Of a stretch of 64,000 bases of DNA, positions 1 through 64,000 are shown piece after piece. Source of the DNA: Chloroflexus sp. Y-396-1. Lineage in GTDB: Bacteria; Chloroflexota; Chloroflexia; Chloroflexales; Chloroflexaceae. The notes under the pieces are model-generated. The model saw only the letters and a list, made by a program, of their open reading frames with translations. It was not told where the DNA came from and ran no database searches. A program made the position numbers and the translations under genes. Where the stretch lies: contig NZ_KI911784.1 in assembly GCF_000516515.1 (NCBI RefSeq), positions 682,001 to 746,000 of the forward strand. Reading direction: 5' to 3'. The stretch's first letter is position 1. Each line of letters starts with the position of its first letter.

Positions 1-875
1 ATCCGTTTGCGTTCGTGATCGATGCTAAGGATCGAGACTTTTACCTTATCACCGACCTTCAAGATATCGCTGGGATGTTTGACCCGCGACCACGAAATTT
101 CCGATAGATGGACTAACCCATCAGCACCACCGATATCGACGAAGACGCCGAAGTCGCAAATAGATGAGACGACCCCTTCACGGATGTCACCCTCGCGTAG
201 GGAATTAAGTAACTCATCCTTCTTGCTCTCACGTGTTTCGGCCAGTGCCTGCCGCTCAGAAAGGATGAGACGGTTCCGATTGCGATTAATCTCAATCACT
301 TTCAGCGGCAGTTCCACGTTCACCAGCCTCGCCATCTCAGATTGCTTTTGTGCCTCTGAGCTACGGCTAATACTCGACACCTGTGATGCCGGAACAAAGC
401 CACGTACACCGTCGAGATCGACAAGCAAACCACCCTTGTTATAGTTTTTAACGCGAGCGTAGATAATCTCACCCCGTTCGTAGCGCTCTTGCAATACACG
501 CCAGCTCTTTTCTTGACGAGCTTTATCAATCGAGAGAATAGCTCGTCCCTCTTTATCTTCTGACTGTACCACAAATACCAAAATGGGATCACCCACCTTA
601 AGGGCCGCTCGTTCCTCCTCACTGAGGGTTTGCATTTCGCGGCTTGGGATTACCCCTTCGGCCTTAGCGCCAATATCGACCAGGATTTCATCGCGATCAA
701 TGCGCATGATTCGCCCATCAACCGTGTCGCCGTGTTTAAGATTACGATAGGCGTGCGTTGGATCACGCATGATGACTTCCATCAGCGCCTGATCGCCACG
801 GTCGAGCAGGTCGTTCAGATCGGGTTTGTGTATGGATTTGTTTTCGTTTTGGTTAACATGATTAAGCTCTTCCAT
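1..875 (-). CDS. rpsA: 30S ribosomal protein S1 (N-terminal 291 residues, cut by window edge)
   Basis: The reading frame starts at an ATG at 875 and stays open to base 1, so the stop and C-terminal repeats lie outside the window. I translated it by hand; it gives about 291 residues with three consecutive S1 (OB-fold RNA-binding) repeats at roughly residues 45-115, 130-205 and 215-290. Typical S1 signatures are visible, such as VDIGAKAEGVIP, GGLLVDLDGVRGFVPASQV and DFGVFVDIGGADGLVHLSE. S1 binds mRNA on the 30S subunit and helps initiation on weakly structured or weak-SD messages. A purine-rich AGGGA lies about 7 nt upstream of the ATG, and a good promoter sits 70-100 nt upstream. Non-proteobacterial S1 proteins have four or more repeats, which fits a continuing frame. 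An S1-like general RNA-binding protein is the only real alternative. Confidence 0.93.
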   Translation of the reverse strand, partial: MEELNHVNQNENKSIHKPDLNDLLDRGDQALMEVIMRDPTHAYRNLKHGDTVDGRIMRIDRDEILVDIGAKAEGVIPSREMQTLSEEERAALKVGDPILVFVVQSEDKEGRAILSIDKARQEKSWRVLQERYERGEIIYARVKNYNKGGLLVDLDGVRGFVPASQVSSISRSSEAQKQSEMARLVNVELPLKVIEINRNRNRLILSERQALAETRESKKDELLNSLREGDIREGVVSSICDFGVFVDIGGADGLVHLSEISWSRVKHPSDILKVGDKVKVSILSIDHERKR

Positions 876-943
876 GAGAAATCCCTGCGCAGAAGCAGCA
901 GCGCGCTATTCGACGGGGCTTGGTCGGAGCGATTCGTAAAGAT

Positions 944-972
944 ATTATACGTCGGGCTGATGTAAAACGCAA
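944..972 (-). promoter_or_regulatory. Sigma-70 type promoter for rpsA
   Basis: Read on the minus strand, TTGCGT (967-972) is followed after 17 nt by TATAAT (944-949). It points at the S1 gene with a leader of about 60 nt. Confidence 0.6.
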
Positions 973-1023
973 GGTTTCAGGATACTGTGTTGGAAGTTTT
1001 CAGAGGTTTCGAGGACGGCTGGT

Positions 1024-1133
1024 ACCCTCACCTTCCCCCAGCCCCCTTCCTCTCCCACAAGGGGCGCGGAAGGGGGAGGTGGTTCATCTCTTTCTGCCCA
1101 GCTTGCCCGCAAGGGGTGAGGAAGAGGGGAGTT
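1024..1133. repeat. C-rich palindromic intergenic repeat (copy 1)
   Basis: The stretch begins CCCTCACCTTCCCCCAGCCC and contains a CCCCCTTCC / GGAAGGGGG inverted pair around a GC-rich centre, followed by a weaker second hairpin (CTTGCCCGCAAGGGG). The same sequence family recurs near 7.5-8.0, 23.2-23.4 and 31.2 kb. It lies in the spacer between rpsA and the 3' end of tnpB. The rest of the spacer 976-1171 shows no gene. Confidence 0.7.
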
Positions 1134-1171
1134 TGCAGTGGAGAGAGTCGTTCCTGGTTTACCAAACCTGC

Positions 1172-2395
1172 CTAAATCGCAAGTCTGGCTGGCTGCCTTT
1201 CTTCAGCCGAATTTTCACAGTTCATCCAGGATTGCCCCGTTTGGGGTCTTACATCCTGTCCCTGTGCGTTTAAAGTCTCCGTGAACCCACTCCGGCGACT
1301 AATCATTTTGAACGCTGCCGCTTCAATGTTACGAGCAGCGTTCAAGTCCCTATTAGCGGTATACCCGCACTCGCAGACAAACATACGATCGCCCAGCGTT
1401 AGATCATCTTTGACAGCGCCACAGTTTGAACATAGACGGCTGGAAGGAAAGAACCGATCAATAGCAACTACCTGTCCGCCATACCATTCGGTTTTGTAAG
1501 TTAGTTGCCGTCGAATCTCCCCAAAACCAGCATCCGCGATAGACAAGGCCAGGCGATGGTTTCTCAACATCCCCCTCACGTTTAGGTCTTCCATACCTAC
1601 GACTTGATAGGTTTGAGCAATCCTTGTGGTCATCTTATGCTGATAGTCCAGCCGACGATTGGCCACGCGCCGATGCAATTTTGCCAACTTCCATTTGGTG
1701 CGTTGCCAACGACCACCACCCTGTTGACGACGAGACAACTCACGATTGAGCCTCTTGACCTTACGTAACTCAGACTGCAACAGTTTTTGGTTTTCAAACT
1801 GCGTGCCATCCGAGAGTATCGCCAAGGTCTTGACACCCAAATCCACTCCAACTGATTCCCGTGGATGTTCGTGTTTTGGCTTCTCAACCTCAACATTGAT
1901 AGTAGCGTACCAGTGATCTATATCCTCAGAGATTGTAACTGACACAATTTTGCCATCGAACCTCAGAGTTTCGGCCATATTGATTGGCGTGTCTAGTCGT
2001 TCCAACTTAAGCCAGTGACCATCAACCTTGACTCGTGTCCCGTCCATTCTGAACGACCGTTTTGACCGTTTCCTGCTTTTGAGGCTGGGGTAGCCCTTCT
2101 TTGCGTCACCGTTCTTGCAACGGCGAAAGAAGTTCTTGAACGCGGCATCGAGATTGCGAAAGCCGGTATCTACAGCACATTTGGAGACATTCAGAGTCCA
2201 GGGGAACTGCTCACGCCTGACAGCGTTGAACTGCTGCTTAAGAAGATAGGCTGATGGCCTGCCGCCTTCCTCGCGTTGGCGTTTCCATTCAGACAGCCCC
2301 CAATTGAAGCAAAACCTTGCTACGCCACAGGCTTGACGGAGATATTGTTCCTGCTCTGACGTTGGGTTCAACCTAATCTTATGCGCTCTCTGCAT
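1172..2395 (-). CDS. tnpB: TnpB, RNA-guided nuclease of an IS607-type element
   Basis: About 407 residues from the ATG at 2395; an in-frame ATG at 2434 would add 13 residues but lies well inside the upstream tnpA frame. The 2395 ATG overlaps the tnpA stop (2379-2381), the usual coupled layout. The RuvC triad is visible: D in VGVDLGVKTLAILSDG, E in VVGMEDLNVRGML and D in TANRDLNAARN. A zinc ribbon with CSNCG and CECG lies between the last two. TnpB proteins are omega-RNA-guided DNA endonucleases, ancestors of Cas12, that help retain the transposon. All catalytic residues appear intact, although the partner recombinase is broken. The omega-RNA would be expected to overlap the 3' end and continue below 1172, where a small GGTTT/AAACC hairpin occurs. 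Confidence 0.93.
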   Translation of the reverse strand: MQRAHKIRLNPTSEQEQYLRQACGVARFCFNWGLSEWKRQREEGGRPSAYLLKQQFNAVRREQFPWTLNVSKCAVDTGFRNLDAAFKNFFRRCKNGDAKKGYPSLKSRKRSKRSFRMDGTRVKVDGHWLKLERLDTPINMAETLRFDGKIVSVTISEDIDHWYATINVEVEKPKHEHPRESVGVDLGVKTLAILSDGTQFENQKLLQSELRKVKRLNRELSRRQQGGGRWQRTKWKLAKLHRRVANRRLDYQHKMTTRIAQTYQVVGMEDLNVRGMLRNHRLALSIADAGFGEIRRQLTYKTEWYGGQVVAIDRFFPSSRLCSNCGAVKDDLTLGDRMFVCECGYTANRDLNAARNIEAAAFKMISRRSGFTETLNAQGQDVRPQTGQSWMNCENSAEERQPARLAI

Positions 2396-2991
2396 CAGCG
2401 TTCTCTTTCCGCTTGCGTCCACCGCGTTTTCCATAAATCCTGCTGCTGAAACGCACGATGATGGTCAAGATGTCTTCAACCAATTCCTCGTGTTCGTCTT
2501 TGCTCTCTTCTCGTTCAAGCACCTCAACAGTGCAACCAACGCCTTTGAAGAACCGCTCAATGGTGCGGAAACCAAAACGGGCAAGACGATCCCGATGCTC
2601 TACTACAACTCGCCTGACTTCACCCTTGCAAGCAGCATCTATGATCTTGAAGAACTGGCGGCGGTTGTCGTTTAGACCAGAAGCAATCTCTGAGCAATCC
2701 AGAACAATGCGATAACCGCGCTCCCCACAGGCTTCAACCAGCCGCTCGTGCTGGCGAGCCAGGTTCTCTGCTTGCTTCTGTGTGGAACATCGAGAGGAGA
2801 TCGCAACATCACTTATCTGTAACAGTTACACCATCAGAAACGGACAGGAGGGCCTCGATTTCCGCGCTATCATACCGCCGATGTCCACCAACGGTGCGAT
2901 GGTCAGTTAGCTTTCCGTCCCTGAGCCACCGATGTAAGGTAGTCTTAGAGAGCCGATACTTTTGCTCGACTTCCGATAGTCTTAACAGCAT
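2379..2991 (-). pseudogene. tnpA: IS607-type serine recombinase TnpA, frameshifted
   Basis: From the ATG at 2991 the first 60 codons encode a MerR-like helix-turn-helix (LSEVEQKYRLSKTTLHRWLR, then GGHRRYDSAEIEALL) and stop at 2809-2811. The serine-recombinase domain continues directly in another frame from about 2820: SDVAISSRCSTQKQAENLAR carries the expected catalytic serine, and it ends with a Gly-Lys-Arg-rich tail at 2379-2381. Order of domains (HTH first, resolvase second) is diagnostic of IS607. A single-base insertion or two-base loss would explain the break. A programmed frameshift is possible in principle, but I see no slippery heptamer at the junction. Without fusion of the two frames the recombinase is not made. 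Confidence 0.85.
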
Positions 2992-3124
2992 CAGCCATTA
3001 CCTCGTTTAGCCAGGTTTCATAGTCCTGTTTGTCTGGTACAGATTCAAATGGTGGATCAACCTCAATCCGTTCACCGTTGACCACCACGTAATCCTCACC
3101 AATTTCGTCTATAGTATAGTGCAT
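2945..3124 (-). CDS. Small acidic protein upstream of and overlapping tnpA
   Basis: A 59-residue frame starts at the ATG at 3124 (MHYTIDEIGEDYVVVNGERI) with a strong AGAGGTGAG ribosome-binding site two bases upstream, and ends at 2945 inside the tnpA start region, overlapping it by 47 bases. The better ribosome-binding site here than at tnpA suggests translational coupling: ribosomes finishing this frame could re-initiate on tnpA. I do not recognise a family. It is rich in Asp and Glu and has no obvious motif. It may belong to the IS607-type element as an accessory or leader gene, or be a host gene invaded at its 3' end. Confidence 0.55.
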   Translation of the reverse strand: MHYTIDEIGEDYVVVNGERIEVDPPFESVPDKQDYETWLNEVMADAVKTIGSRAKVSAL

Positions 3125-3260
3125 TTCTCACCTCTTCTCAAATGGTATGGGTAGGTTTATAGCGGTATGGTCAGTTATTAAGGAAAAGTTTTTCCTCCCA
3201 TCATCTCTGTGTTTTCTATGTCCGGATATGATTGACTCATCAATAAGGTACAGCCCGTGC

Positions 3261-4127
3261 TTATTCAACACGCTGGTGCGCAAAGATGTCGTTCACTGCC
3301 AGGGTGTAACCACGGTTAGTAGTAGACGAACGAACTGCGGTAAGAGGAAGTTGGCCGGTACTTCGGAGATGAAAATAGGCCTCTTCATTACAGGTGATCA
3401 TACCGGGGAGGGTTTGGTGGGTCAGGATTGTAGCCTGATCAAGAGCTTCACCACTGACGTAGAGGCCGATGATTGGAACAAGGCCTACGCGCCCGATGCC
3501 ACTGCATAGCGTGAACGGTGGTAGTGGCAGACCACTGGTGTGAGCGGCAGCAACCGCCTCATCGATGAGGGCTAGCGCACGCTGGATCGGATCGGGGTCG
3601 GGGTGCAGAGCGCCAAAGATGAGCAGAAGATGATCGCCACGCCAATCGATGAGAGCTTGCTGATTACCAATCTGCTCTTTGATTAGAGCAATACGAGCAC
3701 GAACTTCATCGAGCGGGTCAATAATCGCCAGTCGACCAACGCTCAGTACGGCTATTCGGGCGACAGTACCAGCAAGCGGTGGGTTGATGGTGATCGGGTT
3801 GAGCTGACGGAGGGCCGGTTGGGTTAGCTGGAGACGTTGCAGATGTTGTTCGGTACGCCATTGCTGTAAGAAGCGGTTGAGGGTATAGCAAAACTCGCCC
3901 CAGATGCCTACTCCCACTTCTAATTTGGCATCGAATGGGTTATCACGAAGATGCTCGATAAGGATGCGCATCGAGCGTAAGAGACGGTAGCGCTCGCCAA
4001 ACAGAAGCAGGAGGCAACCTGCCAGCAGTACTATGGTAAGGGCAAGATCGATAAACATGCTTACCAGAGCGAGTACGCTTAATCCGATGATGAACCATCC
4101 GGTTCGATCAGAAACAATCCAACGCAT
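3261..4127 (-). CDS. Membrane protein with a degenerate nucleotidyl cyclase-like domain
   Basis: 288 residues. The N-terminus has two closely spaced hydrophobic segments (about residues 12-28 and 30-43), so the protein is anchored in the membrane with a cytoplasmic C-terminal part. From about residue 120 it resembles the fold order of class III adenylate/guanylate cyclases: a GDHLLLIFGAL strand-turn, a helix with repeated Ala/Leu, CSGIGRVGLVPIIG, then YVSGEALDQATILTHQ and GMITCNEEAYFHL. The metal-binding aspartates and the purine-specifying residues of active cyclases are not evident, so an inactive or regulatory role is likely. A GAGG-type ribosome-binding site precedes the ATG. It stands alone between the IS element and the MBL hydrolase. 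Assignment is by pattern only. Confidence 0.6.
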   Translation of the reverse strand: MRWIVSDRTGWFIIGLSVLALVSMFIDLALTIVLLAGCLLLLFGERYRLLRSMRILIEHLRDNPFDAKLEVGVGIWGEFCYTLNRFLQQWRTEQHLQRLQLTQPALRQLNPITINPPLAGTVARIAVLSVGRLAIIDPLDEVRARIALIKEQIGNQQALIDWRGDHLLLIFGALHPDPDPIQRALALIDEAVAAAHTSGLPLPPFTLCSGIGRVGLVPIIGLYVSGEALDQATILTHQTLPGMITCNEEAYFHLRSTGQLPLTAVRSSTTNRGYTLAVNDIFAHQRVE

Positions 4128-4228
4128 AGGTACGCCTCGCAGATGCCGTTTTTTATTGGCGCTCGCAGCGTACCATGTAGATTGAAATATGTATATCGCA
4201 CGTAGATTACAGATTGGCGAATCTGCGC

Positions 4229-5212
4229 TTACGGTGCGTATCGTACTATCTCAGCGGTGTGGCGTGTGATCAGCCCGTCGGCTACCAGCATATCGAGGTG
4301 GGCAATAGTTTCGGCAATCGCAAAGCGTGCCTCATGAGGAGTAAATCGCTCGACGTCGAAGACACGTTGAGCTACTGCAAAGGCTGTCTCAGCGCCGGTC
4401 TGGACAGCCTGCAACATCGCAGCCAGCCGTTCTTGATGGTGTTGCTGTAATTCATCAATGCGTGCTTTCCAGTCGGTGATTGGTTTTCCATGACCGGGAA
4501 GAGCCAGCCTAACGCTCAGTGTAGATAGTTCGGCCAGTGAAGCCAGATATTTGCGTAAGGGGTCTGGTTCACTTTCTGGCCAGACACCGATATGGGGTGA
4601 AATTTTAAGCAGTACCTGATCACCGACCAGCGCCAGTTGTTCATCTGGTGCGTAGAAGATCAGTTGACCATCGCTATGACCAGGAGCGTGGATGGCGATG
4701 AACGATCGCCCCCCTATTATCAAGCGCCTGCCTGGTGGTAACGGTGTCAACGGTGGATGGGGTCGAGTGGCAGAGCGTAGTGTGGCGATGGCGCCTACAA
4801 CTTGCTTAACCAGATCGGATGGCATACCGTGACGCAGAAAATGGTGTAAACTGGGATCGTCGTGATCGGCGCGATGGATCCACACTTCCTCGGCCAACTC
4901 AATTTCACGGGGCGAGAGGAAGACGGTGGCGCCAGAACGCTGGTGCAACCAGCCGGCCATCCCGAAGTGATCTGGGTGAAAATGGGTTAGGATGATGGTA
5001 TGAATATGTTGCGGGTTGATGTTCAATGCCGCAAGACACTCTTGCCAGGTGGCTTCGACAGCCGGTGTGTGTAACCCTGTGTCAACGATAGTCCATCCCT
5101 GTTCATCACGGAGCAGGTAGACATTCACATGGTTGAGAGCGAAGGGTAAGGGAAGGCGTAGTTGATAGATGTTTGGTACTATTTCGGTGAGCATAACTGA
5201 GTCCTGTTGCAT
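4229..5212 (-). CDS. MBL-fold metallohydrolase (glyoxalase II / RNase Z-like superfamily)
   Basis: Up to 327 residues. The metallo-beta-lactamase signature THFHPDHFG is at about residues 76-84; the later ligands are the His in AIHAPGHSDGQ, the Asp in LALVGDQVL and the His in ALPGHGKPI. These bind two metal ions that hydrolyse an ester, thioester or lactone. A C-terminal helical extension of about 100 residues follows, as in the glyoxalase II-like group often annotated as hydroxyacylglutathione hydrolase-like. Two starts are possible: ATG 5212, or ATG 5194 preceded by AGGA at good distance; the second is slightly favoured. Substrate unknown. It is divergent from the rhodanese-like gene across a 71-bp spacer. 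Confidence 0.85.
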   Translation of the reverse strand: MQQDSVMLTEIVPNIYQLRLPLPFALNHVNVYLLRDEQGWTIVDTGLHTPAVEATWQECLAALNINPQHIHTIILTHFHPDHFGMAGWLHQRSGATVFLSPREIELAEEVWIHRADHDDPSLHHFLRHGMPSDLVKQVVGAIATLRSATRPHPPLTPLPPGRRLIIGGRSFIAIHAPGHSDGQLIFYAPDEQLALVGDQVLLKISPHIGVWPESEPDPLRKYLASLAELSTLSVRLALPGHGKPITDWKARIDELQQHHQERLAAMLQAVQTGAETAFAVAQRVFDVERFTPHEARFAIAETIAHLDMLVADGLITRHTAEIVRYAP

Positions 5213-5242
5213 GACGCGGCGCGTTGGCTATGTACTATCTGC

Positions 5243-5250
5243 ATTATAAT
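5243..5250. promoter_or_regulatory. Palindromic -10 element shared by divergent genes
   Basis: ATTATAAT is its own reverse complement, so it contains a TATAAT on each strand, midway between the MBL hydrolase and the rhodanese-like gene. The -35 partners are weak on both sides, so this is a tentative bidirectional promoter. Confidence 0.35.
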
Positions 5251-5283
5251 ACGACGAGAACCAGACAAGGCGATATTTGACGT

Positions 5284-5805
5284 ATGGAAAATCTTGATTC
5301 ATCCGAAACTCCTAAACCATCAACCTGGCAATTGCCGGTCATTATCGGTAGTATCGTCATTCTAGCTGGTCTACTGGCCTTCGTAGTTACCAGCACCGGT
5401 AACCGATCAGCATCGGCAGTTACGCCAACAAGTGTCCCGACAGTCGAAACTGCCGCCGGACACGGTGATCTGACCAATAGTCCACCCGCACCAACAATTT
5501 CTGTCGACGAGGCATATCAGCGCTGGCAGGCTGGGCAGGTTATTTTTGTCGATATGCGATCCGGTGAAGCGTATCGGGCCGCGCATCTGCCAGGTGCACT
5601 GAGTCTGGCAACGCCTGAACTCAATCAGCGACTGGCAGCACTGCCAGCGGACGGCTTGATCGTTACCTACGGTGATGCCAATCAACCAACTGCCGGGCAG
5701 CGGGGCGCGCAGATCTTTCGTGATCTTGGTTACGGATCAGTGGCAGCGCTTGACGGTGGTATTGAAGCGTGGCAGGCAGCCAACCTGCCGGTGGAGCGAC
5801 CATGA
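5284..5805 (+). CDS. Membrane-anchored rhodanese-like domain protein lacking the catalytic cysteine
   Basis: 173 residues. An N-terminal cytoplasmic tail is followed by one transmembrane segment (about residues 17-38), a Thr/Pro/Ala-rich linker, then a rhodanese domain from about residue 75 (VIFVDMRSGEAYRAAHLPGA, later LDGGIEAWQAANLPV). Active rhodaneses carry a Cys at the start of the active-site loop, as in VVYCxxG; here the position reads VTYGDANQPT and the protein contains no Cys at all. It is therefore likely a binding or structural module rather than a sulfurtransferase. It opens a + strand operon with the PHP and Nudix genes; its stop overlaps the next start (ATGA). Confidence 0.82.
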   Translation: MENLDSSETPKPSTWQLPVIIGSIVILAGLLAFVVTSTGNRSASAVTPTSVPTVETAAGHGDLTNSPPAPTISVDEAYQRWQAGQVIFVDMRSGEAYRAAHLPGALSLATPELNQRLAALPADGLIVTYGDANQPTAGQRGAQIFRDLGYGSVAALDGGIEAWQAANLPVERP

Positions 5806-6617
5806 TTGATCTACATATTCACACTAACGCCACTCCCCATCACGCCACCTGGACACCTGTGGCACTGGCGGCAGCAGCGGCCGCACGTGGTTTGACAATG
5901 ATCGCCGTGACCGATCACAATACGACGGCGAATGTGATCACGACCGCGATGGTAGGTATGCACTACGGTGTACGAGTCATCAGCGGGGTCGAAATCGATA
6001 GTGCGTTCAACGGTAAATTGTGGCATACGCTGGTCTATGCAGTTGATCCAGAATCGCCCTTGATCCTCGATCTCTGTGCAGAAGTCGTTCAGCGAAATGC
6101 GGCTGACGCGGCCCAATTACGACGTGATCTTGTCGCCGCCGGTTTTGTCTTACCCGGCCTCAGTGATCGTGATCGACCGCCAACGGTAGCTGATGTTGCG
6201 TCGGTGCTGGCTCGCCACAACCAACTCCCTGATCGTGTACCTAGTGAAGGAGACGAAGAGGCCGGGATGCGCTTTATCCTGACCCACTTTGCTGCCGCAT
6301 ATCGACCATTGAGTGTCCACGAGATCATCGGTGTGGCGCATGATCTGGGTGGTCTGGCTGTGCTGGCTCATCCGGGGCGAGAAAAAGGAATCTATGCAAT
6401 TCCGGCGAGTGATGAGGATATAGCAGCGATGGCTGCAATTGGTCTGGACGGTATTGAGGTCTACTATCCAACCCATGATGCAGCCACTCGTGAGCGACTG
6501 CTAGCCGCGGCAAAGCGTCATCATCTGCTCATCTCTGGCGGCAGCGATTCTCATCATCCGCATCAAGACCTGGCAACCTGGTCGGCAGCAGATTTGACCA
6601 TCGTCTCACGACTTTGA
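5802..6617 (+). CDS. PHP-domain metal-dependent phosphoesterase
   Basis: 271 residues from the ATG at 5802, which overlaps the preceding stop by four bases. PHP (polymerase and histidinol phosphatase) motifs are visible: DLHIHTNATP near the N-terminus, TDHNTT at about residue 45, SGVEID at about 64, VLAHPGR at about 187 and SGGSDSHHPH near the C-terminus. These His/Asp residues bind a trinuclear metal site. The closest known type is the YciV/RNase AM group, which removes nucleotides from 5' RNA ends or hydrolyses 3',5'-nucleotide bisphosphates; the exact substrate here is inferred only from family resemblance. Confidence 0.85.
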   Translation: MIDLHIHTNATPHHATWTPVALAAAAAARGLTMIAVTDHNTTANVITTAMVGMHYGVRVISGVEIDSAFNGKLWHTLVYAVDPESPLILDLCAEVVQRNAADAAQLRRDLVAAGFVLPGLSDRDRPPTVADVASVLARHNQLPDRVPSEGDEEAGMRFILTHFAAAYRPLSVHEIIGVAHDLGGLAVLAHPGREKGIYAIPASDEDIAAMAAIGLDGIEVYYPTHDAATRERLLAAAKRHHLLISGGSDSHHPHQDLATWSAADLTIVSRL

Positions 6618-6630
6618 GGTGATTCCACGT

Positions 6631-7260
6631 ATGAGTCAGCACAATGATCATCTGGACTGGCGGGCTGCATATGATTACATCCCAACATGGCATCGTAGTG
6701 AAGTTGAGCATCTGGTTGCAGCTTACGGCTTGCCCCGCTATCGTCATATCCATCTCGATGATGGTTACTTCGATCCATTGATGAAGACTGATCGGATCGG
6801 TGAAATAGGGATGGTCATCCGCCGTCCCGATGGAACGCTGATTACAGCACGCAAGACGTATTACCCGCCTGGTGTTTTTCGTCTCCTGACCGGAGGAATC
6901 GGTCATGACGAGCGTATCATAGAGGCGCTCAACCGTGAGGTGATCGAAGAGACCAGTCTCACGGTACGGATCAATCGGTTTTTGAGCATTATCACCTACC
7001 AGATCGATACCCCAGCACCTCGTTTCTTCGTCAGCTATATCTTCTTGCTCGATGAATTAGCCGGTACCCTTCAAGCTGCCGATCCAGCCGAACAAGTTGC
7101 CGAATTTCGGTCAGTCTTGCCGACTGAATTGCCGCTGCTAGCAGCTCAACTGCGTCAATTAGCCGATCGGTCTGATGCAGCGATCAATGGCAAATGGTCA
7201 AGTTGGGGTCGATTTCGGGCTGTTATGCACGAAGAGTGTGCTACGGCGCTAATCGTATAG
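6631..7260 (+). CDS. Nudix hydrolase
   Basis: 209 residues from the ATG at 6631, which has GAGGTG nine bases upstream; a GTG four codons earlier overlaps that ribosome-binding site and is less likely. A complete Nudix box (G-x5-E-x7-REU-x-EE) begins at the second glycine pair of LTGGIGHDERI and ends with REVIEETSL, at about residues 90-112. Nudix enzymes hydrolyse nucleoside diphosphates linked to another moiety, for example ADP-ribose, NADH or oxidised nucleotides. The substrate cannot be read from sequence. It is the third gene of the rhodanese-PHP-Nudix cluster, 13 bases downstream of the PHP gene. Confidence 0.88.
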   Translation: MSQHNDHLDWRAAYDYIPTWHRSEVEHLVAAYGLPRYRHIHLDDGYFDPLMKTDRIGEIGMVIRRPDGTLITARKTYYPPGVFRLLTGGIGHDERIIEALNREVIEETSLTVRINRFLSIITYQIDTPAPRFFVSYIFLLDELAGTLQAADPAEQVAEFRSVLPTELPLLAAQLRQLADRSDAAINGKWSSWGRFRAVMHEECATALIV

Positions 7261-7477
7261 CATGCGGTGGCAACGTCGCTGTCGCGGGCAGGGTTGTCAT
7301 TTATCACCAACGGAACCCTTCCCCTTGTGTGGCAGGCTGGTGTGTGCTTCGGTAAGGCTGTTCAGCATTCTCAGCTTCGGGTTCTACGCGATGACCGGAC
7401 GGTTCGACAATGTTGCGACACCGGCGAGCATCACCCATCCACTACTGCTAGCCCGTGTCCTATAGTGGCAGCGGGAG

Positions 7478-7973
7478 CGCCCTCACCCCCAACCCCTCTC
7501 CCGCGCTGCGGGAGAGGGGTGATCTGGATAGAATCGCCCCTGCTCCGCTCACCTCCCCCTTCTCTCCCCGTATGCGAGCGGAAGGGGGCTGGGGAGTAGG
7601 TGAGGGAGCACCCTCCCCCCTTCCTCGCCCACAGCGTGGGAGAGGAAGGGGGGCTGGGGGGGAAGGTGAGGGAGCACCCTCCCCCCTTCCTCGCCCACAG
7701 CGTGGGAGAGGAAGGGGGCTAGGGGGAAGGTGAGGGGCAGCCCTCACCCCCAGCCCCTCTCCCGCGCTGCGGGAGGCCCTCACCCCCAGCCCCTCTCCCG
7801 CGCTGCGGGAGAGGGGTGATCTGGATAGAATCGGCCCTGCTTCTCCAACCTCCCCCCTTCCTCGCCCACAGCGTGGGAGAGGAAGGGGGGCTGGGGGGGA
7901 AGGTGAGGGAGCACCCTCCCCCCTTCCTCGCCCGCAGCGTGGGAGAGGAAGGGGGCTAGGGGGAAGGTGAGGG
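7478..7973. repeat. Cluster of C-rich palindromic repeats (about 500 bp)
   Basis: Two unit types alternate. Type A is CCCTCACCCCCAGCCCCTCT followed by a CCCGC/GCGGG-centred palindrome closing with GAGAGGGG. Type B has CCCCCTTCCTC, a GCCCACAGCGTGGG centre, and GAGGAAGGGGG, then CTGGGGG and AAGGTGAGGG. A linker GATCTGGATAGAATCG joins units and appears twice here and again in the 23.3-kb cluster. Each unit can fold into a long GC-rich hairpin. The cluster lies between the convergent Nudix and lon genes, so it may act in transcription termination. Open frames across it are artefacts of the repeats. Confidence 0.85.
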
Positions 7974-7980
7974 GTTCCGC

Positions 7981-10461
7981 TCAAGAAGTAGCTGGTGTTA
8001 GCGCATCGCTCCGCTGAGGAACAGCAAGGGTCGTCGTCACACCATCTGGCGGCAAGAGGGCAATACTTAGCACTTCATCAAGGGTTTCAACCGGAATGAA
8101 GGTCATCTCAGCACTCACGGCTGCGGGCAAATCTTCGAGGTCGAGCAGATTGCGTTTAGGCAAGATAATAGTCCGAATACCGGCCCGATGTGCGCCGAGC
8201 GCCTTCTCTTTGATACCGCCGATTGGCAACACCCGCCCGCGCAGCGAAATCTCACCGGTCATCGCAATATCATCGCGAACCAGACGACCAGTTGCGGCTG
8301 AAGCCAGTGCTGTCGCCATCGTAATCCCCGCCGAAGGACCATCTTTCGGCACTGCCCCTGCCGGTACGTGGATATGAATGGCGTGCGTCTCGAAGAAATT
8401 CGGCTCGATACCAAGCGAACGGGCACGCGAACGCACATACGTCAGCGCAGCCTCAGCACTCTCTCGCATTACCTCGCCTAGTTGACCGGTGATGATGAGT
8501 TCTTTCTTCCCTTCTACCGCACTGGCTTCCACAAAAATAATATCTCCACCAACTGGCGTCCAGACCAGGCCAATCGCAACTCCAGGCTGATCGATTCGCT
8601 CACGGGTTTCATTTGTGAACCGTGGCCGCCCTAGTGCAGTCCGCACGAATGCAGCATCAACCACAAAGGGTAGACTTGCCGGATCAATCTCACCTTCACT
8701 AAGGCGACGTGCCACTTTGCGTAGCACTGCCCCAATCGAGCGTTCGAGATTGCGCACCCCCGCCTCACGGGTGTACTCGTTGATGATGCAGCGGAGCGCC
8801 TCTTCACTGACTACGGCCTCTTCAGGACGCAGACCGTTAGCCCGCAACTGGCGTGGCACAAGATGGCTCAAGGCGATTTGCACCTTCTCATCTTCGATAT
8901 ATCCTGACAATTCAATCACTTCCATCCGGTCGCGCAAAGCTGGCGGCACCGTGTCCCACGTATTGGCCGTAGCCAGGAAGAGCACTCGCGAAAGATCGAA
9001 CGGCAGATTGAGATAATGGTCGGTAAACGTGTGGTTTTGTTCGGGATCGAGCACCTCAAGCAGCGCGGCTGCCGGATCGCCGCGGTAGTCGATGCCGAGC
9101 TTATCAATCTCATCGAGCAAAATAACCGGATCGGCGGTACCGGCACGGCGCAATTCCTGAATAATCCGTCCTGGCTGCGAACCAATGTAAGTACGGCGAA
9201 AGCCACGCAATTCTGCCTCATCACGAACACCGCCCAGGCTCATGCGGATAAAGCTACGCCCAAGCGCACGGGCAATACTCTGCCCCAAGCTGGTCTTGCC
9301 TACACCGGGTGGCCCAACGAAGGCGAGAATAGGTTCGCGATTGGCGCGCAGATTCTCTTCGCCGAGTGTAGCCCGGCGCTGTTTGACAGCCAGATACTCG
9401 AGGATACGCTCCTTAACCTTCTGCAAACCATGATGGTCTTCGTCGAGTACCTTACGAGCAAAAGCAATATCGATTGGTTGACCAGTATACTTATTCCATG
9501 GTAACTCGGCCAGCCACTCAAGGTAGGTGCGCACCATCTGATATTCTGGCGAGCTGGCATTGATACGTGCCAACCGATTCAGCTCACGGTCAGCCTCTTT
9601 GCGCGCCACCTCTGGGAGATCGGCAGCAGCCAACTTCTGGCGCAGGTCATCAAGTTCAGCAGCGTCACTCGTATCTTCACCCAGCTCTTTCTGGATAGCC
9701 CGCAATTGCTGACGCAGATAGAACTCACGCTGTTGCCTGGCAGCGCTCTCTTGCACCTCTTGCCGTAGCTTGGCCTGCACTTCGAGTAAAGCAAATTGCT
9801 TCCGGTAAAAGTTCAGCACCTTGCGTAGCCGCTCGACCACATCAAAGGTCTCGAGCAATTCCTGACGCTCGGCAAAAGTATAATCGGGCGAATAGCCGGT
9901 GTTGTCGGCCAGCTGACCGGGATCGTCAATCGAGCGTACAAAGTTGCGAATCTCTTGGGTCACACCGGGGCGCAATTCGAGTACAGCATCGATAGCTGCG
10001 TGTACCTCAACCATCAACTGTTCGAGTTCAGGGGTGCGTTCAAATACATCGGGCCGCCGGGTGAATCGAAAGCGCAGATAGGGTGTGGTTTGGATGGCTT
10101 CACCCAATTCAGCGCGCACTAACCCGCGCACCACCACACCACTTGCGCCATTTGGCAACGTTCCGAACTGCTCGATCCGGGCCACGACCCCCACTTTGAA
10201 CAATCGCTCAGTAATGGGGGCATCGGCTGGAGCATCGGGCCGCCGGGCAACGAGCAAGACATAGCGCCCTTCACGAGCCGCTGCTTCGGCAGCAGCGACT
10301 CCCAACTCATCGAGCGTCAAGCTGACGACAATATGTGGAAAGACCACTGCGCCCTCGAGTGGAATGAGCGGCAGCGTCTCTATCACCTCGGCAGTAGATT
10401 GATCTGGTGATTGAATATCAGCCTCAGCAGTCGTCTGTTCCCGCATCGTCTCATCATTCAT
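7981..10461 (-). CDS. lon: ATP-dependent Lon protease
   Basis: 826 residues from the ATG at 10461, which has GGAG eight bases upstream; an in-frame ATG at 10476 overlaps that ribosome-binding site. The order is an N-terminal LonN substrate-binding domain (LPLIPLEGAVVFPHIVV), coiled-coil region, AAA+ module with Walker A GPPGVGKTSLG near residue 383 and Walker B VILLDEIDKL, then the C-terminal protease with the catalytic serine in PKDGPSAGITM near residue 708 and a downstream Lys in GIKEKALGAHRAG. It degrades misfolded and short-lived regulatory proteins in the cytoplasm. The length matches LonA. A TTGACA lies upstream but a convincing -10 is not obvious. Confidence 0.97.
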   Translation of the reverse strand: MNDETMREQTTAEADIQSPDQSTAEVIETLPLIPLEGAVVFPHIVVSLTLDELGVAAAEAAAREGRYVLLVARRPDAPADAPITERLFKVGVVARIEQFGTLPNGASGVVVRGLVRAELGEAIQTTPYLRFRFTRRPDVFERTPELEQLMVEVHAAIDAVLELRPGVTQEIRNFVRSIDDPGQLADNTGYSPDYTFAERQELLETFDVVERLRKVLNFYRKQFALLEVQAKLRQEVQESAARQQREFYLRQQLRAIQKELGEDTSDAAELDDLRQKLAAADLPEVARKEADRELNRLARINASSPEYQMVRTYLEWLAELPWNKYTGQPIDIAFARKVLDEDHHGLQKVKERILEYLAVKQRRATLGEENLRANREPILAFVGPPGVGKTSLGQSIARALGRSFIRMSLGGVRDEAELRGFRRTYIGSQPGRIIQELRRAGTADPVILLDEIDKLGIDYRGDPAAALLEVLDPEQNHTFTDHYLNLPFDLSRVLFLATANTWDTVPPALRDRMEVIELSGYIEDEKVQIALSHLVPRQLRANGLRPEEAVVSEEALRCIINEYTREAGVRNLERSIGAVLRKVARRLSEGEIDPASLPFVVDAAFVRTALGRPRFTNETRERIDQPGVAIGLVWTPVGGDIIFVEASAVEGKKELIITGQLGEVMRESAEAALTYVRSRARSLGIEPNFFETHAIHIHVPAGAVPKDGPSAGITMATALASAATGRLVRDDIAMTGEISLRGRVLPIGGIKEKALGAHRAGIRTIILPKRNLLDLEDLPAAVSAEMTFIPVETLDEVLSIALLPPDGVTTTLAVPQRSDALTPATS

Positions 10462-10565
10462 AGCACGTCTCCACATTGCTACGCGGAACAGAACTTCCGC
10501 ACTGTTTATATTTTGAAACGCTAGCGGAGGCGTGTCAATAATCGATGAAAAGTTCTAGTGTAATT

Positions 10566-10579
10566 CTAACAATTGTTAG
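10566..10579. promoter_or_regulatory. Perfect 14-bp palindrome upstream of lon
   Basis: CTAACAATTGTTAG is an exact palindrome in the spacer between the deoR stop and lon. It could be a regulator site for lon or part of the deoR 3' end. No T-run follows it, so it is a poor terminator. Confidence 0.35.
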
Positions 10580-10598
10580 GTGATGGACGTGAACCAAC

Positions 10599-11396
10599 TC
10601 AGACCAGCACTAATTGCACCCCAGCCATCTCTATACGCCGCCGCTCCTCTTCCGGCAGTTCGGTATCGGTAATAATCGTCTCAATCGACTCTAAGGGAAG
10701 AACCTTGATAAAACCGCGCCGCTGCCACTTGCTCGAATCGGCGAGCAAGATAATCCGCCGCGCTGCCCGCGCCATCGCACGCTTGGTCTGAGCAATCTCG
10801 ATTGTTGAATCGGTTACACCGTACCCTGAATCGACCGACTCGGCAGCCAAAAACAGTTTCTCCACCACCAGATCACCGAGGCTTTGCTCAACCAGGGGGC
10901 CTAGGGTACCAAAGGTGGCATAATTAACAGTACCGCCAAGCATCCATACCTGAATATCGCTGAGGTGACGTAATTCAATAACAACATTCAGTGCGTTGGT
11001 CACAACAGTCAGTGGTGTGCGCTGACGCAGATGCTTCACCATTTCAACGACGGTCGTCCCGGCATCGAGCAGGATTGTGTCACCAGGCTGCACGAATTGG
11101 GCGGCGGCAGCCCCAATACGGGCTTTGGCCTCAAGCCGAATCCCGGCCCGTTGCTCAAAAGCAATTAATGCACTGGTTGCCGGTAAAGCCACAGCACCGC
11201 CGTGATCACGGATCAACACCCCCTCACGTTCAAGAGCAGCCAGATCGTTCCGAATGGTCACCGGCGTCACACCAAACATATCAGCCAGTTCATTTACTCG
11301 CACCGATCCCCGTTGACGCACGATTTCGGCAATCCGGCTTCGTCGGTCAAGCATGAGAGGACTACGTTCGCCGATCATGCTTTCATCGGTTTGCAT
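10599..11396 (-). CDS. DeoR-family transcriptional repressor, probable regulator of the fructose PTS operon
   Basis: 265 residues. The N-terminal winged helix (about residues 18-72) shows the DeoR signature RIAEIVRQRGSVRVNELADM and VTPVTIRNDLAALEREGVL. The C-terminal DeoRC sensor domain includes GDTILLDAGTTVVEMVKHL, which in this family binds a phosphorylated sugar effector. The ATG at 11396 has GGAG eight bases upstream. Its promoter carries TTTCGTTT (11421-11428), and the reverse complement AAACGAAA occurs twice in the promoter of the fructose PTS operon at 13.3 kb, suggesting autoregulation and control of that operon with fructose 1-phosphate as a plausible effector. The target is inferred from shared motif and proximity. 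Confidence 0.88.
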   Translation of the reverse strand: MQTDESMIGERSPLMLDRRSRIAEIVRQRGSVRVNELADMFGVTPVTIRNDLAALEREGVLIRDHGGAVALPATSALIAFEQRAGIRLEAKARIGAAAAQFVQPGDTILLDAGTTVVEMVKHLRQRTPLTVVTNALNVVIELRHLSDIQVWMLGGTVNYATFGTLGPLVEQSLGDLVVEKLFLAAESVDSGYGVTDSTIEIAQTKRAMARAARRIILLADSSKWQRRGFIKVLPLESIETIITDTELPEEERRRIEMAGVQLVLV

Positions 11397-11420
11397 GAGT
11401 TTATCTCCAGTTGTAGAAAG

Positions 11421-11470
11421 TTTCGTTTGGTTACGCTGCTATTGTACGTTGCCAGCATGAACGGCGTCAA
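11421..11470 (-). promoter_or_regulatory. Promoter and putative operator of the DeoR gene
   Basis: On the minus strand TTGACG (11465-11470) and TACAAT (11441-11446) are 18 nt apart. Just downstream of the expected start point lies AAACGAAA (11421-11428 as TTTCGTTT on the + strand), the motif also found twice in the PTS promoter. Confidence 0.6.
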
Positions 11471-11501
11471 GCATTGTGCGCTGAAGCAGCTCTGCACAGC
11501 A

Positions 11502-12950
11502 CTACAATCTTCGCGCTCGCAAGGTATGAGCCGTAAAAGAAGCCAGCTCACGGAACAAGTCTTCCGCACCGACTTCTTTCTCGTCTTGCGGTAAAGCAAG
11601 GTATTCTTCTACTCGACTCTGCATCGCCGCCCACGCTTGGGGTTGGGCATAGGGTGCAAGATACTGAAAGAGCATCCGATGCGCTCCTTTGCGCTCCATC
11701 ACTTCCAGACCATCCAGGATTTGACGATGCGGAGTTCCCTCCCAGATTGGCAGAATCATAGCATCACGCAGCCAACGCTCGACCCCAAACTCGGCCAGGG
11801 TGCCAATGCCTCCGTATACTTCCATTGCCCACTTAGCCGTCTGCACCGCATATTCAGCCGTCCAGTATTTCGCTAAATGCGCAAGCAAACGAAAGAGATG
11901 GTACTGTTCTGGATAACGAGGGGTTGCCTGCCAGAGCTGATCGAGCAGCCGTACCGCTTCCCAGGCCAACGCCAAAGCTGCTTCTAACTCAACAATTCGT
12001 TTTTCGATCTGATGGCGAAGGAGAGGATGTTCAGCAATCGGCTTGCCAAAAGCCTGCCGACGATGAGCATAGGCTACAGCATCGGCCAGCGCTCGTTGCG
12101 CCAGAGCGACACTGCCGACGCTATTTGCAACCCGCGAGAGGTTGAGTGTTTCAAGGATGAGATAAATGCCCCACTCTGCTTGCCCCAAGAGATAAGCCTC
12201 GCTGTGCCGCAATTCTACTTCACCGGTCGGAACTGAACGAGTGCCGATCTTATCTTTGAGACGCCGAACAGTATAGTTGAGACTGCCGTCTGAGCGGTAG
12301 CGTGGAACGAGAAATAACCCCAGACCACGAATATCAGCTAGACCAGATGCCAGTCGGGCTGCAACCACGGCCAGTTCTGCGCCAACATTACTGGCAAAAT
12401 ACTTATCGCCGCTCAAATACCAGCAATCCTCAGCCTGGACGGCTATCGTCTGCACTGTAGCACCGAGATCGGAGCCACCACCGATCTCGGTCATCCAGGT
12501 TGCACCTTGCCAGACCGTCTCATCGCGACGCAGCATAGCGGGCAAGAAACGAGCTTTTACCGCTTCGGTAGCGTATTTAGCCAGTGGTACCGCTGTCGAG
12601 AGCGAAACAGTATAAGGACAATACAGGCCGGCATCGTAAAAAGAGGTGAGGTAGCCCAACAAGTAGTGAGGGATCAGCGAATGTTCAGCAAAGACACGCC
12701 AGACAACACCGGCTTGATACCCTCGCCTGAGCATCTGCCAGTAATCGGGCGGATAGAGAATCTCATCAACGCGCCGACCTGAACTATCAAACATACGCAA
12801 CCAGGGTATCCCAGCGCGATCAACCGCAGCCGAAATAATCTTCCCCTCACGATCCCACCATTCCTGATACTCCTCCAGATAAGCAGATTGAGCCACGTCA
12901 CCAACGTAGCGGCGCAAAAATGTCAGCGGCGAAAGAATGCTCTGTTCCAT
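11502..12950 (-). CDS. Acyl-CoA dehydrogenase family protein, AidB-like
   Basis: 482 residues. FAD-binding and catalytic-core motifs of the acyl-CoA dehydrogenase superfamily are present: GATWMTEIGGGSDLGAT, then YLSGDKYFASN (middle beta domain), RRQAFGKPIAEHPLLRHQIE and MEVYGGIGTLAEFGVERWLRD with a Gly-Thr-Pro loop (IWEGTPH). The longer N-terminal region and the EGT-type end place it near the AidB/isovaleryl-like branch rather than the short-chain enzymes. It probably oxidises an acyl-CoA in the cytoplasm, but substrate is unknown. The start at 12950 has a GGAGGTAACG ribosome-binding site. It stands as a single minus-strand gene between the DeoR gene and the PTS operon. Confidence 0.88.
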   Translation of the reverse strand: MEQSILSPLTFLRRYVGDVAQSAYLEEYQEWWDREGKIISAAVDRAGIPWLRMFDSSGRRVDEILYPPDYWQMLRRGYQAGVVWRVFAEHSLIPHYLLGYLTSFYDAGLYCPYTVSLSTAVPLAKYATEAVKARFLPAMLRRDETVWQGATWMTEIGGGSDLGATVQTIAVQAEDCWYLSGDKYFASNVGAELAVVAARLASGLADIRGLGLFLVPRYRSDGSLNYTVRRLKDKIGTRSVPTGEVELRHSEAYLLGQAEWGIYLILETLNLSRVANSVGSVALAQRALADAVAYAHRRQAFGKPIAEHPLLRHQIEKRIVELEAALALAWEAVRLLDQLWQATPRYPEQYHLFRLLAHLAKYWTAEYAVQTAKWAMEVYGGIGTLAEFGVERWLRDAMILPIWEGTPHRQILDGLEVMERKGAHRMLFQYLAPYAQPQAWAAMQSRVEEYLALPQDEKEVGAEDLFRELASFTAHTLRARRL

Positions 12951-13297
12951 TCGTTACCTCCAGTGCTCTGAGGGGATTATAGCAAATCCGATCCTGAATC
13001 AGGAGGAGTGAGAAAGCGAAGAAGAGACCTGCATCTTCCCACCTTAACGGTTATCTACTGTCAATCCCACTTCGTCTCGACCCTGTCTGCCCGCGCCACC
13101 GCCGGAGGAATGGTAAGTCTCTCTTGCCCATACCTAGTACTACACCGGTTAAGACAGGTTTTCGGCCCCTCCGCAGGAAGGTGGAATACTGCTCACCAGC
13201 GCATTATTGCATAAGTCGTTGACCCGTGCTCCCGGTAAGCAACGCATGCTGCGCTTGCGTTCCAGGAAACCAAAAAGAAACCAAACAAAATTGATCG
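12951..13297. other. Intergenic spacer without a recognisable gene
   Basis: Divergent spacer between the acyl-CoA dehydrogenase and the PTS operon. Short frames cross it, but none has a ribosome-binding site or recognisable product. The PTS promoter begins at its right end. Confidence 0.6.
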
Positions 13298-13342
13298 TTG
13301 ACAAAACGAAAATACATGATATGATATAACTATCAAACGAAA
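13298..13342 (+). promoter_or_regulatory. Promoter and putative DeoR operator of the fructose PTS operon
   Basis: TTGACA (13298-13303) and TATGAT (13320-13325) are separated by 16 nt, in an AT-rich pocket. Two direct copies of AAACGAAA, at 13304-13311 in the spacer and at 13335-13342 near the start point, are 31 bp apart, about three helical turns. DeoR-family repressors such as AgaR bind TTTCGTTT-like repeats, so these are strong operator candidates. Confidence 0.65.
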
Positions 13343-13492
13343 CCGTCCATCTTGCAGCCAATCTACCGCTGGTGAAATCGGCAACCACGCCTGATCTACA
13401 CGCTTCCCTGTCCGGCGCGTTGTCGATTGACCGCAACGGAGCGACAGGCCAGGTCGTTGAGCCTACGCAGGCTACCACACAGGGGAGTGTGT

Positions 13493-15959
13493 ATGATAAA
13501 GATAAGTACGGCGTGTGTTCGCATCGGAGCTTTCGCAACCTCTAAAATTGATGCCATCCGCCAGGTCGGGCAGGTGCTGGTAGAGGCTGGTCATATTCAA
13601 CCTGCCTACATCGAGAGTATGCTGGCCCGCGAGGAGCTGGCCAATACGTTCCTGGGCAATGGGATCGCTATTCCGCATGGCAAACCTGAAGATCGCGATC
13701 TGATCATTGAGACCGGCATTGCTATTCTACAAATCCCAAACGGGGTAACGTGGAACAAGGGTGAAACTGCTTACTTGCGTCGGAATTGCTGCTCGTTCCG
13801 CTGAACACATTGACGTATTGCGCCGTTTGACTCGTGTCCTCGGTAACGCAGACCTGGTAAAACAATTATGTCAAACCAACAATGCTGCCGACATTGTTGA
13901 AGCACTAACCGGTACCCGTCCACCATCGCCGACATCGTCACTCACTGATTACGAACATACAGTACAGGTAGTAATCCGTAACTCAACGGGCCTGCATGCA
14001 CGTCCGGCCACCACCTTCGTGGAAACGGCACGGCGCTTCCAGGCCAGCATTCGGGTACGTTACGGTAAGAACGTTGCTGATGGTAAGAGTCTGCTCAGTC
14101 TGTTGCAGTTGGGGATCACAACCGGGGCAACAATTACGATTTCTGCACAAGGCACCGATGCGCAAGAAGCTTTGATGACCCTCACAGAACTGGTTGAGAC
14201 AGGCATAGGAGAGGAAGCGAGCGCGGAAACACCAGTAAACCACCGGAACATAGCCTATCGCGATTGGGAACCACAACACGTCGCTACAACAATCCACGGT
14301 ATTGCAGCCGCAGAAGGACTGGCAATCGGGCCGATTCGGCATTATCGCCGTACCCCTATGGTTATGGTTATTACCGATCAACCTGGGGATCGCCTGAGTG
14401 AGACAGCAGCTCTCGAGCAGGCCATCAGCGCAGCACGCAATGAACTTGAACATCTGGCGAGCGAAGTCTCCCGTCGGCTCGGATCATCACGCGCAGCAAT
14501 CTTCCGTGCGCACACAGAATTACTGACCGACCCAACCCTAATCCGTGAAACGGTCAGCCGGATTTTCGATGGTCACAGTGCAGCTTGGGCCTGGCAACAG
14601 ACTATCACGACTCGGGTTGCTCAGCTCGAAAAACTTGACGACCCGGTATTAGCCGGGCGGGCCGTCGATCTGAGCGATGTTGGACAGCGCGTTCTGCGTC
14701 ATCTGCTTGGCCTCGGTGAGATGCCGTTTATCAGTCTCACCGAACCGGCAATCTTGATCACCGATGATCTGACCCCTTCAGATACCGCTACGCTCGATCC
14801 TGACAAAGTATTGGGACTCTGCACAGCGCTTGGCGGCCCCATCTCACACACGGCTATCATTGCTCGTTCGCTAGGCCTACCCGCGGTTGTTGCTGCCGGC
14901 AGCGCAGTGCTCGACGTAGCAGACGGTACACCGGCAATCCTCGATGGCTTTAGTGGCAGGCTCTATCTACGACCATCGGCGACTGATGTCGAGACTGCAC
15001 ACGCCTTACGCTCCGGCCTCGAACAAGAACAGGCTATCGCCTTTGCGACTCGCCATCAACCGGCTATTACCCGCGATGGTGTGTATATCGAAGTAGCTGC
15101 AAATGTAAACCGGGTAGCCGATGCAGTGCGTGCTATCGAAACCGGTGCTGATGGTGTTGGTCTCATGCGTACTGAGTTTCTCTTCCTCGAACGTGACAAT
15201 GCACCTGATGAAGAGGAGCAGTACCAGGCATATCGGGCAATGGTAGAAACGATGGCCGGGCGTCCACTGATTATCCGCACCCTCGACATTGGCGGCGATA
15301 AGGAAGCACCGTATCTCAACATTCGCCGTGAAGACAATTCGTTCCTGGGTATCCGTGGCCTGCGCCTTTGCCTGCGCCGACCCGATCTGTTTGAACCACA
15401 GTTGCGCGCCATCTACCGTGCCGCGATGCACGGCCCACTCAAGCTGATGTTTCCAATGGTGGCAACGCTGGAAGAAGTACAACAGGCCAAAGCTATTGCC
15501 GAACGAATTCGCACCGAATTGACCGCGCCCCCAATTGAAATCGGCATTATGGTCGAAGTGCCATCGGTAGCCATGATGGCTGATGTGCTGGCGACAGAAG
15601 TCGATTTCTTCTCAATCGGTACCAACGATCTGACTCAGTACGTCCTGGCAATGGACAGGTTGCATCCAGAATTGGCCCGGCAAGCCGATAGTCTGCATCC
15701 GGCGGTGTTGCGAATGATTGCCCGTACTGTCGAAGGTGCAGCGAGTGCCGGACGCTGGGTAGGGGTCTGTGGCGGGATTGCCAGTGACCCACTCGGTGCA
15801 GCGATCCTGGTTGGTTTAGGAGTCCGGGAATTGAGCGTCAGTATTCCCAGCGTTGCCGCCATAAAAGCGCATCTGCGCGGTCTAAGCACTATTGAATTGC
15901 GTGATCTGGCGCAACGAGCACTGGCGTGTCGCAACGCAGCGGAGGTGCGTGCCCTATGA
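13493..15959 (+). CDS. Fructose PTS EIIA-HPr-enzyme I fusion, with an apparent frameshift in EIIA
   Basis: Three PTS phosphotransfer domains in one polypeptide of about 820 residues. EIIA-Fru starts at the ATG at 13493, with its active His in [10 protein letters not shown] near residue 61. HPr follows ([19 protein letters not shown], His near residue 168), then enzyme I with swivelling-domain His in [20 protein letters not shown]-binding [10 protein letters not shown] and C-terminal [14 protein letters not shown]. It would carry phosphate from PEP to FruA. In the EIIA domain the frame breaks at about 13776: frame one runs to WNKGETAYL and then stops at 13804, while the family-typical continuation [19 protein letters not shown] is one frame over. 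A two-base deletion from TTGGTCGTCGG would explain it. Either the gene is mutated, the base call is wrong, or the two halves are made separately (GTG at 13761 is a poor start). HPr and EI are intact. Confidence 0.85.
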
Positions 15960-16924
15960 ACATTGCTACCATTACGCTCAATCCAGCTATCGATCAGACG
16001 GTCTTCGTCGATCATTTTCAACTGAATACAGTTAATCGAGCACGAGCAATGCAACGCGATGCCGGTGGTAAAGGGGTAAATGTCGCTTCGTTTCTGGCCG
16101 ACTATGGTCTGAACGTCACTGCCACAGGGCTACTTGGCGCCGAGAATCCCCATATCTTTGAGCGCCACTTTGCTACCAAAGGCATTACCGACCGTTTTAT
16201 CCGTGTACCAGGGGCAACCCGCATTGGCGTCAAAATTGTCGATGAAGCCAATCAACAAACGACGGATATTAATCTACCCGGTCTCCCACCGCCACCCGAT
16301 GCACTTGACACATTGCTCAACGTGATTGATGAGTTAGCCGCCGATCATGAATGGTTTGTACTGGCCGGCAAGTTACCGCCAGGCGTACCGGTTGATTTTG
16401 TTCCCGACCTGATCAGACGGATACACGCCTTCAATCGTGCCGTTGCGCTTGATGTTAGCGGGCCAGCCCTAGCTGCCGGCCTGCATGCTCAACCTTCGCT
16501 CGTAAAACCTAACATCGATGAGCTACGCCAGATTACTTTGCTTGACCACGATGGACCAGAAGCAGCAAGTCTGGCAGCCCGTCGACTTAATCAGATGGGG
16601 ATCGGGCTGGCAATCGTATCAATGGGCGCGAAGGGAGCAATATTCAGTGATGGCACGACAGTGTTACATGCTATACCACCACCTGTTACGGTGCGTAGCA
16701 CCGTTGGCGCAGGTGATGCAATGGTAGCCGGAACGATTGCCGGTTTGGTAGAGGGATTATCTCTCACAGAGGTTGCTCGACTGGCGACGGCTTTTTCACT
16801 GGCAGCACTCGGCTCGATTGGGGCTCATCTCTTACCCCGTGCAGAACTTTGTGCCTTGGCCGCCAGAGTTACGGTTACAGTGGTTGATCCGGCTGTCACT
16901 ACACTGACGCCTGCTGATCAATAA
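15956..16924 (+). CDS. fruK: 1-phosphofructokinase
   Basis: 322 residues from the ATG at 15956, overlapping the EI stop by four bases and preceded by GGAGGTG eight bases upstream. It is a PfkB/ribokinase-family kinase: [20 protein letters not shown] at the N-terminus, GGKGVNVASFLADYGL (substrate lid and first signature) near residue 37, KPNIDELRQ, and the ATP/anion-hole signature TVGAGDAMVAGTIAGL with the catalytic Asp near residue 252. It phosphorylates fructose 1-phosphate delivered by the PTS to fructose 1,6-bisphosphate. Its position between the PTS phosphotransfer fusion and fruA supports this over tagatose-6-phosphate kinase. Confidence 0.93.
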   Translation: MNIATITLNPAIDQTVFVDHFQLNTVNRARAMQRDAGGKGVNVASFLADYGLNVTATGLLGAENPHIFERHFATKGITDRFIRVPGATRIGVKIVDEANQQTTDINLPGLPPPPDALDTLLNVIDELAADHEWFVLAGKLPPGVPVDFVPDLIRRIHAFNRAVALDVSGPALAAGLHAQPSLVKPNIDELRQITLLDHDGPEAASLAARRLNQMGIGLAIVSMGAKGAIFSDGTTVLHAIPPPVTVRSTVGAGDAMVAGTIAGLVEGLSLTEVARLATAFSLAALGSIGAHLLPRAELCALAARVTVTVVDPAVTTLTPADQ

Positions 16925-16954
16925 ATGTTTGTCAAAAATGAAGGGAGGAGAACG

Positions 16955-18394
16955 ATGGCCGTTATTGTCGCGATTACGTCGTGTCCCACCGGAATTGCCC
17001 ACACCTTTATGGCGGCAGAAGGGCTACAACGCGGTGCGGAGAGTCTTGGTCACACGATCAAGGTTGAAACCCAAGGGTCGGTCGGCGCTGAGAATACGCT
17101 GACCGCAGCGGATATCGCCGCTGCCGAGGTGGTGATTATCGCAGCCGACACCAAAGTCGATCTCAGTCGGTTTACCGGTAAGCGGATCTACGAAACCAGC
17201 ACCAAAGCGGCAATACACGATGGGGTGGGGGTAGTTAAAGCTGCCCTTGAACAGGCTAGGATCAAGACGACTGCTACGGTACAATCAGATCTGGTCGATC
17301 AGGTTGCCGCAGCCAAAGCGGCGCGTGCTGCCGGAGTAGCTGGCCCTTACAAACATCTGATGACCGGCGTTAGCTACATGTTGCCCTTCGTGGTTGCCGG
17401 TGGTTTGTTGATCGCGTTAGCATTTGCGTTTGGCGGTATTTATGTCTATGAAGAGGCCAATCGCGGCTCATTAGGCTGGGCGCTATTCCAGATTGGCGCC
17501 CCATCAGCCTTTGCCCTAATGGTACCGATCCTGGCCGGTTTTATCGCTTTCTCAATTGCTGACCGGCCTGGCCTGGCGCCGGGGATGATCGGCGGCATGC
17601 TGGCATCTGCAACCGGTTCCGGCTTTCTAGGTGGTATCCTGGCCGGTTTCATTGCCGGTTACGCTACGTTGTGGCTCAATCAGAATCTCAACCTGCCTAA
17701 AACACTGGCCGGTCTCAAACCCGTTCTGATTCTACCGTTACTCAGTTCGCTTTTTGTAGGTCTCCTGATGATCTACGTTATCGGCCAGCCGGTGAGTTCA
17801 GCCCTTAATGCGCTAACTGCCTGGCTCCAGAGTATGGAGCAGAGCAGTGCCCTGATCCTTGGCCTGATCCTAGGTGCTATGATGGCCTTCGATATGGGTG
17901 GGCCGGTAAATAAAGCTGCCTACACATTCGCGACCGGCCTGCTGGCATCACAAGTAACCACACCCATGGCTGCGGTAATGGCTGCCGGTATGACCCCACC
18001 ACTGGGCCTGGCACTGGCAACCTTCTTGTTCAAGGATCGTTTCTCTGCCGAAGAGCGTGAGGCGGGAAAAGCTGCGGCCGTACTCGGTATTTCCTTCATC
18101 ACCGAGGGGGCAATTCCCTTTGCTGCCAAAGACCCCTTCCGCGTTATTCCCTCGATTATGGTCGGTTCGGCAGTTGCCGGTGCACTCTCTATGGTCTTCG
18201 GGTCAACGCTAGCAGTTCCACACGGTGGCATCTTCGTTCTTCCCATCCCCAACGCAGTCGGTAATCTACCAATGTATATCGTTGCCATCCTAGCAGGTAC
18301 GCTCGTTACAGCCGCGATGCTCTACGTGCTCAAGCGGCCATTGGGTACCGTCGAAGCGCCAACTACGGCAACGGTATCAGGCACTGCCGACTAG
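16955..18394 (+). CDS. fruA: Fructose-specific PTS enzyme IIBC
   Basis: 479 residues from the ATG at 16955, which has GGGAGGAG directly upstream; the earlier ATG at 16925 precedes that ribosome-binding site. The EIIB domain begins [20 protein letters not shown] with the phosphorylated Cys at residue 10. A linker (about 105-130) leads to the EIIC membrane domain with about nine or ten hydrophobic segments and the family motif [15 protein letters not shown]. It transports and phosphorylates fructose to fructose 1-phosphate in the cytoplasmic membrane. There is only one EIIB domain, without the duplicate B' domain of the E. coli protein. Last gene of the operon. Confidence 0.94.
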
Positions 18395-18410
18395 CACGAC
18401 ACTAGGTAGC

Positions 18411-18432
18411 GGGGCACGTGATCACGTGCCCC
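18411..18432 (+). terminator. Perfect 22-bp palindrome after fruA
   Basis: GGGGCACGTGA is followed immediately by its reverse complement TCACGTGCCCC, 16 bp after the fruA stop. There is no T-run, so it may be an atypical terminator or an mRNA 3'-end stabiliser. The remaining spacer to 18721 shows no gene. Confidence 0.5.
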
Positions 18433-18721
18433 GGCCCTTAAGGGTCTGAATATTCCTTTCAAGACATTGGGATTGGTGATGGACTGCCGCAGTGTGGTTT
18501 CAGCAATTATAATATGGGCTAGTGGAAATTGAGAGCTGCTCGCCGTGCTCTAAACAGCCATGCGCTAAGGAACAGAGTCTATCTCCCGCTCAAACCGAGT
18601 TCCACTCGCTCACCCCAGATCAGAACGCAGGCCTCTGGCACGCATTCCCAAAAACAAGAGGCATTTTTCAGACACACACGTAAAGGGGGGTAGGGTGTAG
18701 ATACGCCTTATCAGGCTCTCC

Positions 18722-20590
18722 TCACACACCCTCCAGTTCCTGCTCGCGGCGCCATTGTGTGACTTCAACCAACGGTAAACGCACACTAAAGGTTGAACCG
18801 CAACCCGGTTCGCTCTTCACCACAATCTCACCACCCATTGCCCGACAGAGCCGCTGACTAATTGCCAGCCCCAGACCGGTTCCGCCGTATCGCCTGGTTG
18901 TGCTGTTATCAAGCTGCATGAACGGCTGAAAAAGCCGCTGAAGCTGATCGGCGGCGATACCGATGCCGGTATCTCGAACGTCAATCTGGATCATATCTGC
19001 TGCCGAACGATAGCAATGCACGTGAATTGCACCCTGTTCGGTAAACTTGCAGGCATTACCCACCAGATTCAGCAAGACCTGGCGTAAACGCACTGGATCG
19101 ACCACCATCAATGGTAAATCGGATTCAACCTCCACGGTCAACATATTTTGCTTCTGTTCGGCCAGACCCTGCAATGTTGAGACCACTTCATTGATCAGCA
19201 GTGAGATATTCACCGGCTCTGGGTGAATCTTTACCGCATTCGCCTCTATCCGAGCATAATCGAGAATATCGTTAATCAGCGTCAGCAGATGCCGCCCAGA
19301 GGTAATGATACGGTCGAGATCGGCGGTCAGATCATCTAATCCGCGACTCTGTAAGTCTTGGCGCACAAACTCGCTGTACCCCAAAATGGCCGTCAGTGGC
19401 GTGCGTAGCTCGTGGCTCATTGTGGCAAGAAATGCGCTCTTGGCCTGGTTAGCAGCCTCGGCTGCCTCTTTCGCTTCTTGCAACGCTAATGCCGCCTGTT
19501 TGAAGAGCGTAATATCCCGTAACACCAGAATTCGACCGGTTGGGCTACCATCGCGATCGCGCAGCGTCGTACAGCGTAGATCGTAGGTGGTCATCCCTAT
19601 TGCATGGGAGTGATTCACCTCAAACTGGCCTTCGTAGCGATCACGTACCTGATCTACTAACCAGCCCGGTGCTACCTCTACCAACGGACGCCCAAGAACA
19701 TCTATTGATACAGACAGAATCGATTGCGCCGCTGGATTCAGGTCAATCACCCGATTACTAGTATCAAGCACGATGATGGCATCGGGCATCTGATCCACGA
19801 TCATCTCGCGTGCGGCCGGCAAGATGTCAAGCACGCGGAAGCGTCGCATCGCAACCGTGAAGACTAGGCCACTCAGCGCAAAGGCAACCGGTGTGGTATC
19901 GATGGAGGAAATCGGGCTGAAGCCGGTAACAAAGAGGATGCTCGTGACCCACGGCAGCAGTGCCCCGATCAGGAGACTGATCGCTTGCGCCCGATAGAGC
20001 GCCTGACTACGGCGGGCCTGGGTGAGCATCAACACGGTACCGACCAGCACCATGCTATACGCACTCAGCACACTTGCATACCACAACGGCCCATTCGGGC
20101 CGGTCAGCACCCATAGACCATTTGCAGTAAAGGTCAATTCAACAGTCGGCCACATGAGGCGATGCCAAGGATTTGTCCATGCACCCAACAGGAAACTACC
20201 CTGAAGCATAAGCAGGCCCATCAGGAGCCTGCGTGATACCAGATGAGCGCGGTTGGTGTAGAACAGGGCAAACAGAAGCCACAAGGCCGGCACGCCAACT
20301 ACGCTGATATACTGAATACTACTTAGCAAAACCTTGCCACTGACAGTAGTATGTGATAATTCCAGCGCATTACACAACGACCACCAAACAGTACACGCCA
20401 TCATACTGAGAAAAACTTGCGCCACCGGCAATTGCCGATATGACCACGCCTGAACCATGGCTACTATAGCCAGCACTGCCGCAGTAAGTGGGAGCAGGAT
20501 GTAGGGTGTGAAATACCACATAGTGATAACCGGATGACGCTCATGATGATAAACGCTGCGGCATCGTTGCTCTAGCAGAGAGGTTTTCAA
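18722..20590 (-). CDS. Sensor histidine kinase with 7-TM N-terminus and PAS domain
   Basis: 622 residues from the ATG at 20590; an ATG at 20521 (MWYFTPYILLPLTAA) just before the first membrane helix is an equally plausible start, and neither has a strong ribosome-binding site. The N-terminal 240 residues contain seven or eight hydrophobic segments (histidine kinase N-terminal 7TM type). A PAS domain follows (DQMPDAIIVLDTSNRVIDLN). HisKA has the phosphorylated His in TMSHELRTPLTAILGYSEF near residue 392, and the ATPase domain shows N box NLVGNACKFTEQG, G1 DTGIGIAADQL and G2 GGTGLGLAISQRL. No receiver domain and no response regulator gene is adjacent, so it is an orphan kinase whose signal is unknown. 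Confidence 0.92.
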   Translation of the reverse strand: MKTSLLEQRCRSVYHHERHPVITMWYFTPYILLPLTAAVLAIVAMVQAWSYRQLPVAQVFLSMMACTVWWSLCNALELSHTTVSGKVLLSSIQYISVVGVPALWLLFALFYTNRAHLVSRRLLMGLLMLQGSFLLGAWTNPWHRLMWPTVELTFTANGLWVLTGPNGPLWYASVLSAYSMVLVGTVLMLTQARRSQALYRAQAISLLIGALLPWVTSILFVTGFSPISSIDTTPVAFALSGLVFTVAMRRFRVLDILPAAREMIVDQMPDAIIVLDTSNRVIDLNPAAQSILSVSIDVLGRPLVEVAPGWLVDQVRDRYEGQFEVNHSHAIGMTTYDLRCTTLRDRDGSPTGRILVLRDITLFKQAALALQEAKEAAEAANQAKSAFLATMSHELRTPLTAILGYSEFVRQDLQSRGLDDLTADLDRIITSGRHLLTLINDILDYARIEANAVKIHPEPVNISLLINEVVSTLQGLAEQKQNMLTVEVESDLPLMVVDPVRLRQVLLNLVGNACKFTEQGAIHVHCYRSAADMIQIDVRDTGIGIAADQLQRLFQPFMQLDNSTTRRYGGTGLGLAISQRLCRAMGGEIVVKSEPGCGSTFSVRLPLVEVTQWRREQELEGV

Positions 20591-20919
20591 CGTTTCCAGA
20601 TGCCTTTTGCCTGAGATTGCGGACCGCTGGCCTGTGTTGTACGATGCGAGCCTGACCTGTTTCCTCTTGTTGCAAGAGCGGAACGGTAATCTTGCAGCGA
20701 GTTCGGAACATGCTCCGACAGTGCACTGAAGAGCATGATCGGCGAACTACCAGGAGTTTGGCCGCAGACCGGCGCCGGAACGGGAAACGGTACGTCTCTA
20801 CATACGCTGCGGTTGGGCCGAGAACCCGCGCCCTTCTCATCGCTCACCCCTCTTCTTTGCTCTCCCACTGCCGGGAAGGAAAAACATGCGGAAATGCTTC
20901 GGCTCTAGCATACCATGAC
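20591..20919. other. Divergent spacer without a recognisable gene
   Basis: Between the histidine kinase and the TrmB-type regulator. It contains CGGGAAACGGTACGTCTC-like sequence, resembling pieces of the dispersed spacers near 32.6 kb, but no supported coding frame. Confidence 0.5.
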
Positions 20920-20969
20920 TTGCCGACCAAAGCATAACTTGGTATAATAAACACCACTGATAAGTGGTG
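20920..20969 (+). promoter_or_regulatory. Promoter and self-operator candidate of the TrmB-type gene
   Basis: TTGCCG (20920-20925) and TATAAT (20943-20948) are 17 nt apart. Immediately downstream, over the expected start point, lies the perfect inverted repeat CACCACT-GATA-AGTGGTG (20952-20969), the classic position for an autorepressor. Confidence 0.65.
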
Positions 20970-20987
20970 ACAATGAAATAGAGATCG

Positions 20988-21800
20988 ATGATTGATCGAA
21001 CGCAAGAGCAACTGATGGCACTTGGATTAAACCGCTACGAAGCGGCCACCTATCTGGCCTTGCTCGAACACCGCGGTTTCACGCCCGTGCAGGTAGCCGT
21101 GCGGGCAGGGGTGCCACGCCAGCGCATTTATGATGTATTAGCTTCACTCTGTGCTCGCGGTCTGGCCATTGAACGCCATAGTGATGGTCAGCGACGTTAC
21201 GTAGCGGTTGATCCGGCCATTGCCCTGCCAGCACTTATTGAACAGCGGCGTCAACAATTTGAGCATGAGCAGGCCGCCCTGACCGAAGGCTTGCAAACTC
21301 TGTTAGCGATGCTTACCCCCACGTTTGCCGCTGGTAATGATCAGATTGACCCACTCGATTATGTTGACGTCTTGCTCGACCGCCGCCTGGTCGTTGAGCG
21401 AGCACTGGCCCTAGCGCAGAGTGCAGAACGCGAAATTTGTGTCTGTTTCAAACTACCACTCCTGGGTGATCGCGCGGCCAATCTTGCCGAGGTAGCGGAA
21501 CCGCTTCGACGTGGCGTTCGCTATCGAGCGCTGTACGAACGGTCGATACTCGACGATGCCGAGCGACGTGAATGGATCAAGCAGTTTGTCGAATGGGGTC
21601 AGCAAGCCCGACTGATCGAATCGTTACCGCTCAAAGTCAATCTCTACGACCGCCGCATTGCCCTACTATCGCTGCAAGACCCAACGACTGGTGCACTAAG
21701 CTTTACTGCCCTGTGTGTCACTCATCCCAGTTTCGGTCTCTTTCTCCAGGCCGCATTTGAAAAACTCTGGAGCGATGCAGAACCGTTCCAGCCAGGATAG
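20988..21800 (+). CDS. TrmB-family transcriptional regulator
   Basis: 270 residues. The N-terminal winged helix-turn-helix fits the TrmB family: QLMALGLNRYEAATYLALLE, then VAVRAGVPRQRIYDVLASLCARGLAIE (residues about 10-62). A coiled-coil stretch (IEQRRQQFEHEQAALTEGLQ) follows, then an effector/phospholipase D-like sensing domain (VVERALALAQSAEREICVCF). TrmB proteins usually sense sugars or other small metabolites. Start is the ATG at 20988; the upstream perfect inverted repeat indicates autoregulation. The next gene on the same strand, 103 bp away, is 4-hydroxyphenylpyruvate dioxygenase, so a link with tyrosine catabolism is possible but unproven. Confidence 0.86.
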   Translation: MIDRTQEQLMALGLNRYEAATYLALLEHRGFTPVQVAVRAGVPRQRIYDVLASLCARGLAIERHSDGQRRYVAVDPAIALPALIEQRRQQFEHEQAALTEGLQTLLAMLTPTFAAGNDQIDPLDYVDVLLDRRLVVERALALAQSAEREICVCFKLPLLGDRAANLAEVAEPLRRGVRYRALYERSILDDAERREWIKQFVEWGQQARLIESLPLKVNLYDRRIALLSLQDPTTGALSFTALCVTHPSFGLFLQAAFEKLWSDAEPFQPG

Positions 21801-21824
21801 TGCTGCGAGCGTTGCCGGCGCGTG

Positions 21825-21882
21825 ATGCGTCCACGCCTGGCGCGCAATTGGTAACCAAATCAAGATCGGGGTGGACGCATCG
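21825..21882 (+). promoter_or_regulatory. 11-bp inverted repeat in the leader of hppD
   Basis: GATGCGTCCAC (21825-21835) and GTGGACGCATC (21872-21882) are exact reverse complements separated by 36 nt, which themselves contain TTGGTAACCAA. It lies between the TrmB-type gene and hppD, 22 bp before the hppD start. No T-run follows. It may be an RNA stem, a looped operator pair or a processing site. Confidence 0.5.
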
Positions 21883-21903
21883 CCCTGAACGTGGAGGTGC
21901 CAT

Positions 21904-23001
21904 ATGAGCGCTGCCGATCCGCTTGATCTGCTTGGAATTGATTATGTCGAGTTTTACGTGAGCAATGCCCGCCAGGCGGCTCATTTCTACCGCACGACGC
22001 TTGGCCTGCGACCGGTCGCGTATGCTGGCCTGGAAACAGGAGTACGTGATCGGGCCAGCTACGTTCTGGAGCGACGGAATGTGCGGTTTGTCTTAACTGC
22101 ACCGCTCCTCCCCGATCACCCTATTGCTCACCATATTGCCCACCATGGCGATGGAGTCAAGGACATTGCACTGCGGGTACGCGATGCAGTCGCCGCCTAT
22201 GAAACAGCAATTGCCCGTGGTGGTATTCCAGTGCAACCCCCAACCGAATATGTCGATCAGTACGGTCGGATTATCAAAGCAACGATCGCTACGTATGGTG
22301 ATACCGTCCATTCGTTTATCGAACGGGAAGACTACCGGGGCGCATTCATGCCCGGCTTTGAGCCGATTACCACTGACCTGCCGGTGCCCGAAACCGGTAT
22401 TGCCGCCATTGACCACATTGTCGGGAATGTTGAGCTAGGAGCTATGAATCGCTGGGTCAATTATTACCGCGATGTGCTCGGTTTCAGCCAGCTCGTACAC
22501 TTTGATGATCACGACATCAGTACTGAGTATAGTGCGTTGATGTCGAAGGTCATGCAGAATGGCACCGGTCGGATTAAGTTTCCGATCAATGAACCAGCCG
22601 AAGGACGACGCAAGAGTCAGATCGAGGAGTTTCTCGAATATTACGGTGGTCCTGGCGTACAACATATCGCCTTGGCTACTGGTGACATTTGTGCCACGGT
22701 CGATGCGTTACGCGCCGCCGGTATTCCCTTCATCCACGTCCCTGACACCTACTACGATGACCTGGAAGAGCGCGTGGGCAAGATTGATGAAAGCCGTCAG
22801 GCATTACAAGAGCGCGGGATTCTGGTTGACCGCGACGAAGAGGGTTATTTGCTGCAAATATTCAGCCAGCCGGTTCAAGATCGGCCGACGCTCTTCATCG
22901 AGATTATTCAGCGCAAAGGGAGCCGCGGGTTCGGTAAGGGGAACTTCAAAGCACTCTTCGAGGCTATCGAACGAGAACAGGCCCGGCGCGGAAATTTGTA
23001 G
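21904..23001 (+). CDS. hppD: 4-hydroxyphenylpyruvate dioxygenase
   Basis: 365 residues, start ATG 21904 with GGAGGTG five bases upstream. Two vicinal-oxygen-chelate (glyoxalase-like) halves are visible: residues about 8-150 (IDYVEFYVSNARQAAHFYRT) and 165-350. The iron ligands are His in AAIDHIVGNV, His in PGVQHIALAT and Glu in TLFIEIIQRKG; the C-terminal GSRGFGKGNFKALFEAIE helix is diagnostic for the true HPPD rather than hydroxymandelate synthase. The Fe(II) enzyme converts 4-hydroxyphenylpyruvate to homogentisate in tyrosine degradation or as a precursor step for tocopherol and plastoquinone-type compounds. No homogentisate dioxygenase is adjacent, so the route of homogentisate is not shown here. 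Confidence 0.96.
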   Translation: MSAADPLDLLGIDYVEFYVSNARQAAHFYRTTLGLRPVAYAGLETGVRDRASYVLERRNVRFVLTAPLLPDHPIAHHIAHHGDGVKDIALRVRDAVAAYETAIARGGIPVQPPTEYVDQYGRIIKATIATYGDTVHSFIEREDYRGAFMPGFEPITTDLPVPETGIAAIDHIVGNVELGAMNRWVNYYRDVLGFSQLVHFDDHDISTEYSALMSKVMQNGTGRIKFPINEPAEGRRKSQIEEFLEYYGGPGVQHIALATGDICATVDALRAAGIPFIHVPDTYYDDLEERVGKIDESRQALQERGILVDRDEEGYLLQIFSQPVQDRPTLFIEIIQRKGSRGFGKGNFKALFEAIEREQARRGNL

Positions 23002-23040
23002 GGTGTTGCTTAGCCTTTCCTGTCAATGCTGCAATACAAG

Positions 23041-23070
23041 CAGAGGCGAATCTGAATCGATTCGCCTCTG
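23041..23070 (+). terminator. Hairpin terminator candidate after hppD
   Basis: CAGAGGCGAATC and GATTCGCCTCTG form a perfect 12-bp stem with a six-base loop 40 bp after the hppD stop. There is no clear T-run. Confidence 0.55.
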
Positions 23071-23219
23071 ATGATCGTAACTTGCCACCAGGCCGGTCAT
23101 CAAGCCGGACTACTTCACACCACAAACACGGGCCAAGACCCTGCATCTACCAAAAACCTTGGTATTTGATGAGGCTCGACAATGGCACCTGCATTGTGTT
23201 GCGGATCACGCCCGGCGTC

Positions 23220-23420
23220 GGCCCCTCACCTTCCCCCCCCCAGCCCCCCTTCCTCTCCCACGCTGTGGGCGAGGAAGGGGGGAGGTTGGAGGAGCAGGGG
23301 CGATTCTATCCAGATCACCCCTCTCCCGCAGCGCGGGAGAGGGGCCGGGGGTGAGGGCCTCCCGCAGCGCGGGAGCGGGGCCGGGGGTGAGGGCCTCCCG
23401 CAGCGCGGGAGAGGAAGGGT
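23220..23420. repeat. C-rich palindromic repeat cluster (copy 3)
   Basis: Contains the same units as the 7.5-kb cluster: CCCCTTCCTCTCCCACGCTG with its mate, the linker GATTCTATCCAGATC (inverse orientation), then two or three short CTCCCGCAGCGCGGGAG palindromes each followed by GGGGCCGGGGGTGAGGGC. The spacer from 23421 to 23868 shows no supported gene. Confidence 0.8.
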
Positions 23421-23868
23421 AAACATAGGGGCTAAAATGTTGGCACCCCCTCACGCAATGGTTGCACAAGCACGGTACGTGCATGATGAGAAAGCCAGGT
23501 TTTTGATCAGCCTCCAAGTGCCAATCCGGATAACTCATCTTCACCTCAAGACGGATGAACAACGTCTCACGACCGTGATACCGGTGACGTCACCCATCTG
23601 GCATGGCTGGGGCAAAACACTGCCCAGCCCTTACAATCATACCCCGACGATTGCCGAATGGACGGCGGGATGTCCATCAACGCCCGAACGTGGTCTCGAA
23701 TCGTGGGCTATGACGCGCTCGGGGTCACACCGATTTGAAAAGGGGAGTGACCTGCTATGATCTGCATCTCCCGCAGCAGGATTTTTCGGATAGGCTCGAA
23801 TACAGCGCGCGAGGACTATTGTTCAGCCACATTCGCAGACAAGGCTTCGATTGATTATGTCAAACAAA

Positions 23869-24099
23869 CTATTCCTCGTGTCGTGAGTCGTGGCGATCAA
23901 TACGTGTACCACGCGGTACATTAACGATGACCGCTTCCTCTTCGTCCGCAGGATGGATAGACGTGGTCGTTGACGTGGTATGCGCATGATGATCGTCAGC
24001 CGGCTTGTACTCACCAAGCAGGCTCGCCCGCCGCAGACGACGTTCATACTCGTGTTCAATAGCTGTTATGATCCGTCGCCACCATGATTGCTCTGCCAT
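23869..24099 (-). CDS. Small hydrophilic protein of unknown function
   Basis: 76 residues. The ATG at 24099 is preceded by a textbook GGAGGTGA ribosome-binding site at six-base spacing, which is the main reason for accepting it. The N-terminal half is an amphipathic, basic helix (WWRRIITAIEHEYERRLRRA); the C-terminal half is rich in His, Thr, Asp and Glu (ADDHHAHTTSTTTS, then DEEEAVIVNVP), possibly metal-binding or disordered. No recognised family. It is divergent from the membrane protein at 24264. Confidence 0.6.
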   Translation of the reverse strand: MAEQSWWRRIITAIEHEYERRLRRASLLGEYKPADDHHAHTTSTTTSIHPADEEEAVIVNVPRGTRIDRHDSRHEE

Positions 24100-24263
24100 T
24101 GCAGTTCACCTCCACCAGAAGAGGGATTATTCCTCTAATCAGATGACAATATTTCAGCAAAAATGTAGCAAACTGTCAATATTGTATGCTACACAATAGT
24201 ATCGCTAGCAAGTTACAATATCTGTAGACAGGTAAGCACTCCGTCATTCAAGCGGGATAGGAT

Positions 24264-24602
24264 ATGCTCATGATGAGAACGGTTATTCGATTTTTACGCT
24301 TCAACCCGACTGTGCGCCGCACACTCGGTATCATATTTCTCGTTGCCGGGATTATTGGTTCGCTCTTCCCCATCATTCCCGGCTGGCCTGGTTACGTACT
24401 GGCGATTATCCTGCTAGGTCGGCGTGATCGTCTGCTCCGCCGCCTACACCTGATTGGTCGTTTTGGGCTACGCTGGTTGCGCAAGGCGCCAGCACCACAT
24501 CTACGCAGTATCGGGCACTGGTTGTCACAACAGTATGTCGAAATACGACGTGCGGTTGTTCCCCGCCTGATCGCACTCGAACGCACGATTGACAGCGCCT
24601 AG
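24264..24602 (+). CDS. Small membrane protein (PGPGW/DUF454-like)
   Basis: 112 residues, with ATGs at 24264, 24270 and 24273 as possible starts (GGATAGGA upstream fits the first two). Residues about 20-50 form one or two membrane segments around LFPIIPGWPGYVLAIILLGRR; the GWPG turn between helices is typical of PGPGW-type putative membrane proteins. The remaining C-terminal part is basic and likely cytoplasmic. Function unknown. Its 3' end overlaps the convergent gene at 24599 by four bases. Confidence 0.65.
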   Translation: MLMMRTVIRFLRFNPTVRRTLGIIFLVAGIIGSLFPIIPGWPGYVLAIILLGRRDRLLRRLHLIGRFGLRWLRKAPAPHLRSIGHWLSQQYVEIRRAVVPRLIALERTIDSA

Positions 24603-24814
24603 TCACCTTTCAAGCGTTTCCCAAGGGCCCATCCCAAGATCAGGCCTCCGGCCAGGATCAGAAGCACGGCAACTCCGAGGCCGATCAGCAAGTAACGCCA
24701 ATCAAATGGCCCACCACCAATCAACCAGGCCAGCAGTGCTGGTCCACCGATCAGCATAATCAGCACCGCCAGCAACGATCCTATTCCGCGCACGACCAGC
24801 CAGAATCGTTTCAA
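24599..24814 (-). CDS. Two-TM small membrane protein
   Basis: 71 residues with two hydrophobic helices (about 11-31 and 42-64) separated by GGGPFDWRY and a basic tail (GKRLKGD). Its ATG overlaps the stop of the glycerophosphodiesterase gene by four bases, so the two are co-translated. No family recognised; it may be an accessory for the phosphodiesterase. Confidence 0.7.
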   Translation of the reverse strand: MKRFWLVVRGIGSLLAVLIMLIGGPALLAWLIGGGPFDWRYLLIGLGVAVLLILAGGLILGWALGKRLKGD

Positions 24815-25539
24815 GCAGATATCCTTAACGAAAGCGCAGCCCTTGCTGCTGCCGGCGTGTTCGTGATCAGACCACTCGCACCCAGAACTGCCAGTTCACG
24901 AAGCCGCACCGGATCATCGACCGTCCAGACATTCACCTGATAACCGGCCTGTCGTACCTTCGGTAAAACCCAGTTGAGACCGGGTAAGCCGTGGTACGGA
25001 TGCCATGCAGTCGCCTCAATCCAACGCAACGCCAGAAATGGCCAGAACTCGCGCAGACGTATGTCGGGACGATAGCTCCGAATCCCCATTAGATAGCCTC
25101 GCCGAATGGTTGGATCGACAACCCGCAATTCACGCAATGCCTGTTCATAAAATGACGAAATAATCACCTGATCGGCCCATCTAAATTCACGAACAAGTTG
25201 TATACAGTGTGCAGCCATTCCCGGACGTTTCAATTCCAGATTGAGTGGCATTGCAGCATGACGCGCCCAATCCAGGGTCTCAGCTAGGGTCGGTACCCGT
25301 TCACCACTAATATTGAGCCGACGGAGTTGGGCCAGGGTCAGGTGAGCAACTGCCTCGTTTTGTCCATTCCAGCGGACGGTCGTATCGTCATGAAAGACCA
25401 CAATCTCACCATCCGCTGTCATTTGCAAATCAAGCTCGATCATGTCAGCTTGCTGACGTCGTGCCAATTCAAAAGCGGCCAGAGTATTTTCGGGTGCATC
25501 AGCCGATGCCCCGCGATGTGCGATAATCAATGGCGTCAT
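24811..25539 (-). CDS. Glycerophosphodiester phosphodiesterase
   Basis: 242 residues. GDPD motifs: IIAHRGASADAPENTLAAF at the N-terminus, DMIELDLQMTADGEIVVFHDD (metal-binding Glu/Asp and catalytic His), LNLELKRPG and NVWTVDDPVRL near the C-terminus. This (beta/alpha)8-barrel enzyme splits glycerophosphodiesters into glycerol 3-phosphate and an alcohol. No signal peptide, so it is cytoplasmic, like UgpQ rather than periplasmic GlpQ. The start ATG 25539 has GAGG closely upstream. Operon with the two-TM protein. Confidence 0.93.
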   Translation of the reverse strand: MTPLIIAHRGASADAPENTLAAFELARRQQADMIELDLQMTADGEIVVFHDDTTVRWNGQNEAVAHLTLAQLRRLNISGERVPTLAETLDWARHAAMPLNLELKRPGMAAHCIQLVREFRWADQVIISSFYEQALRELRVVDPTIRRGYLMGIRSYRPDIRLREFWPFLALRWIEATAWHPYHGLPGLNWVLPKVRQAGYQVNVWTVDDPVRLRELAVLGASGLITNTPAAARAALSLRISA

Positions 25540-25643
25540 ATCACCTCATCACAGAATGCCAATAGCGGGGCGCCATCCGCCCCGCTATCAGTATCGCCGC
25601 GCCGTGCTTCGGCGTCAATATCACCCTTAAGACACATTCATTA

Positions 25644-25922
25644 TCAGGAACTCAGATCAGGATGAGCAAGTGCCAGCTCAGGTTGGCGGGCCTCTTCGGT
25701 CAGCATTGGATGGAGAATACGTTGCATTGCCATGACGTGAGCACAGGTACCCCACATCTTAAAGAACGAGCAGTCACACGCCCACTGTCCATTGTGCAGC
25801 GAAACGATATGGTTGCTGTTTCCACCGTGGAACGTTGCCCGCAGATCGCTGAACTTAATCCGTTCCGGTTCAGCCGCATAGCGCCGGGCCTTCTCAATCT
25901 TACCGATCAAATCCGAGTGCAT
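25644..25922 (-). CDS. SWIM zinc-finger protein
   Basis: 92 residues. The central WACDCSFFKMWGTCAHVMAM matches the SWIM motif CxCxnCxH, a zinc-binding module used for DNA or protein contact. The start ATG 25922 follows AAGGAGG with good spacing. No other domain is present, so it is a stand-alone SWIM protein. It has a long leader from the promoter at 26074-26103, including a terminator-like hairpin. Confidence 0.85.
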   Translation of the reverse strand: MHSDLIGKIEKARRYAAEPERIKFSDLRATFHGGNSNHIVSLHNGQWACDCSFFKMWGTCAHVMAMQRILHPMLTEEARQPELALAHPDLSS

Positions 25923-25958
25923 ACGGAACCTCCTTCATTGCGCGCCCGGAAAACATCA

Positions 25959-25991
25959 AGGGCGGCTACAGACATCGGTCTGTACCGCCCT
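25959..25991 (-). promoter_or_regulatory. Hairpin in the leader of the SWIM gene (attenuator candidate)
   Basis: AGGGCGG-C-TACAGAC and GTCTGTA-CCGCCCT pair into a 14-bp stem with one bulged base and a four-base loop. Read on the transcribed strand it is followed by TTGATGTTTT, a weak U-rich tract, about 35 nt before the start codon. Confidence 0.45.
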
Positions 25992-26073
25992 ATACACCAC
26001 TCAACCGCATTGTCACACATGATTTCATAGTCGGCCTCCATCGTGGGAGTGTTGCCGTTCTTAACACAGTCTC

Positions 26074-26103
26074 ATTATACGACCTACACTAGCTGCCCGT
26101 CAA
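26074..26103 (-). promoter_or_regulatory. Promoter of the SWIM gene
   Basis: Minus-strand TTGACG (26098-26103) and TATAAT (26074-26079) are 18 nt apart. It implies a leader of roughly 145 nt before the SWIM start codon. Confidence 0.65.
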
Positions 26104-26570
26104 GTATGATCCCAACAATAATACGGCTTTTCAACAGTCTCACCCGACCTAGCAGACGTGAGATGAGAGGGACGAGGAGAGAAGAGTGAGCGTAGCGAGG
26201 AGTGAGAGGAAGGTTCGCAGCGTAGGTAAAGGCAGGCTACGTTCTGTGTCGAGGTGGTCTCCGGTCAGGCCCTTGGTCGTGCGCCGATGATGCGCGTGCG
26301 TGTATCGTAGGGGCGGAGTCCCAATCCGCCCAGCGGGTGGGATCCTACGACAGGCCCAGGTCTACCGCTGCCGGATGCGGATCGGCAGCTCGCGCATCAG
26401 GGCCAGCGGCATCGATTTGGAGTTCGGAGATCGTCGTGACGGTGGAAACGACGTTTATCGGTGAAATATGACCAAAAACTGAGCACTTTACCCCCCTGCA
26501 ACAATAATGAACACCTCATACATCCTCCTCCACAGAAGTGCCGACTTGCATGCCCATCTTGTTAAGCGTT
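26104..26570. other. Spacer with repeat debris, no gene
   Basis: Includes GTAGGGGCGGAGTCCCAATC and CGCCCAGCGGGTGGGATCCT, a piece of a dispersed spacer family seen also near 41.9, 49.0 and 60.8 kb. I see no supported coding frame. Confidence 0.5.
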
Positions 26571-26873
26571 TCACGGTGATAGATAGCTTCCGGATTGTAT
26601 TATCGTTGATGGAAGTGTACCGGAAAAGTCAATAAGATTATTCCTCAGACGTTTCGCAGACGAAACATCTGGAGCATAAAATGAGATTTCATCACCACCG
26701 ATAACTACGTTATTCAAAATTTTCCACCTACCAACTTCTATCCAATCAGAAGGAATGTTTTCATTAAACCAATCATTATAAATAATGACAACTTTCACAT
26801 CGTTATCCAAAAAAGTTAATGTAGGCCAAAACAAGAAAATAGAGGTCGTTTTATTTATCATAGGATGATCCAT
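26571..26873 (-). CDS. AT-rich hypothetical protein
   Basis: 100 residues, start ATG 26873 or the ATG four codons later; neither has a clear ribosome-binding site. The base composition is distinctly more AT-rich than its neighbours, and codons such as AAT, ATA and TTA are common, which suggests recent transfer. Visible features are aromatic and hydrophobic (FLFWPTLTFLDNDVKVVIIY) followed by WIEVGRWKILNNVVIGGDEI. No family recognised; the size would fit an orphan immunity-type protein, but that is a guess. Confidence 0.45.
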   Translation of the reverse strand: MDHPMINKTTSIFLFWPTLTFLDNDVKVVIIYNDWFNENIPSDWIEVGRWKILNNVVIGGDEISFYAPDVSSAKRLRNNLIDFSGTLPSTIIQSGSYLSP

Positions 26874-26930
26874 TGTGCGACTAAAGTACGTGCTGATGAA
26901 TCAGTAAATCTGGATCAGGTCACGATGTCT

Positions 26931-27467
26931 TCACCACAACTCACCCTCACGCCACTCAGCCGAAAGAGGCGCACTCAGGTCTAATGGTGGTGTTTTCGGC
27001 AGGCGAAGTATCATTACCTGCTCGTCAGCGGGTGATAATAATAAGCCATTGTTAGTTCTAATATACAACGGCCCACGCCAAAGCTCCCATCCAAGTCGCT
27101 CGTAGAAGGTAACATCAAACGGTGAGAGGGCTGCTAACTCATAGTCCTGAATCTCGTTGACGAGATATTTCATGATGGCTGTCGCAAAACCACGACGACG
27201 GTAGGCAGGATCTGTTGCCACCGCTTCGATATAGGCAGTGCGCAGCAGAGGAGCATTGCCAACTTGTAGATAGCGGTTCACCCACAAGGCATGACTAACA
27301 AAAAGACCGTTGTAGTAGCCGAGAACATGGCTAGCATCAACAAACGTTTCAAACAGCGGCGCAAGGTCTTCATCGTAAGCTCTGTTACAAAGGGCAATAA
27401 TGTGGCTGCGCGCTGCTTCAGATAGGGATGCACCCTGTACGACACGGATCGTCAACCGGTTATTCAT
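26931..27467 (-). CDS. GNAT acetyltransferase resembling aminoglycoside 2'-N-acetyltransferase AAC(2')-I
   Basis: 178 residues. The GNAT core is visible: AYIEAVATDPAYRRRGFATAI (strand 4 and the acetyl-CoA pyrophosphate loop, with RRRGFA in place of the usual Q/RxxGxG/A) near residues 88-108, followed by LSPFDVTFYERLGWELWRGP. Several positions follow the AAC(2')-I enzymes of mycobacteria, as I remember them: the YVEGVAV-like strand, the YxxRGW-type loop and above all the C-terminal LDLSAPLSAEWREGELW, which corresponds to the LDxSxxLxxDWRxGDxW ending. AAC(2')-I acetylates the 2'-amino group of aminoglycosides, but many chromosomal relatives have other roles. Whether this one accepts aminoglycosides is unknown. 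Confidence 0.75.
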   Translation of the reverse strand: MNNRLTIRVVQGASLSEAARSHIIALCNRAYDEDLAPLFETFVDASHVLGYYNGLFVSHALWVNRYLQVGNAPLLRTAYIEAVATDPAYRRRGFATAIMKYLVNEIQDYELAALSPFDVTFYERLGWELWRGPLYIRTNNGLLLSPADEQVMILRLPKTPPLDLSAPLSAEWREGELW

Positions 27468-27881
27468 AATATTCTGCCTAATCGGGTACGGCTATCGTTC
27501 TCATACCAATCCCGTTCGCGAAAATCGTGTATCCTGGTGCGAAGGCTTCTGGACAACATCCTACCCCTGTGTGGACGAACGATGGCGTGTTCCGCCAGCT
27601 ACCTCCCACTCCCCTACCTCCCCGCTTGCGGGGGGAAGGGGGTACCAGCAGCGTTGGCAGGATGATACACGGTTTGCACAGACAGGATTAGTATCATATC
27701 ATACACCGAGTAGGAGCACGACGCGCCGTCCCCCACTTGATATTACCATCGGCGTCTGGCGGGTCGGCCATAGGGACGGCAAGACGCAGAGATGTAACAA
27801 ATGTATACATCGTTTCTGAGTCATGCTCCAACAACGGCTAGCTCCTGACCCAAATCATGACGGAATGAGCGATACAGGTTG
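27468..27881. other. Spacer with C-rich repeat fragment, no gene
   Basis: Contains CCTCCCCGCTTGCGGGGGGA followed by AGGGGGT, a short relative of the C-rich palindromes. The open frame across this region has no ribosome-binding site and no recognisable product. Confidence 0.5.
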
Positions 27882-28601
27882 TCATCCGTTGCCTGCACTG
27901 CGCATTCGTTCAGCCAAAGCCAGAATGCGCTGACCGTACTCGGTACCCGGCCACGCCCACCGACCGTTGAGGTCGGTGATCGTCACCGCCACCCCACGCA
28001 GATGATCAGGCAACGGACGCCGCCAGAGTGCATAGTCAATCAGTTGCTGCTGATACGTCGTACCGGCGCCGGTAGGTAAAGCGTAAGCAAGCAAACGTCC
28101 TAAATGCGCCGGAATTGACTCATCAACCCACGAGGCAAAACTCAAACCGGCCCGCCAACGCTGTATCGTCTCATCCCAAGCCCAATCGGGGCCAGGCGGC
28201 TGATCAGGTGGTGCTTCACGAGTTTCGCCGGTAACGCCAATTCCTGCTGGATTACGCCGTGGTCGTTGACACCACCACGAAGTCAAATGGCCTGTCTCGT
28301 GGGCACACTGGGCGATAGCTAGAAACCAGTCTAAACCGGCAGCCTCGCCGATACTGGCATAGCCATTGACAATAACACCGACATCGTAAGGAGTGTATGC
28401 CGTACTGCGCGGAGCAAGCCAGGCAATCGCTGCTTCAACCGTACCGGTAGCGGGGCCGAGCAGGGTTCCAGGGAGCGGCGAACGAATGACCATAGGAAGA
28501 TAGATCGAGTGCGGCTCTGGAGTTTGAGCACGGACAAATGAGCTGCTCAGGGTGAGCAACCCGAACGAGAGGAGCGAACGTCTACTCAGGCGAGTGTTCA
28601 T
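27882..28601 (-). CDS. Exported glucosaminidase-like peptidoglycan hydrolase
   Basis: 239 residues. The N-terminus MNTRLSRRSLLSFGLLTLSS is a twin-arginine type signal (SRRSLL) ending near AQTPEP. The mature part carries a glucosaminidase/lysozyme-like segment, LDWFLAIAQCAHETGHLTSW, in which the Glu of AHETGH is the probable catalytic acid, followed by RRNPAGIGVTGE. It should cleave glycan strands in the wall or act on another glycan outside the membrane. Its ATG overlaps the SCO1-family stop by four bases; it is the last gene of the CAP-SCO1-glucosaminidase operon. Confidence 0.75.
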   Translation of the reverse strand: MNTRLSRRSLLSFGLLTLSSSFVRAQTPEPHSIYLPMVIRSPLPGTLLGPATGTVEAAIAWLAPRSTAYTPYDVGVIVNGYASIGEAAGLDWFLAIAQCAHETGHLTSWWCQRPRRNPAGIGVTGETREAPPDQPPGPDWAWDETIQRWRAGLSFASWVDESIPAHLGRLLAYALPTGAGTTYQQQLIDYALWRRPLPDHLRGVAVTITDLNGRWAWPGTEYGQRILALAERMRSAGNG

Positions 28602-29188
28602 GGCGTTTCTTTCAGCAGCGCACGAATGTCTTGCACGTACACATCGGCTGCAGTTCCATATGGATAAACGATCCGTAACCGCCCATTTTGATCGATCAAA
28701 TAACTTGCCGTACTGTGTTCAACCCCATCGCTCCCGTGATGATGCTGATGACCACCACTATGACGGTAGGTCAGACCGTATTCCTTGCTAATCCGGCGCA
28801 ACGTTGCATCATTCCCCTGCAACCCGATAAACCCTGCACCGAAGGCTTGCAGGTACTTCGCCAGCACCTCTGGGGTATCATTAGCCGGATCGACACTGAT
28901 CAACACGAAATGAACCTGCTCACCATCGATACCGAGCTGATCGCGAGCCTTACGAAATTCGCTTAGCGTTATTGGACAATAATCAGGGCAGTGTGTGTAC
29001 CCAAAGTAGAGCAACACCGGCCGACCACGCAAATCGCTCAACCGCACTTCACCGCCGATACTAGCTGGTAAGCTGAAATCACTTAACACCGTTGGTGGAT
29101 CGATGATCGTAGACGTTGAAACTGATGGTGTGTTCGTGAGTGTACATCCGCTTAACACAAGCAGACAGAGGATGAACCAGCGTTGCAT
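28598..29188 (-). CDS. SCO1/SenC/PrrC family lipoprotein
   Basis: 196 residues from the ATG at 29188. A lipoprotein signal peptide ends at the lipobox LVLSGC (Cys near residue 15). The thioredoxin-like domain has the copper-binding CxxxC in THCPDYCPITLSEF and the conserved His further on (EHSTASYLID); LISVDPANDTPEVLAKYL is typical. A His-rich insertion (HSGGHQHHHGSDG) precedes the conserved His and may bind copper. SCO proteins deliver Cu to the CuA centre of cytochrome c oxidase or act as redox proteins. The ATG lies four bases after the CAP-protein stop. Confidence 0.9.
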   Translation of the reverse strand: MQRWFILCLLVLSGCTLTNTPSVSTSTIIDPPTVLSDFSLPASIGGEVRLSDLRGRPVLLYFGYTHCPDYCPITLSEFRKARDQLGIDGEQVHFVLISVDPANDTPEVLAKYLQAFGAGFIGLQGNDATLRRISKEYGLTYRHSGGHQHHHGSDGVEHSTASYLIDQNGRLRIVYPYGTAADVYVQDIRALLKETP

Positions 29189-29192
29189 AATA

Positions 29193-30938
29193 TCACCGCA
29201 CGACCAGTGGAGTGTAGGTCGTGAATATCTGATCAACCACCCGCAATCTGACCGGAACCGTTAAGCGAAACATCGATCCAGGCATCGTGAGTGTCACTCG
29301 ACCCTCATAGAGACCTGTGTTCAGTCCACCCGGATCGATACTCAATCTCAATATACCACTCTCGGTCACACCTGCCAACCATGGTTCATTTGCTGTTACC
29401 TGCATCCCGGTTTGTGCACAGAGAGTCGTGATTATCAGTGAGAGTGGTGTACCCCGACGCTGAGCAAGTATTGTCCGGGCAGTAACCTCTATCTCCTGAG
29501 GTGGTAAGACCGGAAACTCAACGAAATTGGAGAAGGTTACGCCATCGGTATAGCGCACCCAAATCCCCTGACCGCGATAATTACCGCCAAACATATCTAG
29601 GGTGAACGGGTTCATGATCGGTTGAGGCGTTGAGAACAGGGTCACCGCATCAACAAATACCTCAGTTGAGCCACTACGCCAGAATTGAATGGTCAAAAAT
29701 GGATCGCCTGCACGGTACACGAACGGCAATGCAAACTCTTGGTACTGGTTGGCAACCGCAAAGTCAATACCGCGCAGCACCAGTGGCCCATATTCAGTAT
29801 CACCACTCTTTATCGATATGCGAGCTACCTGATTTGAACTGGTATTGTTCGCTACTTTCAGGCGAACATACGCCACCAAGGCAAGATTGTTTAACACCGT
29901 AGGCTGATACTCCCACACCCAGGCTGACGACTCAAGGTCTGCCAAACCAAGGCGAAAGGCACTGCCGCCCCAGGCATCTGGATCGGTCACCCGTTCGCCA
30001 TCCCCCCAAAGCAGATTAAACGTGGAGAAGGTATCGTCCACTAACCAACCTGGACTAAACTGCACTTGTGGTAACGATGGATGACCGAGGCCGCTCAGCG
30101 TTACCGTCGGTTGCCGATCACTGAGCGTAGCTGCTAACTCAGCAATCGGTGGGTTAGCACCGACATAGATTGTGTCACTCACCACTCGCGTTGCACCAAA
30201 AGTATCACGAGTTTTGACGTAAACGGTGAGCCAACCTTCACCATTGGGCAGCCGGAAACGCGGCTCTGGAGTGAACGGTTGCCAGGTGGTATCAACAAAA
30301 CAGGGTTCACTTGCGATCATCATCTCGGTAGCAGCGCGAGCACCGGTGAAGCTATTCTGGTTCGCAGTCTGATGAATATACAGCGCTACCTCAAGATTCA
30401 GCGTATTGATCGCTTCATTCTCGATGATGACCGGCGCATAGGCGGCATCATTCCCAAAAAGCTGGGCGATATACCCACGCCCATCACTTGCACGACGGTA
30501 GTAGCCTAGTCCAATTTCACGATGCGCATCACTCAACAGATTGGCACGATGACCAGGACTGTTCAACCAGCCATTGATCGCATCCTGTGGCAACATATAA
30601 CCGCAATACGCATTTTCGGCGCCACTATTCCCAAGATAGCCAAAGCGTGGCGCCCGATCACTAGGCCACTGACCGTTGGTATCTTGATGGCCACAATACG
30701 GCGTTGGTCGATTCTCAACCGAATCCCAGGCGAACCAGCGTGAGGCATACGTTAGTTGGCGGTTCCAGCGCAGTGGTGGCTTTCTTTCTGCACGGCGAGC
30801 CAGATTACCGTAATACACTGTCAACGCCTCATCGTACAATAGCGCCGAGGTTTGGGTTGTCGGATCAAACGCGGTAGCAGTCGTCACTAGAACACTGCAC
30901 AAGACGACGAGCAACCCGATGTTTCGGAACTGCAACAT
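29193..30938 (-). CDS. Secreted CAP/SCP-domain protein with C-terminal beta-rich region
   Basis: 581 residues from the ATG at 30938, chosen because it begins a clean signal peptide (MLQFRNIGLLVVLCSVLVTT) and has GAGGATG upstream; the frame extends further but through repeat sequence. The CAP (cysteine-rich secretory/PR-1) domain lies at residues about 35-165 with LTYASRWFAW, GHQDTNG and GWLNSPGHRANLLSDAHREIGLGYY. Beyond it are beta-sandwich regions: a Y/W-rich segment, a carbohydrate-binding-like section (FVDAVTLFSTPQPI) and a final Ig/BACON-like repeat. Extracellular; function unknown. First gene of the three-gene export operon. Confidence 0.85.
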   Translation of the reverse strand: MLQFRNIGLLVVLCSVLVTTATAFDPTTQTSALLYDEALTVYYGNLARRAERKPPLRWNRQLTYASRWFAWDSVENRPTPYCGHQDTNGQWPSDRAPRFGYLGNSGAENAYCGYMLPQDAINGWLNSPGHRANLLSDAHREIGLGYYRRASDGRGYIAQLFGNDAAYAPVIIENEAINTLNLEVALYIHQTANQNSFTGARAATEMMIASEPCFVDTTWQPFTPEPRFRLPNGEGWLTVYVKTRDTFGATRVVSDTIYVGANPPIAELAATLSDRQPTVTLSGLGHPSLPQVQFSPGWLVDDTFSTFNLLWGDGERVTDPDAWGGSAFRLGLADLESSAWVWEYQPTVLNNLALVAYVRLKVANNTSSNQVARISIKSGDTEYGPLVLRGIDFAVANQYQEFALPFVYRAGDPFLTIQFWRSGSTEVFVDAVTLFSTPQPIMNPFTLDMFGGNYRGQGIWVRYTDGVTFSNFVEFPVLPPQEIEVTARTILAQRRGTPLSLIITTLCAQTGMQVTANEPWLAGVTESGILRLSIDPGGLNTGLYEGRVTLTMPGSMFRLTVPVRLRVVDQIFTTYTPLVVR

Positions 30939-31149
30939 ATGTTCATCCTCTTCGCTGGAACCGTACCGATTACCAGTATTGTGGTCTTCCAGCAGTGCTG
31001 ATGTCAAGGTCTCGTCGCTGCTGGAGAAAAAAGAGGCAAGAGAACAGAGGCTCGCGAGAAAGAGGCTGTTTCTCAACTGTCCGCTGCACGGGCAGCGGCG
31101 CGCAGCATCCCGCGCCGATAGCGGCCTACCGTTTTTGCCCCTTACCGTA

Positions 31150-31236
31150 CAGGAGGGGGCGAGTTCCAAATCAGCCCTGCGTCCCCCCTTCCTCTCCCCT
31201 TGTGGGAGAGGAAGGGGCTCGGGGAAGGTGAGGGGT
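31150..31236. repeat. C-rich palindromic repeat (copy 4)
   Basis: CCCCCCTTCCTCTCCCC is mirrored by TGTGGGAGAGGAAGGGGCTC, and followed by GGGGAAGGTGAGGGGTTCCA. Same family as the 1.0, 7.5 and 23.2-kb copies. The preceding stretch (30939-31149) contains CTGTCCGCTGCACGGGCAGC, which resembles sequence near 41.86 kb. No gene is seen between 30939 and the tRNA promoter. Confidence 0.75.
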
Positions 31237-31281
31237 TCCAGCCACACCCCACACAACATGGGCCAGCAGCCCGCGCACCAT

Positions 31282-31310
31282 TTGACAACTCCTTAGCGAT
31301 TTCGTATAAT
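31282..31310 (+). promoter_or_regulatory. Consensus promoter of the tRNA operon
   Basis: TTGACA (31282-31287) and TATAAT (31305-31310) with a 17-nt spacer: a full consensus, 15 nt before the first tRNA. Confidence 0.85.
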
Positions 31311-31325
31311 AGCAAGGCGTCAAGC

Positions 31326-31415
<90 letters not shown>

Positions 31416-31422
31416 AACGTTG

Positions 31423-31497
31423 GGGCGATTAGCTCAGCGGTAGAGCACCTCGTTTACACCGAGGGTGTCGGCGGTTCAAATCCGTCATCGCCCACCA
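31423..31497 (+). tRNA. tRNA-Val (TAC)
   Basis: Acceptor GGGCGAT pairs with ATCGCCC; CCA is encoded. The anticodon stem CCTCG/CGAGG encloses TTTACAC, giving anticodon TAC. T-loop GGTTCAAATCC is present. Confidence 0.95.
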
Positions 31498-31516
31498 CAA
31501 AATGGTATAGCGGCTT

Positions 31517-31592
31517 GCCAAGATAGCTCAGTTGGTAGAGCATCGCGCTGAAAACGCGAGGGTCGCCGGTTCGAGTCCGGCTCTTGGCACCA
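31517..31592 (+). tRNA. tRNA-Phe (GAA)
   Basis: Acceptor GCCAAGA pairs with TCTTGGC; CCA is encoded. The anticodon stem TCGCG/CGCGA encloses CTGAAAA, giving anticodon GAA. T-loop GGTTCGAGTCC is present. Confidence 0.95.
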
Positions 31593-31600
31593 CAATGCAT

Positions 31601-31637
31601 GATGCCCACTCGAATGATCGAGTGGGCATCGTGGTTT
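31601..31637 (+). terminator. Terminator of the tRNA operon
   Basis: GATGCCCACTCGA and TCGAGTGGGCATC form a perfect 13-bp stem with an ATGA loop, followed by GTGGTTTTC. It starts nine bases after tRNA-Phe. Confidence 0.8.
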
Positions 31638-31752
31638 TCAAGTCCTCTATTGTAACCAGATTACAACGTTTGTTGTGTACCATTCTGCCACAATTGCCCT
31701 TTAGTTGCATACGATAGAAAAGCAAGCGGCTTACCGAAGCGCGGAGGTGCTT

Positions 31753-32442
31753 ATGCGTGTACCTGCATCTGTACGTCCAACCGGATCGTTGTTCGCCGAT
31801 CCCCGTATCCGTTGGGGAGGCGGCTTGATGGGAGCAGTCTGGCTCATCGGTATTCTCGGCGGGCTCACGGGCTTGACGGAATGGCCTGCACTCGTGCTTT
31901 ACGTTATCGGCGGACTGGGAGTTGCCGTTATCTTAGGACGAACCCAAGGCTGGGCAACACTAGGAGTAACGAAAGCCAACCTGCGTGCAGCAACGCTTTG
32001 GGGTGGCGGGATTGGTGTCGGGCTGATGCTCCTCGACTGGATTAACACCTTTTTCTACTATCGTGGTGGTGGTGCACCGATGGAAGCCATGGAGACGATT
32101 CTGGTTGGAATGGGCTTCCTGTACCTCTTCCCAGTGCTGGTACTGGCTGAGGAACTTCTCTGGCGTGGTGTGCTACTGTTCGGTCTGCGCGACTCAGGTC
32201 TGAATGCCCATCTGACGGTGGGACTGACAACGCTATTTTACGCGCTGAATCACCTGTTTGTGGCGCCGGTTCCGCTGTTTGAGCGCTGGTTGATGGTGGG
32301 AATGGCACTCCCGATTGGTGTAATTGGCGGCTATCTGGTGCTGCGTACCCGCAATGTTTGGGCAGCAGTGTGGTTGCACGGGTTGAGTCTGGTGGCAATG
32401 GTCGCTGACATCTTTATCATTCCAGGACTGGCACGCGGATAA
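31753..32442 (+). CDS. CPBP-family intramembrane protease
   Basis: 229 residues from the ATG at 31753, which has GGAGG five bases upstream; the earlier in-frame ATG at 31705 has no such site. Six or seven hydrophobic segments. Motif 1 is the EExxxR type in VLAEELLWRGVLLFGL (about residue 135-150) and motif 2 is FYALNHLFVAP with the conserved His. CPBP (CAAX protease and bacteriocin-processing) proteins are membrane-embedded Glu-type proteases, like Rce1, with roles in peptide maturation or immunity to self-made peptides. No peptide gene is seen nearby. Confidence 0.88.
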   Translation: MRVPASVRPTGSLFADPRIRWGGGLMGAVWLIGILGGLTGLTEWPALVLYVIGGLGVAVILGRTQGWATLGVTKANLRAATLWGGGIGVGLMLLDWINTFFYYRGGGAPMEAMETILVGMGFLYLFPVLVLAEELLWRGVLLFGLRDSGLNAHLTVGLTTLFYALNHLFVAPVPLFERWLMVGMALPIGVIGGYLVLRTRNVWAAVWLHGLSLVAMVADIFIIPGLARG

Positions 32443-32482
32443 CTCGGTCTGGCTAGAGCGATGGTAGTACGATGACCATGTG

Positions 32483-32507
32483 ATATATCCACATTTTGTG
32501 GATATAT
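32483..32507 (+). terminator. AT-rich hairpin after the CPBP gene
   Basis: ATATATCCACA and TGTGGATATAT form a perfect 11-bp stem with a TTT loop about 40 bp after the stop. No strong T-run follows. Confidence 0.45.
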
Positions 32508-33262
32508 GTGGATACAGGCCCAATATCTAGTATTCGGTTGTTTTTGGAAGGCGTGAGAGATAGGGATGGCTTCCTAACCTAGCTTGCACGGAGGCATACA
32601 TCTTGCCGTTTCGCCGATCATCATTGCTGCCTCCTGGCGCGGGGCGGCGTCTAGGCCAAGGACCGGATGTCCGCCTCGTTTCTATGTTTGTCGGTTTAGT
32701 CGGCCAGAGCAACGATCTAAGCACTCCGCGCACCCTTATGGTTAAGCGTCGGCGATGCCGGTAGCGAAGAATGCGTCTAGCAGGAATGAACCCTGGGAGT
32801 TACCCGCCAGCACAACACACACAACCTAGCACATCAAGGAACAGTTTCGATCCCTCATCAAGCCTGGGAAATGAGTCAAGATTGGAGACTACAGCAAATG
32901 TGCAGTATGCACGCAGGTCGTTTCATCTTCCACATCCTGCTTTTCTCAATCTGCAATATTGTGCTATACGTTTGGTGCAACGGAAACGATTGACAGTTTG
33001 CCGATCCCCCGCGCTTGCCGGAATGCTGCTTCGAGCCGATCATGTGAGAAGGGATTCCGGTAATTGTCGTACAGATATTGCTCACCTCAATATGGCAGTC
33101 GTGTTATAAAATATTCCCTACGAACCTTCAACCAGACCTGAACGGATCGAATGTATCTTTATCAGGTTGCCGGGGTTCGTAGGCTGTTGACCATCATCCG
33201 AAGGGGCGCTGACAGATACATTGACGTTGGGTTTGGGTAATGAACTACTATTTGAGTGCACA
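32508..33262. other. Spacer of about 750 bp without a supported gene
   Basis: Short frames exist on both strands, none with a ribosome-binding site or recognisable product. Near 32.58-32.70 kb the minus strand resembles spacer debris at 20.7 kb. The end of the spacer adjoins the MITE-like repeat. Confidence 0.5.
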
Positions 33263-33446
33263 GCAAAACTCACCACGGAGCACACAGAGTACACAGAGCG
33301 TATAAGGTTTATGAATAAAAGGATCATTTTTGACCATTGGGCGCATGGAAGAAAAATGTTCACAACCCTATGTTCGATGAAAGATAAAATTATCTTTAGT
33401 CTCTGCGATCTCCGTGGTCTCTGTGGTGGAAAGATCACCTTTTTGC
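33263..33446. repeat. MITE-like dispersed repeat, copy 1
   Basis: Bounded by GCAAAACTCACCACGGAG and its approximate inverse CTCCGTGGTCTCTGTGGTGG ... TTTTTGC. The interior (GTTTATGAATAAAAGGATCA, later CACAACCCTATGTTC) matches the copy at 49198-49367 closely, with the same end sequences. Non-coding and with terminal inverted repeats, it resembles a miniature inverted-repeat element. Confidence 0.75.
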
Positions 33447-33510
33447 AGTAGAGTCACTATTTCTTTTGATAACACCATGCGTCGCATTACATTTATCAAA
33501 GGTTATTGGA

Positions 33511-34131
33511 ATGAACACCGTTGAAGAGAAGATCCGTGCGTTGGCTGTGAAATACCAAAGAGCACTTATCCAGAAGATGGATGCACGTATCGCAGAGATG
33601 AGAAGTGATGACAAATCACACTATTTAAGATACCTGGTTTTGGGAATAACGGATGAAGAAGGCGAACTAATCGACATATATCAAAATAAAGGTCATTTTC
33701 TTTATACTTATGCAGGTGCTCTCCTAGAATAAGCGACATTCCTTTGCTTCAGGGAAAGATACCCTGAGGTGAAACGTATTCAGATAGTGAACACCCTTGG
33801 CAGACGACCACGGCAATTTGAGATAGATTGTGTCATAGGTCAAAATGCAATTGAAATCAAGTGGCGCGATGCAACAACAGATAGAGATCATATCACAAAA
33901 GAGCATACAAGAATACAAGTTATTCGAGGTCACGGCTTCAAACCAATCAGGATCATGTTTTACTACCCTAATCGAAACCAGGCAATAAGAATACAAGAAA
34001 CCATCAAAGCCGTATATCAGGGTGTAGGGGAAGAATACTACACAGGAGATGATGCGTAGGAATACGTAAGATCCCAGACGAGCATTGATCTGAAGAATAT
34101 TCTCCTTCGGATAGCAGAGGAAAACCGATAA
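33511..34131 (+). pseudogene. ApaLI-like type II restriction endonuclease, interrupted by two in-frame stops
   Basis: One continuous frame from ATG 33511 to TAA 34129-34131 (206 codons plus stop) is broken by TAA at 33730-33732 and TAG at 34057-34059. Before the first stop: YLRYLVLGITDEEGELIDIY and NKGHFLYTYAGALLE. After it: ATFLCFRERYPEVKRIQIVN, RRPRQFEIDCVIGQNAIEIK and WRDATTDRDHITKEHTRIQV; after the second, EYVRSQTSIDLKNILLRIAE. The E-I-D ... E-I-K pattern (FEIDCVIGQNAIEIKW) is the likely PD-(D/E)xK active site. The sequence recalls the ApaLI-like endonucleases (recognition GTGCAC), from memory. The stops look like GAA to TAA and TGG to TAG single-base changes; no frameshift is needed. The methyltransferase begins five bases later. 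AT-rich relative to neighbours. Confidence 0.75.
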
Positions 34132-34136
34132 CAGAA

Positions 34137-35136
34137 ATGACAATACTTTGTGGAGATTGTAGAGAAATATTGAAGAAACTGGATGACACAAGCGTCGATC
34201 TTGTGTACATAGATCCGCCCTTTTTTACCCAAAAAACCCCTTCGCTCACTACACAAGATCACACAACAGAATACTCCTTTGAAGATCGTTGGGATTCTCT
34301 TGACGATTACCTCTCTTTTATGAGAGAGGTTCTATGTCAATGCAAGCGTGTGCTAAAAACAACAGGAAGTATCTTTCTTCACTGTGATAAGTCTGCATCA
34401 CATCACCTTCGTATACTACTTGACCAGGTCTTTGGTGCAGAAAACTTCCAGAGTGAAATTATCTGGACGTACCGAAGATGGTCAAGGTGTTCCACTCTCT
34501 GATGTCTGGTATATCCCCTTTTTGAATCCCAAGGCAAAAGAAAGAGTTGGTTATCCTACACAAAAACCAGTTTTGTTATTAGAGCGAATTATCAAAATAG
34601 CGACAGATGCCGGCGATTGCGTACTAGACCCATTTTGTGGTAGTGGAACTACATTAGTTGCGGCAGCATTATCAGGACGTACTTATATTGGAATAGATAT
34701 ATCCAGCGCCGCAGTGAAGTTGTCAGCAGAACGATTGCGGAATCCAATGAAAAGCGAGTCACATCTACTCGCAGTTGGCGAAGAAGGATTTCGAGAAAAA
34801 TCCGATTACGAGCGGAGAATCCTGAAAGCAATAGACGCTATCCCAGTTGAGAGAAACAGTGGAATAGATGGTTTTCTAAGAAGGTTTGTCAACGGACATC
34901 CCGTACCAATACGGATTCAAAAAGAACACGAAGATATTGAAACTGCGAAGCGTAAGTTAATAACGGCCAGTAAATCCAAAAAGTGTTCCATGATGATATT
35001 GATTCGAACAAGGTTAGAAGACAGCTCACAACTTTTTAATTGGACAGATGATAATATATTGGTGATTGACGCCTATGATCTCATTATCAACTCATGGCTT
35101 GAAAAGCAAGAACGCCGGAATAAGCCAGAACAATAG
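34137..35136 (+). pseudogene. DNA methyltransferase of the dead R-M locus, internally deleted
   Basis: The first 121 codons from ATG 34137 give an N4-cytosine/N6-adenine beta-class methyltransferase start: DLVYIDPPFFTQKTP (catalytic DPPF) and IFLHCDKSASHHLRILLDQV, ending EIIWTYRRWS. The rest lies in the +1 frame from about 34480: GVPLSDVWYIPFLNPKAKER, VGYPTQKPVLLLERIIKIAT and the SAM-binding DPFCGSGTTLVAAAL, then a C-terminal extension of about 120 residues to 35136. In the family some 70-110 residues normally separate YRRWS from GVPLSDVW, so a deletion has removed the middle and shifted the frame near 34478. With a dead endonuclease beside it, loss of methylation would no longer be lethal. 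Confidence 0.8.
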
Positions 35137-35266
35137 ATGCCAGGTACGAATCTCATAGACATATGGTACAGACGATTTTTGCCTGTATCTATACAAGCAG
35201 AGTATGTTTCAGACACATTCCGACACCTGCCTCCCTACCTTTCATATTCCAGTAGTAGCCTCCCTA

Positions 35267-36439
35267 TCAGGCAGCCACATCACGACGGAAAATGACGCGC
35301 AATGAAGAGTCTTCAAAAAAGGCATCTTGCGCCCGTAGACGGGCCAGCGATTGTGGCAACACAATTCGGTGGCGATGCCAGCCCACCGAGATAAGCAATT
35401 CATCATCACTCTGCGCTAAATGCACCTGATCCTCAGAGGCAAACGGCAGCGGGACGATCAGATCGTAGCCATAGGCGGTCTTCTCGACCCGTTGCGTCGG
35501 GCCTTGGTAGAGAAAAGTGGTCGGATCGCGATCAGCGAAGAGATGGTCGGCTAATTCATTGAGGAGTTCGGTACCGACGATCTCTTGAGAAAAATGGGGA
35601 GCCCGCAGGATGGGCAACGGCTCGAACATCTCTTCAACGAGGGGCGCATATTGCTGCTGCATCGCACGCCATTGCGCAAAATGGGCATCAACGTCGGGAG
35701 GTAAAATCCGATTGACAATAATTGCATCGACTGCATAGCCAAACAAACTGAGATAGGTCAGTGAGCGCTGGGCCTCGCGAATCACCATTTTTTCCAGGTT
35801 CATAACAATGCGGGCCGTGCAAATCTGGTGATTCGTTAACAACTGACGAACATCGATCAGGGCATCAATAGCCTGCTGGGCCGAGGCCAGCACGTCGTCG
35901 TCGGCAATCGGCATGTCGGTGACTCGTCGTGCAACAGGTCGCACCACACGGAGCAGCGCACGGGCGATTGGGAAGAGACGGGCGATCCACCAGCGCATCA
36001 CATCAGGGAGTGACAACAAACGCAGTGTTTCACCGGTTGGCGCTGCATCAACGACGATGACATCGTACTTCCCCTCGTCGTAATGGCGCTTGATCTGGAG
36101 TAGGCTAAAGAGTTCTTCAGTACCGGGAATAACCGACAACTCCCCCTGGGCAATCGTCTCGACTCCCTGCCACGCCAGCAGATCGGCCAAATAGCGTGAT
36201 ACGGTTCCCCAGCTTGATTCAAGCTCATGAAGGGCATTGATCTCTTGCGCCCACAAATTAGGTGCTACCTGAAGCGGCTCTGCTCGCAGATCGACACCGA
36301 GCGAGTCGCCTAACGAGTGAGCTGCATCAGTCGAAAGTACAATTGTTCGATACCCCAGTTGGGCGCAGCGGAGGGCGCTTGCCGCTGCGACACTGGTTTT
36401 ACCAACGCCGCCCTTGCCGGTGTAGAAGAGGATTCGCAT
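35267..36439 (-). CDS. ArsA/Get3-type ATPase
   Basis: 390 residues. The deviant Walker A P-loop is at the very N-terminus, YTGKGGVGKTSVAAA, followed by switch I VLSTDAAHSLGDSLG and switch II YDVIVVDAAPTGETLRLL. A C-terminal alpha-crystallin-like part (GYDLIVPLPFASEDQVHLAQ) is present, as in many Chloroflexota and cyanobacterial homologues. Bacterial ArsA-family ATPases without arsB neighbours probably handle protein targeting or cofactor insertion rather than arsenite pumping, and no ars genes are here. It is downstream of the fmdB-like gene by 68 bp on the same strand. Confidence 0.88.
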   Translation of the reverse strand: MRILFYTGKGGVGKTSVAAASALRCAQLGYRTIVLSTDAAHSLGDSLGVDLRAEPLQVAPNLWAQEINALHELESSWGTVSRYLADLLAWQGVETIAQGELSVIPGTEELFSLLQIKRHYDEGKYDVIVVDAAPTGETLRLLSLPDVMRWWIARLFPIARALLRVVRPVARRVTDMPIADDDVLASAQQAIDALIDVRQLLTNHQICTARIVMNLEKMVIREAQRSLTYLSLFGYAVDAIIVNRILPPDVDAHFAQWRAMQQQYAPLVEEMFEPLPILRAPHFSQEIVGTELLNELADHLFADRDPTTFLYQGPTQRVEKTAYGYDLIVPLPFASEDQVHLAQSDDELLISVGWHRHRIVLPQSLARLRAQDAFFEDSSLRVIFRRDVAA

Positions 36440-36507
36440 ACTCGACCGTTCATTCTAGGCAACTTTGCTTTATAATAGCGTTATATTGTCTTTTATGCAA
36501 ATGGTGA

Positions 36508-36894
36508 TCAGGCCCATCCGAGATCATCAGGCTTATCGCCCGATCTCCGCGCATCATCTTCATCCTTCTTTCCGCTCAGCTCTTCTTCAAGCATCTGATC
36601 AACCATCTCATCCCAATCTTCACCAGCGTCTTCACCTAGCTCTTTGCCCAGACGCTTGGCCCAACGGGCAATCGAGCGCGGATCGCTCTCATCCAACCCC
36701 ATAAAGTTTGACGGGTCGGCCAGTGATTCGAGGCGGTCATCTTCCGACTTGAGCGTAGCGAAACGTGAGATTGCACGTCGCACCTCGGTATTCCCGCAGC
36801 GCGGGCAGGCTAAGCCCGGTGGATCGCTAAACCCACGTACTAGTTTTTGGAACTGACCGTTACAAGCGGGGCAAAAGTATTCATAAATCGGCAT
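36508..36894 (-). CDS. FmdB-family zinc-ribbon protein
   Basis: 128 residues. MPIYEYFCPACNGQFQKLVR and ACPRCGN give the CxxC...CxxC zinc ribbon of the FmdB putative regulatory family. The C-terminal half is strongly acidic (GEDAGEDWDEMVDQMLEEEL). It starts 12 bases after the pyrimidine-nucleoside phosphorylase stop, so is in the same transcript. Function unknown; family members were named from a formamidase operon. Confidence 0.85.
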   Translation of the reverse strand: MPIYEYFCPACNGQFQKLVRGFSDPPGLACPRCGNTEVRRAISRFATLKSEDDRLESLADPSNFMGLDESDPRSIARWAKRLGKELGEDAGEDWDEMVDQMLEEELSGKKDEDDARRSGDKPDDLGWA

Positions 36895-36906
36895 GGCAAC
36901 CCTCTA

Positions 36907-38217
36907 TCAGATTTCACGAATAATATCCTCAACGAGCGGCAACAATGGCGGTGGTTTATCATGAATAGTATAGGCAAAACGGATACGTTCAGCAATCTGA
37001 TCGACATCGGCCTGGTGTGCCGCATGAACGGTAAGTAATGGCTCACCAGCAGTAACGTGATCGCCCACCTTGGCGTGTAACACCAACCCTACCGCATGAT
37101 CGATGGTATCTTCTTTACGTGACCGCCCACCGCCCAACCCATTCACGACCATGCCCAAGGCCTGCCCATCAATCGCCGTGATAAAACCACTGCGTGGAGC
37201 CGGAAACGCAACCTGTACTGGTGCAGTAGGCAGACGTTCGGGTTCATCGATCACCGTTGGATCACCACCCTGGTTGACAACCATCGCACGAAACTTCTCC
37301 CAGGCTGCACCACTTTGTAATGCTTCTCTCAGCAACAGGCGAGCAGCATCAACACTATCCCGCAAACCGGCCATGCGCACTAACTCACTTCCCAACACCA
37401 GTGATAGCTCGACCAGGTCGGGCGGGCCAGAACCACGCAGTGCAGCAATGGCTTCCCGCACCTCCAGTGCGTTCCCTATCGCAAAACCGAGTGGCTGCTG
37501 CATACTGCTGAGCACGGCGGTCACTTTCCGTCCGGCATGATGCCCAATCGCAACCATGGTTCGTGCCAATTGACGGGCATCATCAAGCGTCTGCATGAAT
37601 GCTCCGCGTCCATATTTTACGTCAAGTACAATACAATCCGCACCGGAAGCCAGTTTTTTGCTCATCACGCTGGCGGCAATCAGTGGAATCGACTCAACCG
37701 TTGCGGTCACATCGCGTAAAGCGTAAAGTTTCTTATCGGCTGGCGCCAAATCACCGCTCTGCGCAGCCACCACCAATCCCGGTTCATGGACGGCACGCCG
37801 AAACTCTTCCGTACTAAGACTGGTACGAAAGCCAGGAATACTCTCAAGTTTGTCAATCGTGCCACCACTAAAACCGAGACCACGACCACTCATCTTTGCC
37901 ACCGGCAAGCCAACCGCGGCTACCAAAGGCGCTACAACCAGTGTTGTTTTATCACCAACCCCACCCGTTGAATGTTTATCAACGGTCAATGGGGCAATAT
38001 CATGCAGATCGAGCATATCGCCACTACGGGCCATCGCGATAGTCAAATCGGCTGTCTCGCGGTCATCCATTCCCCGCAGCACAATAGCCATTGCAAGTGC
38101 AGCCATCTGATAATCGGGAATATCACCGGCTGTGTAATGTTTGACCACCCACTCGATTTCAGCGGTGGTCAAAGGGCGGCCATCGCGCTTAGCCGCAATT
38201 ATTTCCACCATTCGCAT
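36907..38217 (-). CDS. Pyrimidine-nucleoside (thymidine) phosphorylase
   Basis: 436 residues from the ATG at 38217, which has GGAAGAG upstream; an earlier ATG at 38238 overlaps that site. Family signatures: [40 protein letters not shown] (phosphate-binding), [20 protein letters not shown] and the C-terminal [20 protein letters not shown] domain. It cleaves thymidine, uridine or deoxyuridine with phosphate. Length and sequence cannot separate deoA from pdp. Part of the tightly spaced minus-strand cluster with the NAD(P)HX repair enzyme and acpS. Confidence 0.93.
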
Positions 38218-38252
38218 GACTACTCTTCCTTTCTGCATCCTGGCCCGGTTTG

Positions 38253-39884
38253 TTAACCGGAGCGTAACTCTTGCATCACCAGCGGTAAGAGCGGTAACAA
38301 ATCACCGGCAATCACGCCGGCATCGCCAAAAGTGGCGCGTGCTCGTGCGCCAGCCGCACCGTGCAGATAGACACCCAACGTTGCAGCCGCGAATGGTGGA
38401 CAACCCTGTGCGATCAAACCGGCAATCACCCCAGCCAATACATCACCCGATCCAGCGGTTGCCAATGCCGGATTCGCCCCATCGTGAATCACTGTTCGAC
38501 CATCAGGTGACGCAATCACCGTAGTCGCTCCTTTTAGCACAACTGTTTGTCGCCAGTGCTGCGCCGCTTCTGCTGCCGTCTGTACCAGATCAACAGGTAA
38601 CTCAGCGACACCCAACAGACGACGCATCTCACCGGGATGCGGAGTAAGCACACAACGTTCGGGCGGTAAGCGTTCAAACCATTTTGGCGCACCGGAAAGA
38701 ATATTCAAGCCATCGGCGTCGATCACAGTGTGCGGCAATTCAACCGTCTGCGGCGCCGATTCCGGGGTCGTTTCACCAATGGCGACAAAGCCGACTCGTG
38801 TCCGGCTGCGGGCCTGATCAAGTCCAAACAAACGTAATACCAGCTTGCGGGTAACTTCAGCCTGTCCTAATCCTGGACCGATCAGCAATGTCTGGTAACG
38901 GGACAAATGTTCGGCTAGATCGTCGATTGCAGCCGGGCCAATAGCTCCCCAATCACCTTCGGCGACCGGTAAGAGTGTGATTTCTGGAGGTAAGGTTGCC
39001 AACGACAGCACCGTGCGACCGGTAGCCAGCGTCACCAAACCGGCGCCAGCGCGTTGGGCGGCTACGCAGGCCAAAACCGCTGCCCCGGGATAATTAATGG
39101 AACCGGCCAACACCAATACCTTCCCGAACACACCTTTATGGGCATCAGCCGGACGAGGCGGTAGCAATGTTCGTGCTTGCGCTGCGGTCAAAAGTTCACT
39201 CATGGTCAGTGCTCTATCTAATTCAGATAACCCGATAGGTGCTACAACAATCTTGCCCGCATACCCGCGACCGGGCCAGAGTAATAATCCCCGCTTGATT
39301 AAGCCAGTAGCCACAGTCAGATCGGCCCGAATGGCCACTGTAGATATCTGCCCATCATCGGCGGCTACCCCACTCGGCAGATCGATAGCCACCACACGTA
39401 GCTCAGGGCGACGGGCACGTGCGGCATTCACTGCCTTAATAATCGTTGCCAGATCATTCGTCGGTGGTCGCCCGCCAGTTCCTAATAGACCATCAATCAC
39501 AACGGCTGCCGTCGCCAGCGCCGAAGCGAGCTGGGAACCGTCAGAATCGGACGTCGAATACAGCTCAGGAATATTGCGGGCACGACAGGCCAGGAGATTA
39601 TCATCTGCACCAGTTCTGCGCCAGATATATAGGATAACCTTTGCCCCTACATCAGCCAGATGACGAGCCGCCACTAACGCATCTCCACCGTTATTGCCAG
39701 GACCGACAAAGACTAATACGTGTCGATCGGCCGGCAAAGCAACATGTTGGCGCACTGCCAGAGCGACACCGGCGCCAGCCTGTTCCATCAACGTAGCCCA
39801 CGTCGTCCCCTGAGCAACAGCAGCCTCTTCTGCAGCCCGCATCTGACCGGCAGTTACGACAAATGGCAACGTCACTTCACTCAT
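38253..39884 (-). CDS. nnr: Bifunctional NAD(P)HX epimerase / ADP-dependent NAD(P)HX dehydratase
   Basis: 543 residues from ATG 39884. The N-terminal YjeF domain (about 1-215) has [20 protein letters not shown] and [14 protein letters not shown]; the C-terminal kinase-like dehydratase has [34 protein letters not shown] and [20 protein letters not shown]. Together they repair hydrated NADH and NADPH. Its start is five bases after the acpS stop, a pairing of acpS with nnr that is common in bacteria. A slightly earlier in-frame ATG (39911) would overlap acpS. Confidence 0.94.
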
Positions 39885-39888
39885 AGCC

Positions 39889-40302
39889 TCAACCTGCCCA
39901 ACCGACCACACTAGCTACGGCCAGTTCATGCGTATGCGACAAGCTTACGACCAACGCTCGAATACCCAACGCGGAAGCAGTTTCAGCGGCCACCCCCGAC
40001 AGCCGCAGCAGAGGGCGACCGGTAGCATCACGTATCACTTCGATTTCCTGAAACCCTGCACGTGGTTGATCGGTAACGGCCAACGCCCCCAGACCGCGCA
40101 AACCGATCCCTAACGCTTTGGCGCAGGCCTCTTTGGCTGCCCAGCGCGCTGCTAATGCTTCATAACGGATTCCTTCTGCTGCGGCGGTACAATCAGCCTG
40201 TTCAATCGACGTATACACTCTGAGCAAAAATCGTTGACCGTAGCGCATCACCACCCGACGAATGCGCGCTACCTCTACCAGATCGACCCCGTGATACAGC
40301 AT
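39889..40302 (-). CDS. acpS: Holo-[acyl-carrier-protein] synthase
   Basis: 137 residues. MLYHGVDLVEVARIRRVVMR supplies the metal-binding Asp, and RWAAKEACAKALGIG the WxxKEAxxK signature of phosphopantetheinyl transferases; SLSHTHELAVASVV is the C-terminal strand. It transfers 4'-phosphopantetheine from CoA to acyl carrier protein. Located eight bases after the FecR-like gene and directly before nnr. Confidence 0.94.
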   Translation of the reverse strand: MLYHGVDLVEVARIRRVVMRYGQRFLLRVYTSIEQADCTAAAEGIRYEALAARWAAKEACAKALGIGLRGLGALAVTDQPRAGFQEIEVIRDATGRPLLRLSGVAAETASALGIRALVVSLSHTHELAVASVVGWAG

Positions 40303-40310
40303 ACACCAAC

Positions 40311-41726
40311 CTATTGCGTTCCTACCAGCGAAACTTCAGCCACCCGCGAATCATAATCGTGACCGTTGGCATAGATCTCTACACTACGCAGATAGCGATA
40401 ATCGGGTAACCAATTCTCATCACGTAAATTCACTTGAAATCGGCTCCAGGTCGATGGTTCTACTCGCTGGTAAAAGACCCCGTCAGCTCGTACCCGTAGC
40501 GCATCGTCACTAGTAGCGGTGTATATGCACACCACCCGTTCCTCATCAGGATCGGTCGGACTGCTACGCCGGGCAACAATACGGATCATAATTGGACACT
40601 CGGTTCCTCGATCACCGGCTGCTGGTAACGATTGATAGTCCACCCGTGCCCATAGAGAGAAGACGAGAGAGCGAAACTCGGATACATCAATCCCAGCGCC
40701 ATGCACCCCCAACGCTTGACGAATGCTCGTTACAAACCCGTTGGTCTGACCACCCATACGGTAAAACCAGGCCGCAGTACGAAAATCTTCAATCGGGCAA
40801 ACGAGCGTACTATTCGGTGGACGACAAATCTGCGCCAACCGAAAGAAGCCACGTTCGGGGAGCGGCAAATTTGGTGTACCAGAAACCTGCCACGTTGTCG
40901 AGCGCGGGAGAGTCGGATCATCGGTGCGAGTAGTGTTATTGTACTCAATTTCGGAAAAGCGCGAAAAACCACCGTCACGGATCAATTCCCAGCGCGCCGG
41001 TACCGGCAAGCCGGGCATTCCTGCCGGATCAACTTCAACCCGCTGACCAGCCATCAGGTGGATTGGTTGACCAACCATACCTGTCACGATAGCCTGACCA
41101 CTGCGTACCGCCACATCGGCGACTAGAGCAGGACGACCATCACTACGCATCACACGTCGCTCTGGTGGATACAATCCGATACTATAGCTACCGCCGGGCA
41201 ACAGTACAACCTGAGCATCGCCAATCGTAACCCTGATATCCACCTTGTGAAAGGGCTGATCAGCACGCACATCGTAGCGCACATAACCGTTGAGCTGCTC
41301 GATAGCAACTTCCAGCGTACTACTATGCCAGCGCGTCGTGCGGAGTGATGTCAGACGCACCTCTGTTCCTGCCCAGAGATCGAGCTGACTCCCCTCAAAC
41401 AGCCGTAACGAAGCCACCTGACCATAACCAGCACTGGGCAGCGTGCGCACTGCGTCACCTTCACTCAACGGTTGTTGATCACGCACACCCTGAAAAATGG
41501 TACGACCGGCTGGTTGCCAGACAATGCTCTCGCTCACGCCGCGCACCACCAGCGTTGCAGTCTGCGTATCAGTCGCTGTCAAATACCACTGCCAGACGCT
41601 GAAAATCACCCAGGTACTGAGAGCCAGAAACAAACCAAAAAAGACGAAAAGGGTAAGCCAGGCAATCCGCAAGGTGCGGCGCTGAGCAGCTAATCGATCA
41701 TCTGCAAATACCATCGATGTCTTCAT
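40311..41726 (-). CDS. FecR-like membrane-anchored extracytoplasmic protein
   Basis: 471 residues. A short cytoplasmic N-terminus is followed by one membrane helix (about residues 22-48). The outside part begins with a FecR-like beta-helix region: LSEGDAVRTLPSAGYGQVAS, LDLWAGTEVRLTSLR, IEQLNGYVRYDVR and VVLLPGGSYSIGLY. The C-terminal half may be a carbohydrate-binding or jelly-roll domain (RVEPSTWSRFQVNLRDENWL, VEIYANGHDYDSRVAEVSLV). No anti-sigma helix or adjacent sigma factor, so it is not a FecR regulator in the classic sense. It begins the minus-strand cluster. Confidence 0.78.
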   Translation of the reverse strand: MKTSMVFADDRLAAQRRTLRIAWLTLFVFFGLFLALSTWVIFSVWQWYLTATDTQTATLVVRGVSESIVWQPAGRTIFQGVRDQQPLSEGDAVRTLPSAGYGQVASLRLFEGSQLDLWAGTEVRLTSLRTTRWHSSTLEVAIEQLNGYVRYDVRADQPFHKVDIRVTIGDAQVVLLPGGSYSIGLYPPERRVMRSDGRPALVADVAVRSGQAIVTGMVGQPIHLMAGQRVEVDPAGMPGLPVPARWELIRDGGFSRFSEIEYNNTTRTDDPTLPRSTTWQVSGTPNLPLPERGFFRLAQICRPPNSTLVCPIEDFRTAAWFYRMGGQTNGFVTSIRQALGVHGAGIDVSEFRSLVFSLWARVDYQSLPAAGDRGTECPIMIRIVARRSSPTDPDEERVVCIYTATSDDALRVRADGVFYQRVEPSTWSRFQVNLRDENWLPDYRYLRSVEIYANGHDYDSRVAEVSLVGTQ

Positions 41727-42134
41727 ACCAGCAATTATACTCGAAGGAATAAAGCTTGCGAGAAGGGGGTGATCTGGTAGGAGTTTTCAACGTCTTCATC
41801 CTGCCTGACAATGGTGAAGTGAAGAAAGACTGAACAGAAAGGTGGGTACAAACCTGTCCGCAGCACGTGCAGCAGCGCGCAGCGTCCTCGCCTTTGCACG
41901 TCGATAATGCCCGTCTCCGCGTTGGTGGGGGCGGGTTCTCAACCCATCCGCATTGTGAGCGCTGACGACGGGCATAGGTTTTACCGCGGCCACCGCACCA
42001 CGCGGGCCGGAGGCCCCGCACCCAGCACACCTGTATGGGTCGAGAATGGTCATTCGCTTAGGCAGGACGTTCATCGGTGTCGCGTCGGCCAAAGCAGAGA
42101 ATTCTAAAAACCGCTATCCTTCCCTCGTCACTAC
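41727..42134. other. Spacer with dispersed-repeat debris, no gene
   Basis: Between the FecR-like gene and the riboflavin importer. It carries CACCGCACCACGCGGGCCGG and GCGGGTTCTCAACCCATCCG, matching the 105-bp tandem unit at 60.8 kb and the spacer near 49.0 kb. No supported coding frame. Confidence 0.55.
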
Positions 42135-42164
42135 TTGACACTACACTATCTATAATGCTATCAT
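42135..42164 (+). promoter_or_regulatory. Promoter of the FMN-riboswitch operon
   Basis: TTGACA (42135-42140) and TATCAT (42159-42164) lie 18 nt apart, placing the start point within about 10 nt of the riboswitch. A TATAAT at 42151 is too close to this -35 to be its partner. Confidence 0.5.
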
Positions 42165-42179
42165 CACAAATGAAAAACG

Positions 42180-42296
42180 ATCTTCGGGGCAGGGTGAAAT
42201 TCCCGATCGGTGGTATAGCCCACGAGCGTGTTGAGAGGCACGCATGATCCGGTGAAACTCCGGGGCCGACGGTTACAGTCCGGATGTAAAGAAGAT
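42180..42296 (+). promoter_or_regulatory. FMN riboswitch (RFN element)
   Basis: The aptamer is complete: closing helix ATCTTC/GAAGAT, GGGGCAGGGTGAAATTCCCG, ATCGGTGGTATAGCCCACGA, GATCCGGTGAAACTCCGG, and GGCCGACGGTTACAGTCCGG ATGTAAAGAAGAT. These are the universally conserved FMN-binding segments. It controls the downstream ribX-ribY importer. Confidence 0.97.
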
Positions 42297-42391
42297 CCAG
42301 ATATGGTGAATCAGGGCAATGGCGTGCGGTACGCCTCGGCCTTGTCTGCGTCAGCGGCAGCACAACCATCTGTCGCGATTCCGTATCTGTA

Positions 42392-42422
42392 CCCCGAAGA
42401 GCGTTCGCTCGGCGGGGTTTTT
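42392..42422 (+). terminator. Rho-independent terminator, expression platform of the FMN riboswitch
   Basis: CCCCG-AA-GAGCG-TT-CGCTC-GG-CGGGG followed by TTTTT, about 95 nt after the aptamer and 30 nt before ribX. This is the expected off-switch: FMN binding lets the terminator form. Confidence 0.9.
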
Positions 42423-42452
42423 CATTGCCCGCCGCGAAAGGAGTTAATGACG

Positions 42453-43256
42453 ATGCAGCAAACACTACCAATGCCAACCGTATCGCCGCGGGCGAGAGCA
42501 TTACGGCGTTTTGAATGGCATGCCCTTGGCCTGCCAGTAACGCTCGTAAGCTTACTATTACTCTGGCAAGCCGGCGTAACGTTTAGTGGCTATCCGGCCT
42601 TTATTCTCCCTTCCCCGGCCCTGGTTGCCGGACGCTTCTGGCAGGCGCTGAGCAGTGGGATACTCTGGCAACATACCTCGGCGACCCTGAGTGCTGCCCT
42701 TGGCGGGTTTGCGCTGGCACTCATCATCGCCGTCGTACTCGGCTACACACTGGCGCATATACGCTGGCTCGAACAGGCTCTGGCACCGGTATTGGCCGCC
42801 AGTCAGGCAATTCCGGTGGTGGCGGTGGCACCGCTGATCATCCTCTGGTTCGGCACCGGCCTGACCTCTAAAGTATTGGTCGCTGCTCTGATCACCTTCC
42901 TGCCAATCCTGATCGGTACTATTGTGGCGATCCGCAGTATTCCACGCGAACTGATTGAAATGGCCTACATCAGCGGCGCTAATCGCTGGCAATTACTACG
43001 CTACGTCGAAGTGCCACTGGCGCTCCCCGTACTCTTCGGCGGTATACGCACCGGTCTGTCGCTGGCAACCACCGGTGCCGTCGTTGGGGAATTCGTCGCC
43101 GGACGGGTCGGTCTGGGGGCGTTGATCAATATTGCCCGTGGTCTGTTTGATACACCACTGATTTTTGTAGCACTGATCACGCTAGCTCTGATCACATTGA
43201 CACTATATGTCCTGGCGGGTTTACTAGAACGAATATTGGTTCGTTGGGAAGCATAG
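42453..43256 (+). CDS. ribX: Riboflavin ABC transporter permease RibX
   Basis: 267 residues from the ATG at 42453, nine bases after AAAGGAG; an ATG two codons upstream is too close to it. About six membrane helices, and the binding-protein-dependent transport signature YISGANRWQLLRYVEVPLAL (EAA loop, near residues 170-190). The family is the NitT/TauT/ThiX permeases. The FMN riboswitch directly upstream, plus the NMT1-like binding protein downstream, identify it as the RibXY riboflavin importer first described bioinformatically in Chloroflexi. No ATPase gene is adjacent, so one must be supplied elsewhere. Confidence 0.92.
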   Translation: MQQTLPMPTVSPRARALRRFEWHALGLPVTLVSLLLLWQAGVTFSGYPAFILPSPALVAGRFWQALSSGILWQHTSATLSAALGGFALALIIAVVLGYTLAHIRWLEQALAPVLAASQAIPVVAVAPLIILWFGTGLTSKVLVAALITFLPILIGTIVAIRSIPRELIEMAYISGANRWQLLRYVEVPLALPVLFGGIRTGLSLATTGAVVGEFVAGRVGLGALINIARGLFDTPLIFVALITLALITLTLYVLAGLLERILVRWEA

Positions 43257-43300
43257 TGATCGATCTCTTTTTGAGGCTGTTTTTAGGGAGGAATGTTTTC

Positions 43301-44356
43301 ATGAAAAGGCAGTTCTTTTTGTTCCTCGTAATACTCGCAGTGATGTTAAGCTCCTGCGGAACATCCACTCCGACAACAGCGCCAACGACAGCCCCGACTG
43401 CGGCATCTGCACCACAGGCACAACCAACGCTGCGCCGTGTTACACTGGCGATGTCGTACATTCCCAATGTGCAATTCGCACCTTACTATGTGGCGGCCGC
43501 CAAAGGGTACTACGCTGCAGAAGGCATTGAGGTCATATTCGACTATAACTTCGAGAACGATGTGTCGCAGCGGGCAGCGACCTGGCCGGCGAGTGGGGTT
43601 GAATTTGCCACCACCAGCGGCACTTCTGTCTTACTGGCGCGCCAGCAGGGATTGCCGATTAAAACAGTGATGACCCTCTACCAGCGGTTTCCGATTGCCT
43701 TCTTTGCCAAAGCCAACGTGCCTTTGCAGAGCGTCAACGATCTGCGAGGTCAGACCATTGGTATTCCGGGTCGGTTTGGCGAAAGCTTCTACGCCTTGCT
43801 TGCCGCACTATACGCCGGGAAGATGACAGAGGCAGACGTGGTGGTGCAAGAGATCGGTTTTACGCAGACGGCTGCGGTCATGGAAGATAAAGTGCCGATA
43901 GCGACCGGTTATGCGATGAATGAGCCGGTACAATTGCGCGAGCAGGGCATAGCCGTAAACGTCTTACTGGCCGCCGATGTCTTTAATCTGGCTGCCAACG
44001 GTATTGCTGTCAGCGAGGCATTGATTCAGCAAGAACCCGAGCTTGTGCGCGGTTTCGTGCGGGCCAGTCTGCGCGGATTAGCCGATACCCTAGCAAATCC
44101 TGATGAAGCCTTTGAACTGAGTCTACAGTTCGTTCCTGAAGCACAGCTCGGCAATCCCGACCTCCAACGCAAGGTACTGATCGAGAGTCTACCATTCTGG
44201 CAGAATGAAATGACATCCCAATATGGCTTAGGCTACACTGATGGACAACTTTGGGCGCGCACCGAAGAATTTATGCGCGCTGCGGGTCTCCTGTCGGCAC
44301 CGGTTGATGTGCAGAAGGCGTTTACGAATGAGTTTGTGCCCGGCGGATCGTACTGA
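43301..44356 (+). CDS. ribY: Riboflavin-binding lipoprotein RibY (NMT1/THI5-like)
   Basis: 351 residues, start ATG 43301 with AGGGAGGA upstream. Signal peptide with lipobox VMLSSC (Cys near residue 19), then a Thr/Ala/Pro-rich linker, then an NMT1/THI5-like periplasmic-binding fold: VTLAMSYIPNVQFAPYYVAA, AAKGYYAAEGIEVIFDYN and NDLRGQTIGIPGRFGESFYA. It should capture riboflavin outside the membrane for RibX. The thiamin-precursor binding proteins are the nearest relatives, but the FMN riboswitch settles the ligand class. Confidence 0.92.
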   Translation: MKRQFFLFLVILAVMLSSCGTSTPTTAPTTAPTAASAPQAQPTLRRVTLAMSYIPNVQFAPYYVAAAKGYYAAEGIEVIFDYNFENDVSQRAATWPASGVEFATTSGTSVLLARQQGLPIKTVMTLYQRFPIAFFAKANVPLQSVNDLRGQTIGIPGRFGESFYALLAALYAGKMTEADVVVQEIGFTQTAAVMEDKVPIATGYAMNEPVQLREQGIAVNVLLAADVFNLAANGIAVSEALIQQEPELVRGFVRASLRGLADTLANPDEAFELSLQFVPEAQLGNPDLQRKVLIESLPFWQNEMTSQYGLGYTDGQLWARTEEFMRAAGLLSAPVDVQKAFTNEFVPGGSY

Positions 44357-44379
44357 TCCGAGCAAAGAAGTGACACTTA

Positions 44380-44408
44380 GAGAGGCGCCCTGTTCGTGCG
44401 CCTCTTTC
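44380..44408 (+). terminator. Terminator after ribY
   Basis: GAGAGGCGC and GCGCCTCTTTC form an eight- to nine-base-pair stem with a short loop, about 25 bp after the ribY stop, followed by a weak T-run. Confidence 0.65.
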
Positions 44409-44514
44409 GTGTATGAACGAAGAACTTGCCGAGAATGGTGCAGAAGTGGTACATTATGGTGTACATGTCTGGAGAAAACAGCGTCTCCAAACGAACTTCT
44501 CTGCTTTACGTTAA

Positions 44515-44625
44515 ATAAACGCGGGGCAACTGATCTTGTTCCCGGTAAACCGCCATCCGTACCTGAAAGAATGGTGCTCTGAGGTGGCTTTAGGCAACCT
44601 TCTGGCCGGTGAGATTTTGGGATGA
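44515..44625 (+). pseudogene. C-terminal remnant of an unidentified protein (possibly ATPase-type)
   Basis: Thirty-six codons in one frame, INAGQLILFPVNRHPYLKEW then CSEVALGNLLAGEILG, ending TGA at 44623-44625 in a four-base overlap with an ATG at 44622. The sequence looks like a genuine C-terminus, and such ATGA overlaps mark operons, but the upstream part is absent: an in-frame TAA precedes it. It may belong to an AAA-type ATPase, a guess from feel of the sequence only. Confidence 0.35.
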
Positions 44626-44738
44626 GAAACGGACAGCAGAGAGACCTGGTTGTGCTGGTCGCAGATTTGGATATGGAACACGCTATACGCGGATTGTTAG
44701 CCCAACCCACTCATCGAACATCCAAAGTAATCCAATGA
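44622..44738 (+). pseudogene. N-terminal remnant of an unidentified protein (possibly DUF4276-like)
   Basis: Starting at the ATG overlapping the previous stop: MRNGQQRDLVVLVADLDMEH then AIRGLLAQPTHRTSK, broken off at TGA 44736-44738, only four bases before the EcoRV-like gene. The LVVLVADLDMEHAIRGLL start resembles small nuclease- or TOPRIM-like partners that follow ATPases, for example DUF4276 proteins. The truncation point coincides with the left end of the restriction-modification pair. Confidence 0.35.
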
Positions 44739-44742
44739 AGCA

Positions 44743-45525
44743 ATGGATAAAGAACAGTTTTTGGCCGTCCTGCAAACTGAGGTCGCGACATTCAATTCGG
44801 CAGTCTCTACATCGAACGGCGATTGGATTATTAAGGGATTCATTGACATATATAAAAACATCTACACTATTTCGGTGGATACAAAAGTTATCTCAAAAAT
44901 TATGAAACTTTTGTTGTTTCCCGAACTTGCCCGATTTGCTGAAAAGTACGGCTTGAAAATGATATTATCAGAACAACAGAACTTTTATCCAGACATAAGC
45001 TTTGTTGACGATGAAGATCATCGTTTTGCACTCGACTTGAAGAGTACCTATAGAATTGATAGTGATCGCGTGAATGGTATGACACTTGGTACCTTTACCG
45101 GGTATTTCCGAGAAAGGAACAGTACAAAAAACATCACCTTTCCTTACGGTTCTTACAGTGGCCATTTTGTTCTTGGGGCCATTTATTCAAAGACAGATGG
45201 CTTGATTGACGAACGCAGAAGATATAATTTTGATGAACTTGAACGTATCACATCTGTCATCAGAGACTTTCAGTTTTTCGCTCAGGAGAAGTATCGCATT
45301 GCGTCTGACCGCCCTGGTAGTGGAAACACCAAGAATATTGGCTCAGTTACAGAGATTGATAAACTTATAAGCGGCTCTGGCCCGTTTGCGTCACTAGGGG
45401 AACATGTTTTCGATGATTACTGGATGTATTATTTAACCAAAGATATGGCTAGAGCGGTGGAACTCAAGCGGCCTCCTTACACTAACCTCCGCGGTTATCT
45501 AAAATACAAAGGATTAGCCAAGTGA
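44743..45525 (+). CDS. EcoRV-like type II restriction endonuclease (predicted GATATC)
   Basis: 260 residues, close to EcoRV (245). Alignment by eye to EcoRV, as I remember it, is extensive: YTISVDTKVISKIMKLLLFP, QQNFYPDISFVDDEDHRFAL, DLKSTYR, TLGTFTGYFRERNSTKNITF, and IASDRPGSGNTKNIGS. The catalytic triad Asp84, Asp98, Lys100 (PD...D-x-K) matches EcoRV Asp74, Asp90, Lys92, and GSGNTKNIGS matches the DNA-recognition R-loop GSGNTTNIGS. Blunt cleavage at GATATC is therefore predicted. The gene is AT-rich compared with its neighbours, has a weak ribosome-binding site, and its stop overlaps the methyltransferase start. Confidence 0.9.
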   Translation: MDKEQFLAVLQTEVATFNSAVSTSNGDWIIKGFIDIYKNIYTISVDTKVISKIMKLLLFPELARFAEKYGLKMILSEQQNFYPDISFVDDEDHRFALDLKSTYRIDSDRVNGMTLGTFTGYFRERNSTKNITFPYGSYSGHFVLGAIYSKTDGLIDERRRYNFDELERITSVIRDFQFFAQEKYRIASDRPGSGNTKNIGSVTEIDKLISGSGPFASLGEHVFDDYWMYYLTKDMARAVELKRPPYTNLRGYLKYKGLAK

Positions 45526-46463
45526 TTGTGCAAGGATTGCCACGGGCAACAAAATATGTGATTGTCCCCCCGATAAAATGTCAGGGGATTAAGACTAGGC
45601 TTGTTCAATTTATTTTGAGTAATCTTTCTTGGCATGGAAAAGGCCGATGGATCGAGCCGTTTTTGGGATCAGGTGTAGTTTTGTTTAATGTCCAGCCAGA
45701 ACGTGCTTTAGTAAATGATATTAATCCTCATATCATCAGACTGTACCAGATGATTTACGATGGGAGCTTATCTTCGGAAGAAGTAAGGGCATACCTGACG
45801 GCAGAAGGTAAAAAACTGTTATTAGAGGGCGAGGATTATTATTATCTGGTCAGGGAGCGTTTCAACAAAACTGGCAACCCTTTGGATTTTATTTTTCTCA
45901 ATAGATCATGTTTCAATGGAGTTATGCGCTTTAACAGCAAAGGTGAATTCAATGTCCCATTTTGCCGTAAGTCAGATCGTTTTCGTCAGGCATACGTAAC
46001 CAAGATAGTCAATCAAATTTCCAAAATACAGAAAATCATGCGGGGTAAGGATTGGGAATTCCGCATTGGAGATTGGCGAGAATGTCTCGAGAATGTAACA
46101 GCAGATGATTTTGTTTATCTTGACCCGCCATATATAGGCAGACATACAGATTACTATCAGCAATGGACAGAAAATGATGCGGCAGAATTAGCCAAGATTG
46201 CTCAAAAATTACCTTGTGGTTTTGCATTATCTATGTGGAAAGAAAACAAATATCGCCTGAATGAACATCTTGGTCGTTACTGGGATGGATTGGTGGAACG
46301 AACGTTTACACATTTTTATCACGTAGGCTCAACGGAAAATCTTAGAAACGCAATGGAAGAAGCATTGTTGATAAAACCCGGTTACGAAACACTACCTGTC
46401 GAAACCACAATATCAGCTAAACCAATCCAACTGGTACTTACCTTGCACGAACAGGCAGACTAA
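45522..46463 (+). CDS. D12-class N6-adenine DNA methyltransferase, partner of the EcoRV-like enzyme
   Basis: 313 residues, starting GTG 45522 (overlap with the endonuclease stop) or GTG 45528. Alpha-class Dam/MboIIA-type order: motif X region (PPIKCQGIKTRLVQFIL), SAM-binding motif I WIEPFLGSGVVLFN near residue 46, catalytic motif IV DFVYLDPPYIGRHTDYY near 200. FLNRSCFNGVMRFNSKGEFN is the usual Dam-family target-recognition neighbour. M.EcoRV belongs to the same class and methylates the first A of GATATC. AT-rich, like its partner; no controller gene is visible. Both active-site motifs are intact. Confidence 0.92.
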   Translation: MIVQGLPRATKYVIVPPIKCQGIKTRLVQFILSNLSWHGKGRWIEPFLGSGVVLFNVQPERALVNDINPHIIRLYQMIYDGSLSSEEVRAYLTAEGKKLLLEGEDYYYLVRERFNKTGNPLDFIFLNRSCFNGVMRFNSKGEFNVPFCRKSDRFRQAYVTKIVNQISKIQKIMRGKDWEFRIGDWRECLENVTADDFVYLDPPYIGRHTDYYQQWTENDAAELAKIAQKLPCGFALSMWKENKYRLNEHLGRYWDGLVERTFTHFYHVGSTENLRNAMEEALLIKPGYETLPVETTISAKPIQLVLTLHEQAD

Positions 46464-46569
46464 CACGTACCTGCCTTGACGCCGCTCGGCTGCATTGTTG
46501 AAGCGCAAGCCGTTAGGACGTTCTCACGCGCCGGGAATACTTACCTTTCGCGTCATGTTTGAGTAGAAC

Positions 46570-48747
46570 TCACCCCCGCCCAAGCCGCACGCTCAACCCG
46601 GTGTAGCGTCGTTCAACTTCTGTCGTGGCAACCGCTGTCGCAACCGCTCGCCGATCCCCGACAATCACGACTAATTGACGAGCACGGGTGACTGCCGTGT
46701 AGAGCAGATTGCGCTGCAATAATGGCTGATGGGCAAGCAGGAGCGGAATAACCACGACCGGGTATTCGCTTCCTTGACTTTTGTGAACACTGAGCGCATA
46801 CGCAAGGGCGAGGTCATCAAGATCGAGGCCACTGTAGCGTATCGTGCGGCCATCCTCGAAGCGCACGACAACGGTCTGTTCTTCGGCCTTGATCGCAATC
46901 ACTTCACCAACATCGCCATTGTAGACATCACGGTCATAATCGTTGCGTTGCTGGATCACTCGATCACCCACTCGAAAAATGGTCCCGCCGCTGTGATATT
47001 CGGCGACCCCAGGACGAGGCGGATTGAGAGCGGCCTGAAGCGCTGTATTGAGCGCAGCAACCCCGGCCACGCCTTTATGAGTAGGACTGAGAACCTGAAT
47101 ATCACGGCGCGGATCAAAACCAAAGCGACGAGGAATTCGTTCAACTACGAGTTCAACCGTCAGGGCCGCACAACGTTCCGGTGTGTCAGCAGCAAAAAAG
47201 TAGAAGTCGTCATGCGCCCCCCACTCAGGCAAATGACCTTCATTGATCCGGCGGGCATTGGCAGCAATCCCACTACCGGCAGCTTGACGAAAGATTGCGT
47301 CAAGATGCACCTGCGGCACGACGCCACTCTCGATCAGATCGCCAAGAACGCGACCAGGACCGACACTCGGTAATTGATCGGCGTCACCAACGATAACGAG
47401 GTGTGCACCGACAGGCAGCGCTTTCAGAAGCTGATTCGCCAGCACAATATCAAGCATACTCGCTTCATCGGTCACTAACAGATCGCAGTCGAGCGGGTTA
47501 TCGGCGTTGCGCCGGAATTCGCCATCAGGACCGTATTCAAGCAAGCGATGGATTGTGCGTGCTTCGATGCCGGTCGCCTCACTCAACCGCCGCGCTGCCC
47601 GTCCAGTTGGAGCGGCCAGTAGTGGACGATAGCCACGAGCACGCAAGAGCATAACCAGGGCGCGCAAGCTGGTGGTTTTGCCGGTGCCTGGCCCACCGGT
47701 TAGTAGCATGACCGATGTTGTTAGGGCAGTACGCACCGCATTGCGCTGCTGCGCGCTAAGGTTCATGCCGTAACGCCTGGTCAGATGGGCAAAGACGAGT
47801 TCCCAGCGACTGGACGCATAGTGGTCGGCCATGGATGAACGCTGCTGGAGAAGGCGGCGGACTGCATTCGCTACCCCAATTTCGGCGAAGGCGAGTGGCG
47901 GCAAGTAAATCGGGTACTGATCGGGATCAACAGCAGTGACAACCGAATCGCGCCAGAGCTGATTGGTCGCTACCATCTGCGCACCGACATCGGAGACCGC
48001 AGCCTTTGCAACAGAAAGGAGACTGGACGCCCGTTCAATCAGCTTGACCATCGGTAGATAACAGTGACCATCATTCGAGGCCTGACCTAGAGCATACCGC
48101 AAACCAGCAGCAATCCGGCGTGGATCATCGCGGGCAATACCAAGACCAGCCGCAATGGCATCGGCAGTACGAAAACCTACACCGTCCACTTCATCGGCCA
48201 GCCGATACGGTTCCTGTTGCACCACACGCAAGGCATCATCGCCGTAATGCCGGTAGATACGCACAGCAACCCCTGTTGGCAGACCAAGGTCTTGCAGAAG
48301 CAGCATCACATCTTTAATGCGCTGCTGTGCCCGCCAGGCCTCGGCGATCAACGCTGCCTTTTTGCGACCCAGCCCTGGTACCTCGCAGAGTCGCTCAGGT
48401 TCACGATCTAGTACATCGAGTGTATATTTCCCGAACGTTTCGGTAATGCGCTTTGCAGTAGCCGGCCCAACACCTTTGATCAGGCCACTACCCAGATACC
48501 GACGGATACCGTCAATCGTTGCCGGTAGACGGGTTCGATACCGCTGGACGTTAAACTGGCGACCATGGGTCGGATGATCACGCCATTCCCCTTCCAGAAT
48601 AAGTTGCTCACCAAGCCGGACACCGAGCAGATTCCCGACAATCGTCACTGTATGGCGCTTGCCAGTAGGGCGTAGTTGGGCCACAGTGTAGCCATTGGTT
48701 TCGCTCTGGAACGTAATCCGTTCGAGGGTGCCGTCAAGTTCGTGCAT
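46570..48747 (-). CDS. recD2: RecD2-like ATP-dependent DNA helicase
   Basis: 725 residues. N-terminal region with helix-hairpin-helix repeats (IKGVGPATAKRITETFG, LCEVPGLGRKKAALIAEAW, VDGVGFRTADAIAAGLG) and a start typical of RecD2 (DGTLERITFQSETNGYTVAQ). The superfamily 1B helicase core has Walker A LLTGGPGTGKTTSLRALV, Walker B-like DLLVTDEASMLD, VIVGDADQLPSVGPG, and the C-terminal AYALSVHKSQGSEYPVVVIP and LYTAVTRARQLVVIVG motifs. RecD2 is a 5'-3' helicase that acts without RecBC in repair. The length fits. It is convergent with the methyltransferase gene. Confidence 0.93.
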   Translation of the reverse strand: MHELDGTLERITFQSETNGYTVAQLRPTGKRHTVTIVGNLLGVRLGEQLILEGEWRDHPTHGRQFNVQRYRTRLPATIDGIRRYLGSGLIKGVGPATAKRITETFGKYTLDVLDREPERLCEVPGLGRKKAALIAEAWRAQQRIKDVMLLLQDLGLPTGVAVRIYRHYGDDALRVVQQEPYRLADEVDGVGFRTADAIAAGLGIARDDPRRIAAGLRYALGQASNDGHCYLPMVKLIERASSLLSVAKAAVSDVGAQMVATNQLWRDSVVTAVDPDQYPIYLPPLAFAEIGVANAVRRLLQQRSSMADHYASSRWELVFAHLTRRYGMNLSAQQRNAVRTALTTSVMLLTGGPGTGKTTSLRALVMLLRARGYRPLLAAPTGRAARRLSEATGIEARTIHRLLEYGPDGEFRRNADNPLDCDLLVTDEASMLDIVLANQLLKALPVGAHLVIVGDADQLPSVGPGRVLGDLIESGVVPQVHLDAIFRQAAGSGIAANARRINEGHLPEWGAHDDFYFFAADTPERCAALTVELVVERIPRRFGFDPRRDIQVLSPTHKGVAGVAALNTALQAALNPPRPGVAEYHSGGTIFRVGDRVIQQRNDYDRDVYNGDVGEVIAIKAEEQTVVVRFEDGRTIRYSGLDLDDLALAYALSVHKSQGSEYPVVVIPLLLAHQPLLQRNLLYTAVTRARQLVVIVGDRRAVATAVATTEVERRYTGLSVRLGRG

Positions 48748-49197
48748 ATCACATTACGCCGTTTGGGTTGCTTCATTGGATACCAGTGTTCATTCCGGCA
48801 TGCACAATTATATAGTTACTCTGCGCATCCAGGAGGAACTCCTTGTAATTACGCTTTGAAGGTGATACACACTCTCACAGCGAGGATAGAGGAGTGAGTG
48901 GTAGGGGCTGGCACCCAACCCGCCTGTAGCAGTGTCGGCGCATCGTGCTCTTCCTGTGGTGCGTCCCCGTTCCCGCACTTGTAGGGGTAGGCTCAAAACC
49001 CACCCACAGCAATACCGTGTCCCAAAACAACTACCCGTTCCCACACTGATGGCGTTCTGATGAGACGGGAGCGGGTTCCACCGATACCACCAGACGCGGG
49101 CCAAAGGCCCGCGCTCCCAGGACAACGGAAACTGAAAATGTTGACAACCCCTAGCATAACAACCGTATTAACAAAGCCATCACAACGATGAGTCCAC
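48748..49197. other. Spacer with dispersed-repeat debris, no gene
   Basis: Contains GTAGGGGCTGGCACCCAACC, TAGGGGTAGGCTCAAAACCC and GCGGGCCAAAGGCCCGCGCT palindrome elements of the type seen at 41.9 and 60.8 kb. No coding frame is supported. Confidence 0.55.
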
Positions 49198-49367
49198 TGC
49201 AAAAACTCACCATGGAGCACGCAGAGCGTCCAAGATTTATGAATAAAAGGATAATTTTTGGCTATTGGGTGCATGTAAGAAAAAATTTCACAACCCTATG
49301 TTCAATGAACGATAAAAAGTCTCTGTGATCTCCGTGGTCTCTGTGGTGAGAAGATAACCTTTTTGCA
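49198..49367. repeat. MITE-like dispersed repeat, copy 2
   Basis: Starts TGCAAAAACTCACCATGGAG and ends CTCCGTGGTCTCTGTGGTGA ... TTTTTGCA, so the outer eight bases TGCAAAAA/TTTTTGCA are a perfect terminal inverted repeat. The inner sequence matches copy 1 at 33263-33446, about 15 bases shorter. It lies 36 bp from the dehydrogenase stop. Confidence 0.75.
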
Positions 49368-49403
49368 GTGAAGTCAACGATCTATATCTCTCGGATACCG
49401 CAA

Positions 49404-50381
49404 TTACTCAACAGGAACGATATGCGGCGTCGGTTGGCCATGCAACACCGCTACCAGATTTTCGGCAGCCAGGGTCGCCATTCGCAAGCGGGTGGCAACG
49501 GTCGCACTGCCAATGTGCGGTGTGAGCACAACATTGGACAGCGTCAGCAGCGGATGATCAGGGACAAGCGGTTCACGCTCGAAGACATCGAGACCAGCAG
49601 CCCATGGCCGACCGGCGCGTAAGGCGGCAACCAGTTCATCTTCGCGTACCAGAGGCCCGCGGGCAACATTGACGAACACACTGGTTGGCTTCATACGGGC
49701 AAATTGCGCTGCGCCAAACATCCCTCTTGTCGCTTCGGTCAACGGAGCAGTTACTACCACAACATCGCTCTCGCTCAGCAAATCGTCGAGTGAGCGGTAC
49801 ACAGCACCCAGTTCGGCCTCGAGACGTGGATCAGGGCGGCGATTGTGGTACAACAAGCGCATTGCAAAGCCTTGCCCACGTCGGAGAACGGCCCGACCGA
49901 TCCGGCCCGCTCCGACCACGCCTAACGTTCGCCCGTAAATATCTTGCCCAACCATCTGCATGGGGTGCCACGGTCCCCAACCACCCTGTTCAATGAGCTT
50001 GTGACCTTCAACAACCCGGCGAGCAGCAGCCAGCATGAGCGCCCAAGCCAGATCGGCAGTTGTCTCGGTGAGGACATCTGGCGTATTGGTTAAGGTGATG
50101 CCACGGGCAGCCAGAGCCGCCCGGTCGATGTTGTCGTAGCCTACTGCCATGATGGATACAGCGCGCAAAGAGGGGGCGGCAGCGATTACGTCACGATCAA
50201 TCCGGTCGGTAATCAGGCAGAGCAGCCCCTCTGCCTCAGCGACCCCGCGTAGCAATTCTGCGCGCGGAATCGGGACTTCAATCTGATCCCACAACGTCAC
50301 TGTGCAGTGTTCATGCAAGATAGCTAGCGCCGGATCGGGCAACCGGCGGGTCACGAACACACGTGGCTTCACCGCATTCAT
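49404..50381 (-). CDS. D-2-hydroxyacid dehydrogenase (glyoxylate/hydroxypyruvate reductase-like)
   Basis: 325 residues. NAD-binding Rossmann motif TLGVVGAGRIGRAVLRRG near residue 150; catalytic triad Arg in NVARGPLVREDELV, Glu in GLDVFEREPLVPDHPLL and His in LTPHIGSATVATR. It interconverts 2-hydroxy- and 2-oxoacids such as glycerate/hydroxypyruvate or glycolate/glyoxylate. It follows lutC by six bases and is the last gene of the lut-type operon, suggesting a joint role in handling 2-hydroxyacids. Confidence 0.93.
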   Translation of the reverse strand: MNAVKPRVFVTRRLPDPALAILHEHCTVTLWDQIEVPIPRAELLRGVAEAEGLLCLITDRIDRDVIAAAPSLRAVSIMAVGYDNIDRAALAARGITLTNTPDVLTETTADLAWALMLAAARRVVEGHKLIEQGGWGPWHPMQMVGQDIYGRTLGVVGAGRIGRAVLRRGQGFAMRLLYHNRRPDPRLEAELGAVYRSLDDLLSESDVVVVTAPLTEATRGMFGAAQFARMKPTSVFVNVARGPLVREDELVAALRAGRPWAAGLDVFEREPLVPDHPLLTLSNVVLTPHIGSATVATRLRMATLAAENLVAVLHGQPTPHIVPVE

Positions 50382-50387
50382 ACGCTA

Positions 50388-51086
50388 TCAACCTTCAGCC
50401 ACCAGAATGACGTGAAGCTGGGGCGGCCCGTGGATGCCCAGCGAGAGGGTCATTTCAATATCAGCCGTGCGCGATGGGCCGGTAATGAATGTGAGATTGC
50501 TGGTGGGACCAAAAATCTCTTGACCATAACGTTGGAGCAGTATGGTCAGTGCTTCCCCAAGACCACGCACCAACTGACGTTCAAAGACAATCGCGATGTG
50601 ACACGGCGCCAGGAGAGAAGCAAGCCGCGGACGACCGGGGCCGTGCCGTAGCAGGAGCGTACCACTTTCGGCAATCGCCAGCTCAACCCCTGATAAACAG
50701 ACCGGAATCGGCTCCAGCTCTTGCAAACGCGCCTGCCGCGCTTCACCGCGAATATCAGCGATGGCTTGAGTGACACCATGGGCAGCCAACAGTGCTGCCA
50801 GGCCGGGTAATCCAATCTGGTCAACATCCCACCCAATGACCTGCCTGGCCTGCGTCTCGGTCATCAGTTGCTCGATTATTGCTAGCGCCTCTTCAGCAGT
50901 TGCAACACGGTAGGCTTTTCCTTCAAGCTTCTGTACCTCATTCACAAACTGGTCGGCCAGATCGTCTTGAGGGGGTAACACAAACGGCGGTGGTTCGTGG
51001 GTGACACGCATAGCTTCGGCCAATAACAGTGGCCGATTCGCATGTAAGCTGATTTGAATAGCGGCTAATATCTGATCACGGCTCAT
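50388..51086 (-). CDS. lutC: LUD-domain protein LutC
   Basis: 232 residues from the ATG at 51086, which has GGAG seven bases upstream; the longer frame to 51236 overlaps the GNAT gene. The LUD domain shows GVELAIAESGTLLLRHGPGR and LVRGLGEALTILLQRYGQEI, ending in the typical SRTADIEMTLSLGIHGPPQL. LutC is one of three proteins (LutABC) needed for L-lactate oxidation. Its start overlaps the GNAT stop by four bases. Confidence 0.9.
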   Translation of the reverse strand: MSRDQILAAIQISLHANRPLLLAEAMRVTHEPPPFVLPPQDDLADQFVNEVQKLEGKAYRVATAEEALAIIEQLMTETQARQVIGWDVDQIGLPGLAALLAAHGVTQAIADIRGEARQARLQELEPIPVCLSGVELAIAESGTLLLRHGPGRPRLASLLAPCHIAIVFERQLVRGLGEALTILLQRYGQEIFGPTSNLTFITGPSRTADIEMTLSLGIHGPPQLHVILVAEG

Positions 51087-51556
51087 CCCTGTACTCCAAT
51101 TGGTCGCTCGTAAAATAGAGAAAGTGGATCGTCGGGATAGTTCCCAAACGGCCCTATGCGATAGAATCCAGTCCGTTCGTAACAGCGAAGAGCAGCAGGT
51201 TGCAGAATACCGGTTTCGAGCCGCAACAGTTGGCACTGATGCGCAGCAGCGAAAGCAATCAGATGCTCGATCAAACGCTGGGCCAACCCCATGCCTCGAA
51301 ACGCCGGACGCACGTACATCCGCTTCAATTCACCGTAATCGGGATAGAATTGCACCCCGCCACATCCAACCGCTTCACCATTGACGCGCACAACGAAAAA
51401 GGCAACCTCCTCGCGCATCAACTGCTCAATGCTATAGCCGTGCTGGCTGGTCGGTGGGTAGAGCGGCGCCAGCTCAGCATCTAATTCGGCAATCAGCGCT
51501 TGTGCATCAGCGGTGTCGGGTCGCTCGGCGTGGATTGAAATTTGCATAACGTTCAT
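51083..51556 (-). CDS. GNAT-family N-acetyltransferase inside the lut operon
   Basis: 157 residues. ELKRMYVRPAFRGMGLAQRL contains the acetyl-CoA-binding RxxGxGxA-type loop (here RGMGLA), followed by LRLETGILQPAALRCYERTG and FGNYPDDPLSLFYER. The family is close to the small-molecule GNATs of the YjgM/PA4866 type. It sits between lutB and lutC with a four-base overlap to lutC, an unusual insertion in this operon. Substrate unknown. Confidence 0.85.
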   Translation of the reverse strand: MNVMQISIHAERPDTADAQALIAELDAELAPLYPPTSQHGYSIEQLMREEVAFFVVRVNGEAVGCGGVQFYPDYGELKRMYVRPAFRGMGLAQRLIEHLIAFAAAHQCQLLRLETGILQPAALRCYERTGFYRIGPFGNYPDDPLSLFYERPIGVQG

Positions 51557-51571
51557 ACACTTTAGACGGAA

Positions 51572-52996
51572 TTACGCTCCATTTTGGGATCGTTGCTTTC
51601 GATGCTCTGCCCACAACTCACGAAACGTCTTCGATGGCGGCGCCGGAAAATCACGCTGCTTCGTCCAGAGATGCAACGGCGGCGGTAAACGGCGAAAGCG
51701 ACCCTTGCGAGCCAGTATGCGACTAAACAGCCGCGCTGCCTTACCGCTCGCTCGATAGATCGCCGGATGCGTCATAGTCAGGGTATAACCACGAATCGCA
51801 GCCTTTTCGACCGGATGCGCCTTCCCGGCCCGTACTGCATCAGCCCGATGACGCAGCAGCATATCGGGAATTGCAATCCGTACCGGACAGACTTCCTGAC
51901 AAGCGCCACAGAGCGAGCTTGCCTGCGGTAACAAGTAAGCGTCGGGCAGATCAGGTTGCAGCAAAGGGGTAAGAATGGCGCCGATTGGGCCAGAGTAGAC
52001 ACCACCATAGGCATGACCACCAATTGCCTGATAGACCGGGCAGGCATTGAGGCACGCACCACAGCGGATACAGAGCAGTGACTCGGCGTACTGGCCACCC
52101 AAAATTCGCGAACGACCATTATCGAGCAGCACGAGGTGAAACTCCTCAGGACCATCTTCTTCGCCGGGACGGGCAGAACCACAGATCAGACTGGTATAAA
52201 CGCTCAATTTTTGACCGGTTGCCGAACGAGCCAGCACCTGCAACATCACACCCAAATCGGCGAGACGGGCCACAATCCGCTCAATACCCATAATCGCAAC
52301 GTGGATGCGTGGTACAGTCGTAGAAAGACGGGCGTTGCCCTCATTTTCCACAATCACGATCGCACCGCTGTCGGCCACCCCAAAATTAACTCCGCTGATC
52401 CCCATATCGGCCCGTAAAAAGCGTTGTCGAAGCGCCTGACGAGCTGTGCGAATCATCGGCGGAACCTCAGTCGTTGGCGGCATTCCCAAATGCTGCTCGA
52501 ACAGTGCACTCACCTGCTCGCGGGTTTTGTGGATGGCGGGCGCAATAATGTGTGATGGAGTTTCACCGGCCAGTTGGATAATGTACTCGCCTAGATCGGT
52601 CTCAACGACTTCAAACCCGGCGTGTTCCAGGGCTTCGTTCAGATGAATCTCTTCGGAAGCCATTGATTTCGACTTCACAATACTGCGCACACCACGAGCA
52701 CGAGCGAGTTCGATAATGTAACGACGGGCTTCCTCGCCATCACTGGCCCAACAGACATGACCACCGCGTGCCTCGACATTGGCGGCCAATTGTGGCAATA
52801 GCTCATCAAGATGGGCTAACGCATAAGCACGAATAGCCCGCGCCTGATCGCGTAAGCGATCAGCCTCACACAACGCACTGATGGCACTGACCCGATTACC
52901 GACAAAGCGTGTCGTTGCTCTGTTCAACGCGGTTTGCAACGCAGTATCGTGGAGGGCTTGGTCAACCCGATCATAAAACGCGATAGTTTGCGTCAT
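51572..52996 (-). CDS. lutB: Iron-sulfur lactate utilisation protein LutB
   Basis: 474 residues from ATG 52996. N-terminal LUD domain (VSAISALCEADRLRDQARAI, KSKSMASEEIHLNEALEHAG, FGVADSGAIVIVENEGNARL) and two [4Fe-4S] ferredoxin-type clusters: CIRCGACLNACPVYQ near residue 305 and SLCGACQEVCPVRIAIPD near 355, then a DUF3390-type C-terminal tail. With LutA and LutC it forms the cytoplasmic L-lactate dehydrogenase complex. The longer frame upstream (to 53080) overlaps lutA and is not used. Confidence 0.93.
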   Translation of the reverse strand: MTQTIAFYDRVDQALHDTALQTALNRATTRFVGNRVSAISALCEADRLRDQARAIRAYALAHLDELLPQLAANVEARGGHVCWASDGEEARRYIIELARARGVRSIVKSKSMASEEIHLNEALEHAGFEVVETDLGEYIIQLAGETPSHIIAPAIHKTREQVSALFEQHLGMPPTTEVPPMIRTARQALRQRFLRADMGISGVNFGVADSGAIVIVENEGNARLSTTVPRIHVAIMGIERIVARLADLGVMLQVLARSATGQKLSVYTSLICGSARPGEEDGPEEFHLVLLDNGRSRILGGQYAESLLCIRCGACLNACPVYQAIGGHAYGGVYSGPIGAILTPLLQPDLPDAYLLPQASSLCGACQEVCPVRIAIPDMLLRHRADAVRAGKAHPVEKAAIRGYTLTMTHPAIYRASGKAARLFSRILARKGRFRRLPPPLHLWTKQRDFPAPPSKTFRELWAEHRKQRSQNGA

Positions 52997-53066
52997 AGGA
53001 TGTACTTTTTTCCAGGCACGGCAACGGAAACAGGATCGTTGGCATGATCGCCACCCGGTTATTCCC

Positions 53067-53810
53067 TCACCGTGCATCAACCATATTCGCTAATACTTCA
53101 GCCAGATGCCGGGTGCGGATAGCACTTTGACGACGGCTAAGCCCACCGGCAATCTGCGTCATACAGGAAACATCACCGGTTACCAATAGGTCTGCCTTTG
53201 TCGACTCAATCGCTTCCAATTTACGTTCGAGCATTGCTGTCGAGATGCTGGCCTGCTTGATCGCAAACAGACCGCCAAACCCACAACACTGATCGCAACC
53301 GGGAAGTGGCACTACTTCGGCGCCTGCCACGTGGTTTAGCAACATGCGGGCCTGTTTGCCCAAACCTAGAAAGCGCAGCCCGTGGCAGGCATCGTGATAG
53401 GTGATTCGACCGCTAAAGTGTGCGCCGACATCGGTCACCCCTATAACGTCAACCAGATATTCGCTCCATTCGTAGGTGCGATGGGCCAGTTCGTCGGCAG
53501 CAGCGGCAAACGGCGTATGGGCAAATAGCTCGTGATAAAGATGACGGATCATTGCAGCACACGATCCTGAAGGCAATACAACATCACCTTTCCCACGCAG
53601 TACTTCCAATGTACGACCGGCAATAGTGTAGGCATCATCACGAAAACCGGCGTTAAAGGCCATCTGACCACAACACAACAGGTCATCAGGCACATCAACG
53701 TTCACACCCTGTTGTTCAAGCAGGCAAGCCGCAGCCATCCCAACCGTTGGGTAGAGCTGATCAACAATACAAGTCGCAAAAAAAGTAATGCGACGGCTGC
53801 CAGTAGTCAC
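53067..53810 (-). CDS. lutA: CCG-domain Fe-S oxidoreductase LutA
   Basis: 247 residues from a GTG at 53810 with GAGGAG at suitable spacing; an ATG 51 bases further upstream is possible but lacks a site. Two CCG-type cysteine motifs: DLLCCGQMAFNAGF and GCDQCCGFGGLFAIKQ, with SCAAMIRHLY and TYHDACHGLRFL before the second. It binds an unusual [4Fe-4S] cluster. First gene of the lutA-lutB-GNAT-lutC-dehydrogenase operon. Confidence 0.92.
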   Translation of the reverse strand: MTTGSRRITFFATCIVDQLYPTVGMAAACLLEQQGVNVDVPDDLLCCGQMAFNAGFRDDAYTIAGRTLEVLRGKGDVVLPSGSCAAMIRHLYHELFAHTPFAAAADELAHRTYEWSEYLVDVIGVTDVGAHFSGRITYHDACHGLRFLGLGKQARMLLNHVAGAEVVPLPGCDQCCGFGGLFAIKQASISTAMLERKLEAIESTKADLLVTGDVSCMTQIAGGLSRRQSAIRTRHLAEVLANMVDAR

Positions 53811-54099
53811 GGTCTCGTCTCCTCTGGGGCTGAAAGCGTATTTATTAGCATTATAACTCAAGTTGCTGCGCTCCCCGCAGTGAGCGGAGCAGAACCGATA
53901 TGCCTGTCACTACCCTGCACTCTGTCAGGGTGGGTCTAAAAAACTGCTTCTCCCTGCTCACGCTCCCACTTCTCTCCGTGTGGAAAAGGAGGCCAGGGAG
54001 AAGGCGAGGACCCGACCCGCCCTGTGTGCGATATTTCATCCCTCTTCCCTTCTTACGGAAGCAAGGCCAAAGAGTGGGAAGAACGGCCGCCTTAATGCA

Positions 54100-54495
54100 T
54101 TATGGCGTCGGAGTGAGACTTGGCCTTGGTGTAGCGATCAGCGATGGAATGAGCAGGGTCTGACCGACTTGCAGAACATTAGGATCGGTGAGGTTATTGG
54201 CAGCTACGAGTTCATCAACTGTCACCCCAAAACGTTCTGCAATCGCACTGAGCGTGTCACCGACCTGCACGACATAGAGGGCGGCAATGGTAAGGGTTGG
54301 TCGCGGCGCACCGGCGTATGCAGTTGCAGTGGCATCAATGTCGATGGTAGGTGCTGGCGTGATGTCGAGAATAACTGGGAAGGTCGGACGATTGTGCCGA
54401 GGGGGCTCGGGCAGACAAGCGGTCAATCCTATTCCACTTGCGCCGACAATAAGAAAAATCATACAAACCCAGAACTGGTACCGCACAGTTGCCAC
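54100..54495 (-). CDS. LysM-domain lipoprotein
   Basis: 131 residues. Signal peptide with lipobox GLTAC (Cys near residue 27), a Thr/Pro/Ala-rich linker, then one LysM domain: [20 protein letters not shown] and [17 protein letters not shown]. LysM binds peptidoglycan or other N-acetylglucosamine polymers. The protein ends in a [10 protein letters not shown] tail. It is a single gene downstream of the lut operon start, in opposite neighbourhood to none of it functionally. Confidence 0.85.
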
Positions 54496-54900
54496 CTTGT
54501 ATCTACCACAGCGTTAATTACGACAGGGTATTGTAGCAATCTGCCTGACCAGCGTCAACGGGTGAGAGTAGGCTGGCCTGGTTTTTTAGAAGTTCTCAGC
54601 TTCGGATCACCTTCGCTAAGTGGAGTGATACCGACGAACATCACGTATCCGCTGCCGATGTCTCCCAATCTACACGGTCACCTGGAAGCGCGGGCCTCTG
54701 GCTCGCATGTACGATATGCGGCTAGAAGTTATCGGTTGGCGTATCAGCCCCAATCCCCGCTTGCACCGCCCCTTAAGCCACTGCATGCGTGAGGGTGAGG
54801 GGGTAGAAGGAACCGTCGGAACAGGAAGCTACACACCTCCTTACACCCTGCGGATAGATTGGGTACCTGCCGCTTCTGCTCTTGCTACTCTTTTCTCTCC
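54496..54900. other. Spacer without a recognisable gene
   Basis: Contains GAAGTTCTCAGCTTCGGATC, similar to a stretch near 7.36 kb, GCGCGGGCCTCTGGCTCGCA, a dispersed palindrome relative, and CCGAGTAGGGTGAAAACT, which recurs near 62.6 kb. No coding frame is supported. Confidence 0.5.
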
Positions 54901-56070
54901 TCACCTCTGCCGAGTAGGGTGAAAACTGTAAACACCCTTGGTCGGCTGGCTGACCAACAGCGACTCAACACAACTCAAGACCCACGCTGGATCAATGGCG
55001 GCCATACATTCGGGTGGATTGGTCGCCCGTGGGCAGACAGCAAAAACCCCGCATGGACTACAAGGAAGACCTGCACTCACCACTCGTTGGCGCTGGGGAT
55101 CCCCCCACGGCCCGAAGCGCATGGGATCACTAGGACCGAAGAGATGGATGGTGGGAACGCCCTGGCTGACAGCAATGTGTAACGGGCCGCTGTCTACCCC
55201 GATAACCAGGCTCGCCTGACTAAACAGAGCTGCCAAACGATCAATGGTCAGTTCCTGACTGAGAGCAAGTACACCGGGTGGAGCAGCAGCGATGATAGCG
55301 GCCAATTCCTCGGCTTCGTTCGGACTACCGGTGAGCAGAATGCGGCGTCCTGGTCGGTTCAGGCCGTGAATGAGGGTGATCCAATGGCTGCGTAACCAGT
55401 GTTTTGTAGGCCCACCGGTGCCCGGATGGATAATAATCAGGCGTTCATCGGGTTTGAGCTGCTGTTGGAGCCAGGCAATCGCCCACTCTTGTGCGACATG
55501 CGTCGGCGTATAGCGCAATGGCGTCGAAACAGCAGGAGTACCGGTAAGAGCGGCAACAATGTCAAGCGCCTGGCGAGTAACGTGTTGGCGGGAATGGTAC
55601 GGGAGTGCAGTGGTTAAGAACGATGTACAGAGCGGATGCGCAAAACCGATCCGCTGCGGTATACCGGCCAGAAGGGCGAGCGCCGCACCCCACCAGTGAT
55701 CATCGCGCAGAATCAAGGCGGCATCATACGACTGTTGGCGAAGCCGATAGGCGGTGCGAAGCAAAAGCAGGTACGGCGCGAGAATCATCGGTTTAGGGCC
55801 AAACCGATCAAACCCCGGAAATGGTAACGTCTCCAGCTCATCGATTTCAGCGAGATGTTGCCACATCGTAGCCGCCCACGGCCCGACCAGCGCAGTAATA
55901 TGGGTCGCAGGGAGCGCCGTGCGCAGCGCAGTCAACGCTGGCGTTGCCAACAGGAGATCGCCGAGATGATCAGGCTTGATAAGCAAGACTTTTCGGGGAG
56001 GATACACCGCTGAGCGGCGCACAAATGGCTTGACAATCATCGCCAACAGGCGAAGCAGAACGTATCGCAT
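54901..56070 (-). CDS. Glycosyltransferase family 9 (heptosyltransferase-like)
   Basis: 389 residues from ATG 56070 (MRYVLLRLLAMIVKPFV), chosen because the longer frame to 56121 runs through the terminator hairpin of the upstream gene. GT9 hallmarks: KVLLIKPDHLGDLLLATPAL near residue 30, IIIHPGTGGPTKHWLRSHWI, and the donor site VIGVDSGPLHIAVSQGVPTI. GSPNEAEELAAII is also typical. GT9 enzymes move heptoses in lipopolysaccharide; in Chloroflexota, without LPS, it probably builds an exopolysaccharide or glycolipid. Confidence 0.92.
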   Translation of the reverse strand: MRYVLLRLLAMIVKPFVRRSAVYPPRKVLLIKPDHLGDLLLATPALTALRTALPATHITALVGPWAATMWQHLAEIDELETLPFPGFDRFGPKPMILAPYLLLLRTAYRLRQQSYDAALILRDDHWWGAALALLAGIPQRIGFAHPLCTSFLTTALPYHSRQHVTRQALDIVAALTGTPAVSTPLRYTPTHVAQEWAIAWLQQQLKPDERLIIIHPGTGGPTKHWLRSHWITLIHGLNRPGRRILLTGSPNEAEELAAIIAAAPPGVLALSQELTIDRLAALFSQASLVIGVDSGPLHIAVSQGVPTIHLFGPSDPMRFGPWGDPQRQRVVSAGLPCSPCGVFAVCPRATNPPECMAAIDPAWVLSCVESLLVSQPTKGVYSFHPTRQR

Positions 56071-56078
56071 AGGCAGAT

Positions 56079-56111
56079 TAAAAGCCAGAGGGTTTGAGTT
56101 ACCCTCTGGCT
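56079..56111 (-). terminator. Rho-independent terminator of the CpXC gene
   Basis: On the minus strand AGCCAGAGGGT and ACCCTCTGGCT form a perfect 11-bp stem with a seven-base loop followed by TTTTAA. It begins ten bases after the CpXC stop and ends directly before the GT9 start. Confidence 0.85.
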
Positions 56112-56120
56112 CGTTGCGCA

Positions 56121-57428
56121 CTAGAACAAGAGTGCACTGGCCTCACGGGCAAGCTGACGGAGACGTTCTGCATCGGCCTGATTCGCCCGCTTCTCCGCTT
56201 CCGCGGCACGTTCATTGAGCCGACGGGCCAGCTCTGGCGTAATTCGTGTCATGTTTTTGCGTAGCAAGCGCGTTGCCTCAACGGTCGTCTCTTGGGCCAG
56301 AAGCTCGTTAATAAAGCGATCTTCAGGCGATAGTCGTGAGTTGATGATGTCTTGGGCTGTGCTGGCCAATGCTTCAAGTTGCTTGACCAGAGCGTCACTG
56401 CCAGCATGCTGTGCGGCAGCGATGCTCGCTGAAATGACGGTTAGTACCCCTTCATCAACTTCCGCAGCCCGTTCTCGTAACGCAGCAACCGGATCGGGCG
56501 TCGCCAGGACAGCATCGATCAAAGCACTTCCTCGTTCAAACATCTCCTGGGCAGCACGGTCAATTGCTTCCACCAATTCCAGAATGCGGGCGCGACGCTC
56601 GGTAAGCTTTTGGGCGGTCGTATCATCACCGGCGGCCGAAGCTGCCTCAATCTGTTCGGTCCACAACTGGAAGAAGCTGTAATCGATCAGCGGACGAAGC
56701 TCCTGCACAACGGCGGACAACTCTTCATCGGTAGCCGAACGCAGACGTTCAATAGCAGCGTTAAGTTCTTCAGCAGCTGCCTGGGCTGTCATTCGCGCCG
56801 TGTACGCGAGCAATTTTTCCCGTACCCGTACCAGCATCTCGCGCATCTGCGCCTGTGCATCATTCGTCGCGTTAATGAACGCATCCAGGGTCGCAAAGAA
56901 TTCCGGCGTCAATTCCGCCGAGTATCGTTGCAGCGCCGCTGTGAATTGTTCATCCTGATTAACAGTGTTCACTAGTTCGGTGAGGATTTCGACATACCGA
57001 TTCTGACGTCGCAAATCTTCCACCGAAACCCCATCGGCCTCGTAAATTGCTTCGATGAGCGATTGCAAGCTCAGAAAACGACGTGGTGCAAGCAGATAGC
57101 CACGTGGCGCATCGTTAGGCAATGCACGGAGCAAAAATGCTGACGCATCACCGATGAAACGATCAATCTCTTGCGGTTGACTGTTGAGTTCTTGCGGAAC
57201 GTAGACCAAAAAGAGCTGTTTCCCAGCATCGTGGTAAATGAGCGGAGCGCTGAGCATACTCGCCATGCCACAGCGTGGACAAACAGCAATATTAAGCTGA
57301 CCGGTCAGTAGAGCTGCTTTCAGTTCAGATTGCTCACCACCATCTACCAACGTGTAAATAAGCGTGCGGAAACGAGTTCCACAAGATGGACAGTTTAGTT
57401 GAACTGGTTGCGGAGGCGCCGAAGGCAT
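56121..57428 (-). CDS. CpXC-domain protein with long coiled coil
   Basis: 435 residues. The N-terminal CpXC zinc domain (about 10-130) shows LNCPSCGTRFRTLIYTLVDG and NIAVCPRCGMASMLSAPLIY with the two CPxC knuckles. The rest is almost entirely helical, Ala/Glu/Arg-rich coiled coil (EQIEAASAAGDDTTAQKLTE, RRARILELVEAIDRAAQEMF, RANQADAERLRQLAREASAL). CpXC proteins have no established function. It is followed by a strong terminator, so is a single-gene transcript. Confidence 0.88.
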   Translation of the reverse strand: MPSAPPQPVQLNCPSCGTRFRTLIYTLVDGGEQSELKAALLTGQLNIAVCPRCGMASMLSAPLIYHDAGKQLFLVYVPQELNSQPQEIDRFIGDASAFLLRALPNDAPRGYLLAPRRFLSLQSLIEAIYEADGVSVEDLRRQNRYVEILTELVNTVNQDEQFTAALQRYSAELTPEFFATLDAFINATNDAQAQMREMLVRVREKLLAYTARMTAQAAAEELNAAIERLRSATDEELSAVVQELRPLIDYSFFQLWTEQIEAASAAGDDTTAQKLTERRARILELVEAIDRAAQEMFERGSALIDAVLATPDPVAALRERAAEVDEGVLTVISASIAAAQHAGSDALVKQLEALASTAQDIINSRLSPEDRFINELLAQETTVEATRLLRKNMTRITPELARRLNERAAEAEKRANQADAERLRQLAREASALLF

Positions 57429-57467
57429 TGGTTTTCTCCAGGGTCAAATCTCTTCACTAGCTGCTGA

Positions 57468-58163
57468 TTATACCACTCGTCGCCCAACTACGGCGTAGAG
57501 TGGATCGCTAAGCCAGTGGTGAGGCGAACGATCAAGACACCGGATTTCGGTAAAGCCACCGGCCAATTCAAAATAGCAGCGTACCAGTTCGAGATGTTGA
57601 CGGTCGTTAGTCGCCAGCCAAATCCGTACTGCTTTACTGGGAAAGCAGCGATTGGAAAAGGTTACGATGAAAGGACCGCCCGGCTTGAGAATGCGTGCCA
57701 CTTCGGCAAATACCTCCACCGGGCGAGTCATGTATTGAACGGAGACGGTACAGACCACGCCATCAAACGTGGCATCGGCAAAGGGTAATTGAGGATTAGC
57801 ATTGAGGTCGTGAATAACATACTCGTGAAGCTGCGGATTGAGCCGCATCTCCTCTTCGTTCAGACCAAGCCCAACTACTCGGGTGAGCGGAATGTCGGAT
57901 GGCAGATGGCTAACGTAACTGCTCATCAGATCGAGTAGACAACCACCTTGCGGTAATTCTTCACGAATAAGTTGAGTAACGGCCTGACAGGCCAGCTTGT
58001 CAATATGCGCTGTTAAGCGGGGATACAGGTAGAAGAGCCGATCATCGCTCTCATCGTAACGTTCAAAGTACTCTGGTGGAAGACCACTCTGCCGCACTAC
58101 CGTCCTCTTCTTGTATGTTAATCCTGATGTATGGGCAACACCAGCTATCGCTAGTCCAATCAC
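57468..58163 (-). CDS. Class I SAM-dependent methyltransferase
   Basis: 231 residues as drawn from ATG 58163; a GTG at 58097 with AAGAGGA upstream is at least as likely and would give 209 residues. Motif I is unusual, GCLLDLMSSYVSHLP, without the GxGxG of most methyltransferases. Post-I ends the acidic VVGLGLNEEEM, motif IV is FDGVVCTVSVQYMTRPVEVF and motif VI is ARILKPGGPFIVTFSNRCFP. The LDLMSS form is shared by a small subgroup of unassigned methyltransferases. Substrate unknown. Confidence 0.85.
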   Translation of the reverse strand: MIGLAIAGVAHTSGLTYKKRTVVRQSGLPPEYFERYDESDDRLFYLYPRLTAHIDKLACQAVTQLIREELPQGGCLLDLMSSYVSHLPSDIPLTRVVGLGLNEEEMRLNPQLHEYVIHDLNANPQLPFADATFDGVVCTVSVQYMTRPVEVFAEVARILKPGGPFIVTFSNRCFPSKAVRIWLATNDRQHLELVRCYFELAGGFTEIRCLDRSPHHWLSDPLYAVVGRRVV

Positions 58164-58294
58164 AGCAAAAATTGATAATCAGTTCTCACCTTAACAGACG
58201 TGAACCGAATTACACCAAAAAAATAGCGCTATGTTATAGTATAGGTCGGTTTTCAATCTGAGCGCAAGGGCGAGCTTTCAACGAGGGTATAATC

Positions 58295-59263
58295 ATGCGG
58301 GCAATCCAAATTCATCAGACCGGTGGACCAGAACAGTTGCAGGTGGTTGATGTGCCCATCCCTGAACCCGCACCGGGACAGGTGCGGATAAAGGTTGCGG
58401 CTGCCGGGGTTAATTTTATTGACATTTACCATCGTACCGGTCTCTATCCACAGCCGCTACCATTTACGCTGGGCTTAGAGGTAGCCGGTACGGTTGATGC
58501 CGTGGGTGAAGGGGTTACCGAGTGGGCAATTGGCGATCGCGTTGGCTGCACGACGGCTATCGGTGGGTATGCCGAATATGCGCTGGCGGCTGCCGATAAG
58601 CTGGTACGGGTGCCCGATAACGTCGATCTGGAAACGGCAGCAGCAGTGCTCTTACAGGGTATGACGGCGCACTATCTGACTTTAAGCACCTTTCCCCTGA
58701 AAGCGGGTGATACGTGCTTAGTACACGCTGCGGCTGGCGGTGTCGGTCTTTTGCTCATTCAGATTGCCAAACGCCTGGGAGCACGTGTGATTGGCACTGT
58801 CTCTAGTGATGAAAAAGCTGCGCTGGCACGGGCGGCCGGGGCAGATGAAGTTGTGATCTACACCCGTGAGTCGTTTGTTGAGCGGGTACGCGCTTTCACC
58901 AACGGTCGTGGGGTCGATGTGGTCTACGACTCGGTTGGCGCAAGTACCCTCGAAGGTAGTCTCGACAGCCTCCGACCACGGGGAATGTTCGTGACCTTCG
59001 GAAATGCCAGTGGCCCATTACCGCCCATCTCACCATTGATGCTGAGCAGCAAGGGATCGCTCTTCATGACGCGACCAACGCTGTTTCACTACATCGCTAC
59101 GCCTGAAGAGTTGCGCTGGCGCGCCAACGATTTGTTCACCTGGATTGGCGCCGGTGAATTACAGGTGCGGATTTACCGCCGCTATCCCTTGCATGAAGCG
59201 GCTGAAGCTCAGATTGCGCTGGCCAGTCGCGCAACGACCGGCAAGCTGCTTCTGATCCCGTAA
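58295..59263 (+). CDS. qor: NADPH:quinone oxidoreductase, zeta-crystallin type
   Basis: 322 residues. [20 protein letters not shown] start, [20 protein letters not shown], the MDR-family signature [18 protein letters not shown], the nucleotide-binding [19 protein letters not shown] and substrate loop [14 protein letters not shown]. It lacks the zinc ligands of alcohol dehydrogenases, which marks the quinone reductase branch. It reduces quinones or alkenals by NADPH in the cytoplasm. A terminator hairpin follows. Confidence 0.92.
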
Positions 59264-59306
59264 CTTACGGAACGCTGGAAACATCAACAGATTTCAGATG
59301 GTATCT

Positions 59307-59349
59307 ACGTCGCGGAGATGCGCAAATCGGCGCGCTGCGACGTTTTTTG
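59307..59349 (+). terminator. Terminator-like hairpin directly before the aspartate kinase gene
   Basis: ACGTCGC (59307-59313) and GCGACGT (59337-59343) pair around an inner GCGC/GCGC stem and are followed by TTTTTT. It ends 30 nt before the aspartate kinase start codon, leaving no room for a separate promoter downstream. Confidence 0.7.
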
Positions 59350-59378
59350 TATCATTGTCATAGAGAGGAGCCATTGCA

Positions 59379-60779
59379 ATGCGATTAGTGATGAAGTTCG
59401 GCGGTACCTCGGTCGGCAGTGCCGATGCCATTCGACGTGTGACCGAAATTGTCGGTTCGTATGCCCGCGATCATGAAGTGGTCGTGGTGGTTTCGGCAAT
59501 GAACGCACCTGATCTACGAACCACCGATACCCTGATTGCAGCAGCAAAGGCGGCTGCCGCCGGTAATGGTGATGCGACGGCACAGATTGCGCCACGGTTG
59601 CTCGAGCTCCATATGCGTGCCGCAGCGGAAGTAGCTTCACCGGCGGAGTGTGCTGCGCTTGAACCACAGATTCAGGCGATGCTCGATTATATGAGCAACC
59701 TCTCGCGCAGCATTGCTGTACTGGGGGAATTGACGCCACGCGCACTCGATCTGTTTAGCGGGCTTGGTGAACGACTCAATGCGCGCTTGATTGCAGCCGC
59801 CTTCCGTAGCGCCGGCATTGACGCTGAAGCGATTGATGCGACCGAACTGATTGTAACTGATGAGCGTTACGGGAATGCCTCACCCATCGAACCTGACACT
59901 CGCGAGCGGTGCCGTGCCCGGCTATTGCCAATGCTGGCAGCCCGACGGGTTCCCGTAGTTACCGGTTTTATCGGCGCTACACGGGCTGGTGTACCGACTA
60001 CGCTTGGGCGAGGAGGCTCAGATTATACCTGTGCCATTCTCGGCGCCGATCTCGATGCCGATGAAGTATGGTTCTGGAAAGAAGTTGACGGTGTGCTCTC
60101 AGCTAATCCTAAAGTCGTGCCAGAAGCACGAACGCTGCCCCGGCTTTCGTATGCCGAGATGGGCGAGATGGCCTACTACGGCGCCAATGTGCTGCACCCC
60201 AAGACGGTACAACCGCTGGTTCACCGACGCATTCCGATCCGGATTCGCAACACTTTTAATCCGAGCCATCCCGGCACGCTGATCGATGCCGAAGGCGATG
60301 GCGAAAGTGTACGAGCAATTACCGCAATTAAGGGGCTGAGTCTGATCACGGTTGGGGGGCCGGGAATGCTGGGCCTGACCGGCGTGGCCGCACGCATCTT
60401 TGGCGCCGTTGCCAGAGTTGGAGCGAACATCCTGCTCATTTCACAGGCCAGTAGTGAACAAAGTGTCTGCTTCGCGATACCCGGTGAAGAAGCCGAGCGA
60501 GTTGTGCGGGAGTTGCGCTGCGAACTTGATCGCGAATTCGCCGCCCATGATGTTGAACATATCGGCATTATCGCACCGGTTGTCATCGTAGCAGTGGTTG
60601 GCTCCGGGATGCGGGGAACACCAGGCATTGCCGGTCAGGTGTTTGGAGCGCTGGGTAGGGCAGGAGTCAACGTGATCGCGATTGCACAGGGTAGTACCGA
60701 AAATAACATCTCACTGGTCGTTGCCGAACCCGACGCCGATACTGCTGTCCGAGCGATACACGCGGCATTTGTGAAATAA
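59379..60779 (+). CDS. Aspartate kinase
   Basis: 466 residues, ATG 59379 with GAGAGGAG upstream. The kinase domain starts LVMKFGGTSVGSADAIRRVT and has LGRGGSDYTCAILGADLDAD, EVWFWKEVDGVLSANPKVVP and MAYYGANVLHPKTVQPLVHR. The C-terminal part holds two ACT domains (LSLITVGGPGMLGLTGVAAR and VIVAVVGSGMRGTPGIAGQV) for feedback by lysine or threonine. A long helical insertion at about 45-130 places it with the LysC/ThrA-type monofunctional enzymes. It phosphorylates aspartate in the lysine/threonine/methionine pathway. Confidence 0.95.
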   Translation: MRLVMKFGGTSVGSADAIRRVTEIVGSYARDHEVVVVVSAMNAPDLRTTDTLIAAAKAAAAGNGDATAQIAPRLLELHMRAAAEVASPAECAALEPQIQAMLDYMSNLSRSIAVLGELTPRALDLFSGLGERLNARLIAAAFRSAGIDAEAIDATELIVTDERYGNASPIEPDTRERCRARLLPMLAARRVPVVTGFIGATRAGVPTTLGRGGSDYTCAILGADLDADEVWFWKEVDGVLSANPKVVPEARTLPRLSYAEMGEMAYYGANVLHPKTVQPLVHRRIPIRIRNTFNPSHPGTLIDAEGDGESVRAITAIKGLSLITVGGPGMLGLTGVAARIFGAVARVGANILLISQASSEQSVCFAIPGEEAERVVRELRCELDREFAAHDVEHIGIIAPVVIVAVVGSGMRGTPGIAGQVFGALGRAGVNVIAIAQGSTENNISLVVAEPDADTAVRAIHAAFVK

Positions 60780-60797
60780 GATGACCCTAAGCTTGAG

Positions 60798-61118
60798 GAG
60801 GGGTGGGTTTAGAACCCACCCCTGCTAATGTGCTGAGACGCCAACCGATGCGCTATCACCACGCACCGCACACTGCGGGCCGGAGGCCCGCGCACCTAGG
60901 GAAATCAGGGAGGGGCGGGTTCCTCCCCGCTGGTGTGCTGAGGCGCCAACCGATGGTTTATCACCACGCACCGCACACTGCGGGCCGGAGGCCCGCGCAC
61001 CTAGGGAAATCAGGGAGGGGTGGGTTCCTCCCCGCTGGTGTGCTGAGGCGCCAACCGATGGTTTATCACCACGTACCGCACACTGCGGGCCGGAGGCCCG
61101 CGCACCTAGGGAAATCAT
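60798..61118. repeat. 105-bp tandem repeat, three copies
   Basis: The landmark GCGGGCCGGAGGCCCGC recurs at 60875, 60980 and 61085, a period of exactly 105 bp; each unit includes AGGGAGGGGYGGGTTCCTCC and CGCCAACCGATGGTTTATCA. The first copy is diverged. The 105-bp length is 35 codons, so frames stay open across it on both strands, producing false ORFs. Related single copies lie near 41.9 and 49.0 kb. Confidence 0.85.
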
Positions 61119-61361
61119 GGGGATCGGAAATATGAGTGCGTGTGAGAACCACGACCAAAATCCGATAACTCCGAAAACCCATGCCCCCCACTTAACCACT
61201 TCTCATAGTAGTCAAAATTTGGTATAATCAATATTCAAGAATGGTACGGATTTGGTACGCGCTAGCGATCCCCTACTGAGTCCCTCTCGGTCGAGTACGG
61301 ACGCAACGCAACCCCACCGGCCAAGTAGCCCTTCGTTGTTCTGCTAGAGGAGTAGCGAGCC

Positions 61362-61700
61362 ATGAGCTTCGCAGACAAGACCCTTACATGTCGAGATTGT
61401 GGGATGGATTTCATCTTTACAGCGGGCGAACAGCAATTCTACGCCACCAAAGGCTTTATCAATGAGCCGGTGCGCTGTCCGTCTTGCCGGAAGGCACGCA
61501 AGACCCAAATGAGCGGATCATCTGATCGTAGACGACCGGTACATACAACCCCAGTGGCTCGCGAGCGGGTAAATTACCAGGTGACCTGTGCCGGTTGTGG
61601 TCAGGAGACAACTGTACCCTTCGTACCTCGTGGCACAAAACCGGTCTACTGTAGCGCATGCTTCAACCGGATGCGCAGTAGTCAGCGCACAACGTTCTGA
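61362..61700 (+). CDS. Zinc-ribbon protein with two CxxC pairs
   Basis: 112 residues, ATG 61362. The first half is a zf-trcl-like domain: LTCRDCGMDFIFTAGEQQFY, then EPVRCPSCRKARK. The second half has VTCAGCGQETTVPFVPRGTK and VYCSACFNRMRSS, a CxxCx17CxxC-type ribbon. It probably binds zinc and possibly nucleic acid. A TATAAT at 61223-61228 leaves a leader of about 130 nt, suggesting post-transcriptional control. Confidence 0.85.
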   Translation: MSFADKTLTCRDCGMDFIFTAGEQQFYATKGFINEPVRCPSCRKARKTQMSGSSDRRRPVHTTPVARERVNYQVTCAGCGQETTVPFVPRGTKPVYCSACFNRMRSSQRTTF

Positions 61701-62646
61701 GACATTGTCCGTAACCATTCAGAAGGAATAGCAGCAAACCACACCTCGCCTATATCCACTACGGCGTGATGCGCACAGGGTACACCCGATGTGCCGGTTT
61801 GTTGATCAGAGGTATAGACTCTTCGACAATCATCGCAATCCGATCGTAGGGGTGAGGCAATGCCTCACCCCTACACGTGACGCCACCAGCATCAGACCTT
61901 TCGTACATTGCGTTGTTTCCATTGACATATTTGACGTGAAATGACAACGAGCTATTCAGATAGGCACTAAGCTAACACCAGTTCTGTCAAAAAGCAACAT
62001 ATATCACACGGCAAACATCGTGTAACGATTCTATCCGTTCACTGACTTCCACGCCGACTCATACACGCTTCCGAATGTCAATGTTTCTAAGCACATCCCT
62101 GAGCGTCTGTATAGAGATTGCCTGCAAGGGCTATAGACTGCTAAAGCATGTCTTCAGTAGCCCAAATGATCAGAGAAGAAGTGTAGCGTGATCAGCTTCG
62201 GGATACCTGCGCTGACCAGACGATACAACAACGTAGTGACACCAACCAACATCCCGTCTCCGCCACCGATCCCCCACAGTACACAATCGCTTGAGTGCAC
62301 CATCATTCGGCCCGCTATGAGGAAGGAGAGCCGAGGCAGGTAGTTGGTGGTGAGGTGACCAGCCTCCCCCTTCCGCCAACCCGTGTGGTCCTACGCAAAC
62401 CATGGGTACGCACGCCACTGGCCCGCGTTGGTGTGCTGGCAAATCTATGTCAGTGAGCGCAGGTAGGTGAAACTCGCCCTGGCCGTGCGCTGACAGTCGT
62501 GATCGACAAGAACACAGAGAGCCTAGCTACAGACCTCTATCAGCACAGGATGTTACCTCTTCTGCACTCGTTTCTCTTTCCTCTCCCCTCATCGCTGACG
62601 AGTAGGGTAAAAACTATACGAAATGGCATTGTTGCTCTAAATACTG
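61701..62646. other. Spacer of about 950 bp without a supported gene
   Basis: It contains the perfect inverted repeat at 61846-61874 and debris with GGGTAAAAAC and CCCGTGTGG-type elements. The minus-strand frame 62170-62442 has no ribosome-binding site or recognisable product. Confidence 0.55.
61846..61874. repeat. Palindromic repeat element
   Basis: GTAGGGGTGAGGCA and TGCCTCACCCCTAC are exact reverse complements around a single A. Such 29-bp elements are typical of mobile palindromic units in spacers. Confidence 0.6.
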
Positions 62647-62675
62647 TTGCATAAAAAATTAAATCATGGTATAAT
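62647..62675 (+). promoter_or_regulatory. Promoter of the pullulanase gene
   Basis: TTGCAT (62647-62652) and TATAAT (62670-62675) are 17 nt apart, about 75 nt before the start codon, inside an AT-rich stretch. Confidence 0.65.
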
Positions 62676-62749
62676 TGCTTCCGGTTTCCACCACCAGACC
62701 AAAATGCCAATGGAGTCAGCCTGCCTTGTCGCACAAAAGAGGTCAAGTT

Positions 62750-64000
62750 ATGCACCGCCGCACCTTCCGCCTGCTCATTGCGCTCCTGATCGTCTCCGGT
62801 TTGCTACGCCTACTCATTCCGCCACCCGCTCTGGCCGCTGGTGAAGAGGTGCGTAGTAATTTGAACGGTTGGGGTACCACACCGTGGAGTATGTCTGCCT
62901 CGCTCGGTGGTACCTTTATCTACGTCAGTGGTCAAATAACTAACCCCGACAATCCCAACACCCAGTTCAAGTTCTACAAGCATAGTAATCTGTGGTATGG
63001 AAAATTTGACCCGACTCCGATCAGTTTTGGTAGCATCTTTACTGGTCTCAGCAGTAATAGCAGCGCACCTAATATAACTTTTAACCACATCAGTGGCCGC
63101 TACTACGTCTTCAAGTGGGATGGTGATGGGCGTGGAGTAGTCTTCCAGCTTACCGCATCACCGGCAACAATTACCGGAGTGAGCCGCACTCCAACGACGC
63201 CCGCAGCCGGGCAGGCAGTGACGGTAACGGCAACAACGAATGTGCCTCCACCCGCCGAACAGGCTCTCTGGCTAAGGTATGCGCTCAATAGCAACTGGAG
63301 CAGTTCGACGGTCGTGAAGATGACCGGTAGCGGCACATCATTCAGCGCCACTATCCCGGCTCAGAGCGCCGGTACGACCGTTAGTTACTACGTGTTTAGT
63401 TCCGGTGATGTCAGCAGCATTGCCGGTGCTGATGCCGATCTGATGACGATCACTTACGATACGAACGGCGGTAGTAACTACAGTTATACCGTCAGCAGTG
63501 GAACGAGTGCGATTACCCCGACACAGGCACGGGCGCTGTGGCTTGATCTGAATACCGTTGCCTGGAATGGTGGCCCGGCAGCCAGCTTTCGCCTGTTGTA
63601 CGATCCTGACGGTGGGATAACAACCGCTGCCGAGACAACGACATGTACCTTCCCAACACCGGCCACACCATGCTACGTTCCCTTGACAGCAAGCGGCACG
63701 GTGAGCGGATCGGTCAAGAATCCGAATGCCAATGGCCTTACCCGATTGCTGACCGGACTGAGTGCCGCCGATGCGCGTCATCTGTTGCGTGGTCAGGTAG
63801 TGGTTGCCGCCTACAACGGTAGCGGGTCGCGCATTGACGCGACCGGCGTACAGATTCAGGGTGTCCTCGATGACCTCTACGCAGCCAGTGCCACGACTCA
63901 GACGCTAGGGGTAAGCTATAGCGGTGCAATACCGACCGTCAGACTCTGGGCGCCAACGGCTAAATCTGTTTCATTACGGCGGTTTGCAACCTCGACGACC
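62750..64000 (+). CDS. Secreted pullulanase-type alpha-glucan hydrolase (N-terminal part, cut by window edge)
   Basis: Open from ATG 62750 (AAGAGGTC upstream) to the last base: 417 codons translated by hand, no stop. Signal peptide MHRRTFRLLIALLIVSGLLR then a cleavage region near PPPALAAGEE. Beta-domain with WGTTPWS start (residues about 40-130), a PKD/CBM-like region (TGVSRTPTTPAAGQAVTVTA), then the pullulanase N-domain with ARALWLDLNTVAWN, LTRLLTGLSAADARHLLRGQ, GVLDDLYAASATTQTLG and VRLWAPTAKSVSL, as in bacterial PulA of GH13 type. The catalytic barrel lies beyond the window. It debranches starch or glycogen outside the cell. Confidence 0.85.
   Translation, partial: MHRRTFRLLIALLIVSGLLRLLIPPPALAAGEEVRSNLNGWGTTPWSMSASLGGTFIYVSGQITNPDNPNTQFKFYKHSNLWYGKFDPTPISFGSIFTGLSSNSSAPNITFNHISGRYYVFKWDGDGRGVVFQLTASPATITGVSRTPTTPAAGQAVTVTATTNVPPPAEQALWLRYALNSNWSSSTVVKMTGSGTSFSATIPAQSAGTTVSYYVFSSGDVSSIAGADADLMTITYDTNGGSNYSYTVSSGTSAITPTQARALWLDLNTVAWNGGPAASFRLLYDPDGGITTAAETTTCTFPTPATPCYVPLTASGTVSGSVKNPNANGLTRLLTGLSAADARHLLRGQVVVAAYNGSGSRIDATGVQIQGVLDDLYAASATTQTLGVSYSGAIPTVRLWAPTAKSVSLRRFATSTT

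What the first reader, a model, noticed from the sequence alone, without database searches (positions are those of the whole stretch)
44743..46463. Apparently intact EcoRV-type restriction-modification system in Chloroflexota
The endonuclease preserves Asp84, Asp98, Lys100 and the GSGNT recognition loop of EcoRV; the methyltransferase preserves its motifs. EcoRV homologues are rare outside proteobacteria. It is AT-rich and inserted amid GC-rich genes, indicating transfer, and contrasts with the dead locus 10 kb away.
Basis: partly seen in the sequence, partly recalled or inferred. Interest (0 to 1): 0.7.

Follow-up and report, generated by a model that had tools for sequence, protein, structure and literature searches.

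The report
EcoRV-type operon with altered active-site residue
A photosynthetic Chloroflexus bacterium carries a horizontally acquired, otherwise ordinary relative of the EcoRV DNA-cutting and DNA-protecting gene pair; the cutting enzyme reads as a complete protein but has a lysine where all 112 other relatives examined have an active-site glutamate, so it may already be crippled.

Summary
44743-45525 encodes a full-length EcoRV-family endonuclease (PF09233, E 3e-107; AlphaFold model matches EcoRV crystal structures) and 45522-46463 an overlapping Dam/D12-type adenine methyltransferase (45% identical to M.EcoRV). The operon has 40% G+C in a 54-58% G+C Chloroflexus chromosome, sits at a breakpoint truncating a resident AAA-ATPase/DUF4276-like pair, and its closest relatives are in Anaerolineae and a cyanobacterium: horizontal transfer is well supported.

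Two parts of the interpretation fail. EcoRV homologues are not rare outside Proteobacteria: one scan confirmed at least 553, and 3 of the 80 closest are proteobacterial. 'Apparently intact' is doubtful: the position of EcoRV Glu45, a metal-site side chain, is Lys55 here but Glu in all 112 other homologues covering it. It is the only departure from 47 near-invariant positions; the methyltransferase shows none in 77.

The likeliest state is a working GATATC methyltransferase with an impaired endonuclease, an early step of R-M decay; the homologue in the C. aurantiacus-sized relative has a nonsense codon in its endonuclease and an intact methyltransferase. GATATC is under-represented here (0.27 of expected), but also in a Chloroflexus without the gene. 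An ordinary system with a useful twist.

The parts
44743..45525 (+). EcoRV-family type II restriction endonuclease, 260 aa, complete frame
   Evidence: PF09233 3e-107; EcoRV structures 1.6e-34 by sequence and 9e-21 by fold
44905..44907 (+). Codon AAA, Lys55, at the position of EcoRV Glu45; Glu in all 112 other homologues that cover it
44992..45042 (+). Stretch with the catalytic residues Asp84, Asp98 and Lys100 (EcoRV Asp74, Asp90, Lys92)
45316..45330 (+). GSGNT recognition loop, residues 192-196 (EcoRV 182-186)
45522..46463 (+). Dam/D12-class adenine-N6 methyltransferase, 313 aa, GTG start overlapping the endonuclease stop by 4 bp
   Evidence: TIGR00571 7.8e-55, PF02086 1.2e-42; 45% identical to M.EcoRV; 0 of 77 conserved positions altered
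44448..44622 (+). Decayed C-terminal remnant of an AAA_21 ATPase gene that is whole in G003 (L025:2017-3234), in two frames
   Evidence: tblastn 3e-11; blastn 70.5% over 44493-44692; PF13304 in the G003 gene
44622..44738 (+). First codons of a DUF4276-like gene, cut off just before the R-M operon
   Evidence: 70% over residues 2-28; the only trace of this gene in the genome
43244..44356 (+). Left neighbour: ABC-transporter substrate-binding protein gene conserved in the genus
   Evidence: 77-78% DNA identity in all seven relatives
46570..48747 (-). Right neighbour: RecD2-type helicase gene conserved in the genus
   Evidence: 84-88% protein identity in all seven relatives

Best explanation
This is a horizontally acquired EcoRV-family type II restriction-modification operon (endonuclease first, methyltransferase second, 4-bp overlap, no controller gene). 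The methyltransferase most likely works and methylates an adenine in GATATC. The endonuclease is full-length with the EcoRV fold, the PD-D-x-K catalytic residues and the EcoRV recognition loop, so it should bind GATATC, but a recent Glu-to-Lys change at the EcoRV Glu45 position most likely abolishes or strongly lowers cleavage. The cell would then methylate GATATC without effective restriction: an early, frame-preserving stage of R-M decay, comparable with the nonsense-disrupted homologue in the C. aurantiacus-sized genome. Shown: family, fold, conserved residues, the lysine, the mobile context. Inferred: target sequence, methylation, loss of cleavage.
For: Family and fold. Lys55 against Glu in 87 of 87 plus 25 of 25 further homologues; only departure from 47 near-invariant positions. 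E45 is named with D74 among the anionic side chains that form the EcoRV metal sites (PMC12147125). Methyltransferase unaltered at 77 conserved positions. The G003 homologue has one premature stop in the endonuclease and an intact methyltransferase. Transfer: G+C, breakpoint in resident genes, nearest kin in Anaerolineae and a cyanobacterium.
Against: No activity was measured. The frame is open, all else in the enzyme is conserved and dN/dS is low (0.03-0.12), so the enzyme was under selection until recently. Asp74, Asp90 and Lys92, given as the catalytic residues in the Type II review (PMC4081073), are all kept. No E45 mutant data were found in the library; from memory, E45 substitutions in EcoRV are less severe than those of the D/D/K triad. 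GATATC is avoided in this genome. A sequencing error at the codon cannot be excluded.
Confidence: 0.62

Rival explanations
1. A fully working EcoRV-type R-M system: Lys55 is tolerated or compensated (or is a sequencing error) and the enzyme cuts unmethylated GATATC in incoming DNA.
For: Complete frame, D/D/K and recognition loop invariant, low dN/dS, GATATC 0.27 of expected, rank 8 of 64 palindromes.
Against: Lys55 is unique among 113 homologues and reverses the charge of a metal-site residue (PMC12147125). GATATC avoidance is similar in C. aggregans-sized G005, which has no EcoRV-type gene (0.36), so it is no proof of activity.
Confidence: 0.27
2. The system is a working or decaying R-M operon of EcoRV type but with a target other than GATATC.
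For: Only 32% identity to EcoRV; EcoRV Thr187 is Lys here and in most of this clade; many members of the wider clade use a different D12 methyltransferase.
Against: EcoRV G182, S183, G184, N185, T186, N188 and Q69 are kept across the clade and N70 in all but one; the partner is 45% identical to M.EcoRV; GATATC is avoided more than other palindromes with an ATAT or TATA core in this genome, such as CATATG 0.68, AATATT 0.79, GTATAC 0.86.
Confidence: 0.1

Closest known systems
EcoRV R-M system of E. coli plasmid pLG13 (L003, NC_005019.1)
   Same: PF09233 endonuclease fold, Asp74/Asp90/Lys92 and GSGNT loop; Dam-family methyltransferase (45% identity)
   Different: 32% endonuclease identity; EcoRV has a helix-turn-helix controller gene and a divergent methyltransferase gene, here R and M are co-oriented and overlap without a controller; Glu45 is Lys here
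EcoRV-family R-M operons of Anaerolineae MAGs CFX8 (L038), Nak19 (L039) and DeMMO6_43 (L045)
   Same: 88-93% endonuclease and 83-92% methyltransferase identity, same R>M order
   Different: Glu at the Glu45 position in L038 and L039 (L045 does not cover it)
EcoRV-type locus of G003 (5,258,541-base Chloroflexus genome, C. aurantiacus by length)
   Same: Same order, 77% methyltransferase identity, 72.6% DNA identity over 1.6 kb
   Different: Other chromosomal place; endonuclease has a premature stop at the Q-loop; keeps Glu at position 45
EcoRV-family operons of Rhodothermus marinus pRMAR01 and Antarctobacter heliothermus pSMS3-1
   Same: R>M order, Dam-family methyltransferase, no controller annotated
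   Different: Plasmid-borne; 48-50% endonuclease identity

Membership tests
EcoRV-family type II restriction endonuclease (PF09233) | Sequence match over the whole family profile | tested here: met
   358 bits against a cut-off of 25, profile positions 2-244 of 244
EcoRV-family type II restriction endonuclease (PF09233) | EcoRV fold | tested here: met
   First 39 PDB matches of the model are EcoRV, TM 0.59-0.79 by query length
EcoRV-family type II restriction endonuclease (PF09233) | Catalytic Asp74, Asp90, Lys92 | tested here: met
   Asp84, Asp98, Lys100
EcoRV-family type II restriction endonuclease (PF09233) | Metal-site Glu45, conserved in every other homologue examined | tested here: not met
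   Lys55; Glu in 112 of 112 others. This bears on activity, not on descent
EcoRV-family type II restriction endonuclease (PF09233) | Recognition loop GSGNT and Q-loop QN | tested here: met
   Residues 192-196 and 79-80
EcoRV-family type II restriction endonuclease (PF09233) | Cleavage of GATATC | not testable with these tools
   Needs the purified enzyme
M.EcoRV-like Dam/D12 adenine methyltransferase | D12-class profile with conserved motifs | tested here: met
   PF02086 147 bits, TIGR00571 186 bits; EPFLGSG and DPPY present; 0 of 77 conserved positions altered
M.EcoRV-like Dam/D12 adenine methyltransferase | Methylation of GATATC | not testable with these tools
   Needs a methylome or expression
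Controller-regulated EcoRV system (as on pLG13) | Helix-turn-helix controller gene upstream of R and divergent M | tested here: not met
   R and M co-oriented and overlapping, no such ORF in the operon

The most novel reading that the evidence does not exclude
The Lys55 endonuclease is not simply dead but functionally changed, for example a GATATC-binding, poorly cleaving protein or an enzyme with altered metal use, kept alongside its methyltransferase.
Probability: 0.08. Interest if true: 0.45.

Novelty: new member of a known kind. Interest (0 to 1): 0.33.

Why it matters
It corrects the idea that EcoRV relatives are a proteobacterial speciality: they are spread over many phyla, plasmids and viral contigs, in at least three partner arrangements. 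It also shows why an open frame and the canonical D/D/K residues are not enough to call an R-M system intact. A single missense change at the conserved metal-site glutamate is a natural test of what Glu45 does in EcoRV-type enzymes and of how R-M systems begin to decay, endonuclease first.

Tried and rejected
GATATC avoidance as proof of activity: rejected, because G005 (no EcoRV-type gene) shows similar avoidance (0.36 against 0.27) and whole-genome counts in the genus do not follow gene presence. E45 mutant data: not found in the open library. Transposon or direct-repeat ends around the operon: none convincing. Promoter and terminator scan: no more sites than shuffles give. Long-term pseudogene decay of the endonuclease: rejected, as dN/dS is low and 46 of 47 conserved positions are kept. 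Inheritance of this copy from a common ancestor with G003: not supported (different locus, nearer kin in Anaerolineae).

Full report
WHAT IS THERE. The window lies in a single-contig 4.89-Mb genome at C1:682001-746000; seven other genomes of the same genus are held. One is a single contig of 5,258,541 bases (G003) and another of 4,684,931 (G005), which I recognise from memory as C. aurantiacus J-10-fl and C. aggregans DSM 9485, so the organism is a Chloroflexus species. The two ORFs are at the stated coordinates. The first is a PF09233 (EcoRV) endonuclease at 3e-107. The second is a Dam/D12 adenine methyltransferase whose GTG start overlaps the endonuclease stop by 4 bp. An AlphaFold2 model of the endonuclease (pLDDT 90.5, pTM 0.88) has EcoRV crystal structures as its first 39 PDB matches. 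Asp84, Asp98, Lys100 and GSGNT correspond to EcoRV Asp74, Asp90, Lys92 and residues 182-186 and are invariant in 89 aligned sequences. The methyltransferase departs from none of 77 near-invariant positions.

THE ACTIVE-SITE CHANGE. The EcoRV Glu45 position is Lys55 in the window (codon AAA at 44905-44907). All 87 other aligned homologues with a residue there have Glu. So do 25 further homologues from viral contigs and Chloroflexota genomes, down to about 35% identity. Near-identical copies are among them, so the number of independent lineages is smaller. Close relatives have GAA. No other of 47 positions conserved at 97% or more is altered. The alignment has no gap between the conserved DTK (46-48) and this residue, and residue 55 lies in a well-predicted helix, 47-68. 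A 2025 paper on EcoRV names E45, with D74, among the anionic side chains that form the divalent-metal sites (PMC12147125). The Type II review names D74, D90 and K92 as the catalytic residues (PMC4081073). I infer that a charge reversal here probably abolishes or strongly lowers cleavage. I found no E45 mutant data in the library, and from memory E45 substitutions are less severe than those of D74, D90 or K92, so this stays an inference.

HOW RECENT. Where it can be estimated, dN/dS between the window endonuclease and its nearest relatives is 0.03-0.12 (methyltransferase 0.04-0.08). The endonuclease was therefore under purifying selection until lately and the lysine is probably recent. Other homologues in the same taxonomic family show loss too. 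G003 has one premature stop at the Q-loop (LSE*QNFYPD) with an intact methyltransferase. G008 keeps only a fragment, and G015 is frameshifted on a short contig. Only G007 looks whole. Loss of the endonuclease before the methyltransferase is what established knowledge of R-M systems predicts.

HOW IT GOT THERE. In all eight Chloroflexus genomes the substrate-binding protein gene and recD2 are present; in the three relatives where both lie on one contig they flank an 8-12 kb interval with other genes. In the window the interval is 2.2 kb. Its left part is a decayed end of an AAA_21 ATPase gene and the first codons of a DUF4276-like gene that are whole in G003; then the R-M operon starts. No close copy of the FtsX-type permease that lies here in G003 is left in the genome, and the DUF4276-like gene survives only as this fragment. 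The operon has 40.4% G+C, and homologous operons have 37-42% (one 50%) in surroundings of 47-61%. The nearest endonucleases are from Anaerolineae MAGs (93% over a fragment, 90%, 88%) and a Pseudanabaenaceae cyanobacterium MAG (84%, with stops). The G003 copy is more distant and elsewhere in the chromosome. Horizontal transfer is well supported; its vehicle is unknown.

HOW COMMON. 15 of 400 Chloroflexota genomes have one. Plasmids and viral contigs carry them as well. Of the 80, 33 have the R>M (Dam-like) order of the window. In the other 47 no Dam-like partner was detected; in the ten I inspected a different D12 methyltransferase of about 355 aa (FP[ST]TRYQGSK) lies beside the endonuclease. 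On the tree the two kinds of locus need only two changes. EcoRV itself belongs to a third, distant arrangement with a controller gene.

GENOME AVOIDANCE. In 1.26 Mb of this genome GATATC occurs 84 times against 306 expected from a maximal-order Markov model (0.27, rank 8 of 64 palindromes). The ratio is 0.34 in G003 (dead endonuclease) and 0.36 in G005 (no EcoRV-type gene). Whole-genome counts are 309, 386 and 452. [quoted passage not shown]

VERDICT. The endonuclease is better described as frame-intact with a suspicious active-site substitution than as intact.

Noticed in passing
window 33466-35136: Dead ApaLI-type R-M locus: the endonuclease (PF09499) is split by one TAG and one TAA and the N4/N6 methylase lies in two overlapping frames; G003 has a whole ApaLI-like endonuclease. 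GTGCAC is at 0.67 of expected here, 0.47 in G003 and 0.09 in G005.
   Followed up: partly
L043, L044, L050, L056, L058, L091, L095, L103, L106, L117 (beside the endonuclease): EcoRV-family endonucleases 54-69% identical to the window's are paired with a different D12 methyltransferase (about 355 aa, FP[ST]TRYQGSK) instead of the M.EcoRV-like one: an apparent exchange of the methyltransferase partner within one endonuclease clade.
   Followed up: partly
L043 3127-4002, L050 3142-4002, L117 3145-4041: A second methyltransferase gene directly upstream of the endonuclease, overlapping it, in some loci with the other D12 partner.
   Followed up: no
L002 4896-6774: An EcoRV-type R>M operon on a viral contig, next to genes that look like phage structural genes.
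   Followed up: no
L124-L128: Viral-contig EcoRV relatives with Glu at the catalytic Asp74 position and Arg at the Gln69 position, possibly variant or inactive enzymes.
   Followed up: no
genome samples of G000, G003 and G005 (L142-L241): Very strong avoidance of several palindromes across Chloroflexus (ACGCGT, CGTACG, CAGCTG, GAGCTC, GGGCCC at 0.01-0.12 of expected), suggesting other long-lived R-M systems.
   Followed up: no
L108, residue equal to window Gln79: A Bacteroides MAG copy has a stop at the same Q-loop glutamine codon as the G003 copy.
   Followed up: no
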